In this document: positions 1-64,000 of the stretch, piece after piece
How the letters are laid out: the number at the start of each line of letters is the position of its first letter
Position numbering within the stretch: the first letter of the stretch is position 1
From: Halorubrum sodomense
GTDB lineage: Archaea > Halobacteriota > Halobacteria > Halobacteriales > Haloferacaceae
Assembly: GCF_900111935.1 (NCBI RefSeq)
Contig: NZ_FOYN01000002.1
Location: forward strand, 806,001 to 870,000
DNA length: 64,000 nt
Direction: 5' to 3'
Position numbers and translations under genes: made by a program
Notes under the pieces: model-generated
Told to the model about the DNA's origin: nothing
Seen by the model: only the letters and a program-made list of their open reading frames with translations
Database searches by the model: none

Positions 1-129
1 CGGACGTACATAGAGAGCCGTACGAGACCGGAAGTGAAAAGCGGTTCCCCGACGGCCGTTTCCGTTCGCGTCTCGGTCGCCGTTTCCCCCGACTGCGACG
101 CCGGGGTTGGTCTCGACGCGCGTCGGCAC

Positions 130-195
130 CGGCTCGCGTTTGCTCGGTTCGCGCGTCCGCATCGGCTCGCGTTTGCTCGGTTCGCGCGTCCGCAT
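130..195. repeat. 33-bp perfect tandem duplication upstream of the ligase gene
   Basis: Two exact head-to-tail copies (130-162 and 163-195) beginning CGGCTCGCGTTTGCTCGG lie just before the ligase gene. No start codon or promoter patch appears inside the unit; the T-rich patch likely to act as TATA element (around 201-208) is downstream. It looks like a local duplication, not a mobile element. Confidence 0.85.
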
Positions 196-233
196 CGGGC
201 CGCTTTTGCCCGGCGGCCGCCGACCCGACGCGT

Positions 234-2042
234 ATGGAGTTCGCCGCGCTGGCGGAACGGGCGGAAGGGGTGGCCGCGAACGACGGCGACATCGAGACGA
301 CCCTCGCCGTCGCAGAGCTGCTCGCGGACGCCGGCGCCGCGGGAGGCGTTGAGGGCGACGGCCCGACCGACGACCTCCCCGTCGTCGTTCGGTTCCTCCT
401 CGGACGCGTCTTCCCGGCCCACGACACCCGGACCCTCGACGTCGGGCCGGCGCGCTGCCGCGAGGCGATCGCCCGCGCCGCGGGCCCGAACGTCTCCGCG
501 GCCGACGTCGAAGACCGCCTCGCGGAGCGCGGCGAGATCGGCGCCGTCGCGGCCGCGTACGACTTCGGCGGGCAGCGGGGACTCGCCGCGTTCGGGAGCG
601 GCCGCGACGCGCTCACCGCGGCCGCGGTCGACGAGGCGCTTCGCGGGCTGGCGGCCGAGAGCGGCGACGGGAGCGAGTCGCGCAAGGAGGACGCGCTGTT
701 CGGGCTGTTCACTCGGTGTTCACCGAGCGAGGCGGCGTTCCTCGCCCGACTCGTCCTCGGCGAGATGCGGCTCGGCGTCGGCGAGGGGACGGTCCGGGAC
801 GCGATCGCGGAGGCGTTCCTCGCGTCGCCCGGGGGGTCCGAGGCGGAGTCAGACGCGGAGGACGAGCCCGAACTCCGCGCGTCCGCGGAAGCGGTCGCGG
901 CCGTCGAGCGCGCGCTCCAGGTGACGAACGACTACGGCCGGGTGGCGGTGCGCGCCCGCGACGAGGGGACCGCTGGCCTCCGCGGGGAGTCGCTTCGCGT
1001 CGGCCGGCCGGTCCAGGCGATGCTCGCGCAGGCGGGCACCGCGGTCGACGCCGTCGACTCCTTCGGCGAGGTCGCCGTCGAGACGAAGTTCGACGGCGCT
1101 CGCGTCCAGGTCCACTACGCGCCGGCCGACGCCGGGCCGGGGAGAACCGAGGGGCTCGGGCCGCGGCTCTACTCGCGGAACATGGACGACGTGACCGGGG
1201 CGCTCCCGGAGATCGTCGAGTACGTCGCCGATCGCGTCGACGTCCCGATCATCCTCGACGGTGAGGTCGTCGCGGTCGACGACGACGGCGACCCGCTCCC
1301 GTTCCAGGAGGTGCTCCGTCGGTTCCGGCGGAAGCACGACGTCGACCGCATGCGCGACGCCGTCTCGCTGCGCTTTCACGCCTTCGACTGCCTCCACGCC
1401 GACGGCGACGACCTGCTCGATCGCCCCCTCCGCGACCGCCACGACCGGCTCCGGGCGGTCCTGTCCGACGCGGCCGCGGACCTCACGCTCGCGGATGACC
1501 CGGAAGCCGTCGCGGCCGAGGAGCGGGCCGCCCTCGACGCGGGCCACGAAGGGGTCATGCTGAAGAATCCCGAGGCGGCGTACACCCCCGGCGACCGCGG
1601 GCGCGACTGGCTGAAGCGCAAGCCGGACGTGGAGACGCTCGACGCGGTCGTCGTCGGCGCCGAGTGGGGCGAAGGGCGCCGCGCGGAGCTGTTCGGCACG
1701 TTCCTGCTCGCGGTTCGCGCGGACGACACCGACCCCGACGGCGACGACCCCGCGCCCGCGGGCTACGCCACGGTCGGCAAGGTGGCCACGGGGATCACCG
1801 ACGAGGCGCTCGCGGACCTCACGGAGCGGCTGGAGCCGCAGGTCGTCGACGAGGCGGGGACGACGGTCGCGTTCGACCCCGAACTGGTGGTCGAGGTGGG
1901 CTACGAGGAGATCCAGACCTCCCCGACGTACTCGGCCGGCTACGCCCTCCGCTTCCCCCGGTTCGTCGGCGTCCGCGAGGACAAGGGCGTCGACGACGCC
2001 GACTCGCTCGCGCGGGTCCGCCGGCTCGCCGGCGAGGAGTGA
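234..2042 (+). CDS. lig: ATP-dependent DNA ligase
   Basis: Seals nicks in double-stranded DNA during lagging-strand synthesis and repair, using ATP through an enzyme-AMP intermediate. The 602-residue product has the archaeal/eukaryal layout: N-terminal DNA-binding domain (about 1-225), adenylation domain, C-terminal OB domain. The nucleotidyltransferase motif TKFDGARVQVH places the AMP-accepting lysine at residue 285. Further motifs are LYSRNMDD, ILDGEVVAVD, FDCLH, EGVMLKN and DWLKRKPD, all in the expected order. The ATG at 234 follows a CTTTT patch about 28 bases upstream, fitting a leaderless transcript. Length matches archaeal Lig. No anomaly is seen. Confidence 0.96.
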   Translation: MEFAALAERAEGVAANDGDIETTLAVAELLADAGAAGGVEGDGPTDDLPVVVRFLLGRVFPAHDTRTLDVGPARCREAIARAAGPNVSAADVEDRLAERGEIGAVAAAYDFGGQRGLAAFGSGRDALTAAAVDEALRGLAAESGDGSESRKEDALFGLFTRCSPSEAAFLARLVLGEMRLGVGEGTVRDAIAEAFLASPGGSEAESDAEDEPELRASAEAVAAVERALQVTNDYGRVAVRARDEGTAGLRGESLRVGRPVQAMLAQAGTAVDAVDSFGEVAVETKFDGARVQVHYAPADAGPGRTEGLGPRLYSRNMDDVTGALPEIVEYVADRVDVPIILDGEVVAVDDDGDPLPFQEVLRRFRRKHDVDRMRDAVSLRFHAFDCLHADGDDLLDRPLRDRHDRLRAVLSDAAADLTLADDPEAVAAEERAALDAGHEGVMLKNPEAAYTPGDRGRDWLKRKPDVETLDAVVVGAEWGEGRRAELFGTFLLAVRADDTDPDGDDPAPAGYATVGKVATGITDEALADLTERLEPQVVDEAGTTVAFDPELVVEVGYEEIQTSPTYSAGYALRFPRFVGVREDKGVDDADSLARVRRLAGEE

Positions 2043-2135
2043 GCGGGGCGCTGGGGCGAGCCGCGACGGCGACGGCCCCGCACGCGCCGTGCCGCCACGC
2101 GAAACCCCTTGACCCTCGGGCGCGTACGATTGGGT

Positions 2136-2999
2136 ATGCCAGGTCCGCTCGGCGACGCGACGCGGCGCGACCTCACCGACGCGGCCGCCGACCGGCTCGC
2201 GACCGAGGGGTTCGAGGTCGCCCGCCCGGAGAGCGGCGCCGAGCCGCCGGCGGTCGCGACCCGCGGCGACGACCGGATCGCGGTGGAGCCGCTCGCCGCG
2301 GACGACGCCACGCCCGTCGTGATCGCCTCTCGGCTCGGTCACGCCCTCGACCGCGACCGCCGCGTCCTGTTCGTCGCCCGCGACGCCGACACCGCGACCG
2401 CCGTGCGCGACCTCCTCGCCGATCCGCCGCTGCTCGCCGCCCGGACCGACGGCCGCCGAACCTTCCACCTCGGCCCGGACCGGGTCCCGGTCTCCGGCGG
2501 GGGTTACGCCTGCGTCCGCGCCGAGGGGCTCGGCGACCCGACGTTCGCGTGGCGGGAGACGGACACCCCCGCCGGCCCCGTCCCGGCCCACCCCGACGTG
2601 GACGCTGCGGCCGTCGACGACGACGGTCGGCCCACGGTCCCGCGGCTCGTCTGCGAGGCCGACGGAGAGGCGGTCGCCGTCCTCGCGGGCGTCGACAGCC
2701 TCCGGACCCCGCCGGACGACGCGTTCCCCTTCGCGTACCGCCGGGATCCTGACGACAAGCGGTTTCGCGTCCGGCGCGGCGACGACGGGACCGTCGTCGA
2801 GACGGTCGGCGGGTTCGCCGCGCTGCGCGAGGCGGGGTACCTTCCGATTCCGATGCCCTTGGTTCCGGAACACGCGCTGGGGCGCTCGCTCGACGACGAG
2901 GCGCTCGCGGCGGCGTGGGACCTCTCCGTGATCGACGGCGCGGACGCCGAGGAGGTCGACGGCGTCGACCGCGGCGCCGAGCGCGACCGCGACCGATAG
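2136..2999 (+). CDS. Conserved haloarchaeal hypothetical protein
   Basis: A 287-residue acidic soluble protein with no signal peptide or membrane segment. The N-terminal ~35 residues (RDLTDAAADRLATEGFEV) look like a helix-strand motif. The middle (ASRLGHALDRDRRVLFVARDA) resembles a P-loop-less alpha/beta core, and the C-terminal part contains PVSGGGYACVRAEG and PFAYRRDPDDKRFRVRRGDDG. I do not recognise a named domain. The in-frame TTG at 2109 is an alternative start, but the ATG at 2136 gives the more protein-like N-terminus. It lies between the ligase and an MBL-fold gene, all on the same strand. Confidence 0.8.
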   Translation: MPGPLGDATRRDLTDAAADRLATEGFEVARPESGAEPPAVATRGDDRIAVEPLAADDATPVVIASRLGHALDRDRRVLFVARDADTATAVRDLLADPPLLAARTDGRRTFHLGPDRVPVSGGGYACVRAEGLGDPTFAWRETDTPAGPVPAHPDVDAAAVDDDGRPTVPRLVCEADGEAVAVLAGVDSLRTPPDDAFPFAYRRDPDDKRFRVRRGDDGTVVETVGGFAALREAGYLPIPMPLVPEHALGRSLDDEALAAAWDLSVIDGADAEEVDGVDRGAERDRDR

Positions 3000-3034
3000 C
3001 CACCCTCAAGGCGCCCGCGGCCGCAGACGGTGAC

Positions 3035-3769
3035 ATGACGGTCCGCTACGAGGAGCTCGCGGTGGAGTGGCTCGGCTACGCGACGGCGCGGCTGGAGACC
3101 GACGACGGGCCGGTGGTCTACACCGATCCCGGCCGCTACGGCGTCCTCGACGACTACTGGGCGCGCGACGGCGACCTCGTGGTCGTCACCCACGACCACC
3201 ACTACGACAGCGACGGGATCCGGTCGGTCGCGAGCGAGGACGCGACGCTCGTGGTCTACGACGCGGTCGACCCCGCCGGTATCGACCGCGACGTGGAGCC
3301 GATCGACGCGCTCGCGGCCGACTACGAGGTGGTCCGCGTCGGGGAGGAGGAGCGCGTCGACGTCGACACGCCCGCCGGCGAGGTGCGGGTGTGGTCCGTC
3401 CCCGCCCACAACGACCCCGAGGGACCGAACGCCGACGCCGACGGCTCCGTCGCGCACCCGCCCGGGTTCGGCTGCGGCTTCCTGTTCTCGCTCGGCGGCC
3501 GCACCGTCTTCTGGCCCGGCGACTCGGACGCGCTGGACGGGTTCGCCGAGCTCGACGTCTCCGTCTTCCTCGCGAACATCGGCGGCGGCGGCATCGTCTC
3601 CGACCGCAACGAGGCCGCCGACATCGCTGAGGCGATGGCTCCCGACCTCGTCGTGCCGATCCACTACGACACCTTCGACCTGCTGGAGGCCGACGGGGAG
3701 GCGTTCGCCGGCGACGTGGCGAGCCGGTCGATCCCCGTCGCGCTCGACGCTCGCTCGGCGAACCAGTAG
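3035..3769 (+). CDS. Metallo-beta-lactamase-fold metal-dependent hydrolase (UlaG-like)
   Basis: Predicted cytoplasmic metal-dependent hydrolase of 244 residues. Visible MBL-fold features are the strand WLGYATARLE near the start, the metal motif THDHHYDSDG (about residues 52-61), VPAHND (about 124-129), FWPGDSD (about 157-163, third metal ligand) and the C-terminal VPIHYDTF. This pattern matches the UlaG / L-ascorbate-6-phosphate lactonase-like branch common in archaea, where substrates are mostly unknown. The ATG at 3035 is chosen because the preceding in-frame sequence is Arg-rich, unlike a haloarchaeal protein. It begins 36 bases after the upstream hypothetical gene and may be co-transcribed. 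Confidence 0.88.
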   Translation: MTVRYEELAVEWLGYATARLETDDGPVVYTDPGRYGVLDDYWARDGDLVVVTHDHHYDSDGIRSVASEDATLVVYDAVDPAGIDRDVEPIDALAADYEVVRVGEEERVDVDTPAGEVRVWSVPAHNDPEGPNADADGSVAHPPGFGCGFLFSLGGRTVFWPGDSDALDGFAELDVSVFLANIGGGGIVSDRNEAADIAEAMAPDLVVPIHYDTFDLLEADGEAFAGDVASRSIPVALDARSANQ

Positions 3770-3777
3770 TCGGCCCG

Positions 3778-3851
3778 GCGGCCGCCGTCGGATCGGACCG
3801 GCTGGCGGCCGCCGTCGGATCAGACCGGCTGGCGGCCCCCGTCGGATCGGG
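3778..3851. repeat. 27-bp tandem repeat, about 2.7 copies
   Basis: Units at 3778-3804 and 3805-3831 differ by a single base, and a partial third copy follows at 3832-3851. The unit begins GCGGCCGCCGTCGGATCGG. It fills most of the space between the MBL-fold gene and gshA and codes for nothing visible. Confidence 0.85.
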
Positions 3852-3906
3852 AAGGCGCTCTCGCGGTCGGAGGCCTTTTCACGTCGCCGCGTCCTTGCCC
3901 GGTCGC

Positions 3907-5484
3907 ATGACCACCGAGTCCGCGCTCGCCGACGGGGTCCGGGAGGCGCTTTCGGTCGACGCCGAGGCGTTCGCCGAGCGCGCGGCCGAGGAGGCCGAGA
4001 TCGTCAAACAGGAGCTTCGCGACGGCTCCTTCGACAACCACCAGTCGATCGTCGGCTTCGAGTACGAGTTCTACGCGGTCGGCGACGGGCGGTGGAGCGA
4101 GGAGTCGCGGGCGGGCGAGTACGCGCTGATGCGCGTGCCCCGCCGGATGCTGGAGCTGATGGGGTTCGAGAAGGAGCTGGGGCTCCACAACGCCGAGATG
4201 TGTACGAGCCCGCAGCCGCTCTCCGACCACGGCCTCGGAGCGCAGCTCGCAGAGGTCCGCGCCCGGCTGGAGGCCGCGGAGAACACCGCCGGCGTCGAGG
4301 GGATGCGGCTCGTCTCCGACGGGCTCTGGACCATCCCGCCGGCGGGCGAGACCGCCCGCGAGTACCTCACCGACAGCGTCGAGGTCGACGGCGTCGTCGT
4401 CGCGGTCAACATGAGCGACGCGGTGCGGTATCACGCGATGGCCAACACGCGCCGGGAGGGTCGGGACGATTCCGGTGACGGCCCCACGGTCACGCTCGAC
4501 GCGCCGGGCGTGTCGCTGGCGGCGGAGACGGTGATGCCCGAGAGCCTCATCACGTCGATTCAGCCGCACTACCAGGTGACGCACGCCGAGACGCTCCCGC
4601 GGCACTTCCGGTACGCGCTCCGGATCGCCGGCCCGCTGCTGGCGCTCGGCGCCAACTCCCCCTTCTTCCCGCCGGCGCTGTACGACGACGACTGGGACGG
4701 CGAGCGCGCCCTCGCCGAGGGGGCGACCGCGAACCGAATCCACGTGTTCGAGTCGGTCCTCAACGCCCGGACCGACGCCGACAAGGTCCGGTTCCCGCGG
4801 GACTTCCACGACGTCGAGACCGCGGTCGACCGAATCGCGAGCGACGAGACGCTGATACCCATGCCCGACCCGGGCGGCAGCGACCGGTTCGACGACGCGT
4901 TCGCGACGTTCCGAACGAAACACGGCAGCTACTGGCGGTGGGTTCGTCCCGTCTTCGAGGGGTCGAGTCGCTCGGCCGCCAACGCTCGGATCGAGTTCCG
5001 ACCGATCCCGGGCCAGCCCACGGTCCGCGACTCCATCGCGTTTCAGGGCGTGTTCGCGGGGCTGATGCAGTCGCTCGCCCAGCGGGAACACCCCGTCATC
5101 GGGCTCGACTGGGAGACCGCCCGCGACAACTTCTACGCCGCGGTCGCGGACGGGCTCGACGCAGAGATGGAGTGGATCGGCCGCGACGGGGAGCCCACGA
5201 CCGACACCGACGAACTGTACGCGGACCTCCTCGACCACGCGGAGGCCGGACTCCGGACCGCCGGCTGCGCCCCCGACGAGGCCGCCGAATGGGTGGCCCC
5301 GCTCCGCTGGCGAGTCGCGAACCGCACGACCCCGGCGAGCTGGAAGCGAGACCGGGTCCGCGCCCGGCTCGACGACGGCGACGACTTCGAGACCGCGGTC
5401 CACGACACCCAGCGCGAGTACGTCCGCCAGCAGGCCGATACCCTCATCGACGGCGGCTTCTCGGCGTGGGCTGACGACGCCTGA
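3907..5484 (+). CDS. gshA: Glutamate-cysteine ligase (gamma-glutamylcysteine synthetase)
   Basis: Joins glutamate and cysteine with ATP to form gamma-glutamylcysteine, the main low-molecular-weight thiol of haloarchaea. The 525-residue product has the GCS2-type start FEYEFYAV (about 46-53), acidic metal-binding clusters, HNAEMCTSPQPL (about 97-108) and the core SLITSIQPHYQVTHAETLPRHFR. The C-terminal half includes NARIEFRPIPGQPTVRDS, which carries substrate contacts. The ATG at 3907 is preceded by a CCTTTTCAC patch about 28 bases upstream, suggesting a leaderless mRNA. No downstream glutathione synthetase gene is present, as expected if gamma-glutamylcysteine is the end product. Confidence 0.9.
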   Translation: MTTESALADGVREALSVDAEAFAERAAEEAEIVKQELRDGSFDNHQSIVGFEYEFYAVGDGRWSEESRAGEYALMRVPRRMLELMGFEKELGLHNAEMCTSPQPLSDHGLGAQLAEVRARLEAAENTAGVEGMRLVSDGLWTIPPAGETAREYLTDSVEVDGVVVAVNMSDAVRYHAMANTRREGRDDSGDGPTVTLDAPGVSLAAETVMPESLITSIQPHYQVTHAETLPRHFRYALRIAGPLLALGANSPFFPPALYDDDWDGERALAEGATANRIHVFESVLNARTDADKVRFPRDFHDVETAVDRIASDETLIPMPDPGGSDRFDDAFATFRTKHGSYWRWVRPVFEGSSRSAANARIEFRPIPGQPTVRDSIAFQGVFAGLMQSLAQREHPVIGLDWETARDNFYAAVADGLDAEMEWIGRDGEPTTDTDELYADLLDHAEAGLRTAGCAPDEAAEWVAPLRWRVANRTTPASWKRDRVRARLDDGDDFETAVHDTQREYVRQQADTLIDGGFSAWADDA

Positions 5485-5571
5485 TCTCGCAGCCGCGACC
5501 AGGCTCTCGGAACCGGCCGCCCCGCGACCGCGACACAGTACAGTTATCGGCGCGCCGCGTCATCCGTCGGT

Positions 5572-6018
5572 ATGGACGATGACGAGCTGATCGCCGCGGC
5601 GCGCGACGCCTTAGCGGCCGCCCACGTCCCGTACTCCGAGTACCGCGTCGGCGCCGCGCTCCGGACCGCCGACGGCACCGTCTACACCGGCTGTAACATC
5701 GAGAACGCGAACTACTCCAACAGCCTCCACGCCGAGGAGGTCGCAATGGCGGAGGCGGTGAAGAACGGTCACCGCGAGTTCGACCGGATCGCGGTCTCCT
5801 CCGGCGTCCGCGACGGCGTCACGCCCTGCGGGATGTGCCGGCAGACGCTCGCGGAGTTCGCGGCCGACGACCTCGTCGTCGCCTGCGACGAGGGCGACGA
5901 CGCGGTCACGGAGTACACGCTGGGCGAACTGCTCCCGAACACCATCTCCGAGGGGACGCTCGACGACGCGGCGGCGACCGCGGCCGACGCGGCCGACGGC
6001 GACCCGGAAGCGAACTGA
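5572..6018 (+). CDS. cdd: Cytidine deaminase
   Basis: Hydrolytically deaminates cytidine and deoxycytidine to uridine and deoxyuridine in pyrimidine salvage. The 148-residue protein has the zinc motifs HAEE (in NSLHAEEVAM, about 50-59) and PCGMCRQ (about 85-91), and the substrate-binding GCNIENANY. Length fits the homotetrameric class, with an acidic Ala/Asp-rich tail of about 25 residues. It is followed about 200 bases later by uridine phosphorylase, so the two form a consecutive salvage route from cytidine to uracil. A TATA-like ACAGTTATC lies about 26-30 bases before the ATG. Confidence 0.95.
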   Translation: MDDDELIAAARDALAAAHVPYSEYRVGAALRTADGTVYTGCNIENANYSNSLHAEEVAMAEAVKNGHREFDRIAVSSGVRDGVTPCGMCRQTLAEFAADDLVVACDEGDDAVTEYTLGELLPNTISEGTLDDAAATAADAADGDPEAN

Positions 6019-6215
6019 CGCGGCGCGGGCGACGCGTCGGCCGCGCCGCGGATCTCGGTCCGGCATTCTCGCCGGCGTTACGGGGGGCGGGGGCCGACCG
6101 CGACTCAGATCCCACCGCCGTGCCACGCCGCCGGAGATGTGCGAGCCGGTCGATAAGGTGCCGTCCCCGTCGCGAGCCGGAACTGGTTTGAGACGGCTCC
6201 TCCAACCGCGGGGAC

Positions 6216-7067
6216 ATGACCGACGAACCCGACGCGGACTCCCCGGCCGCCGACGCCGAGAGCGAGGACCCGAACGACGGCGCCGGCTACCACGTCGAGG
6301 CCGCGCCCGAAGACGTCGCGAACGCGGTCCTCCTCCCGGGGAACCCGGAGCGCGTCGACAAGATCACGGCGCTGTGGGACGAGTCCGAGGAGGTCGCGCG
6401 CCACCGCGAGTACCGCACCGCGACCGGGAGCTACGACGGGGCCCCGATCTCCGTCACCTCCACCGGGATCGGCTCGCCGTCGGCCGCCATCGCGGTCGAG
6501 GAGCTCGCGCGCGTCGGCGTCGACACGTTCATTCGGGTCGGGTCCTGCGGCGCGATCCAGCCGGAGATGGACGTGGGGGACCTGGTGATCACGACCGGCG
6601 GCGTCCGACAGGAGGGGACGAGCGACGAGTACGTCCGCGAGGACTACCCCGCGACCGCCGACGGCGAGGTCGTCTCCGCGCTCGTCGCCGCCGCCGAGCG
6701 ACTCGGTCACGACTACCACACCGGCGTCACGATGAGCGCCGACTCCTTCTACGCCGGGCAGGGTCGCGCCGGGTTCGAAGGGTTCGAGGCCGCCGGCTCG
6801 GACGAACTGGTCGCGGAGCTTCAGAACGCGAACGTGAAGAACATCGAGATGGAGGCGTCCGCGATCCTCACGATCGCGAACGTGTACGGCCTCCGGGCCG
6901 GCGCGGTCTGCTCCGTCTACGCGAACCGGATCACCGGCGAGTTCCGGACGGAGGGCGAGTCGCGCGCGGCCGAGACCGCGAGCCTGGCGGTGAAGCTGCT
7001 CGCGCGGATGGACGAGGTGAAACGCGAGGCGGGCGCGGACCGCTGGCACGCCGGTCTCTCGCTGTAG
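6216..7067 (+). CDS. udp: Uridine phosphorylase (PNP/UDP phosphorylase family)
   Basis: Splits uridine with phosphate into uracil and ribose-1-phosphate. The 283-residue product carries the family-1 nucleoside phosphorylase signatures LLPGNPERVDKI (about 44-55), TSTGIGSPSAAIAVEEL (about 88-104), RVGSCGAIQPEMDVGDLVI (about 110-128) and the ribose-contact motif NIEMEASAI (about 210-218). An acidic N-terminal extension of about 25 residues precedes the domain. The position after cytidine deaminase supports uridine as substrate, although the family also contains purine nucleoside phosphorylases. Confidence 0.9.
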   Translation: MTDEPDADSPAADAESEDPNDGAGYHVEAAPEDVANAVLLPGNPERVDKITALWDESEEVARHREYRTATGSYDGAPISVTSTGIGSPSAAIAVEELARVGVDTFIRVGSCGAIQPEMDVGDLVITTGGVRQEGTSDEYVREDYPATADGEVVSALVAAAERLGHDYHTGVTMSADSFYAGQGRAGFEGFEAAGSDELVAELQNANVKNIEMEASAILTIANVYGLRAGAVCSVYANRITGEFRTEGESRAAETASLAVKLLARMDEVKREAGADRWHAGLSL

Positions 7068-7145
7068 CGGGCTCGTGTCCGCGCTGCGTTCGCGATACGC
7101 GACCGTTCCAAAGCGACTTTATCTGCGCACCGCGGAGCTACACGC

Positions 7146-8327
7146 ATGAGTACACAGGTCGTCGTCGTCGGCTCCGGGTACGCCGGGGCAGGGGCGGTGA
7201 AGGCGTTCGAAGACGAGGTCGGCGAGGGAGAGGCCGAGCTCACGTGGATCTCGGAACACGACTACCACCTCGTCTTACACGAGGTCCACCGCGCGATCCG
7301 CAACCCCACGGTCGAAGACAAGATCACGATCCCCGTCGACGAGATCAAGTCGGCTCAGTCCGACTTCGTCAAGGGCCGCGTCGTCGACGTCGACACCGAC
7401 GAGCGCGTCGTCGAGACCGACGACGGGACGGCCGTCGACTACGACTACCTCCTCTTGGGCGTCGGCTCAACGACCGCCTTCTTCGGCATCGAGGGGCTCG
7501 AGGAGAACGCCCACCAGCTGAAGGGGCTCGACGACGCCAAGGCGATCCACGAGGATGTCCGCGAGGCGGCCGCCGAGGCGACCCGGTCCGATCCCGTCGA
7601 GGTCATCGTCGGCGGCGCCGGCCTCTCCGGCATCCAGACCGCGGGCGAGATCGCCGAGTACCGCGACAAACACCGCGCGCCGATCGAGATCAAGCTCGTC
7701 GAGGGCCTCGACGAGGTCTTCCCCGGGAACGACCCGCAGATCCAGGGCGCGCTCCGCCAGCGGCTGGAGGACGCGGACGTCGAGATCCTCACCGGCGACT
7801 TCATCTCGAAGGCCGACGAGGACGCGGTCTACCTCGGCGGCGGCGACGACGAGGAACCGGAGGAACTCGGCTACGACGTGCTGATCTGGACCGGCGGCAT
7901 CACGGGCCAGCCCGAGCTGGAGAGCGTCGACGTCGAGAAGGACGACCGCTCGAACCGCGTCCACGCCGGCTCCGACTTCGCCACGAGCGACGACCGCGTG
8001 TTCGCCATCGGCGACACCGCCCTCGTCGAGCAGGGCGACGACGACGTCGCCCCGCCGACCGCGCAGGCCGCCTGGCAGGCCGCCGAGGTCGCGGGCGAGA
8101 ACCTCGCTCGCGCCGCTCGCGGCGCGCCGCTTCGCTCGTGGACCCACAAGGACAAGGGGACCGTCATCTCCGTCGGCGAGGAGGCGGTCGCCCACGACGT
8201 GATGGGCATGCCGATCAAGACGTTCGGCGGCACGCCCGCGAAGCTGCTGAAGAAGGCCATCGCCACGCGCTGGATCAACAAGGTCTCCTCCGCGGGCCGC
8301 GCCGTCGGCGCGTTCGGCGATATGTAA
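7146..8327 (+). CDS. Type II NADH dehydrogenase-like NAD(P)/FAD oxidoreductase
   Basis: Predicted peripheral membrane flavoprotein moving electrons from NADH to quinone without pumping ions. The 393-residue protein starts with the FAD dinucleotide fold VVVGSGYAGAGAVKAF (about 5-20) and has a second fold VIVGGAGLSGIQTAGE (about 153-168) for NAD(P)H. The motif FAIGDTALV (about 285-293) contributes to FAD binding. Sulfide:quinone oxidoreductases share the fold, but the conserved SQR cysteines are not apparent, favouring Ndh-2. A CTTTATCTG patch about 26 bases before the ATG suggests its own promoter. Confidence 0.85.
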   Translation: MSTQVVVVGSGYAGAGAVKAFEDEVGEGEAELTWISEHDYHLVLHEVHRAIRNPTVEDKITIPVDEIKSAQSDFVKGRVVDVDTDERVVETDDGTAVDYDYLLLGVGSTTAFFGIEGLEENAHQLKGLDDAKAIHEDVREAAAEATRSDPVEVIVGGAGLSGIQTAGEIAEYRDKHRAPIEIKLVEGLDEVFPGNDPQIQGALRQRLEDADVEILTGDFISKADEDAVYLGGGDDEEPEELGYDVLIWTGGITGQPELESVDVEKDDRSNRVHAGSDFATSDDRVFAIGDTALVEQGDDDVAPPTAQAAWQAAEVAGENLARAARGAPLRSWTHKDKGTVISVGEEAVAHDVMGMPIKTFGGTPAKLLKKAIATRWINKVSSAGRAVGAFGDM

Positions 8328-8450
8328 GCGCGGGCGACTCCTCTCACCGACGCGGCCTTCGGTTCCGACCTCCGACTCTTCTCGTCGACGAGTCAGTCCC
8401 TTATTCCCGGTAGAACGAGTTCCGAAGCGGCCTGAACCTCGTTTCCGCAG

Positions 8451-8984
8451 TCAGTGCTCGGCCGGCTCGTCGGGCGCTCGCATGTCGTCGATCCGCAGGA
8501 TGAGCGTGTTCGCCGTGTCGTCTTTGCCGTCGACGGTGCCGTCGACGACGAGCTTCGAGAGCGGCGTCGGACCGACGGTGACGCTGTCGCCCTCGTGGAA
8601 GTCGCGGACCGAGCCCTGGACGTGGATCTCGGCGCGACACAGCTCCGGGTGGTGGACGCTGGAGAGGTCGATCCCGTCGACGTTGACGCCTTCGACCTCC
8701 TCGCCCTCGTGGAAGATCGGGACGTCTGCCGGCTCGTCCATGCGCTGGATGTCGAGCGCCTCGTAGGCGTTCGAGGTGGGCTTGTAGCCGCCCTTCGGAC
8801 CGGGTACCCCTTCGACCAGCTGGAGGGCCTTGAGGCTCTGCATCTGGTTTCGGATCGTCCCCGGGTTGCGGTCGACCTCCTCGGCGATCGCCTCGCCTTT
8901 CACGGCGTCCTCCCGTTCCCCGTACAGGTTGATGAGGGCCGTGAGGATGCTCTTCTGGCTCGACGTGAGCTCGATCGATGACAT
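8451..8984 (-). CDS. Winged-helix transcriptional regulator with C-terminal beta domain
   Basis: A 177-residue protein with an N-terminal winged helix: SSQKSILTALINLY, then GEAIAEEVDRNPGTIRNQMQSLKALQLVEGVPGPKGGYKPT (about 8-70), where the second part is the recognition helix and wing. Residues about 75-175 form a separate mostly beta domain (VRDFHEGDSVTVGPTPLSKLVVDGTVDG) with no recognised ligand site. It resembles haloarchaeal proteins loosely labelled TrmB- or Rrf2-like; the target genes are unknown. The promoter patch CATTTAAGC lies about 28 bases upstream, between this gene and the small membrane-protein gene. Confidence 0.82.
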   Translation of the reverse strand: MSSIELTSSQKSILTALINLYGEREDAVKGEAIAEEVDRNPGTIRNQMQSLKALQLVEGVPGPKGGYKPTSNAYEALDIQRMDEPADVPIFHEGEEVEGVNVDGIDLSSVHHPELCRAEIHVQGSVRDFHEGDSVTVGPTPLSKLVVDGTVDGKDDTANTLILRIDDMRAPDEPAEH

Positions 8985-9092
8985 GGTGGCGAATACACCG
9001 CGCCCCCGCTTAAATGCGATGGAACTCTTTTATAAACGATCCCGTGGATTCCGCCTCGACCGCCGGACGCGGTCGATTCCGACCGATCCGGT

Positions 9093-9311
9093 TCACTCGC
9101 CGTGAAGCCGCTTCATCCGGACGTACGCGAGCGGACTCGAGAGCGCGACGACGACGCCGACGCCGATCAGGGCGAGGCCGAGGTCGGGGGCGACGAACGA
9201 GGCCGCGGCGCCGGCGAGTCCGATCGCCGCGCCGGTGAACGCGACCGCGATCGTCGCGCCGATCGGCTCGATGTCGCCGGGATCGACCGAGCGGGGATCG
9301 GAGCTGCTCAT
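9093..9311 (-). CDS. Small two-helix membrane protein
   Basis: A 72-residue protein: an acidic N-terminus (SSSDPRSVDPGDIEPIGAT), two predicted transmembrane helices (about 21-43 and 44-62), then a basic end VRMKRLHGE. The ATG at 9309-9311 is the natural start because upstream in-frame sequence is Arg/Pro-rich. A GTTTTGCGC patch about 28 bases upstream may be the TATA element. Function is unknown. It is transcribed divergently from the arginase gene. Confidence 0.75.
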   Translation of the reverse strand: MSSSDPRSVDPGDIEPIGATIAVAFTGAAIGLAGAAASFVAPDLGLALIGVGVVVALSSPLAYVRMKRLHGE

Positions 9312-9446
9312 ACTCGCTCCGTGGCGGGCCGGGCGCAAAACGGTGTCCGATCCGGCGAGGCGGGCGCGCGGGACCACCGACGGACCGGTGCCGACGGGAG
9401 CGCGTCGATCCCCACCATTGAAGCGCCGGCGCGCCGCGTAGCCGGT

Positions 9447-10352
9447 ATGACCACGGTCAGGATCATCGGCGCGCCGACCGACTACGGGGCGAACCGACGC
9501 GGCGTCGATATGGGGCCGTCCGCGATCCGGTACGGCGGGCTCGCCGACCAGCTCGCCGGCGCGGGCGTCGAGACGGTGGACGCGGGCGACCTCCTCGTCC
9601 CGCGGGCCGAGGAGCGCGACCCGGACGCCGACGCCCCCAGCGAGGGGAAGGCGAAGTTCCTCCGCGAGACGGCCGACGTCTGCCGCCGGCTCGGCGACGA
9701 GGTCGCCGCGACGCTCGCGGACGGCGAGGTGCCGCTCGCGCTCGGCGGCGACCACTCCATCGCCATCGGGAGCCTCTCCGGGTCGGCGCGCGACGCGGAG
9801 ATCGGCGCCGTGTGGTTCGACGCGCACGCCGACCTCAACACCCCCTCAACGACGCCCTCGGGCAACGTCCACGGCATGCCGCTCGCCGCCGCGCTCGGGA
9901 TCGACGAGTTCGCGGACTCCGAGTGGGCGACCGCGCCGGGACTCTCTCCGGAGAACGTCGCGCTCGTCGGGCTCCGCTCGGTCGACGAGGCGGAGGCGGC
10001 GCTGATCAGGGAGCGCGGCTTCGCCGCGTACACGATGTCCGACATCGACGAGCGGGGGATCACGGAGGTCACGGAGGAGGCGCTCTCCGTCGCGTCCGCG
10101 GGCGTCGACGGGATCCACGTTAGCCTCGATCTGGACTGGCTCGACCCGAACGCCGCGCCCGGCGTCGGGACGCCCGTCCGCGGCGGGGTCACCTACCGCG
10201 AGGCGCACAGCGCGATGGAGATCGTCGACGAGACCGACGCGCTCCGGTCGATGGAGATCGTCGAGGTGAATCCGACGCTGGACCAACACAACGAGACGGC
10301 CGAGCTGGCGACGGAACTGGCCGCGAGCGCCTTCGGGAAGCGGGTCCTGTGA
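9447..10352 (+). CDS. rocF: Arginase (ureohydrolase family)
   Basis: Predicted Mn2+-dependent hydrolase converting arginine to ornithine and urea. The 301-residue protein has the ureohydrolase metal motifs GGDHSIAIG (about 99-107), WFDAHADLNTP (about 122-132) and SLDLDWLDPNAAPGVGTP (about 223-240). The loop PSGNVHGMPLA (about 137-147) is the arginase-type substrate loop, so arginase is preferred over agmatinase or formimidoglutamase. The ATG at 9447 is chosen because the in-frame sequence before it is Arg-rich and not protein-like. A TTGAAG patch about 28 bases upstream suggests leaderless transcription. Confidence 0.85.
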   Translation: MTTVRIIGAPTDYGANRRGVDMGPSAIRYGGLADQLAGAGVETVDAGDLLVPRAEERDPDADAPSEGKAKFLRETADVCRRLGDEVAATLADGEVPLALGGDHSIAIGSLSGSARDAEIGAVWFDAHADLNTPSTTPSGNVHGMPLAAALGIDEFADSEWATAPGLSPENVALVGLRSVDEAEAALIRERGFAAYTMSDIDERGITEVTEEALSVASAGVDGIHVSLDLDWLDPNAAPGVGTPVRGGVTYREAHSAMEIVDETDALRSMEIVEVNPTLDQHNETAELATELAASAFGKRVL

Positions 10353-10371
10353 CGCGGGGTCGACGGTCCGG

Positions 10372-10671
10372 TTAGACGCCCTGATCGAGCTCTTCGACCA
10401 CCCGCTGGAGGTCGGCCGCGGCCTCGATTTCGCCTTTGATCTCCTCGCGGCGGCGGACGGCCGCCGAGTCGGCGTCGTACGCGCGGACGAACTCCGCGCG
10501 GGTGTGCTCGTCGAACGCGTGGCGGATCGCGAAGTAGCCGTCGGGGACGATGGTCCCGCACACCTTACACTCGTGGCGCTGGTGGTCGTTCGTCTGGTGG
10601 ACGATCGCCGCTTCCACGTCGTCGAAGCCGGCGTCGCAGTCGCCGATGCCGCACGTCCAGCGAGGGGCCAT
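10372..10671 (-). CDS. Small zinc-finger protein
   Basis: A 99-residue protein with two Cys/His zinc sites near the N-terminus: CGIGDC with H24/H30 (C2H2-like, about 7-30), and CKVCGT with two His in FAIRHAFDEH (about 35-55). The C-terminal half is a charged helix (RRREEIKGEIEAAADLQRVVEELDQ). Proteins of this shape are common in haloarchaea and are uncharacterised. A GTTAATCC patch about 30 bases upstream is a plausible TATA element. Its 3' end faces the 3' end of arginase with only 19 bases between them. Confidence 0.8.
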   Translation of the reverse strand: MAPRWTCGIGDCDAGFDDVEAAIVHQTNDHQRHECKVCGTIVPDGYFAIRHAFDEHTRAEFVRAYDADSAAVRRREEIKGEIEAAADLQRVVEELDQGV

Positions 10672-10843
10672 ACCCGAACACTCGCCCGAGGGGGATTAAC
10701 GGTTTCCCAAACCGTCGGCTCCTCGTCGCGGCCTCGCCGGGTCGCCGCGTCGTCGCGTCACGCGACCCGGCGACGGACCTGCGATCGCGGCACCGCCGTC
10801 GTCGAACGATACGCCTTTGCGCGGGCGCGACGACCGTCCCATC

Positions 10844-11608
10844 GTGACCCGACCGAGAACGCGCGTCGACGCCCACGTCAAGGTGCTCGACGACGAGGTC
10901 GTCGCCCGCGCGAAGGCCCGCGGGATCGACGCGCTCGTGTACGCGCCGCACTTCACGCGGCTCCCGACGGTCCGCGAGCGGGCGGCCCGGTACTCCGACG
11001 ACGAGCTGACGGTCGTCCCAGGTCGCGAGGTGTTCACCGGCGACTGGGGCAACCGACGGCACCTCCTCGTGATCGGGCTCTCCGAGCCGGTCCCCGACTA
11101 CATCACCTTCGAGGGCGCGATGGCCGAGTTCGAGCGTCAGGACGCCGCCGTGCTCGTCCCCCACCCGGGCTTCGCCACCATCTCGCTCACGCGGCCCGAA
11201 GTCGACGCGCACGCCGAGCGGATCGACGCCGTCGAGACGTACAACACCAAGCTCCTTCCTCACCAGAACGCCCGGGCGCGTCGGACCGCCGAAGCGACCG
11301 ACTGCGCCGGCTTCGGCTCGTCGTACGCCCACCTTCCCGCGACGGTCGGCGAGGCGTGGACGGCCTTCGAGGACGACCTCGACGAGGCGGAAGCGATCGT
11401 CGACGCGTTCCGCGAACGGCGCCCCCGAAAGGTGATCCACCGGGGCGGCGCCGGGCACCGGATCCGCGGGCTTATCGAGTTCGCGCACCTCGGCTACGAG
11501 AACACGTGGGCGAAGCTCGACCGGATGTTCCTCTCCGGCAACGAGCCCACCCTCCCGTCGAACGTCGCCTACGAGGGCCGGTTCGACGACGTGAGCGTCT
11601 ACGACTGA
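10844..11608 (+). CDS. PHP-domain protein (metal-dependent phosphoesterase-like)
   Basis: A 254-residue protein of the PHP superfamily, which includes polymerase-associated and histidinol-phosphate phosphatases. The N-terminus reads TRVDAHVKVLDDEVV, where most PHP proteins have a HxH pair; the second His is replaced by Lys. Other motifs are present: YAPHFTRLP (about 34-42), VPGREVF (about 62-68), VPHPGF (about 105-110), and a late His cluster HRGGAGHRIRG. The start is the GTG at 10844, preceded by CCTTTGCGC about 28 bases upstream. The substrate is unknown, and activity with the altered first motif is uncertain. Confidence 0.8.
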   Translation: MTRPRTRVDAHVKVLDDEVVARAKARGIDALVYAPHFTRLPTVRERAARYSDDELTVVPGREVFTGDWGNRRHLLVIGLSEPVPDYITFEGAMAEFERQDAAVLVPHPGFATISLTRPEVDAHAERIDAVETYNTKLLPHQNARARRTAEATDCAGFGSSYAHLPATVGEAWTAFEDDLDEAEAIVDAFRERRPRKVIHRGGAGHRIRGLIEFAHLGYENTWAKLDRMFLSGNEPTLPSNVAYEGRFDDVSVYD

Positions 11609-11657
11609 GACGACCGGCCGGCGGTCGCTAGGCGCACCCGGCGACGGGTCGGACGGG

Positions 11658-12158
11658 CTACAGCCCGAATCCGGTCGCGGCCTGCGAGGCCGCGGACAGG
11701 TCGAGGTCGAGGGTGACGACGTAGGTGTGGATGGCCCAGAACGCCGCCAGCTCGATCCCGGTGACGATCACGGTGACGAGGTCGGCGTACTTGCTGCTCG
11801 TCGTCACGCCGGTCGGCATCCCGAACTCCCGGTCCGAGAGCGGGTGGAACAGCGCGATCCCTCGCCGGCTTCCGACCACGTCGAGAACGTAGTGCGTCAA
11901 CACCCCGATCCACACGTACTGGAGGTTCCCGAAGAGTATCGGGTACGCGAGGAAGACGGCCAGCACGGGGAGGCTGTGGAGCGTCTTCCGGTGGCGCCCG
12001 AATGCGGTGTCGACGTCGGGGAACAGCGCCCCCAACACGACCGGAACGGTGATCTCGGCGACGGTCGTCGCGGTCGCGGCGCCGAGCCCGGGTTCGACGA
12101 TGAACCCGAGTCCCAGCGCGAGCAGCAGGCCGTTGAGGACGTGGCCGCGTTTGTTCAT
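11658..12158 (-). CDS. YbcI/YdjM-type membrane-bound metal-dependent hydrolase (DUF457-like)
   Basis: A 166-residue membrane protein with about four transmembrane helices. The family ligands are visible: the N-terminal MNKRGHVLNG, the acidic pair FPDVDTAFGRHRKTLHSLP (about 46-64) and THYVLDVVGSRRG (about 88-100). These His/Asp residues give the predicted metal-dependent hydrolase its name, but substrates are not established. The ATG is at 12156-12158. It faces the PHP gene tail-to-tail and is followed upstream by GC-rich repeats. Confidence 0.82.
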   Translation of the reverse strand: MNKRGHVLNGLLLALGLGFIVEPGLGAATATTVAEITVPVVLGALFPDVDTAFGRHRKTLHSLPVLAVFLAYPILFGNLQYVWIGVLTHYVLDVVGSRRGIALFHPLSDREFGMPTGVTTSSKYADLVTVIVTGIELAAFWAIHTYVVTLDLDLSAASQAATGFGL

Positions 12159-12239
12159 ACCGCTCGCTCTGCGCGTCGGCAGGTCAAACCACCGGATCGC
12201 GGCGACGCCGGTACGGCGGGCGTACTCCGCCCGCTCCGC

Positions 12240-12345
12240 CCGCGAGCCCCGCCTCGCCCGCCCCGCCCGCGACGCCCCGCTCCGCGGCGCTCCGCCCCGC
12301 GGCGCTCCGCCCCGCGACGCCCCGCTCCGCCCGCGGCGCCGCTCG
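12240..12345. repeat. GC-only low-complexity repeat tract
   Basis: A stretch almost devoid of A and T made of reiterated short units: two adjacent 15-bp copies of GCGGCGCTCCGCCCC (12284-12298, 12299-12313) and two 18-bp copies of CGCGACGCCCCGCTCCGC (12268-12285, 12313-12330). It lies between two divergently transcribed genes. No gene or promoter patch is visible inside it. Confidence 0.8.
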
Positions 12346-12386
12346 CGGGTCGAAAGAGCCACGGCGGGCGCGCCCGACCCGACCGT

Positions 12387-13508
12387 ATGGAGTACGAGGA
12401 GCCGAAGTTCTTCCACGTGATGCAGTACGCCGCGGCCGCCGACGGCGACGTCATCGACATGGTGAGCGGCAACCCCGACTGGGAGCCGCCCGCCGCGCTG
12501 CGCGAGGCGCTCCGCGAGTACGCCGACCTCCCGCCCGCCGACTTCCAGTACCCGCCGAGCGAGGGGCTCCGCGAGCTCCGGGAGGCCATCGCGACCCGCG
12601 AGGGCGTCGCCCCCGACCGCGTGGTCGTCACCAACGGCACCGGCGAGGCGAACTACCTCGCCATGGCGCGCGCCCTCGACCGCGGCGCCGGCGACGAGGC
12701 GCTGCTCATGGACCCCGTGTACCCGTACTATCCCGGAAAGACCCACCTGCTCGGCGGGGAGCCGACGCTCGTGCCGACCGCCCGCGACGGAAGCCTCGAC
12801 GTGGACGCGGTCCGCGAGGCCGCGAGCGCGGACACCGCCCTCATCGTCCTCAACACGCCGAACAACCCCACTGGGGCGGTGTACGACCTCGACGCGGTCC
12901 GCGAGGTCGTCGGTATCGCGGAGGCGGTCGACGCGCTCGTCGTCGTCGACGAGGTGTACGACCGGTTCGACCTCTCCGGCTCGTTCGAGTCGGCGCTGAC
13001 GCTCGATTCGGACCGCGTGATAGTCACCGGCGGCTTCTCGAAGTCGATGGCGATCACGGGGTTCCGCGTCGGCTACGGGGTCTTCCCGGAGGCGCACGTC
13101 GGTGACGCCAAGACGCGACACATGCTCGTGAACGTCGCCGGGGCGCGCCCCTCCCAGTACGCGGTGTCTCACGCGCTCGCCGAAACGCCGCAGCGCTACT
13201 ACGCCGAGGCGCGCGGCCTGCTCGCGGACCGCGTCGACGCGTTCACCGACGCGCTCGACGCGGCGGGCGCGGAGTACAGCCGTCCGGCGGGCGCCTTCTA
13301 CGTCCTCGCGCGCTTCGAGGGATTCCCCGGCACGATGGCGAACGTCAAGCGCCTGGTCGACGAGGCGGGCGTCGCGGGGATGCCGGGCGACGCGTTCGGC
13401 ACCGCTCGCGACGAGTGGGTCCGGTTCGCCCTGGTGACGCCGCGCGCGACGGAGGCCGCCGAGCGGCTCGCCGACTACTTCTCCGACGGCGCGCCCGACC
13501 CGCGGTGA
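12387..13508 (+). CDS. PLP-dependent class I/II aminotransferase
   Basis: A 373-residue fold-type I aminotransferase. Visible motifs are DMVSGNPDWEPP (about 23-34, substrate Gly), NGTGEANYLAMARAL (about 83-97, cofactor phosphate loop), LNTPNNPTGAVYD (about 155-167, the conserved Asn-Pro-x-Gly), VVDEVYDRF (about 192-200) and TGGFSKSMAITGFRVGY (about 217-233), whose Lys forms the Schiff base. The amino donor and product cannot be told from sequence; aspartate/aromatic-type aminotransferases share these motifs. The ATG at 12387 is chosen because upstream in-frame sequence is repeat-derived. Confidence 0.9.
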   Translation: MEYEEPKFFHVMQYAAAADGDVIDMVSGNPDWEPPAALREALREYADLPPADFQYPPSEGLRELREAIATREGVAPDRVVVTNGTGEANYLAMARALDRGAGDEALLMDPVYPYYPGKTHLLGGEPTLVPTARDGSLDVDAVREAASADTALIVLNTPNNPTGAVYDLDAVREVVGIAEAVDALVVVDEVYDRFDLSGSFESALTLDSDRVIVTGGFSKSMAITGFRVGYGVFPEAHVGDAKTRHMLVNVAGARPSQYAVSHALAETPQRYYAEARGLLADRVDAFTDALDAAGAEYSRPAGAFYVLARFEGFPGTMANVKRLVDEAGVAGMPGDAFGTARDEWVRFALVTPRATEAAERLADYFSDGAPDPR

Positions 13509-13553
13509 GCGGCGACTCCGCCGCTCCGCGATGAGCGACGGCGGCCTCGACCG

Positions 13554-13847
13554 CTACCCGCCGCCGCCCCCGCCGTAGCCGCCCTTCTCCGCCTCGGCCT
13601 CTCGCTCGCGACGCTCGCGATCGCCGTCCGCGTCCGCCGCTGACTGCGCCGCCGCCGACCGCGCCGCCGCCGACTCGGACCGCCGCGCCGAGAGCGCCCA
13701 GCCGAGCGCGTACGTCGCGGCCGCGACGACGACGCCCGCGGCCGCGCCGAGGAACTCAGCGCCGGCGACGAACGAGACGGCGGCCAGCGCCGGCCCGCCG
13801 AGGAGCGCGTACCCGAGGTTCTCGCGCACGACTCGCGGGGTCTCCAT
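13554..13847 (-). CDS. Small membrane protein with glycine-rich C-terminus
   Basis: A 97-residue protein with two predicted transmembrane helices (about 11-30 and 32-52), then an Ala/Ser-rich and charged linker (DADGDRERREREAEAEK), ending GGYGGGGGG. The ATG is at 13845-13847. I do not recognise the family. The gene is transcribed divergently from ileS, and its promoter must lie within the ~105-base shared region. Confidence 0.7.
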   Translation of the reverse strand: METPRVVRENLGYALLGGPALAAVSFVAGAEFLGAAAGVVVAAATYALGWALSARRSESAAARSAAAQSAADADGDRERREREAEAEKGGYGGGGGG

Positions 13848-13924
13848 GTCCGGAGCGTTCGGCTCCCGGCAGTAGTGTCTTGTCCCGTCCCCCGGCCGCT
13901 GAACCGTTCCCACGACTCCGCCGT

Positions 13925-13934
13925 ATTCAAATAC
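13925..13934 (+). promoter_or_regulatory. TATA-like element of ileS
   Basis: ATTCAAATAC lies about 26 bases before the ileS ATG in otherwise GC-rich DNA. The spacing fits a haloarchaeal TATA box driving a leaderless mRNA, supporting the ATG at 13955. Confidence 0.6.
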
Positions 13935-13954
13935 GCGCGCGCAGACCAACGCGT

Positions 13955-16900
13955 ATGGAGCAGATCGACGACCAGTACGCGCCCGCGGACGTCGAGGCCG
14001 CGGTCGACGAGTACTGGGACGACCACGACGCCTACGAGGCGGCGAAGGAGGCGCACGCCGACGACCCGCCGTTCTTCTTCGTGGACGGCCCGCCGTACAC
14101 CTCCGGGCAGATGCATCTCGGGACGGCCTGGAACAAGACGCTGAAGGACGCGATCATCCGCCACGAGCGGATGACCGGCCACCGCGTCACCGACCGCCCC
14201 GGCTACGACATGCACGGGCTCCCGATCGAGGTGAAAGTCGAGGAGGAGCTCGGCTTCGAGAACAAGCGGGACATCGAGGAGTACGGCATGGAGCCGTTCA
14301 TCGAGAAGTGCAAGGAGTTCGCCCTCGAGAACCGGGCGGCGATGGACGAGGACTTCAAGTCTATCGGCGCGTGGATGGACTGGGACGACCCCTACGAGAC
14401 CATCTCGCCGGAGTACATGGAGGCCGCCTGGTGGGCGTTCTCCGAGGTGGCCGACAACGGCCTCGTCGAGCAGGGGAAACGCTCCATCTCTCAGTGCCCG
14501 CGCTGTGAGACGGGGCTCGCCAACAACGAGGTCGAGTACGAGGACGTCGAGGACCCCTCCATCTACGTGAAGTTCCCGCTCGCGGACCGGGAGGGGAGTC
14601 TCGTCATCTGGACGACGACGCCGTGGACGGTCCCCGCGAACACCTTCGTCGCCGTCGACGAGGAGTTCACGTACAACGCCGTCCGCGCCGAGAAGGACGG
14701 CGAGGCGGAGCTCATCTACGTCGCCGCGGAGTGCGTCGAGGACGTGTTACAGGAGGGCCGATACGAGAGCTACGAGGTCGAGGCCGAGCTCACCGGCGAC
14801 GAGCTGGTCGGCTGGGCGTACGACCACCCGCTCGCCGACCGCGTCGCCGAGTACCCCGACTTCGAGGGCGCCGGCGAGGTGTACGCGGCCGACTACGTCG
14901 AGGCCGACCGCACCGGCCTCGTCCACTCCGCGCCGGGTCACGGGGAGGAGGACTTCCACCGCGGCACGGAGCTCGGCTTAGACATCTTCTGTCCGGTCGC
15001 GCCCAACGGCGAGTTCACCGAGGCGGCCGGCGAGTACGCCGGGCAGTTCGTGCGCGACGCCAACGCCGACATCGTCGACGACCTCGTCGCGGACGGCCAC
15101 ATGCTCGCGCACGGCACCGTCGAGCACAGCTACGGCCACTGCTGGCGGTGTGACACCGGGATCATCCAGCTGGTCACCGACCAGTGGTTCATCTCGATCA
15201 CGGACGTGAAAGACGAGCTCCTCGACAACATGGAGGACTCGGAGTGGCACCCCGAGTGGGCGCGGGACAACCGCTTCCGCGACTTCATCGAGGACGCGCC
15301 CGACTGGAACGTCTCCCGCCAGCGCTACTGGGGGATCCCGATCCCCATCTGGGTCCCTGAGGACGCGGCGGCAGGGAACCTCGACGAGGACATGATCGTG
15401 ATCGGCACCCGCGAGGAGCTGGCCGAGCGAGTCGAGGAGGACGTCGACCCCGAGTCGATCGACCTCCACCGCCCCTCGGTCGACGACCTCACGATCGTCG
15501 AGGACGGGACGACGTACCGCCGGGTCGAGGACGTGTTCGACGTGTGGCTCGACTCCTCGGTCGCGACGTGGGGCACGCTCGGCTACCCGAGCGAGACGGA
15601 CGCCCACGAGGAGCTGTGGCCCGCCGACCTCGTCGTCGAGGCGCACGACCAGACCCGCGGCTGGTTCTGGTCGCAGCTCGGAATGGGGACCGCCGCGGTC
15701 GGCGAGATCCCCTACGAGGAGGTGCTGATGCACGGCTTCGCGAACGACGAGGACGGGCGGAAGATGTCGAAGTCGGTCGGCAACATCGTCACGCCAGAGG
15801 AGGCGATCGACCGCGCCGGGCGCGACCCGCTCCGCACGTACCTGCTCAGCCACGACCAGCAGGGGGTCGACCTCGCGTTCGAGTGGGACGGGCTCGGCGA
15901 GATCCAGGGGAAGCTCAACATCCTCTGGAACGTGTTCCGGTTCCCGCTGGAGTACATGGAGCTCGACGGTTACGACCCCGCCGACGCCGACCTCTCGGAC
16001 GGCGAGCTCGAGCTCGTCGACGAGTGGGTGCTCTCGCGGCTCCAGTCCGTCGAGGCCGAGGTCGCCGACGCCTGGGACGACTACCGCGTGAGCGACGCGG
16101 TCAACGCCGTGATCGAGTTCGTCACGCAGGACGTCTCGCGGTTCTACGTGAAGGCGGTCCGTGACCGGATGTGGGAGGAGGCCGACTCCGCCTCGAAGCG
16201 CGGCGCGTACGCCACGCTCGCGACCGTCCTCGACGAGGTGATCCGGCTGCTCGCGCCGATCGCGCCGTACCTCGCCGAGCGGATGTACCAGCGGCTCGAC
16301 GGCGAGGCGACGACGGTCCACGCGCTGTCGTATCCCGAACCGGACGCCGACCTGCGCGACCCCGACCTCGAGCGCGACGTGGCGGTCTTCCGCGACGTCG
16401 AGGAGGCGGCCGCGAACGCGCGCCAGCAGGCCGGCCGTAAGCTCCGCTGGCCCGTGCCGCGCGTGGTCGTCGAGACCGATGACGAGACGGTCGCGGCCGC
16501 GGTCGACCGGCTCGAAGCCCTGATCGCCGACCGCGTCAACGCTCGCGAGGTGGTCGTCACCGACGCCTTCGACGAACTGGTCGAGACCGCGGAGCCGCAG
16601 ATGGCCGCCATCGGGCCGGCGTTCGGCGGCGACGCGCAGAAGGTGATGGAGGCGGTCCAGGGCGCGACCCGCGCGGCGGTCGAGGGCGGCGAGGTGACCG
16701 TCGACGGCGAGCCGGTCGACCTCGACGACGGGATGGTCGAGTACGTCGCGGAGCCGCCGGCGAACGTCTCCGGCGCCGACTTCGAGGGCGGGACCGTCTA
16801 CGTCGACACTTCCCTCACCCCCGATATCGAGTCCGAGGGCTACGCCCGCGACGTGATCCGCCGGATCCAGGAGATGCGGAAGGAACTCGACCTGGACGTC

Positions 16901-17107
16901 GAAGCGCGGATCCGCGTCGGCGTCGCGGTCGACGACGACCGCGTCGCCGGCTTCGTCGACGACCACGCCGACCTGATCGCCGGCGAGGTGCGCGCCGACG
17001 CGTGGCTCGACGACCCGAGCGACGCGGCGGACGCGGACGGCGGTCTCGTCGAGGAGTGGGAGGTAGAGGGTATCGCGGTCGCGATCGGCATCGAACCGGT
17101 GGAGTAG
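13955..17107 (+). CDS. ileS: Isoleucine-tRNA ligase
   Basis: Charges tRNA-Ile with isoleucine using ATP. The 1050-residue class I synthetase has the HIGH-equivalent HLGT (54-57, in PPYTSGQMHLGT) and KMSKS (603-607). The CP1 editing domain lies between (IWTTTPWTVPAN, about 209-220; SAPGHGEEDF). The sequences WNVSRQRYWGIPIP and FDVWLDSSVA are class-typical. The C-terminal third contains the anticodon-binding domain (SRFYVKAVRDRMW) and an extended archaeal/eukaryal-type tail. The length matches the archaeal form. The ATG at 13955 is set by the promoter patch and by the conserved N-terminus. Confidence 0.97.
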   Translation: MEQIDDQYAPADVEAAVDEYWDDHDAYEAAKEAHADDPPFFFVDGPPYTSGQMHLGTAWNKTLKDAIIRHERMTGHRVTDRPGYDMHGLPIEVKVEEELGFENKRDIEEYGMEPFIEKCKEFALENRAAMDEDFKSIGAWMDWDDPYETISPEYMEAAWWAFSEVADNGLVEQGKRSISQCPRCETGLANNEVEYEDVEDPSIYVKFPLADREGSLVIWTTTPWTVPANTFVAVDEEFTYNAVRAEKDGEAELIYVAAECVEDVLQEGRYESYEVEAELTGDELVGWAYDHPLADRVAEYPDFEGAGEVYAADYVEADRTGLVHSAPGHGEEDFHRGTELGLDIFCPVAPNGEFTEAAGEYAGQFVRDANADIVDDLVADGHMLAHGTVEHSYGHCWRCDTGIIQLVTDQWFISITDVKDELLDNMEDSEWHPEWARDNRFRDFIEDAPDWNVSRQRYWGIPIPIWVPEDAAAGNLDEDMIVIGTREELAERVEEDVDPESIDLHRPSVDDLTIVEDGTTYRRVEDVFDVWLDSSVATWGTLGYPSETDAHEELWPADLVVEAHDQTRGWFWSQLGMGTAAVGEIPYEEVLMHGFANDEDGRKMSKSVGNIVTPEEAIDRAGRDPLRTYLLSHDQQGVDLAFEWDGLGEIQGKLNILWNVFRFPLEYMELDGYDPADADLSDGELELVDEWVLSRLQSVEAEVADAWDDYRVSDAVNAVIEFVTQDVSRFYVKAVRDRMWEEADSASKRGAYATLATVLDEVIRLLAPIAPYLAERMYQRLDGEATTVHALSYPEPDADLRDPDLERDVAVFRDVEEAAANARQQAGRKLRWPVPRVVVETDDETVAAAVDRLEALIADRVNAREVVVTDAFDELVETAEPQMAAIGPAFGGDAQKVMEAVQGATRAAVEGGEVTVDGEPVDLDDGMVEYVAEPPANVSGADFEGGTVYVDTSLTPDIESEGYARDVIRRIQEMRKELDLDVEARIRVGVAVDDDRVAGFVDDHADLIAGEVRADAWLDDPSDAADADGGLVEEWEVEGIAVAIGIEPVE

Positions 17108-17158
17108 CGCTTCCGACGGTTCCCGCGCTCGCCTCCGTGCTCCCGGCCGTGTTGGTCG

Positions 17159-17212
17159 GCCGCCGCCGGCAGCGAATCGCGCCGCCGCCGGCAGCGAATC
17201 GCGCCGCCGCCG
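17159..17212. repeat. 22-bp tandem repeat, about 2.5 copies
   Basis: Two exact units of GCCGCCGCCGGCAGCGAATC plus GC (17159-17180 and 17181-17202) and a ten-base third start lie between ileS and the GNAT gene, immediately before the CCTATAGG patch of the latter. Confidence 0.8.
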
Positions 17213-17247
17213 AAACCTATAGGTGCGTTCTTTACTCACGGTTGACC

Positions 17248-17718
17248 ATGAAGCTCCGGGCGGCTCGTCCCGACGACGCGGAGACGCTGCGGACCGCGGT
17301 GTCGCGAGCCCGCGAGGAGACGGTGTTCGACGACATCGGCGCGCCTTTGCTCGACGTGTCGGCCGCCGGCGTCCGCGAGGCCGCTGCCGAGGCGGAGTGG
17401 TCCTTCCTGATGGACAGCGATGAGGGGCCCGTCGGCCTGGCGATCGCACACCCGGATCTGGACGGGACGGAGGCGGAGCTGCTGGCGCTGTGGGTCCACC
17501 CGAACCGCGCGGGGGAGGGGGTCGCGGACGAGCTCCTCGCCCGCGTCGGGAACGCGCTCGCCGACCGCGGGGTCGAGACGCTGCGCGCGACGGTCCCGCC
17601 GGACCGCCCCAGTGCGGAGGAGTTTTTCAGCGCGCACGGGTTCGCGCGGCGCGGGACCCGCCGGAGCCCGGCGGGCGACGAGTCGGTCGTCGTCGCGGAC
17701 CCGCGAGCGCTCGCCTGA
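17248..17718 (+). CDS. GNAT family N-acetyltransferase
   Basis: A 156-residue GCN5-related acetyltransferase transferring acetyl from acetyl-CoA to an unknown amine. The N-terminus KLRAARPDDAETLRTAV is typical. The acetyl-CoA pyrophosphate loop appears in LWVHPNRAGEGVADELLARV (about 83-102), although the canonical Q/RxxGxG/A is degenerate (RAGEGVA). FFSAHGFARRGT (about 130-141) is the usual last strand region. A clear TATA-like CCTATAGG lies about 29 bases before the ATG. Confidence 0.85.
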   Translation: MKLRAARPDDAETLRTAVSRAREETVFDDIGAPLLDVSAAGVREAAAEAEWSFLMDSDEGPVGLAIAHPDLDGTEAELLALWVHPNRAGEGVADELLARVGNALADRGVETLRATVPPDRPSAEEFFSAHGFARRGTRRSPAGDESVVVADPRALA

Positions 17719-17751
17719 CGCGGGCGCGACGGCGGAAACCGGAGCGGCGGC

Positions 17752-18180
17752 CTACTTCAGCCGCTCCTGGAGGAACGACGGGTGCGCCGCGGTGACGCCG
17801 TCGACGCCGAGCAGCTTCTCGGAGATGACGTCGCCGAGTTCGTCGCCGTCGCCGGCGCGGACCTCGGCCATCAGCATGTGGTCGCCCGAGGAGGTGTACA
17901 GCGCCTGGACCTCGTCGAGCGACTTCAGCGCTCGGGTGGCCTCCACGTACTGGCCCGAATCGACGTCCATTCCCACCATGGCGATCGACTGCGAGGAGAG
18001 CTTCTTCGGGTCGACCTCCGCGGAGTAGCCGACGATCACGCCCCGGTCTTCGAGGCGGTCGATGTACTTCCGAACCGTCGGTTTCGAGACGTCCGCCCGC
18101 TCGGCGATCTCTCCGCAGGACGCCTGCGCGTCCTCTTCTAACACGGAGAGGATCCGCTCTTCCGTCGATACCGTACTCAT
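17752..18180 (-). CDS. Lrp/AsnC family transcriptional regulator
   Basis: A 142-residue regulator with an N-terminal helix-turn-helix (EERILSVLEEDAQASCGEIAERADVSKPTVRKYIDRLEDRGVI, about 7-49) and a C-terminal RAM/effector domain (about 65-140, with ALYTSSGDHMLMAEVRAGDGDEL). Members bind amino acids or related metabolites and form octamers. It sits downstream of, and on the same strand as, porA-porB, with an ~80-base gap that carries its own T-rich promoter patch (about 18205-18215). Control of the oxidoreductase operon is a reasonable guess, not shown by the sequence. Confidence 0.92.
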   Translation of the reverse strand: MSTVSTEERILSVLEEDAQASCGEIAERADVSKPTVRKYIDRLEDRGVIVGYSAEVDPKKLSSQSIAMVGMDVDSGQYVEATRALKSLDEVQALYTSSGDHMLMAEVRAGDGDELGDVISEKLLGVDGVTAAHPSFLQERLK

Positions 18181-18263
18181 ATCACTTCGTTTGTCACCAA
18201 TGAAAAAATACCTTCCGAATCAAAAAACGAACTCGCAGCGCCGTGAACGGTCGCCGGCCTCGA

Positions 18264-19202
18264 TCAGGCGTGTTTGTCGAGGAACATGTCGTGGGAGCGC
18301 TCCCACTCGTAGTCGTCGTCCCAGTAGCGCTCGGCGAGCGGTTCGTCGGGCATCTCGCCGATGGCCTGCTTCTCCTCGCCGTACGAGGGGCGGTCCTCGT
18401 CGACGTAGAAGCGGCCGGTGAGGACTTCGCCCTCGTACAGCGACTCCTCGGTCTCGCGCATCATCTCGGCGGCCTCGACGCGGTCCGTCTTGTCGAACTC
18501 GTAGTCGTCGGACTCGTTGACGTCGATGTACGGGACGTACTGGCGCGCGTCCTTGTTCCAGGTCGGACACTGGGTGAGGAAGTCGACGTGCGCGAACCCG
18601 TCGTGTTCGATCGCCTCGGTGATGATCTCCTTCGCCTGGTTCGGGTTCACCGCGGCCGTCCGGGCGACGTAGGAGGCGCCGGCGTTCAAAGACATCGAGA
18701 GCGGCTTGATCGGCTCCTTTGCGCTGCCCGAGGGCTGCGTCTTCGACTTGTGGCCCTTCGGACTGGTCGGGGAGGTCTGCCCCTTCGTGAGCCCGAAGAT
18801 CTCGTTGTTGAACACGATGTACGTCATGTCGTGGTTCTCCCGGGCCGTGTGGACGAAGTGGTTCCCGCCGATCCCGTAGCCGTCGCCGTCGCCGCCGGCG
18901 GCGATCACTTCGAGGTCGGGGTTCGCGAGCTTCGCGGCGCGGGCCACGGGCAGCGAGCGCCCGTGGATCGTGTGGAACCCGTACGTGTCGAGGTAGCTGT
19001 TCAGCTTACCCGAACAGCCGATCCCGGTACACAGCAGGGTCTCCTCGGGCGTGCGCCCGACCTCCGGCAGCGCCTGCTTCAGCGCCTTCAGGACGCTGAA
19101 GTCACCGCAGCCCGGACACCAGGTCGGCTGCGGCTCGACGCTAGGGGTGTACTCGTCGCGGTCGATCTCTCGCTCGTCGCCGATCGCTGAAAACGTGCTC
19201 AT
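18264..19202 (-). CDS. porB: 2-oxoacid:ferredoxin oxidoreductase, beta subunit (pyruvate type likely)
   Basis: Beta subunit of a two-subunit oxidoreductase that decarboxylates a 2-oxoacid to an acyl-CoA and reduces ferredoxin; haloarchaea use this in place of pyruvate dehydrogenase. The 312-residue protein carries thiamine-diphosphate and cluster motifs: WCPGCGD (about 28-34), TGIGCSG (about 59-65), AAGGDGDGYGIGGNH (about 100-114, Mg-ThDP site) and NNEIFGLTKGQTSPTSP. Haloarchaea also have a 2-oxoglutarate paralogue (KorB). The N-terminal sequence and the GFHTIHGRS segment look more PorB-like, but this choice is from memory. It starts 3 bases after porA ends. Confidence 0.85.
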   Translation of the reverse strand: MSTFSAIGDEREIDRDEYTPSVEPQPTWCPGCGDFSVLKALKQALPEVGRTPEETLLCTGIGCSGKLNSYLDTYGFHTIHGRSLPVARAAKLANPDLEVIAAGGDGDGYGIGGNHFVHTARENHDMTYIVFNNEIFGLTKGQTSPTSPKGHKSKTQPSGSAKEPIKPLSMSLNAGASYVARTAAVNPNQAKEIITEAIEHDGFAHVDFLTQCPTWNKDARQYVPYIDVNESDDYEFDKTDRVEAAEMMRETEESLYEGEVLTGRFYVDEDRPSYGEEKQAIGEMPDEPLAERYWDDDYEWERSHDMFLDKHA

Positions 19203-19205
19203 TGG

Positions 19206-21101
19206 TTAGTCACCTGCGGCTGGGACGAAGGTGGTCTGGTGGCCGGACGCGTCGCCGTCCCCCTCGACGATCGCGGCCTCGAACCCGTCGACGACCTCCG
19301 CCGGCTCGAACGGGTTCCCGTTGTACTTCAGCAGGCTCGACAGCTTCTCGCCGTAGCGGCCGAGGTTCTTCTGGACGAGCCCGCGGAACTGTCCCGACGC
19401 CGTCATCTCGACGACGAGGACCTCGTCGACGCTCTCGACGAACGCCTCGACCTGCTCGGTCGGGAACGGCGCCATGTCCGAGACGCCGTACGACTTCACC
19501 GAGACCCCGGCGTCGTTGAGGCGGCCGACCGCCTCCTCGACGGTGCCCTGCTGGCTACCGAACGTGAGGATGCCGTACTCGGCGTCCCCGGGACCGGCGT
19601 ACGAGCCGGTGTCGACGGTGTCGAGGTCGTCGCGGATCGCCTCCAGCTTCTGGGTCCGGCGATCGATCTGCGCGACCCGGTTGTCCGGGGACTCGCTGAT
19701 GTGGCCGGTCGGGTCGTGCTCGTTGCCGGTCGCGAGGAAGCGACCGCCCTTCTGGCCGGGGATCGACCGCGGCGAGACGCCGTCGTCGACGTCGTGCTGG
19801 AAGCGGTGGAACTTCCCGTCCCCGCTGTGCGGCTCGTCGACCAGCGCGTCCTCCGAGAGCGTCTTCCCGAGGGCCGGGTTCGGCTCGCGGTCGAAGTGGC
19901 TCTTCGGGACGTTCGTCATCTCGCCGCCGAGCTTCTGGTCGTACAGGAGGATCGACGGGATCTGGTACTCGTAGGCGAGCCGGAAGGCGAGCCGCGACTG
20001 CTCGTACGCCTCCTCGACGGTTCCCGGGGCGAGGACGACCCGCTGGGAGTCGCCCTGCGAGGTGTAGAGGACGTGTTCGAGGTCGGACTGCTCCGGCTTC
20101 GTCGGCATCCCGGTCGAGGGACCGGCGCGCATGGCCTCGACGAGGACGACCGGCGTCTCCGTCATCTCCGCGAGCCCGAGCGGCTCGGACATCAGCGCGA
20201 AGCCGCCGCCGGAGGAGCCGGACATCGCCTTGACGCCGGCGTGGGAGGCGCCCACCGCGAGCGCGGCAGCGGCGATCTCGTCTTCCACCTGCTCGGAGAT
20301 CCCGCCGAGCTTCGGCAGGTTCTGCGTCATGATGGTGAACACCTCGGTCCACGGCGTCATCGGGTAACCGGCGATAAAGCGGCACCCCTCGTCGATGGCG
20401 CCGTAGGCGATGGCGTCCGAGCCGGACATGAGCAGCTGGGTCTCGCCGTGTTCGCCGGCCGGGACCGACACGTCCGACGCGTCGACGTCGTGCTCCTCGC
20501 TGACTTGGTCGTAGGCGGTCTCGAGGATCTCGATGTTCGGCTCGAGGATCTTCTCCGGCATGGCGTCGCGCATCAGGTCCTCGACGTGGTCGAGTTCCAT
20601 GCCGGTCAGCGCGCAGGTCGCGCCGACGCCGGCGGTGTTGCGCATGACCTCGCGACCCATGTCGCGGGCGAGCCCGCGGAGGTCGAGGGGGTACACGTGC
20701 CAGTCGTTCTCCTCGACGCGCTCGTCGAAGTCCGGGATATCGGAGGCGTCCAAGAGCCCCTCGTCGTAGACGATGACGCCGCCCTCGCGGAGTTCGTCCA
20801 GGTTCTCCGAGAGCGGTTTGATCTCCTCGTTGCCGTAGACGGCCTCCTCCTGCGGATTGCGGGCGAACGAGTCGCCGAGCGCGAGCAGGAAGTTGTAGCC
20901 GTCGCCCCGGGATTCGACGGGGTCCGCCGACGCGCGGACCTCGGTGTAGGTGTGACCGCCGCGGATCCGCGACGGGTAGTGCCGATGCGTGAAGACGTTG
21001 AGCCCCGATCGCATCAAGGCCTTCGCGAAGTTCTGGCTGGTCGAAGCGATCCCGTCACCGGATCCCCCCGATATCCGCCAGATGAGTTCGTCGTCAGTCA
21101 T
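19206..21101 (-). CDS. porA: 2-oxoacid:ferredoxin oxidoreductase, alpha subunit (fused gamma-alpha)
   Basis: The 631-residue partner of the beta subunit. The N-terminal ~200 residues form the gamma-type domain (ISGGSGDGIASTSQNFAKALMRSGL), followed by the pyrimidine-binding alpha domain (SGSDAIAYGAIDEGCRFIAGYPMTP, about 228-252) and ALAVGASHAGVKAMSGSSGGGFALM (about 285-309). The C-terminal domain has YGILTFGSQQGTVEEAVGRL. This gamma-alpha fusion is the haloarchaeal arrangement. The ATG is at 21099-21101. The long AT-containing space upstream (to 21274) is shared with the divergent dphB promoter. Pyruvate versus 2-oxoglutarate specificity is not certain. Confidence 0.87.
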   Translation of the reverse strand: MTDDELIWRISGGSGDGIASTSQNFAKALMRSGLNVFTHRHYPSRIRGGHTYTEVRASADPVESRGDGYNFLLALGDSFARNPQEEAVYGNEEIKPLSENLDELREGGVIVYDEGLLDASDIPDFDERVEENDWHVYPLDLRGLARDMGREVMRNTAGVGATCALTGMELDHVEDLMRDAMPEKILEPNIEILETAYDQVSEEHDVDASDVSVPAGEHGETQLLMSGSDAIAYGAIDEGCRFIAGYPMTPWTEVFTIMTQNLPKLGGISEQVEDEIAAAALAVGASHAGVKAMSGSSGGGFALMSEPLGLAEMTETPVVLVEAMRAGPSTGMPTKPEQSDLEHVLYTSQGDSQRVVLAPGTVEEAYEQSRLAFRLAYEYQIPSILLYDQKLGGEMTNVPKSHFDREPNPALGKTLSEDALVDEPHSGDGKFHRFQHDVDDGVSPRSIPGQKGGRFLATGNEHDPTGHISESPDNRVAQIDRRTQKLEAIRDDLDTVDTGSYAGPGDAEYGILTFGSQQGTVEEAVGRLNDAGVSVKSYGVSDMAPFPTEQVEAFVESVDEVLVVEMTASGQFRGLVQKNLGRYGEKLSSLLKYNGNPFEPAEVVDGFEAAIVEGDGDASGHQTTFVPAAGD

Positions 21102-21274
21102 AGTGGTGTGTGAGCCCGAGTGGGCCTCGTGGCCGGAAGTTGTGTTGGTTCCCTCTTATGGCTTGCTATGGAATCCCAAGGGACAATCATGAAGGTCTAT
21201 TAGGGTGTCAAACGTTTCCACGATATCGGACGGGGTTTCCGCGCCCTTTTAGCCGGCGCGCGCCGAGCGCGGAC

Positions 21275-22072
21275 ATGCTCACGTTCATCGGACTCGGCCT
21301 CTACGACGAGCGCTCCGTCACCGTCGAGGGGCGAGCGGCGCTCCGCGAGGCCGACCGGGTCTTCGCGGAGTTCTACACCAGCCGGCTGGTCGGCGCCGAC
21401 GTCTCCGCCCTCGAGGCGCACCACGGGGTCGACATCGAGGTGCGCGACCGCGCCGGCGTCGAGCGGGATCCGGAGCCGATCTTCGAGGCGGCCGCGTCCG
21501 GCGACGCCGCCTTCCTCACCGCCGGCGACACGATGATCTCGACCACTCACACCGACCTCCGCCTCCGCGCCGAGGAGCGGGGGATCGACACGCGGGTGGT
21601 CCACGGCGTGACCGCCCAGTCGGCGGCGTCGAGCCTCACCGGCCTCCAGAACTACCGGTTCGGCAAAGCGACGACGCTCCCGTTCCCGTACGCGCACGGC
21701 GGCGACGGCGTCCCCGCGAGCGTGGTCGAGACCATCGAAGCGAACCGAGAGCGCGGGCTGCACACCGTCGTCTACCTCGACATCAAGGTCGGAACGGGAC
21801 CGACGGGACCCGACCCCGACCACGAGGAGTACATGACCGCGGACGTCGCCGCCGGGTTGCTCGCCGAGGAGTGGGGAGACGCGCTCGGCGTCGTCGTCGC
21901 CCGCGCGGGATCGCCGGACGCGGTCGTCGCCGCCGACCGACTGAGCGCGCTCGCCGACCGCGAGTTCGGCGACCCGCTCCACCTGCTCGTGATCCCCGGT
22001 GACCTCCACCACGTCGAGGCCGACGCGCTCGTCGGCCTCGCCGGCGCCCCCGAATCGCTCGTCGGTGAGTGA
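21275..22072 (+). CDS. dphB: Diphthine synthase
   Basis: S-adenosylmethionine-dependent methyltransferase that methylates the modified histidine of translation elongation factor 2 on the way to diphthamide. The 265-residue protein has the tetrapyrrole-methylase fold with the family start MLTFIGLGLYDERSVTVEG, the AdoMet loop TAGDTMISTTH (about 88-98), VVHGVTAQSAASSLTGLQNYRFGKATTLPFP (about 109-139) and a late GDLHHVEADAL. The ATG at 21275 follows a CTTTTAGCC patch about 27 bases upstream. The 3' end overlaps a short tandem duplication. Confidence 0.94.
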   Translation: MLTFIGLGLYDERSVTVEGRAALREADRVFAEFYTSRLVGADVSALEAHHGVDIEVRDRAGVERDPEPIFEAAASGDAAFLTAGDTMISTTHTDLRLRAEERGIDTRVVHGVTAQSAASSLTGLQNYRFGKATTLPFPYAHGGDGVPASVVETIEANRERGLHTVVYLDIKVGTGPTGPDPDHEEYMTADVAAGLLAEEWGDALGVVVARAGSPDAVVAADRLSALADREFGDPLHLLVIPGDLHHVEADALVGLAGAPESLVGE

Positions 22073-22095
22073 GGTAGCGCTCGTCGGTGAGTGAG
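22056..22095. repeat. 18-bp direct repeat, 22-bp period, at the dphB stop codon
   Basis: CGCTCGTCGGTGAGTGAG occurs at 22056-22073 and again at 22078-22095. The first copy contains the last codons and stop of dphB and the second lies just after, so the gene end has been locally duplicated. Confidence 0.85.
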
Positions 22096-22136
22096 TTGCC
22101 GCCCGCCGGCCGGCCGGCCCGCCGGACCGACCGGAT

Positions 22137-22149
22137 GATTAATTATCAT
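22137..22149 (+). promoter_or_regulatory. TATA-like element of the first CBS gene
   Basis: The A/T patch ATTAATTATC lies about 27 bases before the ATG at 22170, in GC-rich surroundings, giving the spacing of a leaderless haloarchaeal promoter. Confidence 0.6.
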
Positions 22150-22169
22150 GGTTCGCGTTATCGCAACTC

Positions 22170-22556
22170 ATGAACGACGTTCCCGTCGATCGGCTCATGT
22201 CGACCGACCTCACGACGATCGAACGCGGGGCCGCCGCGGCCGACGCGGCGTCGCAGATGCGTGAGACCGGCGTTAGCTCGATCCTCGTCGTCGAGGCGGA
22301 CGGAACGCTGGCGGGGCTCATCACCGCGACGGACTTCGTCACGCTCGTCCGTGACAACGATCCGAACGACCGGACGCCGGTCGAGGCGTTCATGACGACC
22401 GACGTCGTCACGGTGGGGCGCGACGACACCGTCGCGGAGCTGGCGGAGCCGACCGCCCACGGCTACACGCACCTCCCGGTGACCGACGGCGACGGCAGGC
22501 CGATCGGAATGGTCTCGACGACGGACCTCACGGCACACCTCTCTCGGGCGAAGTGA
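22170..22556 (+). CDS. CBS-domain pair protein
   Basis: A 128-residue protein made only of two CBS motifs (about 8-60 and 70-126), a module that binds adenine nucleotides or AdoMet as an energy sensor. Landmarks are DRLMSTDLTTIERGAAAADAASQM, LAGLITATDFV, EAFMTTDVVTVGRDDTVAEL, THLPVTDGDGRPIGMVSTTDL. No enzyme or DNA-binding domain is attached, so it probably acts on a partner. A paralogue follows about 100 bases downstream on the same strand. Confidence 0.9.
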   Translation: MNDVPVDRLMSTDLTTIERGAAAADAASQMRETGVSSILVVEADGTLAGLITATDFVTLVRDNDPNDRTPVEAFMTTDVVTVGRDDTVAELAEPTAHGYTHLPVTDGDGRPIGMVSTTDLTAHLSRAK

Positions 22557-22658
22557 GAGAGTGCCGAGGGGGACGTCGACCGAGCTGGAGTCCGGGCGGA
22601 GCCTCTCCGCGTTGTGCGTTCCGGAAGAGTAATGAGATACGGTAACACACATCTGGGT

Positions 22659-23033
22659 ATGGATCTCGACGACAGGACCCGCGTCGCGGACGTGATGTCG
22701 ACGCCGCTGGAGACGGTCGGAGCGGACGCGCCGCTCCGGGAGGCCGCCCGACGGATGCGTGACGACGAAATCAGCGCGCTCGTCGTGACGACGGGCGGCG
22801 GGTGTATCGTCACGCAGAGCGACGTCGTCGGGGCGGTCGCCGACGGGCTCGACCCGGCGGCGACGACGGTCCGCGACGTGATGACCGAGGACGTCGAGAC
22901 GGTGACGCCGGACCTCATGATGCAGGAGGTCGCCGCGATGATGACGATGTACGGCGTGAAACACCTCCCGGTGGTCGACGACGACTACGTGGGGATGGTC
23001 TCCACGACGGACGTCGCCGAACACCTCTCTTGA
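22659..23033 (+). CDS. CBS-domain pair protein, paralogue of the preceding gene
   Basis: A 124-residue protein of two CBS motifs: VADVMSTPLETVGADAPLREAARRM (about 9-33) with CIVTQSDVVGAV, and VRDVMTEDVETVTPDLMMQEVAAMM with KHLPVVDDDYVGMVSTTDVAEHL. Three in-frame starts exist (GTG 22614, ATG 22632, ATG 22659). The last is preferred because AGTAATGAG lies about 26-30 bases before it and the CBS domain begins a few residues later. The ligand and partner are unknown. Confidence 0.87.
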   Translation: MDLDDRTRVADVMSTPLETVGADAPLREAARRMRDDEISALVVTTGGGCIVTQSDVVGAVADGLDPAATTVRDVMTEDVETVTPDLMMQEVAAMMTMYGVKHLPVVDDDYVGMVSTTDVAEHLS

Positions 23034-23077
23034 GCGGGTTCCGGCGACGGTGTCCGATGGGCCGGGCGTCCTCGCCC

Positions 23078-24325
23078 TCAGACCAGCAACAGCGGCAGCC
23101 CGGCGATCACGCCCGCGCCGATCAGCAGGAGGTTCCAGAGGAACACCGGCCTGACCAGGTCGCGCGCGATGCTCGCCGCGAAGGCGGTCTTGACGACGAT
23201 GCTGGCGGCGGTGCCGGCGACAACGCCCGCGACGGCGGTGTCGACGCCGATCTGTCCGGTGCCCAGAAGCGACACCGCCGTGGTCGTCGAGGTCCCCGAC
23301 GACACCAGCCCGGCGAGGAAGGCGGTGGCGACGAATCCCCCCGCCCCGAACGTCTCCTCGGCGACCGCGGAGACGAACAGCACGACGAGGAAGAGGGCGC
23401 CGAAGGTGAGGGCGTTCCCGAGGCTGAACGGGGAGGTGAGCTCCGCCTCCATCGCCGTCCGCCAGTCGCTCCGCCACACGGCGACGCCGATCCCCGCGAC
23501 GGTGATCGCGCCGAGCGGCACCCCGACGACGAGCGCCGCCTCGGGGGCGAAGACGGCCACCACCGCGGCGTTCCGGAACGCCATGGCCGCGTTCGCGAGC
23601 AGGATCGACCCCACCGCGATCTCGCGGAGGTCCGTCCGGCCTTTCGCGCGCTTCGCCATCTCCGCGACGACGGCGGTCGAGTTCACGAGCCCGCCGAAAA
23701 AGCCCGTGACCGCGTAGCCGCGCCCCTGATACCGCTTCACTAACACGTAGTTGACGAAGCCGATGGCGCTGACCGCGACCACGAGCGACCAGACCAGCCG
23801 CGGCTGGACCGCGCCCCACGGGTCGATCGTCTCCGCGGGCAACAGCGGAAAGACGACGAACGCGAGGATGGTGAACTCCACCGCGCTGCGGACCTCCTCG
23901 CGGGAGAGTCCCCACGCGAACTCGTGAAGCTCTCGTTTCAACACGAGCAGGAGCGACGATAACACCGCCACCGTCACCGACTCGATGAACAGTCCCTCGG
24001 CGACGAGGACTCCCACCCCGTAGGCGACGAGCATCGACGCCGACGTCGTCAGGGAGAGCCCGTCGACGTCGGCCTCGACGAAGCTCCGAACCGCCAGAAG
24101 CACCGCGCTGGCGACCACTAACACCCCGCCGACGACGAGCAGTCCCGGCTCGTCGAGCAGCGAGAACACCGCCGCCGCGAGGCTGACCAGCGCGAACGTC
24201 CGGATCCCGGCCGACTTCTGTGACCACTCGCGCTCTAACCCGAGAAACATGCCGAGCGCGGTCGCCAAGGCCAGCTTGGCGACGTTCGTCTCGAGGTACA
24301 CGAACGGGTCGACCGCGCTCAGCAC
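23078..24325 (-). CDS. MgtC/SapB-type membrane protein with DUF4010 domain
   Basis: A 415-residue integral membrane protein with about 11-12 hydrophobic segments. The N-terminal ~140 residues resemble MgtC (ALGMFLGLEREWSQKSAGIRTFALVSLAAAVFSLL), and the rest matches DUF4010 (GFFGGLVNSTAVVAEMAKRAKG, SILLANAAMAFRNA, AFLAGLVSSGTSTTTAVSLLGTGQI). MgtC-like proteins are linked to magnesium or phosphate homeostasis in bacteria; the role here is unknown. Upstream lies a duplicated ATATAT patch about 105 bases before the ATG, implying a 5' leader if it is the promoter. Confidence 0.85.
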   Translation of the reverse strand: MLSAVDPFVYLETNVAKLALATALGMFLGLEREWSQKSAGIRTFALVSLAAAVFSLLDEPGLLVVGGVLVVASAVLLAVRSFVEADVDGLSLTTSASMLVAYGVGVLVAEGLFIESVTVAVLSSLLLVLKRELHEFAWGLSREEVRSAVEFTILAFVVFPLLPAETIDPWGAVQPRLVWSLVVAVSAIGFVNYVLVKRYQGRGYAVTGFFGGLVNSTAVVAEMAKRAKGRTDLREIAVGSILLANAAMAFRNAAVVAVFAPEAALVVGVPLGAITVAGIGVAVWRSDWRTAMEAELTSPFSLGNALTFGALFLVVLFVSAVAEETFGAGGFVATAFLAGLVSSGTSTTTAVSLLGTGQIGVDTAVAGVVAGTAASIVVKTAFAASIARDLVRPVFLWNLLLIGAGVIAGLPLLLV

Positions 24326-24430
24326 CGCCGATCACCTCGCCGCGACCGGGCCCTCGGAGCGGCGTCCGGGACGCCGCTTCGCGTTCTCGCGGTCATGGTC
24401 GCCCGTACCCGCCCGCCACGTCTATAGCTT

Positions 24431-24450
24431 GCTATATATCGCTATATATC
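24431..24450 (-). promoter_or_regulatory. Duplicated TATA-like patch upstream of the MgtC/DUF4010 gene
   Basis: Two exact adjacent copies of GCTATATATC (24431-24440, 24441-24450) lie in the gap between artA and the MgtC-like gene. On the minus strand they would place transcription start near 24405-24420, giving an 80-95 base leader. It could equally be a regulator site; its duplication is direct from sequence. Confidence 0.5.
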
Positions 24451-24481
24451 TCGGAGATACTTCGGGGACTCGACGCCGTTC

Positions 24482-25444
24482 CTATCGGTTCGTCGGCTCG
24501 CGCGGGAGGTCGAGCGCCTCCGTCAGGTCGTGTTCCTCGCCGGTGAGGAGGTAGAGGACGTCCTCTAAGATGACCGCCAGCTCGGGCAGCTCCCGCACCG
24601 CGAGGAAGGTGATCGCGATGAGCGCCACGACCGCCAACACCTGGCTCATGATGCGGTCGGAGATGAGGAAGGAGACCCGGTACGGGTCGCTCGCGCCGAA
24701 CATCGTCAACACCAGGTCCGGGTACCAGTGCATGTACTGGTTCCCCGACACCACCGAGATGAACGTCGTCCGGAGGATGTTCAGGACGTAGATGAGCGGA
24801 ATCGACACCGCGAGCGCGCGGAGCTTCCGGGAGATGGGGGCCTCGACGGCGGCCACGAGGCCGCCGAAGATGGCCATGCTCCCGAGCCCCGTACACGCCA
24901 ACACGATGTGGATGACGACGGTGTGGCCGTCCTCCAGCGTCCACGAGTACGCCGCATCGTACCCCTCCCTGCTCGTCACCGCCTCCGGCGCGTATCCGAG
25001 GAGGTCGATGAGGGCTCCCGTCTGGGCCGCCACGACCTCGATGAGGATCCGACGGGGCTCCGGGACCGCGAACCCGGCGACCGTGAACGCCGGGATCGTC
25101 TCGAACGGGAGGTAGATGAACAGCATGAGCGCGATGGCCCGGGTGAGGGTGAAAAGCGACGCGCGCCCGTCGTACAGCAGGTACCCCGCGTACACGCTAG
25201 CGGGGAAGCCGACGAGCGCGAGGATCGACTCGACGTAGCTCTGGTGTTCGAACGCGAAGTACGGCACCGTCGACAGCCAGAAGAGCCCGAACAGCGCCCA
25301 CGTCGCGGCCGCGAGCGCCCGACCCGCGGCCAGCCCGCGACTGTCCAGCAGCCACGCCGTCGCGAAGAGGATCGCGACGATCCACGCGAACGTGAACGTG
25401 TCGGGGATCACGCTCAACACCGCCGGCGCGCCGTGGCCGAACAT
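24482..25444 (-). CDS. artA: Archaeosortase A
   Basis: Integral membrane transpeptidase that cleaves PGF-CTERM surface proteins and joins them to a membrane lipid anchor. The 320-residue protein has about eight transmembrane helices. The catalytic residues of the exosortase/archaeosortase family are present: Cys184 in LACTGLGSM, Arg225 in LNILRTTFIS and Arg264 in SDRIMSQ. Their relative spacing equals my recollection of the Haloferax volcanii enzyme (C173, R214, R253). The start at 25444 is supported by CTTTATTCG about 27 bases upstream. A fitting substrate is encoded in the window at 35355-38630. The cytoplasmic C-terminus is acidic. Confidence 0.95.
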   Translation of the reverse strand: MFGHGAPAVLSVIPDTFTFAWIVAILFATAWLLDSRGLAAGRALAAATWALFGLFWLSTVPYFAFEHQSYVESILALVGFPASVYAGYLLYDGRASLFTLTRAIALMLFIYLPFETIPAFTVAGFAVPEPRRILIEVVAAQTGALIDLLGYAPEAVTSREGYDAAYSWTLEDGHTVVIHIVLACTGLGSMAIFGGLVAAVEAPISRKLRALAVSIPLIYVLNILRTTFISVVSGNQYMHWYPDLVLTMFGASDPYRVSFLISDRIMSQVLAVVALIAITFLAVRELPELAVILEDVLYLLTGEEHDLTEALDLPREPTNR

Positions 25445-25466
25445 GTCCGTACGGTCCGTCGTCGTC

Positions 25467-25476
25467 GAATAAAGCC
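25467..25476 (-). promoter_or_regulatory. TATA-like element of artA
   Basis: On the minus strand GCTTTATTCG lies about 27 bases before the artA ATG, the spacing of a leaderless promoter. It separates artA transcription from the upstream spt5-secE pair. Confidence 0.55.
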
Positions 25477-25518
25477 CTTGTCGTTGCGTGCGAACCCGGC
25501 GTCAACGCGCCGAGGGCC

Positions 25519-25558
25519 GCTACCCTACCGCTCCTCCGGCTACCCTACCGCTCTTCGC
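25519..25558. repeat. 20-bp tandem duplication at the spt5 stop codon
   Basis: GCTACCCTACCGCTCCTCCG (25519-25538) is followed by GCTACCCTACCGCTCTTCGC (25539-25558). The second copy includes the spt5 stop and last codons, so the end of the gene has been duplicated into the intergenic space. Confidence 0.8.
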
Positions 25559-25997
25559 TGTCGAGCACGCGGATCTGGTCGCCGCGGACCGTCACCGGAA
25601 TCGGCACGGTCGCCTCGTACAGCTCGACGGTCACCTGGTCTTTCCCCTCGTCGATCCGCTGGACCCGCGCCTTCTCGCCCTTGAACGGGCCGGCGATCAG
25701 CTCGACGATGTCGCCTTCGGCGATCCCCTCGACGTCCGGGGTCGGTGAGAGGAAATGTTCGACCTCGGAGAAGGGGCTCTCGGCGGGACCGTCGCCGCCC
25801 TGAATGACGCCGCGGGCGTGCGGGATCTCGTCGAGGATTCGCCCGAACGCGGTCCCGTCGGTCGCCTCGACCATCACGTAGCTCGTGAGCTGATCCGGGG
25901 CGATGACGGCCTGGATCTCGGGGGTCTCCTTCTCGGCGAGCATGTCGGCGACGGTGCGCTCCTGGCTCGCCGTCGTCTTGACCGAGTAGATCGGCAT
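25545..25997 (-). CDS. spt5: Transcription elongation factor Spt5 (NusG homologue)
   Basis: Binds the RNA polymerase clamp and keeps it processive. The 150-residue protein has an NGN domain (IYSVKTTASQERTVADMLAEK to VIQGG, about 3-82) and a KOW domain (about 95-145; EGDIVELIAGPFKGEKARVQRIDEGKDQVTVELYEATVPIPVTV). Length matches the archaeal factor. Its ATG overlaps the secE stop by one base (TAATG), indicating translational coupling in a secE-spt5 operon. Confidence 0.96.
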   Translation of the reverse strand: MPIYSVKTTASQERTVADMLAEKETPEIQAVIAPDQLTSYVMVEATDGTAFGRILDEIPHARGVIQGGDGPAESPFSEVEHFLSPTPDVEGIAEGDIVELIAGPFKGEKARVQRIDEGKDQVTVELYEATVPIPVTVRGDQIRVLDSEER

Positions 25998-26173
25998 TAC
26001 GCGCCGACCCCCGGGAGCAGGCTCATGATGGCGAACATCAGGAACCCGATGAACCCGATCAGCAGGATCCCGGCGCCGGCGATCTTCGACACCTGGAGGA
26101 ACTCGTCGGTGCTCGGCGTGCTCGCCAGCTTCAGCACCCGAATGTAGCTGTTGAGATCGTACGGAACGTCCAT
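25997..26173 (-). CDS. secE: Protein translocase subunit SecE (Sec61 gamma)
   Basis: Small essential subunit of the SecYE-beta translocon. The 58-residue protein reads MDVPYDLNSYIRVLKLAST at the start, then an amphipathic segment (STDEFLQVSKIAGAG) and one transmembrane helix (about 34-53), the usual archaeal architecture. Its stop codon overlaps the spt5 start by one base. A promoter patch GGTAAAAACC lies about 30 bases upstream, between ftsZ1 and secE. Confidence 0.93.
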   Translation of the reverse strand: MDVPYDLNSYIRVLKLASTPSTDEFLQVSKIAGAGILLIGFIGFLMFAIMSLLPGVGA

Positions 26174-26234
26174 GTTGCCAGTTGATTCGAGTCGAGACGG
26201 TTTTTACCTTTTGATGCGCCCCCGGCCTAGGCGA

Positions 26235-27389
26235 TCACTCCACGTAGTCGATGTCTTCCATCTCCGGGTTCGTCCCCTCCGGCGGCTCGCCGTTGTTGCC
26301 GTAGATCTGCGGCGACTCGACGCCGGTCACGACGATCATGGTGCGCATCTCCCCCTCGAGCTCGTCGTCGACCGAGGTTCCCCAGATGATCCGCGCGTCG
26401 GGGTCGATCCGGTCGTAGATCTCCTCGACGACGCCCTCCGCCTCCTCGATGGACATGTCCGTGCCGCCGGTGACGTTCACCAGCGCGGAGTTCGCGCCGG
26501 AGATGTCGACGTCGAGCAGGGGCGAGCGCAGCGCCGACTTCACCGAGTCCTGGGCCTTCGAGTCGGAGTCCGACTCGCCGAGGCCGATCATCGCGACCCC
26601 GCCCTTCTCCATGACGGTCCGGACGTCGGCGAAGTCGAGGTTCACCAGTCCGGGCATCGTGATGAGCTCCGTGATCCCCTTCACCGAGCGCATCAGCACC
26701 TCGTCGGACACCTTGAACGCCTGCCGGACCGGGAGCTTCCCGACCGCGTCGAGCAGGCGGTCGTTGGGGACGACGATGACCGTGTCCGAGACGTCGCGGA
26801 GCCGCTCTAAGCCGGCCTCGGCGTTCGTTCGGCGGACCTCGCCCTCGGCCGTGAACGGCGTCGTGACGATGGCGATGGTGAGGGCGCCCGACTCGCGGGC
26901 GGCCTTCGCGACGACCGGCGCGGAGCCGGTCCCCGTGCCGCCGCCGAGCCCGGCGGTGACGAACACCATGTCGGAGCCGTCGATGGCGTCCTGGATCTCT
27001 TCTTGGGACTCGATGGCGGCCTCCTCGCCCACCTGCGGCAGCGAGCCGGCGCCGCGGCCCTGCGTCTTCTGCTGGCCCATGAGGATCTTCGTGTCGGCCT
27101 CGATGTTGACGAGGTGTTGAACGTCGGTGTTGGCGGCGACGAGCTTCGCGCCGTGGATCCCCTCCTGTTTCATGCGGTTGACCGTGTTCCCGCCGGCGCC
27201 CCCGCAGCCGACGACCGTGATGTTTGTCTGGAGGTCCTGGAGGACGTCCTGTAGCTCGTCGTCAGTCATGGTCCCGCTCTGTGGCGGCGCGCCGGCGCTT
27301 CCTCCGGCGGCGCCCTCGCCGGCTCCCCCGGCGTCCTCTGCGGGGGCCTCTTCGGCTTCGTCGATGGCGTCCTCAACGATGGAGTCCAT
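26235..27389 (-). CDS. ftsZ1: Cell division protein FtsZ (FtsZ1 class)
   Basis: Tubulin-like GTPase forming the mid-cell ring. The 384-residue protein has an acidic N-terminal extension (about 1-55), GTP-binding [15 protein letters not shown] (about 58-72), the tubulin signature [15 protein letters not shown] (about 145-159), the T7 loop region [15 protein letters not shown] (about 245-259) and an acidic C-terminal tail ending MEDIDYVE. Position beside secE-spt5 is the arrangement I associate with haloarchaeal FtsZ1, not FtsZ2. The ATG is at 27387-27389; an in-frame TTG at 27509 is less likely because it gives a non-conserved basic extension. Confidence 0.94.
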
Positions 27390-27414
27390 TATATGGTGTG
27401 GTTGCGACCCGGAC

Positions 27415-27428
27415 GTATTTATTTTTGC
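27415..27428 (-). promoter_or_regulatory. Probable proximal ftsZ1 TATA element
   Basis: On the minus strand AAAAATAAATACG lies about 27-38 bases before the ftsZ1 ATG. A second patch (TATTTATAAAT at 27525-27535) lies farther upstream, at the 3' end of dtdA, and could give a longer leader. Confidence 0.5.
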
Positions 27429-27539
27429 CCGTTCGTCTGACGCGAGTCGGACGCCGAAATCACCGGCGTTCACGGCCGATCGCCCCGAGTAGAGGCACTC
27501 CGTTCGCAATCCGAAAAAGCGCCGCTATTTATAAATCGA

Positions 27540-28994
27540 TCAGTCGAACGCGCCCCCGTCGATCGGGAAGCGTTCCGTCCGCGCCCGCGACACGGCTTCC
27601 GGCTCGACGGTCTCGCCGTCGACGTCGACGGACTCGCCGTCGGCCAGTCGACCGAACGCCGGCCCCTCCGGGACGCCGCGCTCGGCCGCCAGCGACGGGT
27701 CGAACGCGGTCTCTCGGGCGACGACCGCGCTCACCTCCGGCGCCACCTCGACCGCGTCGTAGGCCGTCTCCAGCACCGCCGCCAGCCCCTCGACGAGGTC
27801 GGCGTACCCCGGCGCTCCGGAGGTCGTCGCGAACGCGACGCGTCCGGCCGCGCGGGTTCCTCCCTGCTCCGTGTCGAAGGCGACCGCGACGGACTCGACG
27901 GCCTCCCGCGCCCCCTCGGCGTCGAGCCCCTGCGCCCGAGCGAGCAGATCGGCCGGGAGGTCACGGACCCGGACCGCGTCTCCGACGTCGTCGGAGGCGT
28001 CCTGGTCGTCGGAGGCGTCCCGGTCGTCGACTTCGGCGGTCTCGACCGCCGCGGCAGCCTCGTCGACGACCGCGCCGAACCGCAACCCCTCGTCGACGGG
28101 ACCGACCGCCGCCTCCAGGCCCTCGACGAGCGGGAGCGGGGCGTCGCCCACCTCACGGACCCACGTCTCGCTCACGACCCGGTAGCCGAGGTCCTCGACG
28201 ACCGCGCCGAGGTCGGGGCGATCGCCGTCGATCACGGCGCGTTCGGCCCGACTCCGCGCGAACGCGGCGTCGATCACAGCGCGGTTCGCGTCCGGCGCGC
28301 CCAGGTCGGCGAGCGTCCAGTCGGCGCCGACGTGACCCACCGCCCACTCGGTCTCGCGGACGATCCGGGTGAACCGCGGCGCGTAGTGGCCGCCGCCGAA
28401 GCCGACGACGTGGCGGGGACGACTCTCGGCATCATCGGCGAGGTCCGCGCCCGTCCCGCGAAGGTCGAGGACCGCCCGCGCGACCGCCCGGGCCGCCTCG
28501 GAATCCGCCCACTGCGGCTCGTCAGAGCCGAGTTCGACGAACAGCGACGGGACGGAGACGTCGGTCGGGCCGTGGTGCGTACACTCGATGCCGACCTCGT
28601 ACCCGTCCGGCGCGTGTCGCGCCAGCGCCTCGACGACGCGCTTCTCGGCGCCGGGCGCGGCCAGCGCCAGCGACTCGGGGTCGCCGCCGTGCTCGGCGCC
28701 GCCGAAGTTCCCGGTGGCGTGCGCGGTCAGGAGTTTGCCGGTCTCGCCCGAGTGTCTGGAGACGAACGCGAGGAACGCGGGGTCGCAGTCGAACGCGGCG
28801 GTCGGGTCCGACAGGCGGATGTGGAGGTCGTCGAACTCGCGGAGCTCGAACCCGTCCGTCCGGTAGTAGGTCCCGCCCCCGTCGGCGTCGGGACGCGAGT
28901 CGTCCTCGCGCGCCTCCCAGTCCTCGACCTCCAGGAGCCGCTCACCGATGTGCGCCGAGGCGCTGTCGGCCCGACTGACGACGATCGCTATCAC
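27540..28994 (-). CDS. dtdA: D-aminoacyl-tRNA deacylase (archaeal DTD2 type)
   Basis: Removes D-amino acids mischarged on tRNA, recycling the tRNA. The archaeal/plant type (GEK1-like) is recognised from MIAIVVSRADSASAHIG at the start, SRHSGETGKLLTAHATGNFG (about 79-98), ECTHHGPTDVSVPSLFVELGS (about 136-156) and VVGFGGGHYAPRFTRI. It is 484 residues; the N-terminal ~260 form the catalytic domain, and the remainder is an acidic haloarchaeal extension ending in repeats of DRDASDDQDASDD and a conserved C-terminal block. The start is GTG at 28992-28994. Confidence 0.9.
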   Translation of the reverse strand: MIAIVVSRADSASAHIGERLLEVEDWEAREDDSRPDADGGGTYYRTDGFELREFDDLHIRLSDPTAAFDCDPAFLAFVSRHSGETGKLLTAHATGNFGGAEHGGDPESLALAAPGAEKRVVEALARHAPDGYEVGIECTHHGPTDVSVPSLFVELGSDEPQWADSEAARAVARAVLDLRGTGADLADDAESRPRHVVGFGGGHYAPRFTRIVRETEWAVGHVGADWTLADLGAPDANRAVIDAAFARSRAERAVIDGDRPDLGAVVEDLGYRVVSETWVREVGDAPLPLVEGLEAAVGPVDEGLRFGAVVDEAAAAVETAEVDDRDASDDQDASDDVGDAVRVRDLPADLLARAQGLDAEGAREAVESVAVAFDTEQGGTRAAGRVAFATTSGAPGYADLVEGLAAVLETAYDAVEVAPEVSAVVARETAFDPSLAAERGVPEGPAFGRLADGESVDVDGETVEPEAVSRARTERFPIDGGAFD

Positions 28995-29076
28995 GTCACC
29001 GGCTCCGCGGCCCGCGACCGAATACCCGTCGGTTCGGATTCGCTCCGCGATCCCGTCGCCCGCCCCGCCGGCCGGG

Positions 29077-30027
29077 TCAGGGGAGCAACAGGTAGACGAA
29101 GACCCCGTAGCCGACGGTGAGCACCGCGCCGTCGACGCGGGTCACGCGGTCGCCGTACAGCATCATCCCGACGGCGACGGCGGTGAACACGAGCAGGGCG
29201 GGGAACTCGAACCCGCGGACGCTCCGGGCGACGCCGATGGGAGTCACCACCGCGACGATGCCGATGACCGCGAGGATGTTGTAGATGTTCGACCCGACGA
29301 CGTTGCCGACGCTGAACTCCGCCTCGCCGCGCACCGCGGCGACGACGCTGGCGGCCAGTTCGGGCAGCGACGTGCCGAGCGCCAGCACGGTGAGCCCGAT
29401 GAAGAGATCCGAGAAGCCGGCGGCCGAGAGCAGCGACTTGCCGCCGTCGATCAGCCACCGCGAGCCGAGGACGAGCACGGCGATGCCGACGGCGACGACC
29501 GCGACGTCGCGCGCACTCGCGTCGGGCATCTCGTCCCGTTCCGTTTCGGAAATCGCCGACTGGTTCTGCTGGACGCGACGGAGGACGGCGGCGGTGAACG
29601 CGACCAGCGCGGCCAACAGTACGAGGCCGTCGAGGAGCCCGACCCGGCCGTCCCAGCCGAGGCCGACGAGCAGCAGCGCGGCGAGCACCATGAACGGGAC
29701 GTGCCGGCGCAGCACGGTGTCGGAGATGTCGAGCGGACGGATGATCGCGGAGATCCCCAACACCAGCCCGATGTTGGCGACGTTCGATCCGACGATCGCG
29801 CCGAGCCCGATGTCGGTCGACACCGTGACCGCGCCGAGCAGCGAGACGAAGAGTTCCGGGGCGGTCGTCGCGAACGCGACGACGGTGACGCCGACGGTCG
29901 ACGCCTTCAGTCCCACGGCGAGCGCGAGGTCGCTCGCGCCCGCGACGAGCAGTTCGGCGCCGGCGTACAGGAGGGCGACGCCGCCGGCGATCAGCAGCAG
30001 TTCGACGAGTGGCGACCCGGGAAGCAC
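29077..30027 (-). CDS. Sodium/calcium exchanger family antiporter (CaCA, YrbG-like)
   Basis: A 316-residue membrane protein with about ten helices and the two inverted alpha-repeats of Ca2+/cation antiporters: GVTVVAFATTAPELFVSLLGAV (about 44-65) with GAIVGSNVANIGLVLG, and GLTVLALGTSLPELAASVVAAV (about 208-229) with GNVVGSNIYNILAV. It likely extrudes Ca2+ in exchange for Na+. The GTG at 30027 is chosen because LPGSPLVELLLIAGG begins there and TTTTGAAATACG lies about 25-30 bases upstream. The frame stays open far upstream through an apparent decayed small gene; see the pseudogene entry. Confidence 0.87.
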   Translation of the reverse strand: MLPGSPLVELLLIAGGVALLYAGAELLVAGASDLALAVGLKASTVGVTVVAFATTAPELFVSLLGAVTVSTDIGLGAIVGSNVANIGLVLGISAIIRPLDISDTVLRRHVPFMVLAALLLVGLGWDGRVGLLDGLVLLAALVAFTAAVLRRVQQNQSAISETERDEMPDASARDVAVVAVGIAVLVLGSRWLIDGGKSLLSAAGFSDLFIGLTVLALGTSLPELAASVVAAVRGEAEFSVGNVVGSNIYNILAVIGIVAVVTPIGVARSVRGFEFPALLVFTAVAVGMMLYGDRVTRVDGAVLTVGYGVFVYLLLP

Positions 30028-30429
30028 GAATCCGGGTTCGCGGGCGTATTTCAAAAGGACCGTGATTCCGGATCGGACGCGTCGGCGCCGTTCCACTGAC
30101 CGAGACGAGGCGCGGTTCGGGGACCGAGACGAGGCGTGTAACCCGCGGAATCCGCCGTGTTTCACGCCGATCGCGAACGCGAGCGCCCCGAAGACGAGCA
30201 TCGGCGGGGCGACATCGTCGGCGTCGTCCGGAGGGGTGTCATCCCCGCAGCGACGAGGCCGCCGGCGCCGACCGCGACGATCGGTACGGGCACCGCTGCC
30301 GCGCGTGGGAGGTCGAACTCCAGAGAGACGGGACGGGAGCGATCCCGGGCGTTCGATCCGCGGCGCCGGCTTCCGGGACCAGGTCGACGGGCGCGATCGA
30401 GCGACGAACGGCGACCGAACCGACGGCGT
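30028..30429. other. Gap of about 400 bases between the antiporter and PhzF genes
   Basis: It holds the antiporter promoter patch (about 30048-30060), a 15-bp direct repeat GACCGAGACGAGGCG (about 30098-30112 and 30122-30136) and a likely frameshifted small membrane-protein gene (described separately). I see no other gene. Confidence 0.6.
30110..30293 (-). pseudogene. Frameshifted small membrane-protein gene (candidate)
   Basis: From the GTG at 30291-30293 one frame reads VPVPIVAVGAGGLVAAGMTP, a hydrophobic helix, then turns Arg/Ser-rich, which is unlike this proteome. In the next frame the same DNA continues DDADDVAPPMLVFGALAFAIGVKHGGFRGL, an acidic linker and a second helix. Restoring one C in the four-base run at 30233-30236 joins the halves as GMTPPDDADDVAPP. 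The C-terminal limit is unclear because the second frame has no stop and runs into the antiporter. I do not recognise the family. Confidence is moderate; no homologue was checked. Confidence 0.5.
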
Positions 30430-31338
30430 TCACGCCTCGATGATCGCGTCGTCCTCGTCGTCGGGGATCCGGACCTCTCCGTCGAGCGCGACCGTCGCGA
30501 GCCCGCCGACGCGGACTCCGTCCGCCTCCACGCGCACACGAACGTGACCCGGCCGGTCGACGAAGTGACCCTGTTCGAACCGGAGCTCGTCCGGGTCGTC
30601 CCCGTCGAACGCGTCGACGTGACGGAGGTACCCGCCGACGGCCCCGCTCGCGGTGCCCGTGACCGGGTCCTCGGAGACGCCGAGCGAGGGGACGAACGCC
30701 CGGCCGTGCAGCGTGGACTCGCCGTCGAGCGCGTCGAAGGTGAACGCGTACACGCCGGCGACGTCGAACTCCTCCGAGAGGCGCTCGACCGCCTCGTCGT
30801 CCGGGTCGGCCTGCCCGAGCCGCTCCAAGAAGTTCACGGGGACGACGAGGAACGGCAGCCCGGTCGACGCGACCGCGACGGGGAGGTCCGCGCCCACGTC
30901 GCGCATCGCGGCGGGGTCGATCCCGAGCGCGTCTCCCGTCCGGCCGAGGTCGACGTCGACGACCTCGACGCTCGGCGCCTGCTGTCGCATCCAGACGGTG
31001 CCGTCGTCGTCGACCGCGACGGTGAGGTCGCCGACGTTCGTCCGGAGCGTTCGCTCGCCGCCGTCGATCGCCCCCTCGGCGAAGCGGGCGCCGTAGGTCG
31101 CTATCGTGGCGTGTCCGCAGAGGTCGACCTCCGTCGTCGGCGAGAAGTAACGGAGCCGGTCGTCGGCCGCGCCGTCGCCCGCGGTCAGGAACGCGGTCTC
31201 GGAGGCGCCGAGCTCGGCGGCGACCGCGGCCATCTGATCGTCGCTCAGCCCCTCGGCGTCCGGCACGACGCCGGCGGCGTTCCCGGCCAGCGGCTCCCCG
31301 GCGAACGCGTCGACGAGCAGCGCGCGTCTGTGTTCCAT
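30430..31338 (-). CDS. PhzF family isomerase/epimerase-like protein
   Basis: A 302-residue protein of the PhzF fold, two diaminopimelate-epimerase-like halves. The family start LLVDAFAGEPLAGNAAGVV (about 6-24) is followed by the catalytic Glu motif SETAFLT (about 46-52), FSPTTEVDLCGHATIAT (about 64-80) and, in the second half, SEDPVTGTASGAVGGYL (about 225-241). Named members act in phenazine synthesis or as isomerases; no such pathway is near, so the substrate is unknown. The ATG at 31338 follows the family N-terminus. Confidence 0.9.
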   Translation of the reverse strand: MEHRRALLVDAFAGEPLAGNAAGVVPDAEGLSDDQMAAVAAELGASETAFLTAGDGAADDRLRYFSPTTEVDLCGHATIATYGARFAEGAIDGGERTLRTNVGDLTVAVDDDGTVWMRQQAPSVEVVDVDLGRTGDALGIDPAAMRDVGADLPVAVASTGLPFLVVPVNFLERLGQADPDDEAVERLSEEFDVAGVYAFTFDALDGESTLHGRAFVPSLGVSEDPVTGTASGAVGGYLRHVDAFDGDDPDELRFEQGHFVDRPGHVRVRVEADGVRVGGLATVALDGEVRIPDDEDDAIIEA

Positions 31339-31515
31339 ATCGGACCCTCCGCGGGTCACGGACAAAAAGCCTCACGAGGGAGGCGGCCCGGGCCTCGCGC
31401 GCTGCCGAGCCGGACGTCACGCGCCGCCGACCCCTCCACTCCTCGAGGCGTCGAACCGCCGTTTCGCGAAGCGCCCGATGTCAATCCTTTTGCCTTCGAC
31501 CGCGGATGGGTGTGT

Positions 31516-32862
31516 ATGGGCCTCTTCGACCGGCTGCGAGGGAGCGATACCCCCCGGGTGGCGTTCATCGGCATCGACGGCCTCTCGTATCGGCTCGTCG
31601 CCGACAACCCGGAGACGTTCCCGACGCTGTCGGCGATCGCGGACGACGGTGAGGGGGGGCGGATCGACAGCATCGTCCCGGCGGAGTCGAGCGCGTGCTG
31701 GCCGAGCCTCACCACGGGGAAGAACCCCGGCGAGACGGGTGTGTACGGGTTCCAGGACCGCGAGGTCGGCTCCTACGACACGTACGTACCGATGGGGCGC
31801 GACGTCCAGACACCGCGGGTCTGGGACCGCGCGACCGACGCGGGGCTCGACGCGACGGTGCTGAACGTCCCCGTCACGTTCCCGCCGCAGCGGACCGTCC
31901 AGCGGATGGTCTCCGGGTACCTCTCGCCCGACCTCGACGCGGCCGCCACTCCCGAGGAGCTTCGCGCGTACCTCACCGAGAGCGACTACCGGCTCTCCGT
32001 CAACGCGAAGCTCGGCCACAGGGCGGACAAGACCGCGTTCCTGGAACACGCCCGCGAGACCCTCGACGCCCGCGTAGCGGCGTTCGAGCGGTACGTCGAG
32101 CGGGACGACTGGGACCTCTTCGTCGGCGTCTTCACCGCGCCCGATCGCGTCAATCACTTCCTGTGGGGCGACTACGAGGACGGCGGGACGTACCGCGAGG
32201 AGCTGCTCGCCTTCCACGCCGCGCTCGACGAGCACGTCGGCTCGGTCCGCGAGGCGCTCCCGAGCGACGTCACGCTCGTGGTCGGCTCGACGCACGGGTT
32301 CACTCGGCTGCGACACGACGTCTACTGCAACGAGTGGCTCGAACGCGAGGGGTGGCTCTCCTACGAGGGCGACGACCACGACTCGCTGGCCGACATCGAC
32401 GACGACACCCGTGCGTACTCGCTCGTTCCCGGCCGCTTCTACCTCAACGTGGAGGACCGCGAGCCGAACGGCGTCGTCCCGGAGTCCGAGTACGAGGCGA
32501 CGCGCGCGGAGCTTCGCGACGCGCTGGAGTCGTGGACCGGCCCCGACGGAACCCCCGTCGCCGACCGCGTGGTCGACCGCGAGACGGTGTTCCGAGGCGA
32601 CCACGCCGCCATCGCGCCCGACCTCGTCGTCGTGCCGAACGACGGGTTCGACCTCAAATCCGGATTCCGGTCACACGACGGCGTGTTCGACGCCGACGGA
32701 CCGCGAACCGGGATGCACGCGTTCGACGACGCCGCGCTGTTCGTCGACCACCCGGACGCGACGGTAGAGGACGCCGACCTCCTCGACGTCGCGCCGACCA
32801 TCCTCCGCCTGCTGGACGTCGACTACGGCCGAACGGACTTCGACGGCGCGAGCCTCGTCTGA
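31516..32862 (+). CDS. Alkaline phosphatase superfamily protein (type I phosphodiesterase/nucleotide pyrophosphatase)
   Basis: A 448-residue cytoplasmic metal-dependent phosphoesterase-like enzyme. Motifs are FIGIDGLSYRLV (about 16-27, first metal Asp), PAESSACWPSLTTGKNPGETGVYGF (about 55-79, with the nucleophile Ser/Thr region), FTAPDRVNHFLWGDYEDGG (about 211-229, His/Asp ligands), VVGSTHGF (about 255-262) and HDGVFDADGP late. This is the AP3085/Enpp-like group, abundant in haloarchaea and often near glycan or sulfoglycolipid genes. The substrate is unknown. A CCTTTTGCC patch about 27 bases before the ATG suggests its own promoter. Confidence 0.88.
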   Translation: MGLFDRLRGSDTPRVAFIGIDGLSYRLVADNPETFPTLSAIADDGEGGRIDSIVPAESSACWPSLTTGKNPGETGVYGFQDREVGSYDTYVPMGRDVQTPRVWDRATDAGLDATVLNVPVTFPPQRTVQRMVSGYLSPDLDAAATPEELRAYLTESDYRLSVNAKLGHRADKTAFLEHARETLDARVAAFERYVERDDWDLFVGVFTAPDRVNHFLWGDYEDGGTYREELLAFHAALDEHVGSVREALPSDVTLVVGSTHGFTRLRHDVYCNEWLEREGWLSYEGDDHDSLADIDDDTRAYSLVPGRFYLNVEDREPNGVVPESEYEATRAELRDALESWTGPDGTPVADRVVDRETVFRGDHAAIAPDLVVVPNDGFDLKSGFRSHDGVFDADGPRTGMHAFDDAALFVDHPDATVEDADLLDVAPTILRLLDVDYGRTDFDGASLV

Positions 32863-32941
32863 CCGGCCGCGACCCCAGAACCCCTCTCGGCGTCCCGCTT
32901 CCGGCGACCGAATTGAAGTGAGTCCGCCCCCACCGACCGGT

Positions 32942-33451
32942 ATGGAGCGCACTCCCGACGGGACCCCCGTCGGCGTCGACGACCCGTACGCGGCCGCCGG
33001 CGTCTGTGACCACCTCACCGACGACGGCCGATGCCACTTCGCGCTGACCCGGGCCGGAGACGATCCGGAGTTCGCGGCCGACCGACGCGCCGACGGCTAC
33101 GACTGTCACGTCGGCGCCGACGGCGAGTGGCGCGCGTGTCCCCACTACCGGTCGACGACCGACGCGAAAGAGTGCGTCCGGTGCGGGGTGGCGGACGTGC
33201 GACTGGCTCACGACGACTCTCGCCCGCTCGTGGAGGAACACCACCTCTCGTACGGCGGCGACGACTCCCACGAGATCACGGTCGGCCTGTGCCGCTGGTG
33301 TCACGCGAAGGTCCACGAGTCGATCGCCCGGATCGGGGACGACGCGAGTCCGGATCCGGAAGCGATCGCGGAGCGCGAGCGACGGCGCGAAACGCAGCGC
33401 TCGGCGTCCGCGTTCGAACCCGCGGGCGAGAACTACGACCCCGGGGAGTGA
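32942..33451 (+). CDS. HNH-like zinc-binding protein
   Basis: A 169-residue protein with an N-terminal Cys/His group (VCDHLTDDGRCHF, CHVGADGEWRACPHY) and a C-terminal HNH-type module: ECVRCGVADVRL (about 79-90), LVEEHHLSYGG (about 99-109) and LCRWCHAKVH (about 119-128). The CxxC/EHH/CxxCHxxxH pattern is that of HNH endonucleases, where the central His activates water. Haloarchaeal homologues are usually uncharacterised, and nuclease activity is an inference. The C-terminus is a charged helix. Confidence 0.8.
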   Translation: MERTPDGTPVGVDDPYAAAGVCDHLTDDGRCHFALTRAGDDPEFAADRRADGYDCHVGADGEWRACPHYRSTTDAKECVRCGVADVRLAHDDSRPLVEEHHLSYGGDDSHEITVGLCRWCHAKVHESIARIGDDASPDPEAIAERERRRETQRSASAFEPAGENYDPGE

Positions 33452-33490
33452 GCCGGCGGCACCGCTCCGACCGTGAGCGCGCCCGAATCA

Positions 33491-33536
33491 GCGTCCGACG
33501 TCGGCCGGATCAGGCGTCCGATGTCGGCCGGATCAG
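33491..33536. repeat. 23-bp tandem duplication at the 3' end of a membrane-protein gene
   Basis: GCGTCCGACGTCGGCCGGAT plus CAG (33491-33513) and a copy differing at one base (33514-33536). The second copy encodes the last residues of the minus-strand gene (LIRPTSDA, stop at 33510-33512); the first lies just beyond the stop. Confidence 0.85.
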
Positions 33537-34277
33537 GTTCGCTAGCGCGACGAGCAGTCCGAGGAACCACCCCAGCGGCACCGAGATACCGATCCACATC
33601 AGGACGTACCCCAGCCCTGGGAGCCCCCACTGCTCGCCGAACGTCTCCAGGTTGAACGCGCCGCGGAGCGTCTCGTTGACCCCACCCACCGAGAGGAACG
33701 TGTCGAGGATCCACCGCGCGAGGTCGTAGCTCGGCGGGAGGATCAACTCCTCGAGCGTCGGCGTGACGAGCGCGGCGACGACCGGGGGTAAAAACAGCGC
33801 CGTCATCGCGAACGGGTACGCGAGCAGGACGCTGACGAACCGCCCGCCGACCTTCGAGAAGCCGGCGGCGAGGGCGGCCGAGACGACCGCCACCACGCTG
33901 GCGGCGCCGACCGCGATCACGGCGTCGAAGGGGAGCTGGAGGTGCGTGATCACCGTGAGCGCTCCCCAGACGACGGCGGCGACGAGGACGGCGCCGGCGA
34001 CGCCGATACGCGTGACCGCCGAGTCGAGCTTCGCGGCGTAGTAGCGCGTGGCGAACCCGACGAGCAACAGCGGGTACGCGACCGCGACGAGGGGCGCGCC
34101 GAGTACCGCCCAGAGGTAGTAGCCCACCGACTGGACGGCCGTTTCCGGTCTCCACTTTCCCAGGACCGCGCTCGGGTCGAGCTGTCGCGGGAAGACGACC
34201 TCCATCCACGTCTCGTGGAGGCGAATCACGTCTACGAAGAGCGCTTCCACCAGCCCGGTTTGTCCTCGGCGTTCCAT
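33510..34277 (-). CDS. Polytopic membrane protein of unknown function
   Basis: A 255-residue protein with an amphipathic N-terminal stretch (LVEALFVDVIRLHETWMEVVFPRQLDP) followed by five or six hydrophobic segments (about 50-255), including YLWAVLGAPLVAVAYPLLLVGF and GYVLMWIGISVPLGWFLGLLVALANLI. The layout resembles Yip1-like membrane proteins, but I see no diagnostic motif. The ATG is at 34275-34277; sequence before it is Arg-rich and non-coding in character. The next gene upstream is divergent. Confidence 0.75.
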   Translation of the reverse strand: MERRGQTGLVEALFVDVIRLHETWMEVVFPRQLDPSAVLGKWRPETAVQSVGYYLWAVLGAPLVAVAYPLLLVGFATRYYAAKLDSAVTRIGVAGAVLVAAVVWGALTVITHLQLPFDAVIAVGAASVVAVVSAALAAGFSKVGGRFVSVLLAYPFAMTALFLPPVVAALVTPTLEELILPPSYDLARWILDTFLSVGGVNETLRGAFNLETFGEQWGLPGLGYVLMWIGISVPLGWFLGLLVALANLIRPTSDA

Positions 34278-34355
34278 TTGCCTCACGTCGCGCGCGCCCC
34301 GACGTGAACTTTGTGCCTTCGGCTGCGGCGTTCTCGCGACCGATACCCGCGCCGA

Positions 34356-34367
34356 CAGTATTAAAGA
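34356..34367 (+). promoter_or_regulatory. TATA-like element of the DUF6517-type lipoprotein gene
   Basis: AGTATTAAAGAA lies about 25-35 bases before the ATG at 34391. It is one of few A/T patches in this divergent region. Confidence 0.5.
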
Positions 34368-34390
34368 ACCGCGAAGACCTACCTGTCCAC

Positions 34391-35074
34391 ATGAAACGAC
34401 GTGGGCTTCTCGCGGCGCTCGCCGCCTCGACGACGGTCGCTGTCGCCGGGTGCGCCGGCGGGGACGGAAACTACGAGTTCGACGCCGAACCGGCACGGAT
34501 ACCGGAGAGCGCGTACGCGGACACCGAGTTCACCGGCCAGGAGCCGGAGTCGTTCACCATCGAACAGGAGTTCAACGCCGCGGGCGTGAACGCGCAGGTG
34601 TCGGCGACGACGTGGATCGCCCGGTACATCAATTCGACGACGCAATCGGCGCTGTTCGTGGCGAGCACCCCGAACGCGTCCGTCGCCGGACAGTCCGTTA
34701 ACCCGCTCGTCAGAGCGGAGGGCGCAGATCTTATCCGGCGGCTCCTTAATCAGGTCAATCAGCAGGGGATCGGCGGTGGCAGCGCCGACATCCAAACGGA
34801 CGACATTCAGGACCGCGGCGAGGAGACCCGAACGATCCTCGACGAGGAGGCCACCGTCTCGATCTACGAGACGACGGTCAGCGCGGACGTCAACGGCCCG
34901 AACAACCAGAGCGGCTCCGTCGAGGACGTTCCCGTCCTCCTCTATATCGCGACCGTCCAACACCAGGCGGACGACGCGGACAGCGAGGACGTGATCGCGC
35001 TGGTGGGTCTCCATCCGGTAGGGGTCGACCAGTCCGAACAGCTGCTCTCGATGATGGAAGCCGTCGAACACTGA
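34391..35074 (+). CDS. Secreted lipoprotein, DUF6517-like
   Basis: A 227-residue exported protein. The N-terminus MKRRGLLAALAASTTVAVAGCAGGDG has paired basic residues, a hydrophobic core and a lipobox (VAGC, Cys at about 20), so it is probably exported and lipid-anchored outside the membrane. Two N-glycosylation sequons are visible (NSTT, NASV). The mature part matches my memory of the haloarchaeal DUF6517 family (YEFDAEPARIPESAYADTEF, ending LVGLHPVGVDQSEQLLSMMEAVEH). Function is unknown. It precedes the large surface-protein gene on the same strand. Confidence 0.85.
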   Translation: MKRRGLLAALAASTTVAVAGCAGGDGNYEFDAEPARIPESAYADTEFTGQEPESFTIEQEFNAAGVNAQVSATTWIARYINSTTQSALFVASTPNASVAGQSVNPLVRAEGADLIRRLLNQVNQQGIGGGSADIQTDDIQDRGEETRTILDEEATVSIYETTVSADVNGPNNQSGSVEDVPVLLYIATVQHQADDADSEDVIALVGLHPVGVDQSEQLLSMMEAVEH

Positions 35075-35226
35075 CCGATTTCGGCCGCCGCCGCGCCCAC
35101 TTCCAGCCTCGTACCCATTCGGACTTTTTCCGCGATACGTTCAAAAATCGCACTCGTTAGTCCGTACAGACAACACCGCAGTCTTGCGATTATTTCTCCC
35201 AGCGGAAGCTTTCACGTCCGTAAGTC

Positions 35227-35237
35227 ATTTATAAGCG
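35227..35237 (+). promoter_or_regulatory. TATA-like element upstream of the mosaic surface-protein gene
   Basis: CATTTATAAGC is a strong TATA-like patch. It would set transcription start near 35255-35262, just before an in-frame GTG at 35265 and about 95 bases before the ATG at 35355. The signal peptide favours the ATG. Confidence 0.55.
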
Positions 35238-35354
35238 ATCGGCCCGAGTGACACACCCCGCGGTGTGACAAGAGGCGCTTTACGGGCGTCGGGTCGGCTT
35301 TCAACGCCGCACTGCCCCGGAAGCGATCGCTCTCGCATCCGTGGCCCATTCGCT

Positions 35355-38300
35355 ATGACCCGGATGCGATCGTCCCAATGGCTGTCTATCGGTATCGCCC
35401 TCTGTTTGGTGATCAGCGTTATTGTAATACTAATAATTTCAGGAACATTTGTGGCCTCTGGAGAATTATGGGATGTGGATCGTGCCAGTGATCTAGAAAT
35501 TGGGACCGAGCAACAACAGGTGATAACTAATATCGAAGTACTTAGCTCAAATGAACCTGTTAAAATCCACGTTGGTGATCTTGTTGACTCTGGAGCGATC
35601 TTAGATCATAATTCGACATCTTATCAAATAAACATCGAAGGGAATAATATCAGTTCAGGTGTATATTTACAAAACTCAAACAGTTCAAATGCGGTGATTG
35701 TTATTTCTGCCTCCGCAATTTCTAGTCCTGGACGATTTGATCTTCACATCGACAATATTGATACGACGAATGTTAGCAGGTACAATCAGGAGGGCTCAAA
35801 GATCAACCGTGCTATCTCCTATACTGCTGAACAAGGAGGAAAGAAGGCAATAGTCGAATTTAGTGTGTCTTTTCCTGGATCCATCGAATTGTCTACTGGT
35901 GCGTACAACGACTCTACACGGTCTATTTCTTACGATTATTCTATTAAAAACAATTTAATCTTGAATACTTCTATAACTATCTGGAAAGGAAAACACGACG
36001 GAGGAATTGGAGAACAGATTAAGACTGTGAATATATCCGCTGAAAGTATTTCTCTAAGCGGTACAGGCCTTGAAGGTGAAACTAAACTAATAATTGGCCT
36101 CCATTCTTCTCGGAATAGGCCCCGCTCTGAGACAATTTACTCTTTAGACACAGATACAATTAATGTTACAGTGCCTGCTCAGATCGTGGGTGGGCCTTTC
36201 TATTATGATGGGTCTAAAACAGAACACAAATTCAATAGCACTCTTTTGTTTGAGTTTAATACGAATATATCTAGAGTACAAGGCTCTATTAATATTAACT
36301 TTTCAACTGGAAATACAACACAAATTTATCTTGTAGATCATACTCAAAAATATGATGTGAATGAGAATATTCTATACGTGTATCCATTTGCTTCTTCGAG
36401 TAATACGTCTTCTACTAATCAACTACGAATTAGTAATGTCTCTGTTAACAATATTACTTCTACATCAAGTGGAACTCCATTCAAGAATAGCTATGACTCA
36501 CCTGTACGTGTGAGTAAAATAGTATCTGATGATCGTGAATATACCGTTAATCGCGGATCAAATATTGGACTTTGGTTGGAAGACCAAACTAAGTACAATC
36601 TCTCAAAACTTAATGGCGATCTCGTTAGACAAATAGATGCTACTAACTCAAAAAGGATTTACAAACTCAGTACTGACAGACTTAGGCTCGGATATTATTC
36701 GCTAAACACCAGTTCTGAGACTACAAATACTACAATACGATTAGTTGAGCCCCATATTAACATCAAAGCAACAGATACAGTAACCGAATCACGGATACCG
36801 ATAAGTGTCCTCGCAACTGGGGCCAAGCGAACTGCTGTTCTTAGTGTGTTGGGCCCGAATTCTGAAGAAAAAAGTTTAGAAAATGTCATTTTAAATAATT
36901 CTTCTAATGTCAGTAGATTTGTCTCTGTTTCTCAGCCTGGAACATATACTATCGAAGTTTATGACCCGAACATAGGTCTAAATGTGACTCAAAAAGTAAA
37001 TGTCATTGAAAATCGGTCACCTTCTATTTATATTAATACCAGCGAAACAATATCCAATGGCAACCGTTTTAGATTCGTTCTTAATTCAACATATTCTAAT
37101 TCATCAGTTTCCTTAACCTCTGTAAATAACACCACAACCACACTCGAACTCACAACCTCTGAGACGGGCCCAACACCCGTCACAATCAACGCGTACGCGT
37201 CGCCGGCATCTCCGTCGGACTTCGTCACGACCGGTCCCGGTATCAGCGTCGATTCGGTCACGGGGGATACCGATCCGCTCTCGCCCGGGTCGTACGACCT
37301 CACGCTCCGGTCGGAGTACGGAGCCGCGGTCGCCAACGACTCCGCCGCGATCACGGTGAATCCTCGTTCGACGACCGACCTGACCGCGTACACCACGCGC
37401 GAAGCCGCCCCGGGCGACTTCGAGGACGCGACCGCCATCCGGAACGCGATCGCCAATGGAACGCTCACCGACGCGACGAACGCCACCGCCAACGACACGG
37501 TCGTGTACGCCGTGAACGCGACCGGGCTGACCGGCCTCCCGGCGGCCGCGAACGCCTCGCTGGAGCGCGGTGCGGACCTCGCTCGCCTCGACGGCCTCTC
37601 GTTCGGAGTGACGCCTACAGACGCGAACGACACCGACGCCTCCGCCACCGGCGACGCGCTCGGACCGACGCCGAACGAGTCTGCGGTCCACCTCGACCGC
37701 GACGGACTCTTCCTCGTCGCGGACGGCGAGACCGCGTTCGGAACCGAGACGCCACCGGCCGCCGGCGAGACGTTCGAGGCCGCCTTCAGGGTCGACGACG
37801 AACGACTGCGTCGGGCCGCGAACGGCGACCACCGGGTGACGACGCGACTGACGTACGCTGCCGACCCGACCGACGAGGGCGGAGCGAACCTCTCGGACGA
37901 CGGGTCTACCGCGACACCGTCACCGAGTACCGAGCCGACCGAGTCGACCGGATTGAACGAATCGACCGAATCGACCGGACTGAACGAATCGACCGAGTCG
38001 AGCGAATCGAGTGAACCGACCGAGGCGGCCGGGACGAGTGCCCCCGCTGAATCGGGAAGCGCGGACCGATCTGATCCGCCGGCCGGTTCCGGCGGTTCCG
38101 CCGGTCCAGCTGATGTCGGTGGCTCTTCTAGCGCCACCGATCAGACCGATCCCCGCTCCGCTCGCGCCGGCAACGCCACCGAAGCGGCCGGTCCGGGCCG
38201 GTCCGGGGAACCGAACGGTTCCGACGTGGACCGCCCGACGCCTCGTCCCGGAGTCGGAACGACGGTCCCGCCCGGTGCGTCCGGGATTCCGCCCGCTACG

Positions 38301-38630
38301 GACCCGGCGAAACGCTTCGGTACCGGATCGACGGGACGTACCGCGGACGACGCCTCGGAGCGGGGATCCCGTCCGGGTGACGGGCGATCGGGCGGTGACG
38401 CCGGGAGCGAGGGATCCGCGGCGTCGGAGTCCGCCGACTCGTCCGAACCGGCCGGACCGGCCGACTCGAACGAGTCGAAGTCCGACGAGGCCGCCGCGAG
38501 GGACCTCGGATACGACGACGCGCCGATCCGATCGACCGTGTACGATCTCCCCGGATTCGGCTCCGTCGCGTCCCTCGCGGCGCTGACGATTGCGTCGCTG
38601 CTCGCCCGCCGTCGTGCGCCCGACCCGTGA
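35355..38630 (+). CDS. Mosaic secreted PGF-CTERM surface protein with AT-rich N-terminal module
   Basis: A 1091-residue predicted S-layer/adhesin-like protein. Residues about 8-35 form a signal peptide. Residues about 40-590, encoded by strikingly AT-rich DNA, are Asn/Ser/Thr/Ile-rich, beta-like and full of N-glycosylation sequons. About 675-848 resembles the haloarchaeal DUF7827 domain (DLTAYTTREAAPGDFEDATA, DTVVYAVNATGLTGL). Then come a Ser/Thr/Glu-rich repeat linker (TGLNESTES twice) and a low-complexity stalk. The C-terminus is a PGF-CTERM anchor: LPGFG (1065-1069), a hydrophobic helix and ARRRAPDP. ArtA should cleave this signal and attach lipid. The GTG at 35265 is an alternative start giving 30 extra residues. 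The frame is continuous across the composition break at about 37140, so the gene appears functional. Confidence 0.88.
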   Translation: MTRMRSSQWLSIGIALCLVISVIVILIISGTFVASGELWDVDRASDLEIGTEQQQVITNIEVLSSNEPVKIHVGDLVDSGAILDHNSTSYQINIEGNNISSGVYLQNSNSSNAVIVISASAISSPGRFDLHIDNIDTTNVSRYNQEGSKINRAISYTAEQGGKKAIVEFSVSFPGSIELSTGAYNDSTRSISYDYSIKNNLILNTSITIWKGKHDGGIGEQIKTVNISAESISLSGTGLEGETKLIIGLHSSRNRPRSETIYSLDTDTINVTVPAQIVGGPFYYDGSKTEHKFNSTLLFEFNTNISRVQGSININFSTGNTTQIYLVDHTQKYDVNENILYVYPFASSSNTSSTNQLRISNVSVNNITSTSSGTPFKNSYDSPVRVSKIVSDDREYTVNRGSNIGLWLEDQTKYNLSKLNGDLVRQIDATNSKRIYKLSTDRLRLGYYSLNTSSETTNTTIRLVEPHINIKATDTVTESRIPISVLATGAKRTAVLSVLGPNSEEKSLENVILNNSSNVSRFVSVSQPGTYTIEVYDPNIGLNVTQKVNVIENRSPSIYINTSETISNGNRFRFVLNSTYSNSSVSLTSVNNTTTTLELTTSETGPTPVTINAYASPASPSDFVTTGPGISVDSVTGDTDPLSPGSYDLTLRSEYGAAVANDSAAITVNPRSTTDLTAYTTREAAPGDFEDATAIRNAIANGTLTDATNATANDTVVYAVNATGLTGLPAAANASLERGADLARLDGLSFGVTPTDANDTDASATGDALGPTPNESAVHLDRDGLFLVADGETAFGTETPPAAGETFEAAFRVDDERLRRAANGDHRVTTRLTYAADPTDEGGANLSDDGSTATPSPSTEPTESTGLNESTESTGLNESTESSESSEPTEAAGTSAPAESGSADRSDPPAGSGGSAGPADVGGSSSATDQTDPRSARAGNATEAAGPGRSGEPNGSDVDRPTPRPGVGTTVPPGASGIPPATDPAKRFGTGSTGRTADDASERGSRPGDGRSGGDAGSEGSAASESADSSEPAGPADSNESKSDEAAARDLGYDDAPIRSTVYDLPGFGSVASLAALTIASLLARRRAPDP

Positions 38631-38730
38631 GAGGAGCGGCGGCCGTCCGTCTCACACCGTCGAGTCGGGGTCACATCGTCGGCGCCTCGCCGCCGGTATC
38701 CTTTTGCTCGACGGCGCCGTTCGTCCGCGT

Positions 38731-38898
38731 ATGAGCGTAACCATCACGCCGCCGAAAGAGCGCACGTGCGAACTGTGCGGGCGCGAGGAGCGATGGGACG
38801 ACGAGGCCGACGGGTGGCGGATCGCGGACGAACCCGGAAACGTCTACTGTATCCACGACTGGGACATCAACGGCTCGTTCGTCCCCCTCAAGGAGTAG
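38731..38898 (+). CDS. Small zinc-binding HEWD-family protein
   Basis: A 55-residue protein with CELCGRE (about 14-20, a CxxC knuckle) and YCIHDWDINGSFVP (about 39-52) supplying further Cys/His ligands, the pattern of the small haloarchaeal HEWD family (here HDWD). Function is unknown. A CCTTTTGC patch about 28 bases before the ATG marks a leaderless promoter. It sits between the surface-protein gene and gltB. Confidence 0.85.
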   Translation: MSVTITPPKERTCELCGREERWDDEADGWRIADEPGNVYCIHDWDINGSFVPLKE

Positions 38899-39103
38899 TA
38901 GACGACTGGACGTTCTGCCACTCTGACCGGTGTGTGTGAAACGGTCTGGTGGCTTTCGCAGAAACTTCGTCAATTTACTGCCCGTTACGGTACGACTACT
39001 GATCGATCCGACGGTGTGGTATCTGTTCACCTCCCGTGATGAATAATTACCTTATATTCCCTAATGTGTGTACGATGGATCCTACCCCTATCAGGGTCAT
39101 ACC

Positions 39104-39110
39104 TTTAAGT
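39104..39110 (+). promoter_or_regulatory. TATA-like element of gltB
   Basis: TTTAAGT lies about 25 bases before the ATG at 39131, supporting that start and a leaderless mRNA. The ~230-base gap upstream is moderately AT-rich and may hold nitrogen-regulation sites, but no clear operator is seen. Confidence 0.6.
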
Positions 39111-39130
39111 GTTCATTCGTGAAAACGCGT

Positions 39131-42100
39131 ATGACCAAGTCACGTAGTACCACCCGGGGCGTACGCGACTCGGATTCCTCGGGTCAGGAAGGGGGGCTCG
39201 CGGCGCCGACGGACGACCGATCGAACTGCGGCATCGGCGGCGTCGTCGACCTCGACGGCGAGCCGACTCACGAGACCGTCGCGGACGCGGTCGAACTGCT
39301 CGAGAACCTCGAACACCGCGGGACGACCGGCGCGGAAGAGAACACGGGCGACGGCGCGGGGATCATGGTCGCCCGCCCCGACGGGTTCTTCCGCGAGGTC
39401 GTCGACGCCGACCTCCCGGACGAGTACGCGGTCGGCTCCGTCTTCATGCCGCCGGAACCGGGCGTTCAAGCGGAGATCCACGACGTCATTGCCGAGGTGT
39501 GTGCCGTCTACGGGCTGGAAGTGCTCGCGTGGCGCTCCGTCCCCACCGACAACGCCGACCTCGGCGCGACGGCGCTCGAGTCCGAACCGGAGGTGTCGCA
39601 GGTGTTCGTCGCCCCCGTCGAGGGCGCGGGCCTCGCCCAGCGGTTCACGAGCGAGGGGACTCGGCCGGACGACGCCGACCCCGACCTGCTCGGCTTCGAC
39701 CGCGCGCTGTACGCCGCCCGCCGCGAGATCGAGAACGCGGTGTCCGACGTCGACGGCGCCGGCCGTTTCTACGTCTGCTCGCTCGACCGCCAGCGCGTCG
39801 TCTACAAGGGCCTGCTGAAGGGGTCGCAGCTCGTGGGCTACTACCCGGACCTGGTCGACGAGCGGTTCGCCAGCCACGTCGCCTTAGTCCACGCGCGGTT
39901 CTCGACGAACACGCTCGGCGCGTGGCACCTCGCACACCCGTACCGCAACATCGTCCACAACGGCGAGTTCAACACGATCCGCGGGAACGTCAACTGGATG
40001 CGGGCCCGCGAGAACGACCTCGAACACCCGGCGTTCGGCGCCGAGCTCGACACGATCAAGCCGGTGATCGACGACCCCAACCAGTCGGACACCGCCAGCG
40101 TCGACAACGCGCTCGAACTCCTCCTCCAGACCGACCGCGACCTCCCGCACGCGCTCCGGATGCTGATCCCGGAGGCGTTCCGCGGCGACGACCTGATGGG
40201 TGACGACCGCGCGGACTTCTACGACTACCACGCCTCGCTCGTCGAGCCGTGGGACGGGCCCGCACTCGTCATCGGCTTCGACGGCGAGCGCGTCGCCGGC
40301 GTCCTCGACCGCAACGGGCTCCGCCCGTGCCGCTACGAGGTGACGACGGACGACCGCCTCGTCGTCGGCAGCGAGGTGGGGGCGCTCCCCACCGAGCCCG
40401 CCGACGTGCGCCGCCGCGGTCGGCTCCAGCCCGGGGAGATCTTCGTCGCGGACCCCGAGGCCGGTCGGATCGTCCCCGACGACGAGGTGTTCGAGGAGCT
40501 CACCGACGAGAAGTACGGCGAGTGGGTCGACCGCGGGCAGGTCGATCTCGACGCGCTCACCGACGAGGACGACGCGCTCACCGACGGGGACGGCGTCGCG
40601 GCCGGGATCGACGACGACTCGAACGAACGAGGAGGCGGGGCGGCCGGGGCTGACGAGGCGGACGAAACGGACGAGACGGAACCGACCGTCCGCGCCCACC
40701 AGGCCGCGTTCGGCTACACCACCGACTCGCTGAACCACCTCGTCGAGCCGATGGCGAGAGAGGGGAAAGATCCCGTCGGGTCGATGGGTGACGACACGCC
40801 GCTCTCGGTCCTCGCCGACGTCGACCGCCCGCTTTTCACCTACTTCAAGCAGCTGTTCGCGCAGGTGTCGAACCCGCCGATCGACTACATCCGCGAGGAG
40901 CTCGTCACCTCGCTGGAGACCCGGATCGGGAACCAGCGAAACCTGCTCGCGGAGACGCCGGAACACGCCGAGCAGATAGTCGCCGACACCCCGGTCCTGA
41001 CGGACGCTGAGACGACCGCGCTTCGCGATCTCCCCGGACCCGGCGAGCGGACTCCCGGTGACCGCGGCGGAGCGGCGGCCGACGGTCCCGAGTTCGCCTC
41101 CGTCACCGTCGACGTCACCTACGACCGCGACGGCTCGCTCGTCGACGCCGTGAGTCGGGTCCGCGAGGACGCCGCGACGGCGATCGAAGACGGGGCCGAC
41201 GCCGTCGTCCTCTCCGACCGCGCCGTCGGTCCGGACCGCCTCGCGGTGCCGAGCCTGCTCGCGACCGGCGCGGTCCACCACCACCTCGTCCGCGAGGGGC
41301 TGCGCAACCGCGCGGGCGTCGTCGTCGAGTCCGGTGAACCGCACGAGGTCCACCACCTCGCGACGCTGGTCGGCTACGGCGCGGACGCGGTCGACCCGTA
41401 CCTCGCGTACGCCTCCATCGCCGACGTGGTCGCCGGCCCGGACGGCGCCGACGAGGACGAGGCGCTCGCCGCGTACCGTCACGCGCTGGAGGACGGCCTC
41501 CTGAAGACGATGGCGAAGATGGGCATCTCGACGATGGAGTCGTACCAGGGCGCCCAGATATTCGAGGCGGTCGGGCTCGACTCCGACTTCGTCGCCGAGT
41601 ACTTCGAGGGCACCGAGATCCGGACCGAGGGGATCGGGATCGAACAGATCGAAGACGACCTCCGCACGCGCCACGCGATGGCGTTCGGCGCCGACCCCGA
41701 ACTGGAGACCGTCGGCGAGTACGAACACCGCTCGTCGGGCGTGAAACACGGCTGGAACCCCCAGACGGTCGGCACGCTCCAGCAGGCGGTCCGCGGCGGC
41801 GACTACGAGCAGTACCGCGAGTTCGCGGAGCTGGTGAACGACCAGACGGAAGAGCTCCAGTCGCTCCGCGGCCTCCTGGAGTTCGACTCCGACCGCGACC
41901 CGGTGCCGGTCGAGGAGGTCGAGCCCGTCGAGTCGATCGTCGAGCGGTTCTCGACGGCCGCGATGAGCCTCGGGAGCATCTCGCCGGAGGCCCACGAGAA
42001 CAACGCCATCGCGATGAACCGGCTGGGCGCGAAGTCGAACACCGGCGAGGGCGGCGAACCGCCCGAGCGGTTCGACACCGAGAAGGAGTGTACCGTCAAG

Positions 42101-43876
42101 CAGGTCGCCTCCGGCCGCTTCGGCGTCACCTCGGAGTACCTCGCGAACGCCGAGGAGCTCCAGATCAAGATGGCGCAGGGGTCGAAGCCCGGCGAGGGCG
42201 GGCACCTCCCCGGCAAGAAGGTCAACGAGATGATCGCGCACGTCCGGTGTTCCACGCCCGGCGTCGGGCTCATCTCGCCGCCGCCCCAGCACGACATCTA
42301 CTCGATCGAGGACCTGAAGCAGCTCATCTTCGACCTGAAGGCCGCCAGCCCCGAGGCAGACGTCAACGTGAAGCTGGTCTCGGAGGCCGGGATCGGCACC
42401 ATCGCGGCCGGCGTCGCGAAGGCGAACGCCGACGTCGTCCACATATCCGGTCACGACGGTGGCACCGGCGCCTCGCCGAAGACCTCGATCAAGAACGCCG
42501 GCCTGCCGTGGGAGCTCGGGCTCGCGGAGGCGAACCAGATGCTTCGCGCCACCGGCCTGCGCGACCGGATTCGCGTCTCTGCGGACGGTGGCCTGCGGAC
42601 CGGCCGCGACGTGGCGGTCGCGGCCGCGCTCGGGGCCGAGGAGTACATCTTCGGGACCGCGTCGCTCGTCACGTCGGGCTGCGTGATGGCCCGGCAGTGC
42701 CACGAGAACACCTGTCCGGTCGGCGTCGCCACCCAGCGCGAGGACCTCCGCCAGCGGTTCCCGGGCCAGCCCGACCACGTCATCAACTACATGACGTTCA
42801 TCGCGCAGGAGCTCCGGGAGATCATGGCCGAGCAGGGGTACACCGAGCTGGAGGCGTTCGTCGGCCGCCCCGAGCTGCTCACCCAGCGCGAGACGGACCA
42901 CGAGAAGGCGAAGCACCTCGACCTGTCCGCGGTGATCGCCGAGCCCGCGGGCGAGTCCCGCACCAAGGTCCGCGAGCAGGCCCACGACGGCATCGACGAC
43001 CTGCTCGACTGGGACCTCATCGACGAGGCGGCGCCCGCAATCGAGGACGGCGCGCCGGTCGCGCTCACCCGCGACGTGCGCAACGTCGACCGCGCGGTCG
43101 GCGCCACGCTCTCGAACCGCGTCGTCTCCGAACACGGCGGCGAGGGGCTCCCGGACGACACCATCTCCTGCCGGTTCGACGGCGAGGCCGGACAGAGCTT
43201 CGGCGCGTTCCTCGCACCGGGGATCACGATGGAACTCTCCGGCGCCGCCAACGACTACGTCGGCAAGGGGCTCTCCGGCGGGCGCCTCGTGATCGACACG
43301 CCGGCGGAGGCGGGGTACGACCCGACCGAGAACGTCGTCGCGGGCAACGTCTGCCTGTACGGCGCCACCTCGGGCGAGATGTACGTCAACGGCGTCGCCG
43401 GCGAGCGGTTCGGCGTCCGTAACTCCGGCGTGAAGGCCGTCGTCGAGGGCGTCGGCGACCACGGCTGCGAGTACATGACCGGCGGCGTCGTCGCCGTCCT
43501 CGGCGACACCGGGCGCAACTTCGCAGCCGGGATGTCCGGCGGCGTCGCGTACGTGTACGACCCCGACGACCGCCTCGACGACCGCGTCAACCGCGGGATG
43601 GTGTCGGTCTCCGAGACGCTCGAGGAGTCCGACGAGCGGATGCTCCGCCGCCTCGTCGAGAACCACCGCGCGTACACCGACAGCGAGCGCGCGGCGGACC
43701 TGCTCGACGACTGGGGGACCGCGCTCGACGACTTCGTCCGGGTCTTCCCCGACGCGTACGCCGATGTCATCGCGGAGGGCAAGGGCGCCGACGTGCGCGA
43801 GGACCCGCCCGCGCCCGCGGCCGCGGTTCCGGGTGCAGACGCCGACGCGGCCGGGCAGGTCTCCGGCGACGACTGA
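39131..43876 (+). CDS. gltB: Glutamate synthase, large subunit
   Basis: Makes glutamate from glutamine and 2-oxoglutarate, the GOGAT half of ammonium assimilation. The 1581-residue protein has the class II glutamine amidotransferase domain with nucleophile Cys33 (DRSNCGIGG) after a short leader, a central domain, an FMN/2-oxoglutarate synthase domain (MGISTMESYQGAQIFEAVGL, HDGGTGASPKTS), the 3Fe-4S ligand segment CVMARQCHENTCPVGVATQ (about 1178-1196) and a C-terminal beta-helix (VNGVAGERFGVRNSG, GCEYMTGG). An acidic low-complexity insert (about 476-515, including ADEADETDETE) separates the amidotransferase from the rest. No small-subunit gene is adjacent, as is usual in haloarchaea. Confidence 0.95.
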   Translation: MTKSRSTTRGVRDSDSSGQEGGLAAPTDDRSNCGIGGVVDLDGEPTHETVADAVELLENLEHRGTTGAEENTGDGAGIMVARPDGFFREVVDADLPDEYAVGSVFMPPEPGVQAEIHDVIAEVCAVYGLEVLAWRSVPTDNADLGATALESEPEVSQVFVAPVEGAGLAQRFTSEGTRPDDADPDLLGFDRALYAARREIENAVSDVDGAGRFYVCSLDRQRVVYKGLLKGSQLVGYYPDLVDERFASHVALVHARFSTNTLGAWHLAHPYRNIVHNGEFNTIRGNVNWMRARENDLEHPAFGAELDTIKPVIDDPNQSDTASVDNALELLLQTDRDLPHALRMLIPEAFRGDDLMGDDRADFYDYHASLVEPWDGPALVIGFDGERVAGVLDRNGLRPCRYEVTTDDRLVVGSEVGALPTEPADVRRRGRLQPGEIFVADPEAGRIVPDDEVFEELTDEKYGEWVDRGQVDLDALTDEDDALTDGDGVAAGIDDDSNERGGGAAGADEADETDETEPTVRAHQAAFGYTTDSLNHLVEPMAREGKDPVGSMGDDTPLSVLADVDRPLFTYFKQLFAQVSNPPIDYIREELVTSLETRIGNQRNLLAETPEHAEQIVADTPVLTDAETTALRDLPGPGERTPGDRGGAAADGPEFASVTVDVTYDRDGSLVDAVSRVREDAATAIEDGADAVVLSDRAVGPDRLAVPSLLATGAVHHHLVREGLRNRAGVVVESGEPHEVHHLATLVGYGADAVDPYLAYASIADVVAGPDGADEDEALAAYRHALEDGLLKTMAKMGISTMESYQGAQIFEAVGLDSDFVAEYFEGTEIRTEGIGIEQIEDDLRTRHAMAFGADPELETVGEYEHRSSGVKHGWNPQTVGTLQQAVRGGDYEQYREFAELVNDQTEELQSLRGLLEFDSDRDPVPVEEVEPVESIVERFSTAAMSLGSISPEAHENNAIAMNRLGAKSNTGEGGEPPERFDTEKECTVKQVASGRFGVTSEYLANAEELQIKMAQGSKPGEGGHLPGKKVNEMIAHVRCSTPGVGLISPPPQHDIYSIEDLKQLIFDLKAASPEADVNVKLVSEAGIGTIAAGVAKANADVVHISGHDGGTGASPKTSIKNAGLPWELGLAEANQMLRATGLRDRIRVSADGGLRTGRDVAVAAALGAEEYIFGTASLVTSGCVMARQCHENTCPVGVATQREDLRQRFPGQPDHVINYMTFIAQELREIMAEQGYTELEAFVGRPELLTQRETDHEKAKHLDLSAVIAEPAGESRTKVREQAHDGIDDLLDWDLIDEAAPAIEDGAPVALTRDVRNVDRAVGATLSNRVVSEHGGEGLPDDTISCRFDGEAGQSFGAFLAPGITMELSGAANDYVGKGLSGGRLVIDTPAEAGYDPTENVVAGNVCLYGATSGEMYVNGVAGERFGVRNSGVKAVVEGVGDHGCEYMTGGVVAVLGDTGRNFAAGMSGGVAYVYDPDDRLDDRVNRGMVSVSETLEESDERMLRRLVENHRAYTDSERAADLLDDWGTALDDFVRVFPDAYADVIAEGKGADVREDPPAPAAAVPGADADAAGQVSGDD

Positions 43877-43894
43877 GGCTTCGAAAAGGGGCTC

Positions 43895-45979
43895 CTACTC
43901 CAGCGTCTCCGAGTCCACTTCGCTTTCCGTCGCCCGCTCGACCGCGCGGTCGACGTGGCGCTCGCGGGCGCGCTCGACGAACTCCTCCGGCAGTTCGTCT
44001 ATCTCGCCGGCCTGAACGCCCCAGAGCTTCGCGTAGAGCCCGTCCGCCGCGAGCAGCTCGTCGTGGGTGCCGCGCTCGACGACCTCGCCGTCCTCCAACA
44101 CGAGCGCGGTGTCGGCGTCGGTCACCGTCGAGAGGCGGTGCGCGATGACGAAGGTCGTCCGGTCGGCCGCGAGGCGGTCGAGCGAGCGCTGGATCAGCAT
44201 CTCCGTCTCCGTGTCGACGGCCGAGGTCGCCTCGTCGAGGATGAGTATCGCGGGGTCCTGAAGCACGACCCGGGCGATGGCGAGCCGCTGGCGCTGGCCG
44301 CCGGAGAGCTTCACGCCGCGCTCGCCGATCCGCGTCTCGTAGCCGTTCGGCAGCGACGAGACGAACTCGTGGGCCTCCGCGGCCTTCGCGGCCTCGACCA
44401 CGCGCTCCCGGACCGCCTCCTCGTCGAGGCCGTCGGCGCCCGCCTCCTCGATCCGCGTGAACCGCCCGTACCGGATGTTCTCGGCGATGGTGCCGTCGAA
44501 CAGCGTCGTGTCCTGCGCGACGTAGCCGATCGACGAGCGGAGGCTCTCGACGGTGACGTCGCGGACGTCGTGCCCGTCGACGCGGACGGCGCCGTCGGTG
44601 ACGTCGTACAGCCGGAGAAGCAGCTTGAGCAGCGTCGACTTGCCCGCGCCGGTCGGGCCGACGAGGGCGACCGTGTCGCCCGGGTCGGCGGTGAAGGAGA
44701 CGCCGCTGAGGACTTCCTCGTCGGCGTCCTCTGGGTCGACGAGGGCGTTCTCGGGGTACGCGAAGGAGACGTCGTCGTACTCGACGGCGCCCGCGACGCC
44801 GCCGTGATCGGGGTCACCGGCCGGCGTCACGCCGCCGTCGTTTCGGGCCCCGCCGTCGCCCTGCGCACCGCCGCCGAGTTCGATCGCGTCGTCGTCGTCC
44901 TCGATGCGGACCGGGATGTCGCGCAGGCCGAACACGCGCTCGCAGGATGCCTTCGCGTTCTCGTACTGGTCGATGATGTTCGACACCTCGGCGAGCGGGG
45001 CGACGAACTGCTGGGTGAGGAGGACGAAGGTGACGAACGTGCCGACGGTCAGCTCGGTGGAGAACGGGCCCGGCGGGCCGTTCGCGAGCCAGAAGCCGCC
45101 GACCGCGAAGGTGGCGGCGAAGGCGAGCCCGGCGAGCAGCTCCATGCCGGGTCGGTAGACGTAGTTGAGCCGGAGGATCGACATCGTGCGCCGGAAGTAC
45201 GAGTAGGATGCGTCCTCGACGCGCTCGCTCTCGTGGGCCTCCGTGTTGGAGGTCTTCACCAGTTCGACGCCGGAGAGCGCGTTCTCGAGGGCGGTGTTGA
45301 GGTCGCCGACGACCGATCGCTGGGCGGTGTACCGCGGCTCCACGGCCCGCATGAACCAGAGCGTGAAGAGGAACATCAGCGGGATCGCGGCGAGCGTGAC
45401 GATCGCGAGCTCGTAGTTGTAGTAGGCGAGGACGCCCGCGATCCCCACGAGCATCACGCCGAGGCGCGCGGAGTTCTGGAGGGCGTTGTCTAAGAAGACC
45501 TCCAGGTTCGAGGCGTCGTTGTTGAGGACGGACATGACCTCCCCGGTCTGCTTGTCGTCGAAGAAGGTCATGTCGAGCCGCTGCATCTGGTCGAAGGAGT
45601 CGGTCCGGACCGAGTGCATCACCCGGTGCGCGAAGTTGTTCGCGGCGATACCGTAGACGTAGGTGAACACGCCCGTCACGATGAACGACGCGAAGATGAG
45701 GATCACCGAGAGCCGGAACTGCGCGGGCTCGGCGGTCGGGAGCCACGCGTCCGGAACCAGCGGGAGCGTGTACGGACCGGTGCCGGTGAAGACGGCGTCG
45801 ATGGCGACGCCGAGGACGACCGGCGGGACCAGTCCCGCGACGCGGGCGACGACGTTGGCGACCATCCCGATCACGAGCCAGTGGGCCTCGGCGGCGCCGT
45901 ACTCGCGGAACAGCCGACCCAGGGGTCGATCCACCCGGTCGCGGTACACTTCGAATGCGTTGCGCTCGTCTGCGGCCAT
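43895..45979 (-). CDS. ABC transporter, fused permease and ATPase (exporter type)
   Basis: A 694-residue half-transporter expected to dimerise. The N-terminal ~340 residues hold six transmembrane helices with the exporter coupling segments (DQMQRLDMTFFDDKQTGEVMSVLNNDASNLE). The ATPase domain has Walker A GPTGAGKSTLL, Q-loop YVAQDTTLFDGT, signature LSGGQRQRLAIARVV, Walker B ILILDEATSAVD and the H-loop AHRLST. The substrate (lipid, drug or peptide) cannot be told. An acidic/Gly-rich linker with GDGGARNDGGVTPAGDPDHGG joins the domains. The ATG at 45979 is chosen over the TTG at 46045. It ends 18 bases from gltB, tail to tail. Confidence 0.92.
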   Translation of the reverse strand: MAADERNAFEVYRDRVDRPLGRLFREYGAAEAHWLVIGMVANVVARVAGLVPPVVLGVAIDAVFTGTGPYTLPLVPDAWLPTAEPAQFRLSVILIFASFIVTGVFTYVYGIAANNFAHRVMHSVRTDSFDQMQRLDMTFFDDKQTGEVMSVLNNDASNLEVFLDNALQNSARLGVMLVGIAGVLAYYNYELAIVTLAAIPLMFLFTLWFMRAVEPRYTAQRSVVGDLNTALENALSGVELVKTSNTEAHESERVEDASYSYFRRTMSILRLNYVYRPGMELLAGLAFAATFAVGGFWLANGPPGPFSTELTVGTFVTFVLLTQQFVAPLAEVSNIIDQYENAKASCERVFGLRDIPVRIEDDDDAIELGGGAQGDGGARNDGGVTPAGDPDHGGVAGAVEYDDVSFAYPENALVDPEDADEEVLSGVSFTADPGDTVALVGPTGAGKSTLLKLLLRLYDVTDGAVRVDGHDVRDVTVESLRSSIGYVAQDTTLFDGTIAENIRYGRFTRIEEAGADGLDEEAVRERVVEAAKAAEAHEFVSSLPNGYETRIGERGVKLSGGQRQRLAIARVVLQDPAILILDEATSAVDTETEMLIQRSLDRLAADRTTFVIAHRLSTVTDADTALVLEDGEVVERGTHDELLAADGLYAKLWGVQAGEIDELPEEFVERARERHVDRAVERATESEVDSETLE

Positions 45980-46244
45980 GGACGTACGAACGCGGCGACC
46001 CGCATGTATCCGGCGGCTTCGGCGGCTCGTTCCGGGTTCCGGCAACTGGCGATTACCTGACCGACTAGCAATAAATAGCTGATCGAGTGCGGCGGCGCGT
46101 GCCGACGAGCGGCCGACAGGCTGCGAGTCGCACGCGCGAGGGACGCCGTGAGTGACGGGCGACCGGAGGGAGCCCGGAGCGAACGGCGAGGCTGGGGAGG
46201 CGTGAGGCTGCGGTGCGGGGCGGTCGGGGTGGGACTCAAAAGGG

Positions 46245-46340
46245 CAGCCGCGAGGGCGGCGCAGGCGATGTAAGGACCACAGGGAGCGAGCGAAGCGAGC
46301 GACCGAGGACCGCAGCGAGCGTGCGCCGCCCTCGCGGCTG
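46245..46340. ncRNA. Long-stem hairpin element (candidate structured RNA or MITE-like repeat)
   Basis: CAGCCGCGAGGGCGGCGCA (46245-46263) and its exact reverse complement (46322-46340) enclose a 58-base purine-rich loop with a GAGCGAGCGAAGCGAGCG run. The 19-bp stem is perfect. The motif GGGACTCAAAAGGGCAGCC just upstream recalls intergenic elements I associate with Halorubrum genomes; this is memory, not a search. It could be a transcribed RNA, a terminator-like element or a non-autonomous repeat. Confidence 0.55.
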
Positions 46341-46449
46341 GGGCTTTGGAGGTGTTCGCAGTCGATCGCTCGTCGACTATTTATAAACGAAGATCTGGAG
46401 TTCTGACAGCGACCACGACAGAACCACTAAGCGAGTACCGTCGCCGGAC

Positions 46450-46459
46450 GGTTTAATAA
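46450..46459 (+). promoter_or_regulatory. TATA-like element of the SRPBCC gene
   Basis: GGTTTAATAA lies about 27 bases before the GTG at 46481, the leaderless spacing, and decides the GTG start. Confidence 0.6.
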
Positions 46460-46480
46460 GCGCCACTCGAACCCACGCAC

Positions 46481-47050
46481 GTGGACGAACTCGTCGTGCG
46501 GACGGAGGTGTACGCCGACCCCGAGGAGGTGTACGCGTTCCTGCTCGATTTCCCGCGGTACGCGAACTACTCCGAGTACCTGCGGGAGGTCCGGACCGTC
46601 ACCGGCGACGGCGGCCCCGGGACCCGGTACGCGCTCACGTTCGCGTGGTGGAAGATATCCTACACCGCCCGCTCGGAGGTGACCGGCGTCGAGCCGCCCG
46701 AGCGGATCGACTGGGAGATCACGAAGGACATCGACGCCGGCGGCTGCTGGCGGGTGACCCCGCCCGAGGGCGACGAGTCCGACGGGAACGGCGCCGACGG
46801 AACGGGCGACGCGGACGCGACCGGCGACGACCCCTGTGAGGTCGCGCTCGAAGTCCAGTTCGACCCCGGGTCGGCCAGTCCCGACGCGCTCGACCTGCCG
46901 CGGCTCGTCTCGTTCGACTGGGTGTTGAAGAAGGCGATCCCGCTGATCAGAGACGAGGCCGAGCGCGTCGTCGAGCGCGCCGTCCAGGACTTAGAGGGGT
47001 CGACCCGGGACGTCGACCTCGACGTGTACGTGGACTCCGACCGGATCTGA
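46481..47050 (+). CDS. SRPBCC (START-like) domain protein
   Basis: A 189-residue soluble protein with the polyketide-cyclase/START-like fold, a hydrophobic-ligand cavity. Typical features are RTEVYADPEEVYAFLLDFPRYANYSEYLREVRTVTG at the start, WWKISYTARSEVTGVEPPERIDWEI in the middle, and a C-terminal helix (DWVLKKAIPLIRDEAERVVERAVQDLEG). An acidic insert (DESDGNGADGTGDADATGDD) sits in a surface loop. The start is GTG with a TATA-like patch at proper distance. The ligand is unknown. Confidence 0.87.
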   Translation: MDELVVRTEVYADPEEVYAFLLDFPRYANYSEYLREVRTVTGDGGPGTRYALTFAWWKISYTARSEVTGVEPPERIDWEITKDIDAGGCWRVTPPEGDESDGNGADGTGDADATGDDPCEVALEVQFDPGSASPDALDLPRLVSFDWVLKKAIPLIRDEAERVVERAVQDLEGSTRDVDLDVYVDSDRI

Positions 47051-47080
47051 GCGCGCGGCCCCGGGTCCGCGATTCGAAGC

Positions 47081-47093
47081 CCTTAAGATATTC
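47081..47093 (+). promoter_or_regulatory. Promoter patch of tRNA-Ala
   Basis: CCTTAAGATATTC lies about 27-39 bases before the tRNA 5' end, matching an archaeal tRNA promoter position. Confidence 0.55.
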
Positions 47094-47119
47094 ACCGGGG
47101 AACCAACGAGTGCGTTCGC

Positions 47120-47191
47120 GGGCTCGTAGATCAGTGGTAGATCATCCCCCTGGCACGGGGAAGGCCCGGGGTTCAAATCCCCGCGAGTCCA
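47120..47191 (+). tRNA. tRNA-Ala (anticodon GGC)
   Basis: It folds as a complete cloverleaf: acceptor GGGCTCG/CGAGTCC with one G-U pair, D stem GATC/GATC, anticodon stem TCCCC/GGGGA closing the loop CTGGCAC (anticodon GGC), T stem CGGGG/CCCCG with loop TTCAAAT. The discriminator is A; 3' CCA is not encoded. No intron is seen. A degenerate copy of its 3' end lies 50 bases downstream. Confidence 0.95.
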
Positions 47192-47272
47192 CTCGACTCA
47201 CTTCGTTCGTCTCGTTCCCTCGCGGGACCCCCGCGAGCCCATTCGGCTCCCTCCGGTTGCCTCATCTCCTCG
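47177..47272 (+). repeat. Duplicated tRNA-Ala 3' end (possible attachment-site remnant)
   Basis: The tRNA 3' segment and following sequence (47177-47222) aligns without gaps to 47227-47272; the first part is nearly identical (CCCCGCGAG followed by T or C, then CCA), and similarity fades afterwards. A repeated tRNA 3' end next to accessory genes is the typical footprint of integration at a tRNA gene, but no integrase gene is in the window. Confidence 0.5.
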
Positions 47273-47348
47273 CTTTCTTACGGCGCTGAGATCGACACGG
47301 TCGCCGAGATAGGCAGTGAGCGACTAGAAGGGGTCGCGTGTGGCCGCG

Positions 47349-47600
47349 TCAGCGATGCTCGTCGATCCAGCGGCACCACGCGTCGAAGTCCTCCGCGCCG
47401 CACTGGTCCGCGATCGACTGGAGCGTCCCGATCTTCACCCGGTCGTGTAGCGGGACAGTGACGGTTCGGACCTCGCCGGTGTCGGGGTTCGTGTACTTCA
47501 GAATCGCGTGGCTTCCGCGCTGTCGGTCTTTGCGGTAATCGAAGGAAGTGAGGACGCTGACGATCTCTCGGCCGGAGATGTTTCGCGGCGGACCGCTCAT
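47349..47600 (-). CDS. hicA: HicA-type toxin
   Basis: Predicted mRNA-degrading toxin of a type II toxin-antitoxin pair. The 83-residue protein has the double-stranded-RNA-binding-like HicA fold: an N-terminal helix (SGREIVSVLTSFDYRKD), then RQRGSHAILKYTN with the catalytic His at residue 31, and VTVPLHDRVKIGTLQSIADQCG. Its start overlaps the hicB stop by four bases (ATGA), so the antitoxin is made first and the two are coupled. Confidence 0.9.
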   Translation of the reverse strand: MSGPPRNISGREIVSVLTSFDYRKDRQRGSHAILKYTNPDTGEVRTVTVPLHDRVKIGTLQSIADQCGAEDFDAWCRWIDEHR

Positions 47601-47800
47601 TCCTCGAACCAGGGAGCGTCCGGCTCGGGTGCGTCCGTGTCCGCCTCACGGGCTTCCTTCGTCAGTTCGACCGCCTCGTCGAGGTTCGAAAGCGCCTCCT
47701 CGCGCGTCTCGCCTTGGCTGGCGACGTTCAGCTCCTGGTCGATCGCCGACCAACCGCCCTCGTCCTCCTCGATTAGGCGGATCTCTCGGCCAGTGCTCAT
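47597..47800 (-). CDS. hicB: HicB-type antitoxin
   Basis: A 67-residue antitoxin partner. It shows the partial RNase H-like HicB fold: IRLIEEDEGGWSAIDQELNVASQGETREEALSNLDEAVELT, with an acidic tail DTDAPEPDAPWFEE. No separate DNA-binding domain is visible, so it is the short, non-autoregulating form. CTTATTCCG about 27 bases before the ATG is a likely promoter. Confidence 0.9.
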   Translation of the reverse strand: MSTGREIRLIEEDEGGWSAIDQELNVASQGETREEALSNLDEAVELTKEAREADTDAPEPDAPWFEE

Positions 47801-47899
47801 GGGAGTCAGTAGTCATCACCGCGGAATAAGCGTTCTGTCGCTTCGAACACCGCTTTCGAACGCCCGGGCCGCGGACGGTTCGATCCTCGGGGCACAGAA

Positions 47900-48322
47900 A
47901 TGGGCTCGGGGATCGAGATTCCCTCCCGGCGAGACGAGGCCACTCCGTTCGCCTCCCCGCACGAACGCTGGAGTGAAGCCGCGAGAGACGAACAGCCGAC
48001 CGTGTTGACCGACGCCGAGGAACGGCTCGTCGAGGGGGTCTTGGAGGTGGGCGAGGTCATCGAGCGGGACACGTTCGAGTTCATGATCGAGGAGGGCCTG
48101 CCCGCGGAGGAGCTCCGAGTCCTCGGGGGCGACGGAACGGCCGAGGCGGCCATCGAGGGCCTCGAATCGAGGGGGCTCGTCACCACCGAGCGGATCGAGG
48201 AGACGGTGCGCGACAGCAGTTCCATAGACGATTCGCTCGCCATCCCCGGAACGGAGTTCGAACGCGTCGAACGCCGGTACGTCCGCTTCACCGAGGAACT
48301 CGAAGCGGAGTTCCGCGAATAG
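47900..48322 (+). CDS. Hypothetical acidic protein, possibly winged-helix
   Basis: A 140-residue strongly acidic protein. Its middle and C-terminal part (EERLVEGVLEVGEVIERDTFEFMIEEGLPAEELRVL, AAIEGLESRGLVTTERIEE, YVRFTEELEAEFRE) suggests helices and a wing like a degenerate winged helix, but I do not recognise a family. The amino-acid composition identifies this as the coding strand; the overlapping minus-strand frame is Ser/Arg-rich. The start codon at 47900 is ATG without a clear promoter patch. It lies just beyond the divergent hicBA operon. Confidence 0.7.
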   Translation: MGSGIEIPSRRDEATPFASPHERWSEAARDEQPTVLTDAEERLVEGVLEVGEVIERDTFEFMIEEGLPAEELRVLGGDGTAEAAIEGLESRGLVTTERIEETVRDSSSIDDSLAIPGTEFERVERRYVRFTEELEAEFRE

Positions 48323-48672
48323 GAGATCGGTCGCGTCCGACCGACCCCGTCGCTCAGTACAGACGAATCAATTAGCGTCAGTTATCTCGGTGGCGCGCCG
48401 GTGAGCGGTCGCCGCAGGCGACCACGAACCGCCCGCGAGGGAGTCGGCCGACCGCAGGGAGGCCGACGAGGCAGGGACTCCGACCGTCCGCCGGATTCCC
48501 GACCGCAACGCGTCGCCCGACTCGTTCGCGAGGTATCACGTATGGAACAGGCGAACACCGGCGGCCGTATAGACTTTCTTTCGACGACCGCCCCCGAATC
48601 TCGGCGTTCCCGGACCACCGATCCTCCGAGCGCCCGACCCACGCGATCGGCCGATCTCACCCGACGCCCGCC
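48323..48672. other. 350-base gap with a second structured non-coding stretch
   Basis: Between about 48397 and 48480 the sequence is highly self-complementary: stem GGTCGCC/GGCGACC with a 3-base loop (48407-48413, 48417-48423) and stem GTCGGCC/GGCCGAC (48443-48449, 48461-48467) within outer GAGTC/GACTC (48441-48445, 48476-48480). Phrases such as GCGAGGGA and GACGAGGC echo the element at 46085-46340. Nothing coding is convincing here. Confidence 0.5.
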
Positions 48673-50193
48673 TCACTCCGGCCACGCCTCCCGCTCCCGC
48701 CGGTCCGCCTCGCCCGTGAGCTCCGGCGGCACCTCCTCCAACAGCACCGGCGCGAACGAGGCGCCGACGTGCCACGCGACGACCTCGTCGTCTAACGCCT
48801 CCAGCCGCACGTCCTGCTGGCCGTAGAATTCCCCCTCGACCGTACAGGAGCCGCCGCCGTCCGCGAAGCAGACGTCGCCGCGCTCGTCGAAGGTGACCTG
48901 GACGTGCGCGTCGCGCGCGTCCTCGACGAACTCCCACGCGAACCGGTCGCTCCCGGCGAGGTCGTCGCGGCCGGCGAAGTAGTCGAGCGCCGCGGCCACC
49001 TCGCGTTCGACCCGGGTCGGCACGTCCCCGCTCTCGGCGCGCAGGTGGACCTTCACCGGCCGGTGGGTCGCGAGCGTGCTCGTCGCGTTCATCAGCCCCG
49101 CCGGCTCCTCGCCGTGTTCGAGCCCTTGGACGTGGCCGAGCTCGTGGATGACCGTCGCGTTCATGTCCGCGTCGGAGATCCGGGGGTCGACGGTCGCGGT
49201 CATCGGCGTGCGCGGCTCGTCGACGAGGAGGTCCGCGCAGCCGAAGTACCGCGCGTCCCCGTCCTCCACGCCGCACCGCTCCACGCGGTCGAACCGGAGG
49301 ACGACGTCCGCCCGTTCCTCGTCCGCCACCCGCTCGTAGGCGACCGGGTAGCCGAGGTAGCGCCCGTCGTTCCGCTCCCAGTAGCCCGTCGCGGCCGCGA
49401 CGACCGCGGAGACGTTCCGGTCGACCGCGCCGTCGTCGACGTAGAGACCGAGCGTCGTCTCCCCGTACGGACTCGGGTGGACCAGCGACACGGTCCGCTC
49501 CCGCGTTTGGTTCGCGGTCGTCACGACGACCGGGTGCTCGCCGCCGGCCAGTCGCACGTTCGCGAACGCGACCGACACCCGCTCCGCCGCGCCCCCGTCG
49601 AGCGCGACCGTCCGGTTCGCGCTCGCGCCGGCCCCGTACCGGATCCGGACGGTCTGGTTGCCCGCCAGATCGCCGGCGTTGGTCACGGTCGCCGTGACCG
49701 TGAGGTTCTCTCCGTACCCCACGCTGTCCGGCGCCTCGATCGCGGAGACCGCGAACGTCGCCGCGCGAGCCTCCTCGACGACCAGCGCTCGGGTCGCGGT
49801 CGCCTCACCGACGGACACCGTCAGCTCGTGTTCGCCCGGGGCGAGCGCCGCGGCGTCGACCTCGGCCGTCACCGTCAGCGTCCCGTTCGCCGGGACGGAC
49901 CGGTTCTCCGAGCGCAGCGTTCGGTCACCGACCCGGACCGTCACCCGGACGGAATCGAGCGTCGCGTCCGAACCGCTCTCGCCCGCCGACCCGCCCGCGT
50001 CGCTCGCGAGGCCCTCCCACCGAGCGGTCGCCTCGATCGTCGCCCGTTCGTCGTGTTCGAGCGATTCGGGCGCGGAGACGGACTCGATCGACGGCGACGG
50101 GTCGGCCGGCCCGACGGCGTCGCCGCCGAGGCCGCCGCAGCCGGCGAGCGCGACGAGCAGTGCGAGGGCGACGGCGGCGCTTGCGGTACGCAT
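48673..50193 (-). CDS. Secreted lipoprotein metalloprotease-like protein (matrixin type)
   Basis: A 506-residue exported protein. The N-terminus MRTASAAVALALLVALAGCGGLGG is a signal peptide with lipobox (LAGC), so the protein is probably lipid-anchored outside. Residues about 35-235 contain two Ig/CARDB-like beta domains (VRVTVRVGDRTLRSENRSVPANGTL; SVGYGENLTVTATVTNAGDLAGNQTVRIRY). The zinc site HELGHVQGLEH (350-360) with a later Met-turn LMNAT is the metzincin signature. Several N-glycosylation sequons are present. Substrates are unknown. Confidence 0.87.
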   Translation of the reverse strand: MRTASAAVALALLVALAGCGGLGGDAVGPADPSPSIESVSAPESLEHDERATIEATARWEGLASDAGGSAGESGSDATLDSVRVTVRVGDRTLRSENRSVPANGTLTVTAEVDAAALAPGEHELTVSVGEATATRALVVEEARAATFAVSAIEAPDSVGYGENLTVTATVTNAGDLAGNQTVRIRYGAGASANRTVALDGGAAERVSVAFANVRLAGGEHPVVVTTANQTRERTVSLVHPSPYGETTLGLYVDDGAVDRNVSAVVAAATGYWERNDGRYLGYPVAYERVADEERADVVLRFDRVERCGVEDGDARYFGCADLLVDEPRTPMTATVDPRISDADMNATVIHELGHVQGLEHGEEPAGLMNATSTLATHRPVKVHLRAESGDVPTRVEREVAAALDYFAGRDDLAGSDRFAWEFVEDARDAHVQVTFDERGDVCFADGGGSCTVEGEFYGQQDVRLEALDDEVVAWHVGASFAPVLLEEVPPELTGEADRREREAWPE

Positions 50194-50354
50194 CTCGTGT
50201 TCCCCTCGGGACCGGACACGGATAACGTTCGTTTCAACCAGGGGTCAGGTGCGGGGATGTCGGGCTCGCTCTCGCCTCGGCTCGGACCGACGCCGGACGC
50301 CAGGTTCGCGTCACCGAACGACACTGGCTTGTCGCCCACCCCCCAACCGGGAAC

Positions 50355-50907
50355 GTGACGCTTCGACGCGACGTTCTCGCGGCGATCGACGCTGACCGCG
50401 GCTCGTTTCGGACCCGCCTCTCGGCGCTCGCCGACGAACGCGGGCTCGACCCGGACCTGGTTCCGGCCCGGTCCGCCGATCCCGACGACCGCGCGGAGCG
50501 CGATGCTGGTCGACCGCGTCCGCGCGTTCGACGACGTCCCGCTCGGCCTCACCCTCACCGGACCGGCGTACCGCGACACGCCGATCGTTTACGTCAACCG
50601 GTGGTTCCGCGACTGGACCGGCTACGCGCTCGACGACCTCCGGGGCCGGAACCCCCGCCTGTTCCAGGCGGCGGACCCGGACGCCGATGTCCGCGCCGAG
50701 TTCCGCGACGCCCGCGCCGACTTCCGCGAGGCCCTCTCGACGTGGTCGCGGGTCACGGTCGAGGTCCGAAACCGCCGCCGGGACGGGACGCCGTTCGTCG
50801 CCCACGTCTCGCTGCGGCCGCTCTTCGGCGACGCGGGCACGGTCACGCACTGGGTCGCCGCGCAGGAGCCGGAGCCGATTGAGGGGTCGGAAGCGCGGTT
50901 CGAGTAA
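50355..50907 (+). pseudogene. PAS-domain protein, frameshifted
   Basis: One frame from the GTG at 50355 reads TLRRDVLAAIDADRGSFRTR and continues to about 50490 as SADPDDRAER before turning Arg/Pro-rich. The next frame begins MLVDRVRAFDDVPLGLTLTG (from ATG 50503) and gives a full PAS core: VYVNRWFRDWTGYALDDLRGRNPRLFQ, then VRNRRRDGTPFVAHVSLRPLFGDAGTVTHWVAAQ, ending 50907. Removing one base near 50490-50502 joins them as one ~183-residue protein. PAS domains sense light, redox or ligands; no output domain is attached. It may be a real mutation, a sequencing error, or translation restarting at the internal ATG. Confidence 0.75.
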
Positions 50908-50946
50908 GGAAGCGACCGCCGCCGCCGCTCGAACGGATCCGGCCGC

Positions 50947-52548
50947 TCACCACAGCGTCGACGTCGGGACGACCGACGGGAGCACGCCGCCGCCGGTCGC
51001 GTCCTCGACGACCGCCTCGGCGACGTGCTCGCCGCTGAGCAGGCACATCGGCACCCCGATGCCGGGGTTGGTGTACGCGCCGACGTAGTAGAGGCCGTCG
51101 ACGCCGGGCGCGCGGTGCGCGGGACGGAGCGGCCCGGTCTGTCCGAGCGTGTGCGACAGCGCCAGCGCGGTCCCTCGAGGCGCGTTGAACCGCTTTCGGA
51201 AGTCGGAGACGCAGGCGGTCTCCTCGAAGACGATCCGGTCGCGGAAGTCGACCCCGGCGTGTTCGGCCAGGTCGTCGAACACCCGCTCGCGGAACCGCTC
51301 GCGGGTCTCCGAGTCGTCGTCCAGCCCGGCGGCCAGCGGCACGAGCAGGAAGACGGCCTCGTGGCCGTCGGGCGCCGCCTCGGGGTCCGTCTTCGAGGGG
51401 ACGTGGACGTAGTACGCGGGGTCCTCGGGCCATTCCGGCTCGTCGAAGATGGCGTCGAAGTGAGGCCGCCAGTCGGTCGGGAACACGAGCGTGTGGTGGT
51501 CCAGGTCGACCTCGCCCTCGACCCCGAGGTACGCGAGATACGCCGATGGCGCGTACGTCCGCGACTCCCAGTACGACTCGCGGTCGACGGTCCCGGCGGG
51601 GAGGAGGTCGCGCTCGACGTGCGGCGGGGCCGCGTTCGCCACGACGCGGTCGAAGCGGGCGCTCGACGGCGTCGCCGCGGCGTCGCCGCGCTCCGCACGA
51701 CCCTCCGTCTCGACGGTGAACTTCGGGACCGACGCCGCGATCGACGGTTCGATCGCGGTCACCGGCTCGCTCGTCCGGATCGAGACGCCGAGTTCGCGCG
51801 CGAGGTCGGCCATCGCGTCGACGACGCTCGCGATCCCCCCGACCGGGTGATAGACGCCGAGGTTCATGTCGACGTGGCTCATCAGCGTGTAGATCGCGGG
51901 CGTGTTGTACGGGGAGCCGCCGAGGAAGACGAGCTTGTACTCCGCGATCTGGCGGAGCTTCTCGTGGTCGAAGTAGTCGCCGACGTAGTCGTCCATCTCG
52001 CGGAGCTTCGGGAGCGCGCGCCCCGACCGCAACACGTCGGCGTCGATCATGTCCCGCAGCCGCGACCGGCTCGGGTAGACGAACCGGTCCATACCGAGGT
52101 CGTACGCCTCGGCGGCGTCCGCGAGGTAGTCGTCGAGGACGTCGCCCGCGCCCGGCTCGTACGACTCGAACAGCGCCTTCTGTCCCGCGCGGTCGGCCGG
52201 CATCGACGCGCGGTCGCCGTCCTTCCAGATCACCTCGTACAGGGGGTCGAGTTCGATCAGGTCGTAGTAGTCGTCCGTCGAGCGCCCGAAGAACTCGAAG
52301 AAGCGGTCGAACACCTCCGGCATGAGGTACCACGAGGGGCCGGTGTCGATCCGGAACCCGTCGCGCTCGATCCGCCCGGCGTACCCGCCGGGGTGTTCGT
52401 TCCGCTCGAAGGCGGTCACGTCCGCCCCCGCGTCCGCGAGGTAACAGGCCGCGGAGAGCCCGCCGAAGCCGGCGCCGACGACCGCGATCGACTCCCCGGC
52501 CAGCGGCTCGGCCGCGTCCGACAGGTCCGCGTCCGGTTGGGTGGGCAT
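50947..52548 (-). CDS. crtI: CrtI-family carotenoid desaturase (phytoene desaturase-like)
   Basis: FAD-dependent desaturase introducing double bonds into a carotenoid backbone, probably phytoene on the way to lycopene and bacterioruberin. The 533-residue protein has the FAD fold SIAVVGAGFGGLSAACYLADAGADVTAFER (about 20-49), GGYAGRIERDGFRIDTGPSWYLMP (about 54-77) and the C-terminal signature GLYYVGAYTNPGIGVPMCLLSGE (about 490-512). The family also includes 3,4-desaturases (CrtD); the usual bacterioruberin partners (lycopene elongase, CruF) are not adjacent, so the exact step is uncertain. The ATG at 52548 is used; a GTG one codon earlier is possible. Confidence 0.87.
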   Translation of the reverse strand: MPTQPDADLSDAAEPLAGESIAVVGAGFGGLSAACYLADAGADVTAFERNEHPGGYAGRIERDGFRIDTGPSWYLMPEVFDRFFEFFGRSTDDYYDLIELDPLYEVIWKDGDRASMPADRAGQKALFESYEPGAGDVLDDYLADAAEAYDLGMDRFVYPSRSRLRDMIDADVLRSGRALPKLREMDDYVGDYFDHEKLRQIAEYKLVFLGGSPYNTPAIYTLMSHVDMNLGVYHPVGGIASVVDAMADLARELGVSIRTSEPVTAIEPSIAASVPKFTVETEGRAERGDAAATPSSARFDRVVANAAPPHVERDLLPAGTVDRESYWESRTYAPSAYLAYLGVEGEVDLDHHTLVFPTDWRPHFDAIFDEPEWPEDPAYYVHVPSKTDPEAAPDGHEAVFLLVPLAAGLDDDSETRERFRERVFDDLAEHAGVDFRDRIVFEETACVSDFRKRFNAPRGTALALSHTLGQTGPLRPAHRAPGVDGLYYVGAYTNPGIGVPMCLLSGEHVAEAVVEDATGGGVLPSVVPTSTLW

Positions 52549-52633
52549 CACGTCACCCTACGCGTCCGGGAGCGTTTACCCTGCGGTCATACCATGTTAG
52601 GGGCGTCGCCGTCGCTCGATTCCCTCGCCCCCG

Positions 52634-53311
52634 TCAGCCGTCGTCTCCGACGCCGTCGCCCTGAAGCCGCCGGGCGCCGAGCGCGAACAGCCCCAGCCCG
52701 ATCAGGTAGAGCCGCCAGCCCGCGTTCGCGACCGGGAACCGGCGGTCGACCGGCTCCTCGACGTCGAGATCGGGGTCGCGCGGCTGGACCGGGTTATTGA
52801 CGTGGACCGACTCGCTGGTGCCGCCGGCGCCCGCGTCGATCGTCCGGCTCCCCGTCTCCGGGTCGATCCGCACGTCGACGAACGTCTGGACGAACCCGTC
52901 GGCAGTCGAGTACAGTATCTCCCCGTCGAGGCTGAAAAAGCGGTCGCGGAGCGGCCAGAACGCGTTCACCCCGTCGAGGTGGGTCCAGTCGAGCGCGACG
53001 TGCGCGAAGCCGTGGACGAAGAGGGCGACCCACGCGACCGCGACCCACCGCGGTGAGAGCCGCTCGCGGACCCACGACCGCTCCCGGACGCGGGTGTCGT
53101 AGTACAGCGCCAGGGCGGCGACCGCGGGGAACACGAAGTTGTGGCCGACGGTGCGGTGTGCGCCCTCCATGACCACCCCGAGGAAGCTGTCCGCCTCCGG
53201 GAGGACGAGGACGACCAGCAGGACGGCGAGCGCGCGCCGGTCGTAGTACGCCCCGAGCAGCCCGGCCGCGAGCAGCAGCGCGAACCCGGCGTGAACGGCC
53301 GTCGAGGGCAT
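52634..53311 (-). CDS. Membrane-bound metal-dependent hydrolase-like protein (YdjM/DUF457-like)
   Basis: A 225-residue membrane protein with about five helices. Family-style ligands are visible: MPSTAVHAGFALLLAAG at the start, LPEADSFLGVVMEGAHRTVGHN (about 38-59) and HGFAHVALDWTHLDGVN (about 99-115). The soluble segment (about 120-195) precedes a last helix (LYLIGLGLFALGARRL). It begins immediately where the upstream paralogue ends, with no gap, suggesting an operon. Confidence 0.8.
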   Translation of the reverse strand: MPSTAVHAGFALLLAAGLLGAYYDRRALAVLLVVLVLPEADSFLGVVMEGAHRTVGHNFVFPAVAALALYYDTRVRERSWVRERLSPRWVAVAWVALFVHGFAHVALDWTHLDGVNAFWPLRDRFFSLDGEILYSTADGFVQTFVDVRIDPETGSRTIDAGAGGTSESVHVNNPVQPRDPDLDVEEPVDRRFPVANAGWRLYLIGLGLFALGARRLQGDGVGDDG

Positions 53312-53992
53312 CTAGCGGGCCACCTCCGAGCCGTCCGCCGCGTCCCCGCCGCGGCTGCCGAACCGGACCGCGAGCGTCGCGGCCGCGGCGGCGACGACGA
53401 CCAGCTGCCACCCGCCGTCGACGAACCGGAACTCGCGGTCGGCGCCCGGATCGAGGCCGGGACGGCCGTCGGGGTTCACCCACGAGGCGACCGGGTCGGC
53501 GACCGCGCCGCCGGCGGTCCGGAGCGGCAGGACTCCCGACCCGTCGCCGCCGAGCGCGAGGAACGTCTGGACGATTCCCTCCTGCGTCGAGAACACGAGC
53601 CGCCCGCGGACGACGTAGCGCGCGTCCTCCAGCGGGTACAAAAGCGCCGCGCCCTCGCCGGCGAACAGCGCCGCGCCGATCCCGGCGACGACGAACGACG
53701 CGAGCGCGACCCACGCGATCCTGACCGCGCGCCGGCCGCCTCGATCGCGGAGGGTCGACTCCGCGCGCAGCGCCGTGTCCCAGTGTAGCAGTCCGCCGAC
53801 GAGAAGGGGTGGCCAGACGGCGTGGAGGAGGGCGTTCGTCGCGCCCGGCACGACGAGGCTCGCGGCCGCGTCGAGGGAGGGGAGGACCGCGGCCGCGACG
53901 ACGACCGCCACCGCGCGCCGGTCGAACGCGTCCCCCAGCAGCGCGGCCGCGAGCAGCGCCCCCACGGCCGCGCTCACGGGCGTCGGCGCCAT
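53312..53992 (-). CDS. Paralogue of the downstream YdjM-like membrane protein, metal ligands lost
   Basis: A 226-residue membrane protein aligned along its length with the downstream gene: similar helix pattern, AALLGDAFDRRAVAVVVAAAVLPSLDAA versus GLLGAYYDRRALAVLLVVLVLPEADSF, the shared FSTQEGIVQTFL / YSTADGFVQTFV segment and a final helix. The His-rich positions of its partner are mostly replaced (LLHAVWPPLL, no HGFAH equivalent), so it is probably non-catalytic and may form a heteromer. The two stop/start codons abut exactly. Confidence 0.75.
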   Translation of the reverse strand: MAPTPVSAAVGALLAAALLGDAFDRRAVAVVVAAAVLPSLDAAASLVVPGATNALLHAVWPPLLVGGLLHWDTALRAESTLRDRGGRRAVRIAWVALASFVVAGIGAALFAGEGAALLYPLEDARYVVRGRLVFSTQEGIVQTFLALGGDGSGVLPLRTAGGAVADPVASWVNPDGRPGLDPGADREFRFVDGGWQLVVVAAAAATLAVRFGSRGGDAADGSEVAR

Positions 53993-54034
53993 ACGCCCAC
54001 TGACGCTCGGAGCCGAATAAGCGCTCCGGGGAGC

Positions 54035-54943
54035 TTAGTTGCGGTCCTCCGGGTCCGCCTCGGGATCGCGGGGACTCGCGTCGGGGTCGGCGGGGTCCGC
54101 GTCGAACTCGAAGCTGTCGGCGGTCGAGTCGGGAGTCTCTCCGGACTCGTCGTCGCGGTCGCCGTCGGTGTTGCTGTTGTCGTTGCCGTCGCGGTCGCCG
54201 TCGGTGTTGCCGTCGCGGTCGCGGTCGACGGTTACGCGCTCACGGTCGGGTTCGCTCTCGCCCGCCCGGCCGCTCGCGTCGCTGTCACCGTCTCCTTTTC
54301 CGCCGCCGAGCAGCGAGACGGCCATCAGCCGAGCGCCGCCCGCGATCAGGTTCGCCAGGTGGAGCCCGACGAGGAGGCCGACGACCCCGAGCCCCGTCGC
54401 GAGGGCGGCCTCGGGCGCGGCGTCGACCGTCCACACCACCGGTTCGCCGTTCAGTTCACCGAACTCCGGGGAGTAGGGGTACCGGACCGGCGCGGCGACG
54501 AGGGACAGCGCGCTCGCGAGGACGGCGAGCGGCGCGAACGCCAGCAGCGTGACCCAGAACTTCAGCGAGAGGAACCCGAGCCCGCGCCACGTCGACGGCG
54601 CGGCGAGGTACGCGCGAACGGTCGCGATCGCGCCGGTCGACCCGTCGTTCGCGGCCGCGGGGATGTCGTCCGCCGCGACGAGGTCGGTGCCGAGCAGGCG
54701 GTTCGCCAGCCGCCGTTCGAGGCCCGCGACCGGCCGCGAGCCGACGACGGCGGCGGCCAGGACCCCGATCCCCACGAGGACGACCGAAAAGACGAGCCCG
54801 AACGCGAGCGCGAACGAGGCGACCCCCGAGTAGACGACCCACAGCGGGACCGCGACCAGGAGGTACAGGAGGCGGCGATACGTGCGGCCGTCGGCGACGA
54901 CGCCGACGACGGGGAGGTTCGCGAGCGGTCGGCGGGAGACCAT
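54035..54943 (-). CDS. Membrane protein with putative sensor domain
   Basis: A 302-residue protein with four to five hydrophobic segments (about 15-60, 115-160 and 180-225). The start region GRTYRRLLYLLVAVPLWVVYSGVASFALAFGLVFSVVLVGIGVLAAAVVGSR and ERRLANRLLGTDLV resemble the putative sensor domain of archaeal and actinobacterial proteins (PF13796-like, from memory). The last ~80 residues are a highly acidic disordered tail with DRDGNTDGDRDGNDNSNTDGDRD repeats. The signal it senses is unknown. The ATG is at 54941-54943. Confidence 0.75.
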   Translation of the reverse strand: MVSRRPLANLPVVGVVADGRTYRRLLYLLVAVPLWVVYSGVASFALAFGLVFSVVLVGIGVLAAAVVGSRPVAGLERRLANRLLGTDLVAADDIPAAANDGSTGAIATVRAYLAAPSTWRGLGFLSLKFWVTLLAFAPLAVLASALSLVAAPVRYPYSPEFGELNGEPVVWTVDAAPEAALATGLGVVGLLVGLHLANLIAGGARLMAVSLLGGGKGDGDSDASGRAGESEPDRERVTVDRDRDGNTDGDRDGNDNSNTDGDRDDESGETPDSTADSFEFDADPADPDASPRDPEADPEDRN

Positions 54944-54992
54944 ACCGCGACTGGTTCGCCGTCCGACAAAAATCGGTCGCTCCCCCGGCGAC

Positions 54993-55331
54993 TCAGGCGA
55001 GGAAGAAGTCGATCGCGTTGCCGGACGACTGCCCCTTGTACAGCTCGGAGTAGCCGCACTCGGCGCAGGAGACCACCACGAACTTCCGGTTCTGGACGTC
55101 GAACATCTTCGTGAGCCCGGTGCCGCTGGTGGCGATCTCGTCGGTCTCCGTCTCGGTGCCGCCACACTTCGGGCAGCCGTCGTCGCCGTCGCCGCCGAGC
55201 GAGGCGGGACGGTCGTCGGCTCCGGCGTCGGGGTCGCCGTCTTCGACCGAGCCGTCGCCCGCGCCGTCCCGCTCGTCGCTCGATTCGTCGTCGAAGACCG
55301 AGTACTCGGTCTCGTCGTTCTCGGAGGGCAT
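54993..55331 (-). CDS. Zinc-ribbon nucleic-acid-binding-like protein (DUF2082-like)
   Basis: A 112-residue protein: an acidic disordered N-terminal half (about 1-50), then a zinc ribbon CPKCGGTETETDEIATSGTGLTKMFDVQNRKFVVVSCAECGYSELYKG (about 55-100, two CxxC pairs). The spacing and FDVQNRKF/CGYSELYKG phrases match the DUF2082 Zn-ribbon family as I remember it. Its role is unproven; binding to nucleic acid is a family guess. The ATG is at 55329-55331. Confidence 0.85.
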   Translation of the reverse strand: MPSENDETEYSVFDDESSDERDGAGDGSVEDGDPDAGADDRPASLGGDGDDGCPKCGGTETETDEIATSGTGLTKMFDVQNRKFVVVSCAECGYSELYKGQSSGNAIDFFLA

Positions 55332-55424
55332 CGGCCGCGAGTCGTCGGTCGAGGGATAAACCTCTTGTGCCGTCGCCGGCCGCCCGTCGCCTACGCCGCC
55401 CACGCCGCCGCTCCCGCGCCGGCG

Positions 55425-56906
55425 CTACTCGTCGATCTCGTCGACGAGTTCGTCGGCGAAGCCGGTGTAGCCGGTCGGGCTCAGCGCCTTCAGCTCCGCG
55501 CGCACCGCGTCGTCGACGTCGAGGTCGTCGAACAGCTCCCGGAAGTCGTCGAGCGTCACCGACCGGCCGCGAGAGAGCGCCTTCACGCGCTCGTAGGCCT
55601 CCGTGTCGCCCTCGCGGCGCAGGATCGTCTGGACCGCCTCGCCGATGACTTCGGGGGTCGCGTCCAGCTCCTCCCGCATGACGGTCTCGTTCGGGACGAC
55701 CTTCCCGAGCCCGTCCGCGGTCTTCGAGTAGCCGATCAGGCAGTGCGCGAGGGCGGCGCCGACGTTGCGCTTGACGGTGGAGTCCGAGAGGTCGCGCTGG
55801 AGCCGGGAGGTCGTCACGTAGTCGGCGAGGAAGGTGAGATCGGAGTTCGCCTTCGAGAGGTTCCCCTCGCTGTTCTCGAAGTCGATCGGATTGACCTTAT
55901 GCGGCATCGTCGACGAGCCGGTCTCGCCCTCGACGGCCTCCTGCCCGAGGTAACGGTCGGAGACGTACAGCCACGCGTCGAGGTCTAAATCGAGGAGGAC
56001 GTCGTTGACCCCCCGCAGGGCGTCGAACAGCGCCGCGAGGTCGTCGCAGGGGTTGACCTGCGTCGCGAGCGCGGTGTGTTCTAAGCCGAGGCCGCGCACG
56101 AACGACGCGGAGAACCCCCGCCAGTCGACGTCGGGGTAGGCCGCGCGGTGGGCGGCGAAGGTGCCCGAGGCGCCCGCGAGCTTCCCCGAGAGGTCCTCGT
56201 TCGCGACGACGACCCGCCCCAGCGCGCGGCCGAGCCGCGCGGCGTAGACGGCCATCTCCTTCCCGAAGGTCGTCGGCGTCGCGGGCTGGCCGTGCGTGCG
56301 CGCCAGCATCGGCGCGTCGCGGTACTCGTGCGCCAGTTCGACGAGCGCGTCGCGTACCTCGCGGACCGCGGGGACGATCACCTCGCTCACCGCGCGCTTG
56401 ACGAGGAGCCGGTGCGCGAGGTTGTTCACGTCCTCGCTGGTGAGCCCGAAGTGGATCCACGGGAACAGCGACTCGGCGTCGTCGAGCGGGGCGTCGCGCT
56501 CCCCGTCCGCTCCGTCCTCGGCGAACTCCGCCAGCCGGACGCGGAGGAAGTACTCGACCGCCTTCACGTCGTGGTTGGTCGCGTCGTACCCCGCGGCGCC
56601 CTCGGTCTCCAGCGCCTTGATCAGGCGCGCGTCCTCGGCGTCGAACGCCTCGTAAACCCCGCGGAGCGCCGCTTCGGTCGCCTCGTCGAACGCGATCGGC
56701 GTCGCGTCGAGCGCTCCCAGCGCGAGCAGGTACTCGACCTCCACGCGGGTCCGCGCGCGCATCAGCGCGGCCTCGCTCGCGTACGGGGACAGCGGCGCCG
56801 TCCGACCGGCGTACCGGCCGTCTAGCGGCGAGACGGCCGCGAGCGGGTCCGACCGAGAGAGCCCCGGGATGGCGTCGTCCGCCGTCGGTTCGAAGTCGTC
56901 GGTCAT
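55425..56906 (-). CDS. purB: Adenylosuccinate lyase
   Basis: Cleaves fumarate from SAICAR and from adenylosuccinate in purine synthesis. The 493-residue protein belongs to the fumarase/aspartase superfamily; the signature loop GSSTMPHKVNPIDFENSEGNL (about 331-351) carries the catalytic Ser, and HFGLTSEDVNNLAHRLLVK and LARTHGQPATPTTFGKE supply the His/Thr sites. A 30-residue acidic N-terminal extension is haloarchaeal. The start is ATG 56904-56906; it is divergent from purNH across about 170 bases. Confidence 0.95.
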   Translation of the reverse strand: MTDDFEPTADDAIPGLSRSDPLAAVSPLDGRYAGRTAPLSPYASEAALMRARTRVEVEYLLALGALDATPIAFDEATEAALRGVYEAFDAEDARLIKALETEGAAGYDATNHDVKAVEYFLRVRLAEFAEDGADGERDAPLDDAESLFPWIHFGLTSEDVNNLAHRLLVKRAVSEVIVPAVREVRDALVELAHEYRDAPMLARTHGQPATPTTFGKEMAVYAARLGRALGRVVVANEDLSGKLAGASGTFAAHRAAYPDVDWRGFSASFVRGLGLEHTALATQVNPCDDLAALFDALRGVNDVLLDLDLDAWLYVSDRYLGQEAVEGETGSSTMPHKVNPIDFENSEGNLSKANSDLTFLADYVTTSRLQRDLSDSTVKRNVGAALAHCLIGYSKTADGLGKVVPNETVMREELDATPEVIGEAVQTILRREGDTEAYERVKALSRGRSVTLDDFRELFDDLDVDDAVRAELKALSPTGYTGFADELVDEIDE

Positions 56907-57040
56907 GTCCGCGACTGCCCCCGGAGCCAGCAAAAGCGTGTCGATGGATCGACGCACGGACGTGGATCCGTGGCGTCCTCGCGCCGCGACGATACCCCGT
57001 TCCGATCCGTGAACGTGGACAGGAATGCGGCGCGGACCGC

Positions 57041-57053
57041 AATCGATATACCC
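57041..57053 (+). promoter_or_regulatory. TATA-like element of purNH
   Basis: ATCGATATACCCG lies about 22-34 bases before the ATG at 57075, supporting that start. Confidence 0.55.
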
Positions 57054-57074
57054 GATCGGTCGGAGGGTTCGGAC

Positions 57075-58679
57075 ATGAAGATCGCGGGACTCGCGAGCAA
57101 CCGGGGACGGAACCTCAGACACATCGCCGACGCCGCGCCGGGCGGCGCGGCGCTGTCGGTCGTCCTGACGAACCGCGAGCAGGCGCCCGTGTTGGGGGCC
57201 GCGACCGAGCGCCGGATCCCGACCGAGGTCGTCGAGCGCGACGAGGGCGAGTCGCGCGAGTCGCACGAGCGCCGGATCGTCGAGCGCCTGTCGGACTACG
57301 ACGTCGACCTGGTCTGTCTGGACGGCTACATGCGGGTGCTGACCGACGAGTTCCTCGACGCCGTCCCGACGACGCTGAACGTCCACCCCTCGCTGCTCCC
57401 GTCGTTCCCCGGCACGGACGCCCACGAGCAGGTGCTCGACGCGGGCGTCCGGACGACCGGCTGTACGGTCCACGTCGTCACCGAGGAGGTCGACGCGGGG
57501 CCGGTCGTCACCCAGGAGCCGATCCCGGTGTACGAGGACGACGACGCCGACTCGCTGAAGGCGCGCGTCCTCCGCGAGGCGGAGTTCACGGCGTACCCGC
57601 GAGCGGTCCGCTGGTTCGCCGAGGACCGCGTGACGGTCGAGCGGAACGCCGACGGCGAGCCCGTCGACGTCGCGGTCGAGGGCGACGTGGGCGGCGACTT
57701 CCCCGAGCGGCGCTTCGTCTCGGAGGAGCGGACCGCCTCGCTGCGCTACGGCGAGAACCCGGATCAGGACGCCGCGCTGTACGTCGACGACGGCTGCGAG
57801 GAGGCGAGCGTCGTCGAGGCCGACCAGCGCAACCCCGGCGCGAAGGGGATGGGGTACAACAACTACAACGACGCCGACGCCGCCCTCGACCTCGTCAAGG
57901 AGTTCGACGACCCCGCGGCCGCGGTGATCAAGCACACGAACCCCGCGGGCTGCGCGGTCGGGTCGGACCTGGCGGACGCGTACGACCGCGCGCTGCGGAC
58001 CGACGCGAAGTCGGCGTTCGGCGGCATCGTCGCCCTGAACCGGGAGTGCGACGCCGACACCGCCACCGCGGTCGCGGACTCGTTCAAAGAGGTCGTCGTC
58101 GCGCCCGGCTACACCGACAGCGCGCTCGACGTGCTCCGCGAGAAGAAGAACCTCCGCATGCTCGACGTGGGCCCGCTCGGCGAGGGCAAGGACCGCTTCT
58201 CCGAGCGGTTCACCGAGAAACCCATCGTCGGCGGCCGCCTCGTCCAGGAGCGCGACCGGCAGTCACCGACCGCCGACGACCTCGAGTTCGTCACCGAGCG
58301 CGAGCCGACCGACGGGCAGGTCGAGACGATGCTGTTCGCGTGGCAGACGCTCAAACACGTGAAGTCGAACGGTATCCTCTTCGCGACCGGCACCGAGACG
58401 GTCGGCGTCGGGATGGGACAGGTGTCCCGCGTCGACGCCGTGACGCTCGCGGCGATGAAAGCCGAGAAGGACGCCGAGGGCAAGTCCGCCGAGGGCGCCG
58501 TGATGGCCTCGGACGCCTTCTTCCCCTTCCCGGACGCGATCGAGGAGGCGGCCGACGCCGGCATCGAGGCCGTGATCCAGCCCGGCGGCTCCGTCAACGA
58601 CGAGGAGGTGATCGCCGCGGCCGACGAGCGCGACATGGCGATGGCGTTCACCGGGTCGCGCTGCTTCCGGCACGACTGA
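57075..58679 (+). CDS. purH: Bifunctional PurN-PurH: GAR transformylase fused to AICAR transformylase
   Basis: A 534-residue fusion for two formyl-transfer steps of purine synthesis. Residues about 1-190 are phosphoribosylglycinamide formyltransferase (PurN): LTNREQAPVLGAA, LNVHPSLLPSFPGTDAHEQVLDAGVRTTGCTVHVVTEEVDAGPVV. Residues about 215-534 are the AICAR transformylase part of PurH: SLRYGENPDQDAALY, KHTNPAGCAVG, DAKSAFGGIVALN, FAWQTLKHVKSNGI. The IMP-cyclohydrolase (MGS) domain is absent; haloarchaea use a separate PurO enzyme. This fusion is known in the group. Divergent from purB, giving a small purine locus. Confidence 0.93.
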   Translation: MKIAGLASNRGRNLRHIADAAPGGAALSVVLTNREQAPVLGAATERRIPTEVVERDEGESRESHERRIVERLSDYDVDLVCLDGYMRVLTDEFLDAVPTTLNVHPSLLPSFPGTDAHEQVLDAGVRTTGCTVHVVTEEVDAGPVVTQEPIPVYEDDDADSLKARVLREAEFTAYPRAVRWFAEDRVTVERNADGEPVDVAVEGDVGGDFPERRFVSEERTASLRYGENPDQDAALYVDDGCEEASVVEADQRNPGAKGMGYNNYNDADAALDLVKEFDDPAAAVIKHTNPAGCAVGSDLADAYDRALRTDAKSAFGGIVALNRECDADTATAVADSFKEVVVAPGYTDSALDVLREKKNLRMLDVGPLGEGKDRFSERFTEKPIVGGRLVQERDRQSPTADDLEFVTEREPTDGQVETMLFAWQTLKHVKSNGILFATGTETVGVGMGQVSRVDAVTLAAMKAEKDAEGKSAEGAVMASDAFFPFPDAIEEAADAGIEAVIQPGGSVNDEEVIAAADERDMAMAFTGSRCFRHD

Positions 58680-58732
58680 TCTCGGCGGGCGGAAGCCCGC
58701 CGACCGTTCGGTGCGTCGTCGCGCTCGCGCCG

Positions 58733-59623
58733 CTACTCCCGCCAGTCGCTCGGCACGTACTGGTCGAACTCGGGGTCGGCCGAGCGGGCGAGCGGCCGGA
58801 ACGCCCGCTCCCCGTCGACCCGGAACTCCTCGATCTCCGACTGTCCCGGGCCGGTGAGGTACCCGACGTAGGACATCGCGAGCGGGTACGAAACGTCGTG
58901 TCGGGTGGGGTTGACCGGGATGACCGCGTACTCGTTTCGGAGCAGCGGCGGCGGGTCGTCGATCCCGAAGTCGACGTGCCGCGTCAGGCCGCCGTCGCCG
59001 CCGACGGCGAGGAACGTGCCGCGGTCGACGAGGGTGTAGGCGTTCGACTGCCGGGCCGCGACGAGCGTATCACCCATCCCCTGGCCGGTTTCGAGGTACC
59101 ACTCGCCGCCGGGACTGACGCCCGCCGCCTCCCATATCCGGAGCTCTCGAACGTGCGTCCCCGACCGGTCGCCCCGCGACAGGAACGTCGCTTCCGCCTC
59201 CGAAATCGCTCGAAACGCCGACACGGGGCCCCTTCCGGCGACGTCGGCCGGATCGTCGGGCGGACCGACGACGAGGAAGTCGTTGACCATCACGCTGCGC
59301 CGATTGATCCCGTACCCCTCCCTGAGGAACTCGTCTTCCAGCGGGCGGGCGTGGACGAGGACGACGTCGCAGTCGCCGTCCCGGGCGGTACGGAGCGACG
59401 CGCCCGTTCCGCGCGCAACCGCGTCGACCCCCGACCCGAACCGGCCGGTGTACGCTCGGTTGAGGACGGCTAGTACACCGCTGTCGTACGCGGTCGTGGC
59501 GGTGGCGAGCGTCAACGAGCCGAGGCGTGGTCGGGTCTCCTCGGTCCGATTCGCACAGCCGGCCACCGAGACGGCGCCACCGAGGCCGAGTGCCCGCAGA
59601 TACTGTCGCCGACGCGTACCCAC
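58733..59623 (-). CDS. Tungstate/molybdate-type ABC substrate-binding lipoprotein (TupA-like)
   Basis: A 296-residue exported protein. The N-terminus MGTRRRQYLRALGLGGAVSVAGC has a twin-arginine-like motif and a lipobox. The mature part matches TupA: LTLATATTAYDSGVLAVLNRAYTGRFGSGVDAVARGTGASLRTARDGDCDVVLVHARPLEDEFL, then MVNDFLVVGPPDDPADV and FLSRGDRSGTHVRELRIWEAAG. The anion-binding residues should be in these TTAYDSG/RGTGA/SGTH segments. No permease or ATPase gene of the Tup system is next to it, which is unusual. Confidence 0.85.
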   Translation of the reverse strand: MGTRRRQYLRALGLGGAVSVAGCANRTEETRPRLGSLTLATATTAYDSGVLAVLNRAYTGRFGSGVDAVARGTGASLRTARDGDCDVVLVHARPLEDEFLREGYGINRRSVMVNDFLVVGPPDDPADVAGRGPVSAFRAISEAEATFLSRGDRSGTHVRELRIWEAAGVSPGGEWYLETGQGMGDTLVAARQSNAYTLVDRGTFLAVGGDGGLTRHVDFGIDDPPPLLRNEYAVIPVNPTRHDVSYPLAMSYVGYLTGPGQSEIEEFRVDGERAFRPLARSADPEFDQYVPSDWRE

Positions 59624-59916
59624 GATAGCCGAATATAGTTACATCTCGTGAAAAAAGTACGCATTTTTCGTTATCCCAGCCGGGGTTCGCGCGATACGCG
59701 TCGGATCCGCGCGGCGGATCGTCTCTTCGACCGCGACGCGAGTCTTCCCCGCGAGTTCTCGCCGCCGACCGGAGTCAGCAGCGGCGTCTCCGCCGTCGGT
59801 GGCTCACGCGGACAGTCCGACCCGAATATCGACCGCCTGAAACGATAACCCCACGCGGACCGCCGGATCGACGGCGCTTTTTTCTCGGGCCGTCGTTGCC
59901 CCGATCGGAGACGACC
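59624..59916. other. 290-base gap between tupA-like and MFS genes
   Basis: It contains the AT patch GTACGCATTTTTCG (about 59657-59670), likely the promoter of the tupA-like gene on the minus strand, and a TTTTTTC patch (about 59878-59885) before the MFS start. No gene or repeat is visible between. Confidence 0.5.
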
Positions 59917-61218
59917 GTGGCCCAGTTCGGCAACTCGGTACGGCTGCTCGGGGACCGGGAGTTCGCGGCGCTCGCCGGGACCGCGTTCGCGCGCAGTCAG
60001 GCGTACTCGACGATCCTCATCGCCCTCGCGCTGTACGCGGACCTCTTCGGCACCACGGGGTTCATCGAGGGGCTGTTCGGCACCGCGTTCGCGGTCGTTC
60101 AACTGGTCATCGTCCTCCCGCTGGGGCGGAAGGTCGACACCGGCAACGCGAAGCGGTGGCTGCTCGGCGGCTTCCTGATCAACGTCGCCGTCTTCGTCGG
60201 CTTCGCCTTGGTCGACAGCTCGGTCCACGTCATCCTCGTGCGGATGGTTCAGGGGCTCGGCGCGAGCGTCCTCTGGATCACGGGCGCGACCGTGATCGGC
60301 GAGATCAGCCCGGACGACGAACAGGGGCGGTGGCTGGGCTCGTACAACCAGTTCGCCTCCTTCTCGTCGCTCGCGGGCGACCTCGTCGGCGGCTACCTCC
60401 TGTACGCCTACGGGTTCGCGGAGACGTACCTCGTCTTGACGCTCGTCACGCTCGCCGCGTTCGTCTTGGTGTTCGCGTTCCTCCGCGACAACCCCGGCGG
60501 CCGGAAGGACCCCGATGACGCGGGCGGCCTGGAGACGTTCCGGTCGCTGCTCGGGCTCCCGATGCTGCGCGCGCTGGTCTTCTTCCGGTTCACGTTCAGC
60601 GTCGGGAAAATGGCGGTGATCATCTTCCTCCCCATCTACGCGCGGACGTCGTTCGACATCTCCGCGTTCGCCATCGGCTGGATCATGGCCGGCGGGAAGG
60701 CGACGAAGGCGCTCACGCAGGGGTTCGTCGGCGACCTCACCGACCGCTACGAGCGCACGTACCTGTTCGTCGCGGTCGGTGCGCTCCTCTACGGCGTCGG
60801 GACCGCGATCATCCCCCTCGCGGCGTACTTCGAGGGCACGCTCTCGCCGGTCACCGTCTCGTACCTCGGGGGCTCCCAGACGCTCGGCGGGGCCTTCTTC
60901 GCGCTGTTCGCCGCCTACTCGCTGCTCGGGATCGCCGACTCGATCCGGCTGCCGGCGAGCATGTCGCTGTTCGTCAGCGAGGGCGAGGCGTACGACTCCG
61001 TCGCCAGCGCGATGAGCCTGCGCTCCGTCTCGTGGAAGGTCGGCCAGGTCGTCGGTCCCGTGCTGGTCGGGACCACGATGGACGTGACGACCACCGAGAC
61101 GGGGTTCCTGCTGGCGGCCGGGTTCATCGCGTTCGCGACCACCGGCTTCGCGTGGCAGGCGCGGCGGGCCCACCGCGCCGGCCGGGATCCGGGACCGACC
61201 GTCCCCGGCGACGACTGA
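59917..61218 (+). CDS. MFS transporter
   Basis: A 433-residue major facilitator with twelve predicted helices. The loop after helix 2 (VLPLGRKVDTGNAKRWLLGG, about 68-87) is the usual MFS motif A region, and DLVGGYLLYAYGF and TKALTQGFVGDLTDRYERTY mark the equivalent loop in the second half. The substrate cannot be inferred. The start used is GTG at 59917 (AQFGNSVRLLGDREF follows); a TTG at 59896 would add seven residues. Confidence 0.88.
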   Translation: MAQFGNSVRLLGDREFAALAGTAFARSQAYSTILIALALYADLFGTTGFIEGLFGTAFAVVQLVIVLPLGRKVDTGNAKRWLLGGFLINVAVFVGFALVDSSVHVILVRMVQGLGASVLWITGATVIGEISPDDEQGRWLGSYNQFASFSSLAGDLVGGYLLYAYGFAETYLVLTLVTLAAFVLVFAFLRDNPGGRKDPDDAGGLETFRSLLGLPMLRALVFFRFTFSVGKMAVIIFLPIYARTSFDISAFAIGWIMAGGKATKALTQGFVGDLTDRYERTYLFVAVGALLYGVGTAIIPLAAYFEGTLSPVTVSYLGGSQTLGGAFFALFAAYSLLGIADSIRLPASMSLFVSEGEAYDSVASAMSLRSVSWKVGQVVGPVLVGTTMDVTTTETGFLLAAGFIAFATTGFAWQARRAHRAGRDPGPTVPGDD

Positions 61219-61241
61219 CACCGATCAGCGGGAAATCCCGT

Positions 61242-62300
61242 TCAGAGCGTGTAGTCGTGTTCGCCCGTTTCGGACTCCAAGAAGGCCGTCAGCAGGTCGA
61301 TCGTCGCTTCGACGTCGCCGCCGTCGGCGGTCTCGGTGACGGTGTGGAGGTATCGCGTCGGGATCGAGATGGCCCCGACGGGCTTGGCGCCCGCGCCGGT
61401 CTGGAACCCCGCGGTGTCGGTGCCGCCCGCCGGCAACACCTCGTGTTGGTGGTCGATCCCCTCCTCCTCGGCCACCTCGGTGAGCCGACCGTGGACCTTC
61501 GGGCTGGTGATCACCGAGGAGTCCTTCAGCTTCACCGCGGTCCCCTCGCCCAGTTCGGTGACGGCGTCGGCCGGGCTGCCGATCTGCGGCACGTCGTTGG
61601 CGACGGTCACGTCCAAGGCGACGGCCAGGTCGGGGTCGACGTCGACGCCGAGCGCCCGTGCCCCCCGCAGGCCGACTTCCTCCTGGACCGTCGCCGCGAA
61701 GTGGACCGTCACGTCCGGATCCTCGATCCGGCGGGCGGCCTCCAGCATCGCGAACAGGCAGATCCGGTCGTCGAGCGCCTTCCCCGTGACGCGGTCGCCC
61801 ATGCGCGTCGTGGTCTGGTCGAGGGTGACGAGGTCGCCGACGCTCACCAGGTCCGCGACCGCCTCCGCGTCGCGCCCGAGGTCGATGAAGACGTCTTTCA
61901 CCTCGTCGGCTTTCTCCTGCTGTTCCTCCGTGAGCGTGTGCGGCGGGACCGAACCGATGACCCCGGTCAGGTCCTCGTCGCCGTGGACGGTGACGCGCTG
62001 CGCGCGAAGCACCCGGGCGTCGAAGCCGCCGAGGGGGTCGACCTGAACGAACCCCTCGTCGGTGACGTGGCGGACCATGAAGCCGATCTCGTCCATGTGG
62101 GCCGCGACGGCGACGGAGTAGTCGGAGTCGCCCTCGATCGTCCCGACGACGTTGCCCATCGCGTCGCTCCGGACGCGGTCGACGCGGTCTGCGAACTCGC
62201 GGCGGACGATCTCGCGGACGTCGTCCTCGTAGCCGGGGACACCGCGGGCCTCGGTCAGCTCTCGGAGCAGGTCGAACTCGAAGTCGAACTCGCGTGGCAT
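61242..62300 (-). CDS. M42 family metallo-aminopeptidase/endoglucanase-like protein
   Basis: A 352-residue tetrahedral-type aminopeptidase. Metal and catalytic motifs are AAHMDEIGFMV (about 66-76), GKALDDRICLFAMLEA (about 173-188), QEEVGLRGAR (about 205-214, general base Glu), ALDVTVANDVP (about 228-238) and the late IPTRYLHT (about 316-323). It trims peptides in the cytoplasm. The ATG is at 62298-62300. It is tail-to-tail with the MFS gene and 24 bases apart. Confidence 0.94.
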   Translation of the reverse strand: MPREFDFEFDLLRELTEARGVPGYEDDVREIVRREFADRVDRVRSDAMGNVVGTIEGDSDYSVAVAAHMDEIGFMVRHVTDEGFVQVDPLGGFDARVLRAQRVTVHGDEDLTGVIGSVPPHTLTEEQQEKADEVKDVFIDLGRDAEAVADLVSVGDLVTLDQTTTRMGDRVTGKALDDRICLFAMLEAARRIEDPDVTVHFAATVQEEVGLRGARALGVDVDPDLAVALDVTVANDVPQIGSPADAVTELGEGTAVKLKDSSVITSPKVHGRLTEVAEEEGIDHQHEVLPAGGTDTAGFQTGAGAKPVGAISIPTRYLHTVTETADGGDVEATIDLLTAFLESETGEHDYTL

Positions 62301-62413
62301 ACCACGTGGTGACCGCGCCACCGACTAAATTCCGCAGGATCCGGCACGCCGCTCGGATCGGGAGTTCGCGGGACGACTTTCGAGGACGCCGTCCGGCTAC
62401 GGACGTTCCGTCG

Positions 62414-63592
62414 TCAGGCGATCCCGGGGACGAGGCGGAAGAACCCGTAGGCCAGAATCGTCGAGACGGACGGGCCGATGATCCACATCGAGACGTACTT
62501 CATTATCGCCCGGGGGTTGAACAGGTCTCCCGCTTCGAGCACCTCGTCGGGCTCATTTTCCCCGATCGGTGCGGCGGGTTTCCCCGCCATCTCTTCGGCG
62601 GTGATCGCGCCGGGAACGATCTCGGATTCCCCCGTGTCCCGAGTGACGGCCTCGCGGACGGTGACGGGACGGGTCGCGCGGCCCCAGCCGATCCCGACGA
62701 TCGTCATGACCGTCGCCATCACGAGGCTGATCGGGATGCCGATCGCGGAAAGCGCCGTCGTGATCGTCGACGCGGTGAGCATAACGAACAGGGCCGCAAG
62801 CAGCGGAATGTCGCTCAGTTCCCCGCCGACCGATTCCATCGTCCGGCGAGCGATCGTGAAGCCGCCGACGCCGATAGCGAGCGTGGCGATGATAATCGCG
62901 GTGTCGTCGGGGAGTCCGCCGACGCCGCTGACCAGCGGTGCGGCGGCGTTCGGGACGTTGCTCGCCCCGGCGCTGAACGACATGTAACAGCCGATAAGGA
63001 TCACGACCACCGTGCTGAGGAGCTCCGACCACGTCGTGTTCGGACCGAACTCCGGTTTCGGAACTCCTCCGCTCCGGTCGAAGACCAGTAGCGGACCGTC
63101 CGACTTGTCGATCTCCACCCGTCGGTTCACCTCGGGGTACAGGTAGCGTCCGACGACGCCGCCGACCCAGAATCCGATGATCGGCGTCACGATCCACCAC
63201 GAAATGATGCCGGACATGGTCTCGTAGTTGAGCGTCTCAGTCGCCAGTCCGAGCCCGGCTATCGCGCCGACGGTCGTCATCGAGGTCGGCACGGGGACGC
63301 CGAAGATGTTGGCGACGAGGATACCCAGTCCGATGAAAAAGAGGATGGCGACGCCCGCCGAGAGCCCGAGTTCCGTGGTGATGATGCCCTCGCTCAGCGT
63401 GTCCATGACGTTCCGTCCCACCGTCCACCCGCCGAGGAACACGAAGAACGTCATGAGCCCCGCGGCGGTCGTCTTCCTGATGATGTCGGCCCCCACGGGC
63501 GGCCCCCACGCGATTCCCGTCGACGAGCCGCCGATATTGAATCCGACGAAGATAGCCGCGATAACGCCGACTACGAGAACGGTCTCGACCAT
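62414..63592 (-). CDS. PiT-family inorganic phosphate transporter
   Basis: A 392-residue membrane protein with two halves of the PiT family signature: FNIGGSSTGIAWGPPVGADII (about 17-37) near the start and CYMSFSAGASNVPNAAAPLVSGVGG (about 200-224) in the middle, each in hydrophobic surroundings. It imports phosphate with H+ or Na+. The cytoplasmic loop between (about 135-185) and the pre-terminal loop (VTVREAVTRDTGESEI) are charged. The ATG is at 63590-63592; ACTTATTTTACG about 30 bases upstream is a likely promoter. Confidence 0.9.
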   Translation of the reverse strand: MVETVLVVGVIAAIFVGFNIGGSSTGIAWGPPVGADIIRKTTAAGLMTFFVFLGGWTVGRNVMDTLSEGIITTELGLSAGVAILFFIGLGILVANIFGVPVPTSMTTVGAIAGLGLATETLNYETMSGIISWWIVTPIIGFWVGGVVGRYLYPEVNRRVEIDKSDGPLLVFDRSGGVPKPEFGPNTTWSELLSTVVVILIGCYMSFSAGASNVPNAAAPLVSGVGGLPDDTAIIIATLAIGVGGFTIARRTMESVGGELSDIPLLAALFVMLTASTITTALSAIGIPISLVMATVMTIVGIGWGRATRPVTVREAVTRDTGESEIVPGAITAEEMAGKPAAPIGENEPDEVLEAGDLFNPRAIMKYVSMWIIGPSVSTILAYGFFRLVPGIA

Positions 63593-63659
63593 TATCGATC
63601 GGTACACGCACCCCCGTAAAATAAGTAGCGTCATAGCCGAAGACGCGTCGTCGGAGCGT

Positions 63660-63725
63660 CGACGCGTCGGCGGGTTCCACTGAACCGGTGAGCGGCGACG
63701 CGTCGGCGGGTTCCACCGAACCGGT
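63660..63725. repeat. 30-bp direct repeat, 36-bp period, upstream of the phosphate transporter gene
   Basis: CGACGCGTCGGCGGGTTCCA at 63660 and 63696, each continuing for ten more bases to ACCGGT with one mismatch, are separated by six bases. The pair lies between the transporter promoter and the MTH865 gene. Confidence 0.85.
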
Positions 63726-63776
63726 CTCCGAACGCCGTATTCGTGTCATCGAGATCGGTGGTCCCGCGGCTCCGTT

Positions 63777-63800
63777 CAACGCTAAACAAGTTCAGCGTTG
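63777..63800 (+). promoter_or_regulatory. Inverted repeat upstream of the MTH865-family gene (operator candidate)
   Basis: CAACGCT (63777-63783) and AGCGTTG (63794-63800) are perfect inverted arms with a ten-base spacer, placed just upstream of the CCTTTTGCGG patch (about 63809-63818). This position suits an activator or repressor site. Confidence 0.45.
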
Positions 63801-63841
63801 TTCCGGAACCCTTTTGCGGTCGCTCTCGGGATGAAACGTGT

Positions 63842-64000
63842 ATGAGCGACGTGAGAGCGGAACTCCGCGAACAGTTCTTGGACGCGTTCGGCGGCGCAGA
63901 TTTCCCCGTCGAGAACCAGATGGACCTCGTTCCGGCGCTGCCCGACGGTCCGGCGACGAAGTTCGAGGCCGGCGACGTGAGCCTCACCGCCATGGAGCTG
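63842..64000 (+). CDS. MTH865-family protein (partial, runs off the window)
   Basis: The first 53 residues (SDVRAELREQFLDAFGGADF, then PVENQMDLVPALPDGPATKF and EAGDVSLTAMEL) match the small MTH865-like family common in methanogens and haloarchaea, of unknown function. The 3' end is beyond the window. The ATG at 63842 has a CCCTTTTGCGG patch about 28 bases upstream. Confidence 0.82.
   Translation, partial: MSDVRAELREQFLDAFGGADFPVENQMDLVPALPDGPATKFEAGDVSLTAMEL

Follow-up and report, generated by a model that had tools for sequence, protein, structure and literature searches.

Two alternative AT-rich forms of a surface-glycoprotein module in Halorubrum: a probable ancient balanced polymorphism

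The composition break and the gene that carries it

The locus raises the question of why half of one surface-protein gene should be AT-rich in an otherwise GC-rich region. In the window, which is the whole 64-kb stretch of Halorubrum sodomense DNA analysed here, the GC content is 0.60-0.70 before the break, 0.29-0.45 from ~35400 to ~37130, and 0.67-0.75 afterwards, and GC3 is 0.16-0.38 inside the module and 0.62-0.92 after 37215. On average, the module and the rest differ in both GC (~0.37 vs 0.70) and GC3 (~0.29 vs 0.81). The module is the sole AT-rich stretch within the window, and equally AT-rich windows represent 0.05% of the 3992 overlapping 1.7-kb windows in 800 kb of the same contig. 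A two-changepoint fit places the GC steps at ATG+48 (~35403) and at ~37163, and the single uninterrupted frame, from the ATG at 35355 to the stop at 38630, is intact across both. The first-pass annotation had described an abrupt composition break inside one gene with the frame kept across both junctions, and both observations were confirmed.

From the N- to the C-terminus, the gene encodes a signal peptide, the AT-rich module, a GC-rich domain (hereafter the C-domain), an acidic Ser/Gly-rich low-complexity stalk, and a PGF-CTERM anchor. The features of the locus are as follows.

34304..35074, + strand: DUF6517 gene upstream, a conserved flank and the same neighbour in class A and class B genomes (profile, flank comparison)
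35355..38630, + strand: whole surface-protein gene, 1091 aa (translation, PGF-CTERM profile matches)
35355..35432, + strand: 5' shared segment, the ~26 first codons (signal peptide start), traded freely between A and B haplotypes (G000/G028 identity break at ATG+78; first-25-aa identities)
35433..37127, + strand: class A idiomorph, the AT-rich module with a GC of ~0.37, modelled by AlphaFold as a multi-beta-sandwich (Ig-like) fold (composition, relatives, identity breaks, model)
37128..37187, + strand: 3' shared segment, the ~20 final codons of the module region, traded freely between the classes (identity breaks; last-20-aa identities)
37188..37967, + strand: conserved GC-rich C-domain, common to both classes (alignment, census, tree)
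37968..38549, + strand: low-complexity Ser/Glu/Gly-rich stalk (translation)
38550..38615, + strand: PGF-CTERM membrane/lipid anchor signal, aa 1066-1087 (profile match)
39068..43876, + strand: gltB (glutamate synthase) downstream, a conserved flank and independent marker (profile, tree)

The predicted anchor was recovered by Pfam PF18204 (21.0 bits, cut-off 18.8) and fell slightly below the threshold of NCBIfam TIGR04126 (21.6 bits, cut-off 24.5); the protein ends in a PGF-CTERM motif, a hydrophobic stretch and a basic tail, as substrates of archaeosortase A do. The reported richness in glycosylation sequons and the contrast with acidic surroundings also held, with 28 N-X-S/T sequons in the module of the window (17-30 over relatives) and a mean net charge per residue of ~-0.04 in class A modules vs -0.10 in the C-domain. 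The description of the C-domain as DUF7827-like was not upheld, as no Pfam family was credibly matched by it; diverged relatives of this domain are present in surface proteins across the order. Against the NCBIfam S-layer glycoprotein model NF041335, the protein scores 8.8 bits, with a cut-off of 1100.

Even close species have stalks of markedly different length and sequence, and assembly breaks occur near the gene in several draft genomes. In G033 (L033; assigned H. californiense), the orthologous frame stops early, at 953 aa, while homology to the anchor part continues in the DNA beyond, which suggests a frameshift or an assembly error in the low-complexity stalk.

Two classes of module at one locus

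In the relatives, an orthologue is found, usually between the DUF6517 gene and gltB, and nearly every orthologue has the same AT-rich N-terminal half and the same GC-rich C-terminal half with its PGF-CTERM anchor. The module of the window is 46-64% identical to those of near relatives and 23-30% identical to far ones, and many orthologues carry in the same place an AT-rich module that is unlike that of the window except at its ends. All modules sort into two classes, one starting with WDVD.ASDLEIG..Q.VI.NIEV (class A, including the window) and the other with ..YLN.TG.P..IR.GQS.QNI..IEI (class B). Among 52 Halorubrum genomes, one per species, 21 carry class A, 27 carry class B, none carries both and 4 were assigned to neither, with weak cross-class matches to the shared module ends left uncounted and with the calls in fragmented genomes (e.g. 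G018, G003, G013) resting on partial modules. The ratio of 21:27 is compatible with 1:1 (p = 0.47), and the C-domain has one strong copy in each of the 52 genomes. Two highly diverged, mutually exclusive alternatives are thus found at one locus, as is characteristic of idiomorphs. The DUF6517 gene and gltB flank class A and class B alike, and therefore no local partner gene was found at the locus.

Several exceptional loci were also observed. Two related genomes, G004 (L050) and G059 (L101), carry class B modules without about the first 180 residues (domain 1), which match model positions ~180-596 only; from the sequence, this appears to be a natural deletion of the outermost domain. In G006 (L102), the class B frame contains an interruption at about model position 476 (one TAG was read through), possibly a disrupted allele. 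In deep Halorubrum lineages (G034, L114; G075, L106; G064, L232; G001, L233; G071, L236), the gene is not present upstream of gltB. G034 and G075 carry it elsewhere, possibly with one common downstream neighbour, with an A-type and a B-type module, respectively, each in an AT island; G064 appears to lack the gene.

The same composition contrast is observed over the genus. In the 25 loci first compared, GC3 is 0.22-0.39 in the module and 0.68-0.88 in the C-domain, and the loci added later, including deep splits, show the same GC contrast with the exception of one contig-end fragment. At 4-fold sites, class A modules have a mean GC of 0.318 and class B modules one of 0.309, and their C-domains have 0.852 and 0.877, respectively. 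Moreover, dS is 0.4-1.0 in most pairs, and synonymous sites are thus near saturation even between fairly close species. Because the module nevertheless keeps a 4-fold GC of ~0.31, an import whose composition is fading with time is excluded, and the AT-rich state must be maintained. Most relatives that these domains have in other genera are not AT-rich (GC roughly 0.45-0.7), and the same holds for most Halorubrum paralogues of the C-domain protein. A horizontally acquired insert was considered and rejected: the module is present in close relatives and its composition is not ameliorating. The first-pass annotation had inferred that foreign DNA replaced the outer domain, and had itself named an AT-rich half shared by close relatives with ordinary divergence as the result that would speak against this; such a half is carried by orthologues genus-wide, with ordinary within-class divergence. 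In addition, the search for a donor in plasmids, viral contigs and 243 genomes of the order returned no full-length module outside the genus.

The sole other large AT-rich cluster in the 800 kb of the contig of the window (G000 C8, 310751-322250) is larger and contains genes for glycosyltransferases, a polysaccharide flippase and transposases (IS elements). The AT-rich state is thus common to this surface-glycan locus and the module. A further AT-rich stretch (GC 0.35-0.41) is observed in G005 (C9, ~92000-94000; L240) beside a paralogous surface-protein gene.

The relationship between the two classes was assessed by profile alignment and structure prediction. The whole-module alignment with hhalign gave a probability of 98.9%; with the shared ends removed, this fell to 10% (E 0.003, the first ~200 columns only; reversed control 0.2%). 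Since the score collapses without the ends, it comes mostly from the recombining ends, and A and B are not reliably homologous outside them; only domain 1 may be distantly homologous. No credible family was found for either module in Pfam and NCBIfam, the few weak Pfam matches in single members being probably due to chance, and a sequence search of solved structures returned no match. AlphaFold models of both classes are predicted as chains of beta-sandwiches, with a pLDDT of 80 for A and 66 for B. For the class B model, the best Foldseek match among solved structures is the Haloferax S-layer protein (csg) 7ptp, with an E of 9e-11 and a TM-score of only 0.2; the class A model matched many Ig-chain proteins, with 7ptp absent from the first 50 matches. 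Because the TM-scores are low, the models support a general multi-Ig architecture and nothing finer.

Edges of the module, exchange of flanks and age of the classes

Close pairs of opposite class (Atlit-26R/G061, G021/G016, G022/G025 and others) show DNA identity up to 100% outside the module and ~40%, the chance level, inside; no identity drop was observed in the module of same-class pairs. Between Atlit-26R (A) and G061 (B), the flanks reach 98-100% and the module 30-54% per 100 nt. The downstream side of this pair is ~94% identical, which makes it the case nearest to a within-species comparison in a sample of one genome per species. The Atlit-26R module is 90.7% identical in amino acids to the H. 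distributum module, and its downstream flank is nearest to that of class B G061, a pattern as expected if the form had been swapped in or if a shared polymorphism had been inherited. Fitting places the identity breaks 34-90 nt past the ATG (at ATG+78 in G000/G028) and, in all pairs but one, 45-70 nt before the C-domain (NTYA-45 to -70). At both ends, most of the fitted GC steps are no more than 60 nt away from these breaks.

The first-pass annotation had proposed that alignment to relatives would separate conserved ends from a varying middle, and this was observed. In a comparison of 36 sequences within clades, the identity of same-class vs different-class pairs was 0.53 vs 0.52 in the first 25 aa (the signal-peptide start), 0.61 vs 0.60 in the last 20 aa, 0.69 vs 0.68 in the C-domain, and 0.49 vs 0.24 in the module core, where 0.24 is the background. 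Because the ends and the C-domain follow clade and the core follows class, A and B haplotypes have freely traded their flanks right up to the edges but not their cores. Homologous, recombining flanks with sharp edges are a further property of idiomorph loci.

The classes are also old. In trees with weak support inside clades, the A/B label requires 12 changes on the gltB tree (shuffled mean 14.5; as low in 57-68 of 500 shuffles) and 14 on the C-domain tree (shuffled mean 13.9), and class next to the module is about as scattered as shuffled labels. Opposite classes occur in sisters or near-sisters on the gltB tree, including G021 (assigned H. tebenquichense, A) and G016 (B), G022 (A) and SW_8_68_21 (G025, B), and G066 (assigned H. 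coriense, A) and G030 (assigned H. ezzemoulense, B), and neither class is fixed in any well-sampled clade. In the class A tree and, separately, in the class B tree, species clades 1 and 3 are each monophyletic (100/100), and clade 2 comes close to a single group or forms one with weak support. Since the within-class module trees follow the species clades, both classes are older than the main-clade splits and have been kept in each clade. Thus, as in idiomorphs, the alleles are older than the species, over which A and B are scattered.

Within classes, dN/dS is 0.18-0.39, like that of the C-domain, which indicates purifying selection, and each class is therefore functionally constrained. These values argue against three further candidates, namely hypervariability through diversifying selection, an antigenic arms race that yields many variants, and an insert that is neutral or in decay. 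The suggestion that cassette exchange diversifies the surface was retained in part: the module is swapped in one piece, with signal peptide and anchor left in place, and surface identity therefore differs between close relatives. A hypervariable set of cassettes is not what was found, as there are two classes under purifying selection and no second copy.

Proposed explanation, alternatives and comparison with known systems

Herein, we suggest that the module is probably an ancient balanced two-allele (idiomorph) part of a multi-Ig surface glycoprotein, swapped via recombination in its flanks and maintained by frequency-dependent recognition, as judged from one genome per species. First, the sequences show an outer module with two alternative versions (class A in the window), set apart by a sharply bounded replacement of ~1.7 kb; it makes up the Ig-like part, prone to N-glycosylation, of a surface protein that resembles S-layer proteins and is anchored in the membrane. 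Second, once DNA had been transferred or cells had fused, homologous recombination in the conserved flanks would let cells exchange one form for the other. Third, both forms would persist by negative frequency dependence, with the other or rarer form favoured through surface recognition by viruses or fusion partners. Fourth, the AT-richness might arise because A and B are unable to recombine inside the module, so that the force keeping the genome GC-rich (e.g. biased gene conversion) would be weak there and mutation would pull the composition to AT. This last step is the weakest of the proposal and is held with less confidence than swapping and persistence. The coincidence of the composition step with the exchange boundary suggests such an escape, and codon selection for Asn, Ser and Thr alone cannot explain a 4-fold GC of 0.31. 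However, recombination within a class is still possible, which weakens the explanation, as does a gene-conversion experiment in Haloferax volcanii in which the direction of conversion did not track GC content (PMC8223754). It counts against the proposal as a whole that the gene sits apart from gltB in a few deep lineages.

The nature of the recognition may be considered in two forms. It is a tentative possibility that A and B are alternative virus receptors or shields, both being kept because viruses track the commoner form. The dense sequons are consistent with this role, as is the glycosyltransferase/flippase content of the only other large AT-rich cluster in the 800 kb, and fusion of the pleolipovirus HRPV-6 is triggered by S-layer extract of its Halorubrum host (PMC8875312). 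The S-layer protein of that host, however, resembles those of Haloferax (PMC8875312), whereas the present protein falls far short of the S-layer model (8.8 bits vs 1100); moreover, receptor arms races usually yield many alleles and positive selection, and here two classes with a dN/dS of ~0.2 are observed. The small, fixed number of classes and the purifying selection speak somewhat more for a recognition or compatibility locus than for an arms race.

Alternatively, and about as tentatively, the module might determine cell-cell recognition (mating or fusion compatibility, or allorecognition), the number of forms staying at two because each would recognise the other or itself. The presence of exactly two ancient classes in a ratio near 1:1, each under purifying selection, resembles bi-allelic fungal mating-type and het loci (PMC11138114). 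Mating in haloarchaea proceeds through cell fusion, with higher efficiency between cells of one species, and surface glycosylation affects it (PMC5496957). On the other hand, the genes linked to the module include no partner that differs with class. H. volcanii, the haloarchaeon used for fusion studies, also fuses with itself: it mates between derivatives of one strain, so that strict mating types are not general in haloarchaea. A and B could even be an archaeal two-allele locus of mating-type or allorecognition kind that decides adhesion or fusion in Halorubrum, with the AT island as the footprint of ancient suppressed exchange, a bolder idea that we consider rather unlikely.

Repeated transfer of two forms between species would also scatter the labels without any balancing selection, and the two old forms might then move by frequent recombination as turnover, perhaps with a niche difference. 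The free recombination of the flanks is in keeping with this account, as is the pairing in Atlit-26R of a distributum-like module with a downstream flank nearest to G061. We regard it as unlikely, as drift alone should fix one form, yet each well-sampled clade has retained both, and the species clades stay intact in the module trees; from this it follows that transfer between clades is rare and that both forms have lasted inside each clade. Programmed switching in one genome, through silent cassettes, inversion or a diversity-generating retroelement, would fit the unit-like exchange of a surface domain and is very improbable given the purifying selection, the lack of a second copy of either class in any of the 52 genus genomes and the lack of strong repeats bordering the module; a silent-cassette or phase-variation system was rejected for the want of such copies or repeats. 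Replacement of the outer domain in this genome by foreign AT-rich DNA, for which the sharp step within one frame would speak, is extremely improbable in view of the same step in genus orthologues, saturated divergence, equilibrium 4-fold GC and no donor in plasmids, viral contigs or other genera.

In eukaryotes, ancient two-form trans-species polymorphisms are typical signs of sex, of self-recognition and of a balance between hosts and parasites. If the balanced-polymorphism reading is true, one gene with two alleles in many culturable species would allow direct tests of archaeal cell-cell or virus-cell recognition. In addition, because the composition steps mostly lie only tens of bases from the points at which A/B recombination stops, the module amounts to a natural experiment on the causes of GC-richness in archaeal genomes. 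The literature searched for mating types or trans-species polymorphism in archaea, Halorubrum included, contained nothing relevant.

Several known systems may be compared with this locus. Surface-antigen and pherotype dimorphisms of bacteria, such as the agr groups and the transferrin-binding-protein isotypes, likewise consist of few discrete allelic groups with flank recombination; they concern other proteins in another domain of life, and the likeness is by description only. The haloarchaeal ArtA-dependent PGF-CTERM S-layer and surface glycoproteins (Haloferax csg, 7ptp) have in common with the present protein a signal peptide, a chain of Ig-like sandwiches, sequons and PGF-CTERM, but the Halorubrum protein has no sequence match to solved structures and lies far below the S-layer model cut-off. 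VARTIG of Thermococcales is also a large archaeal Ig-domain protein with a region traded between species, for which self/non-self roles have been proposed (PMC8416519), and its authors found no closely resembling module in their search of other archaea (PMC8416519). In VARTIG, the C-terminal Ig domain varies, is hypervariable and is accompanied by variable downstream Ig genes (PMC8416519), whereas the Halorubrum locus departs from this pattern in having a dimorphic N-terminal part, purifying selection within classes (dN/dS ~0.2) and gltB downstream. The closest agreement in form is with fungal idiomorphs and het alleles, e.g. in Aspergillus fumigatus, where very diverged, exclusive alleles at one locus are trans-species and have a narrow footprint and recombining flanks, and where het genes are under balancing selection (PMC11138114). 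The Halorubrum locus differs from these in being archaeal, in comprising the extracellular domain of one surface protein and an AT-rich module, and in being known here from sequence, with one genome per species.
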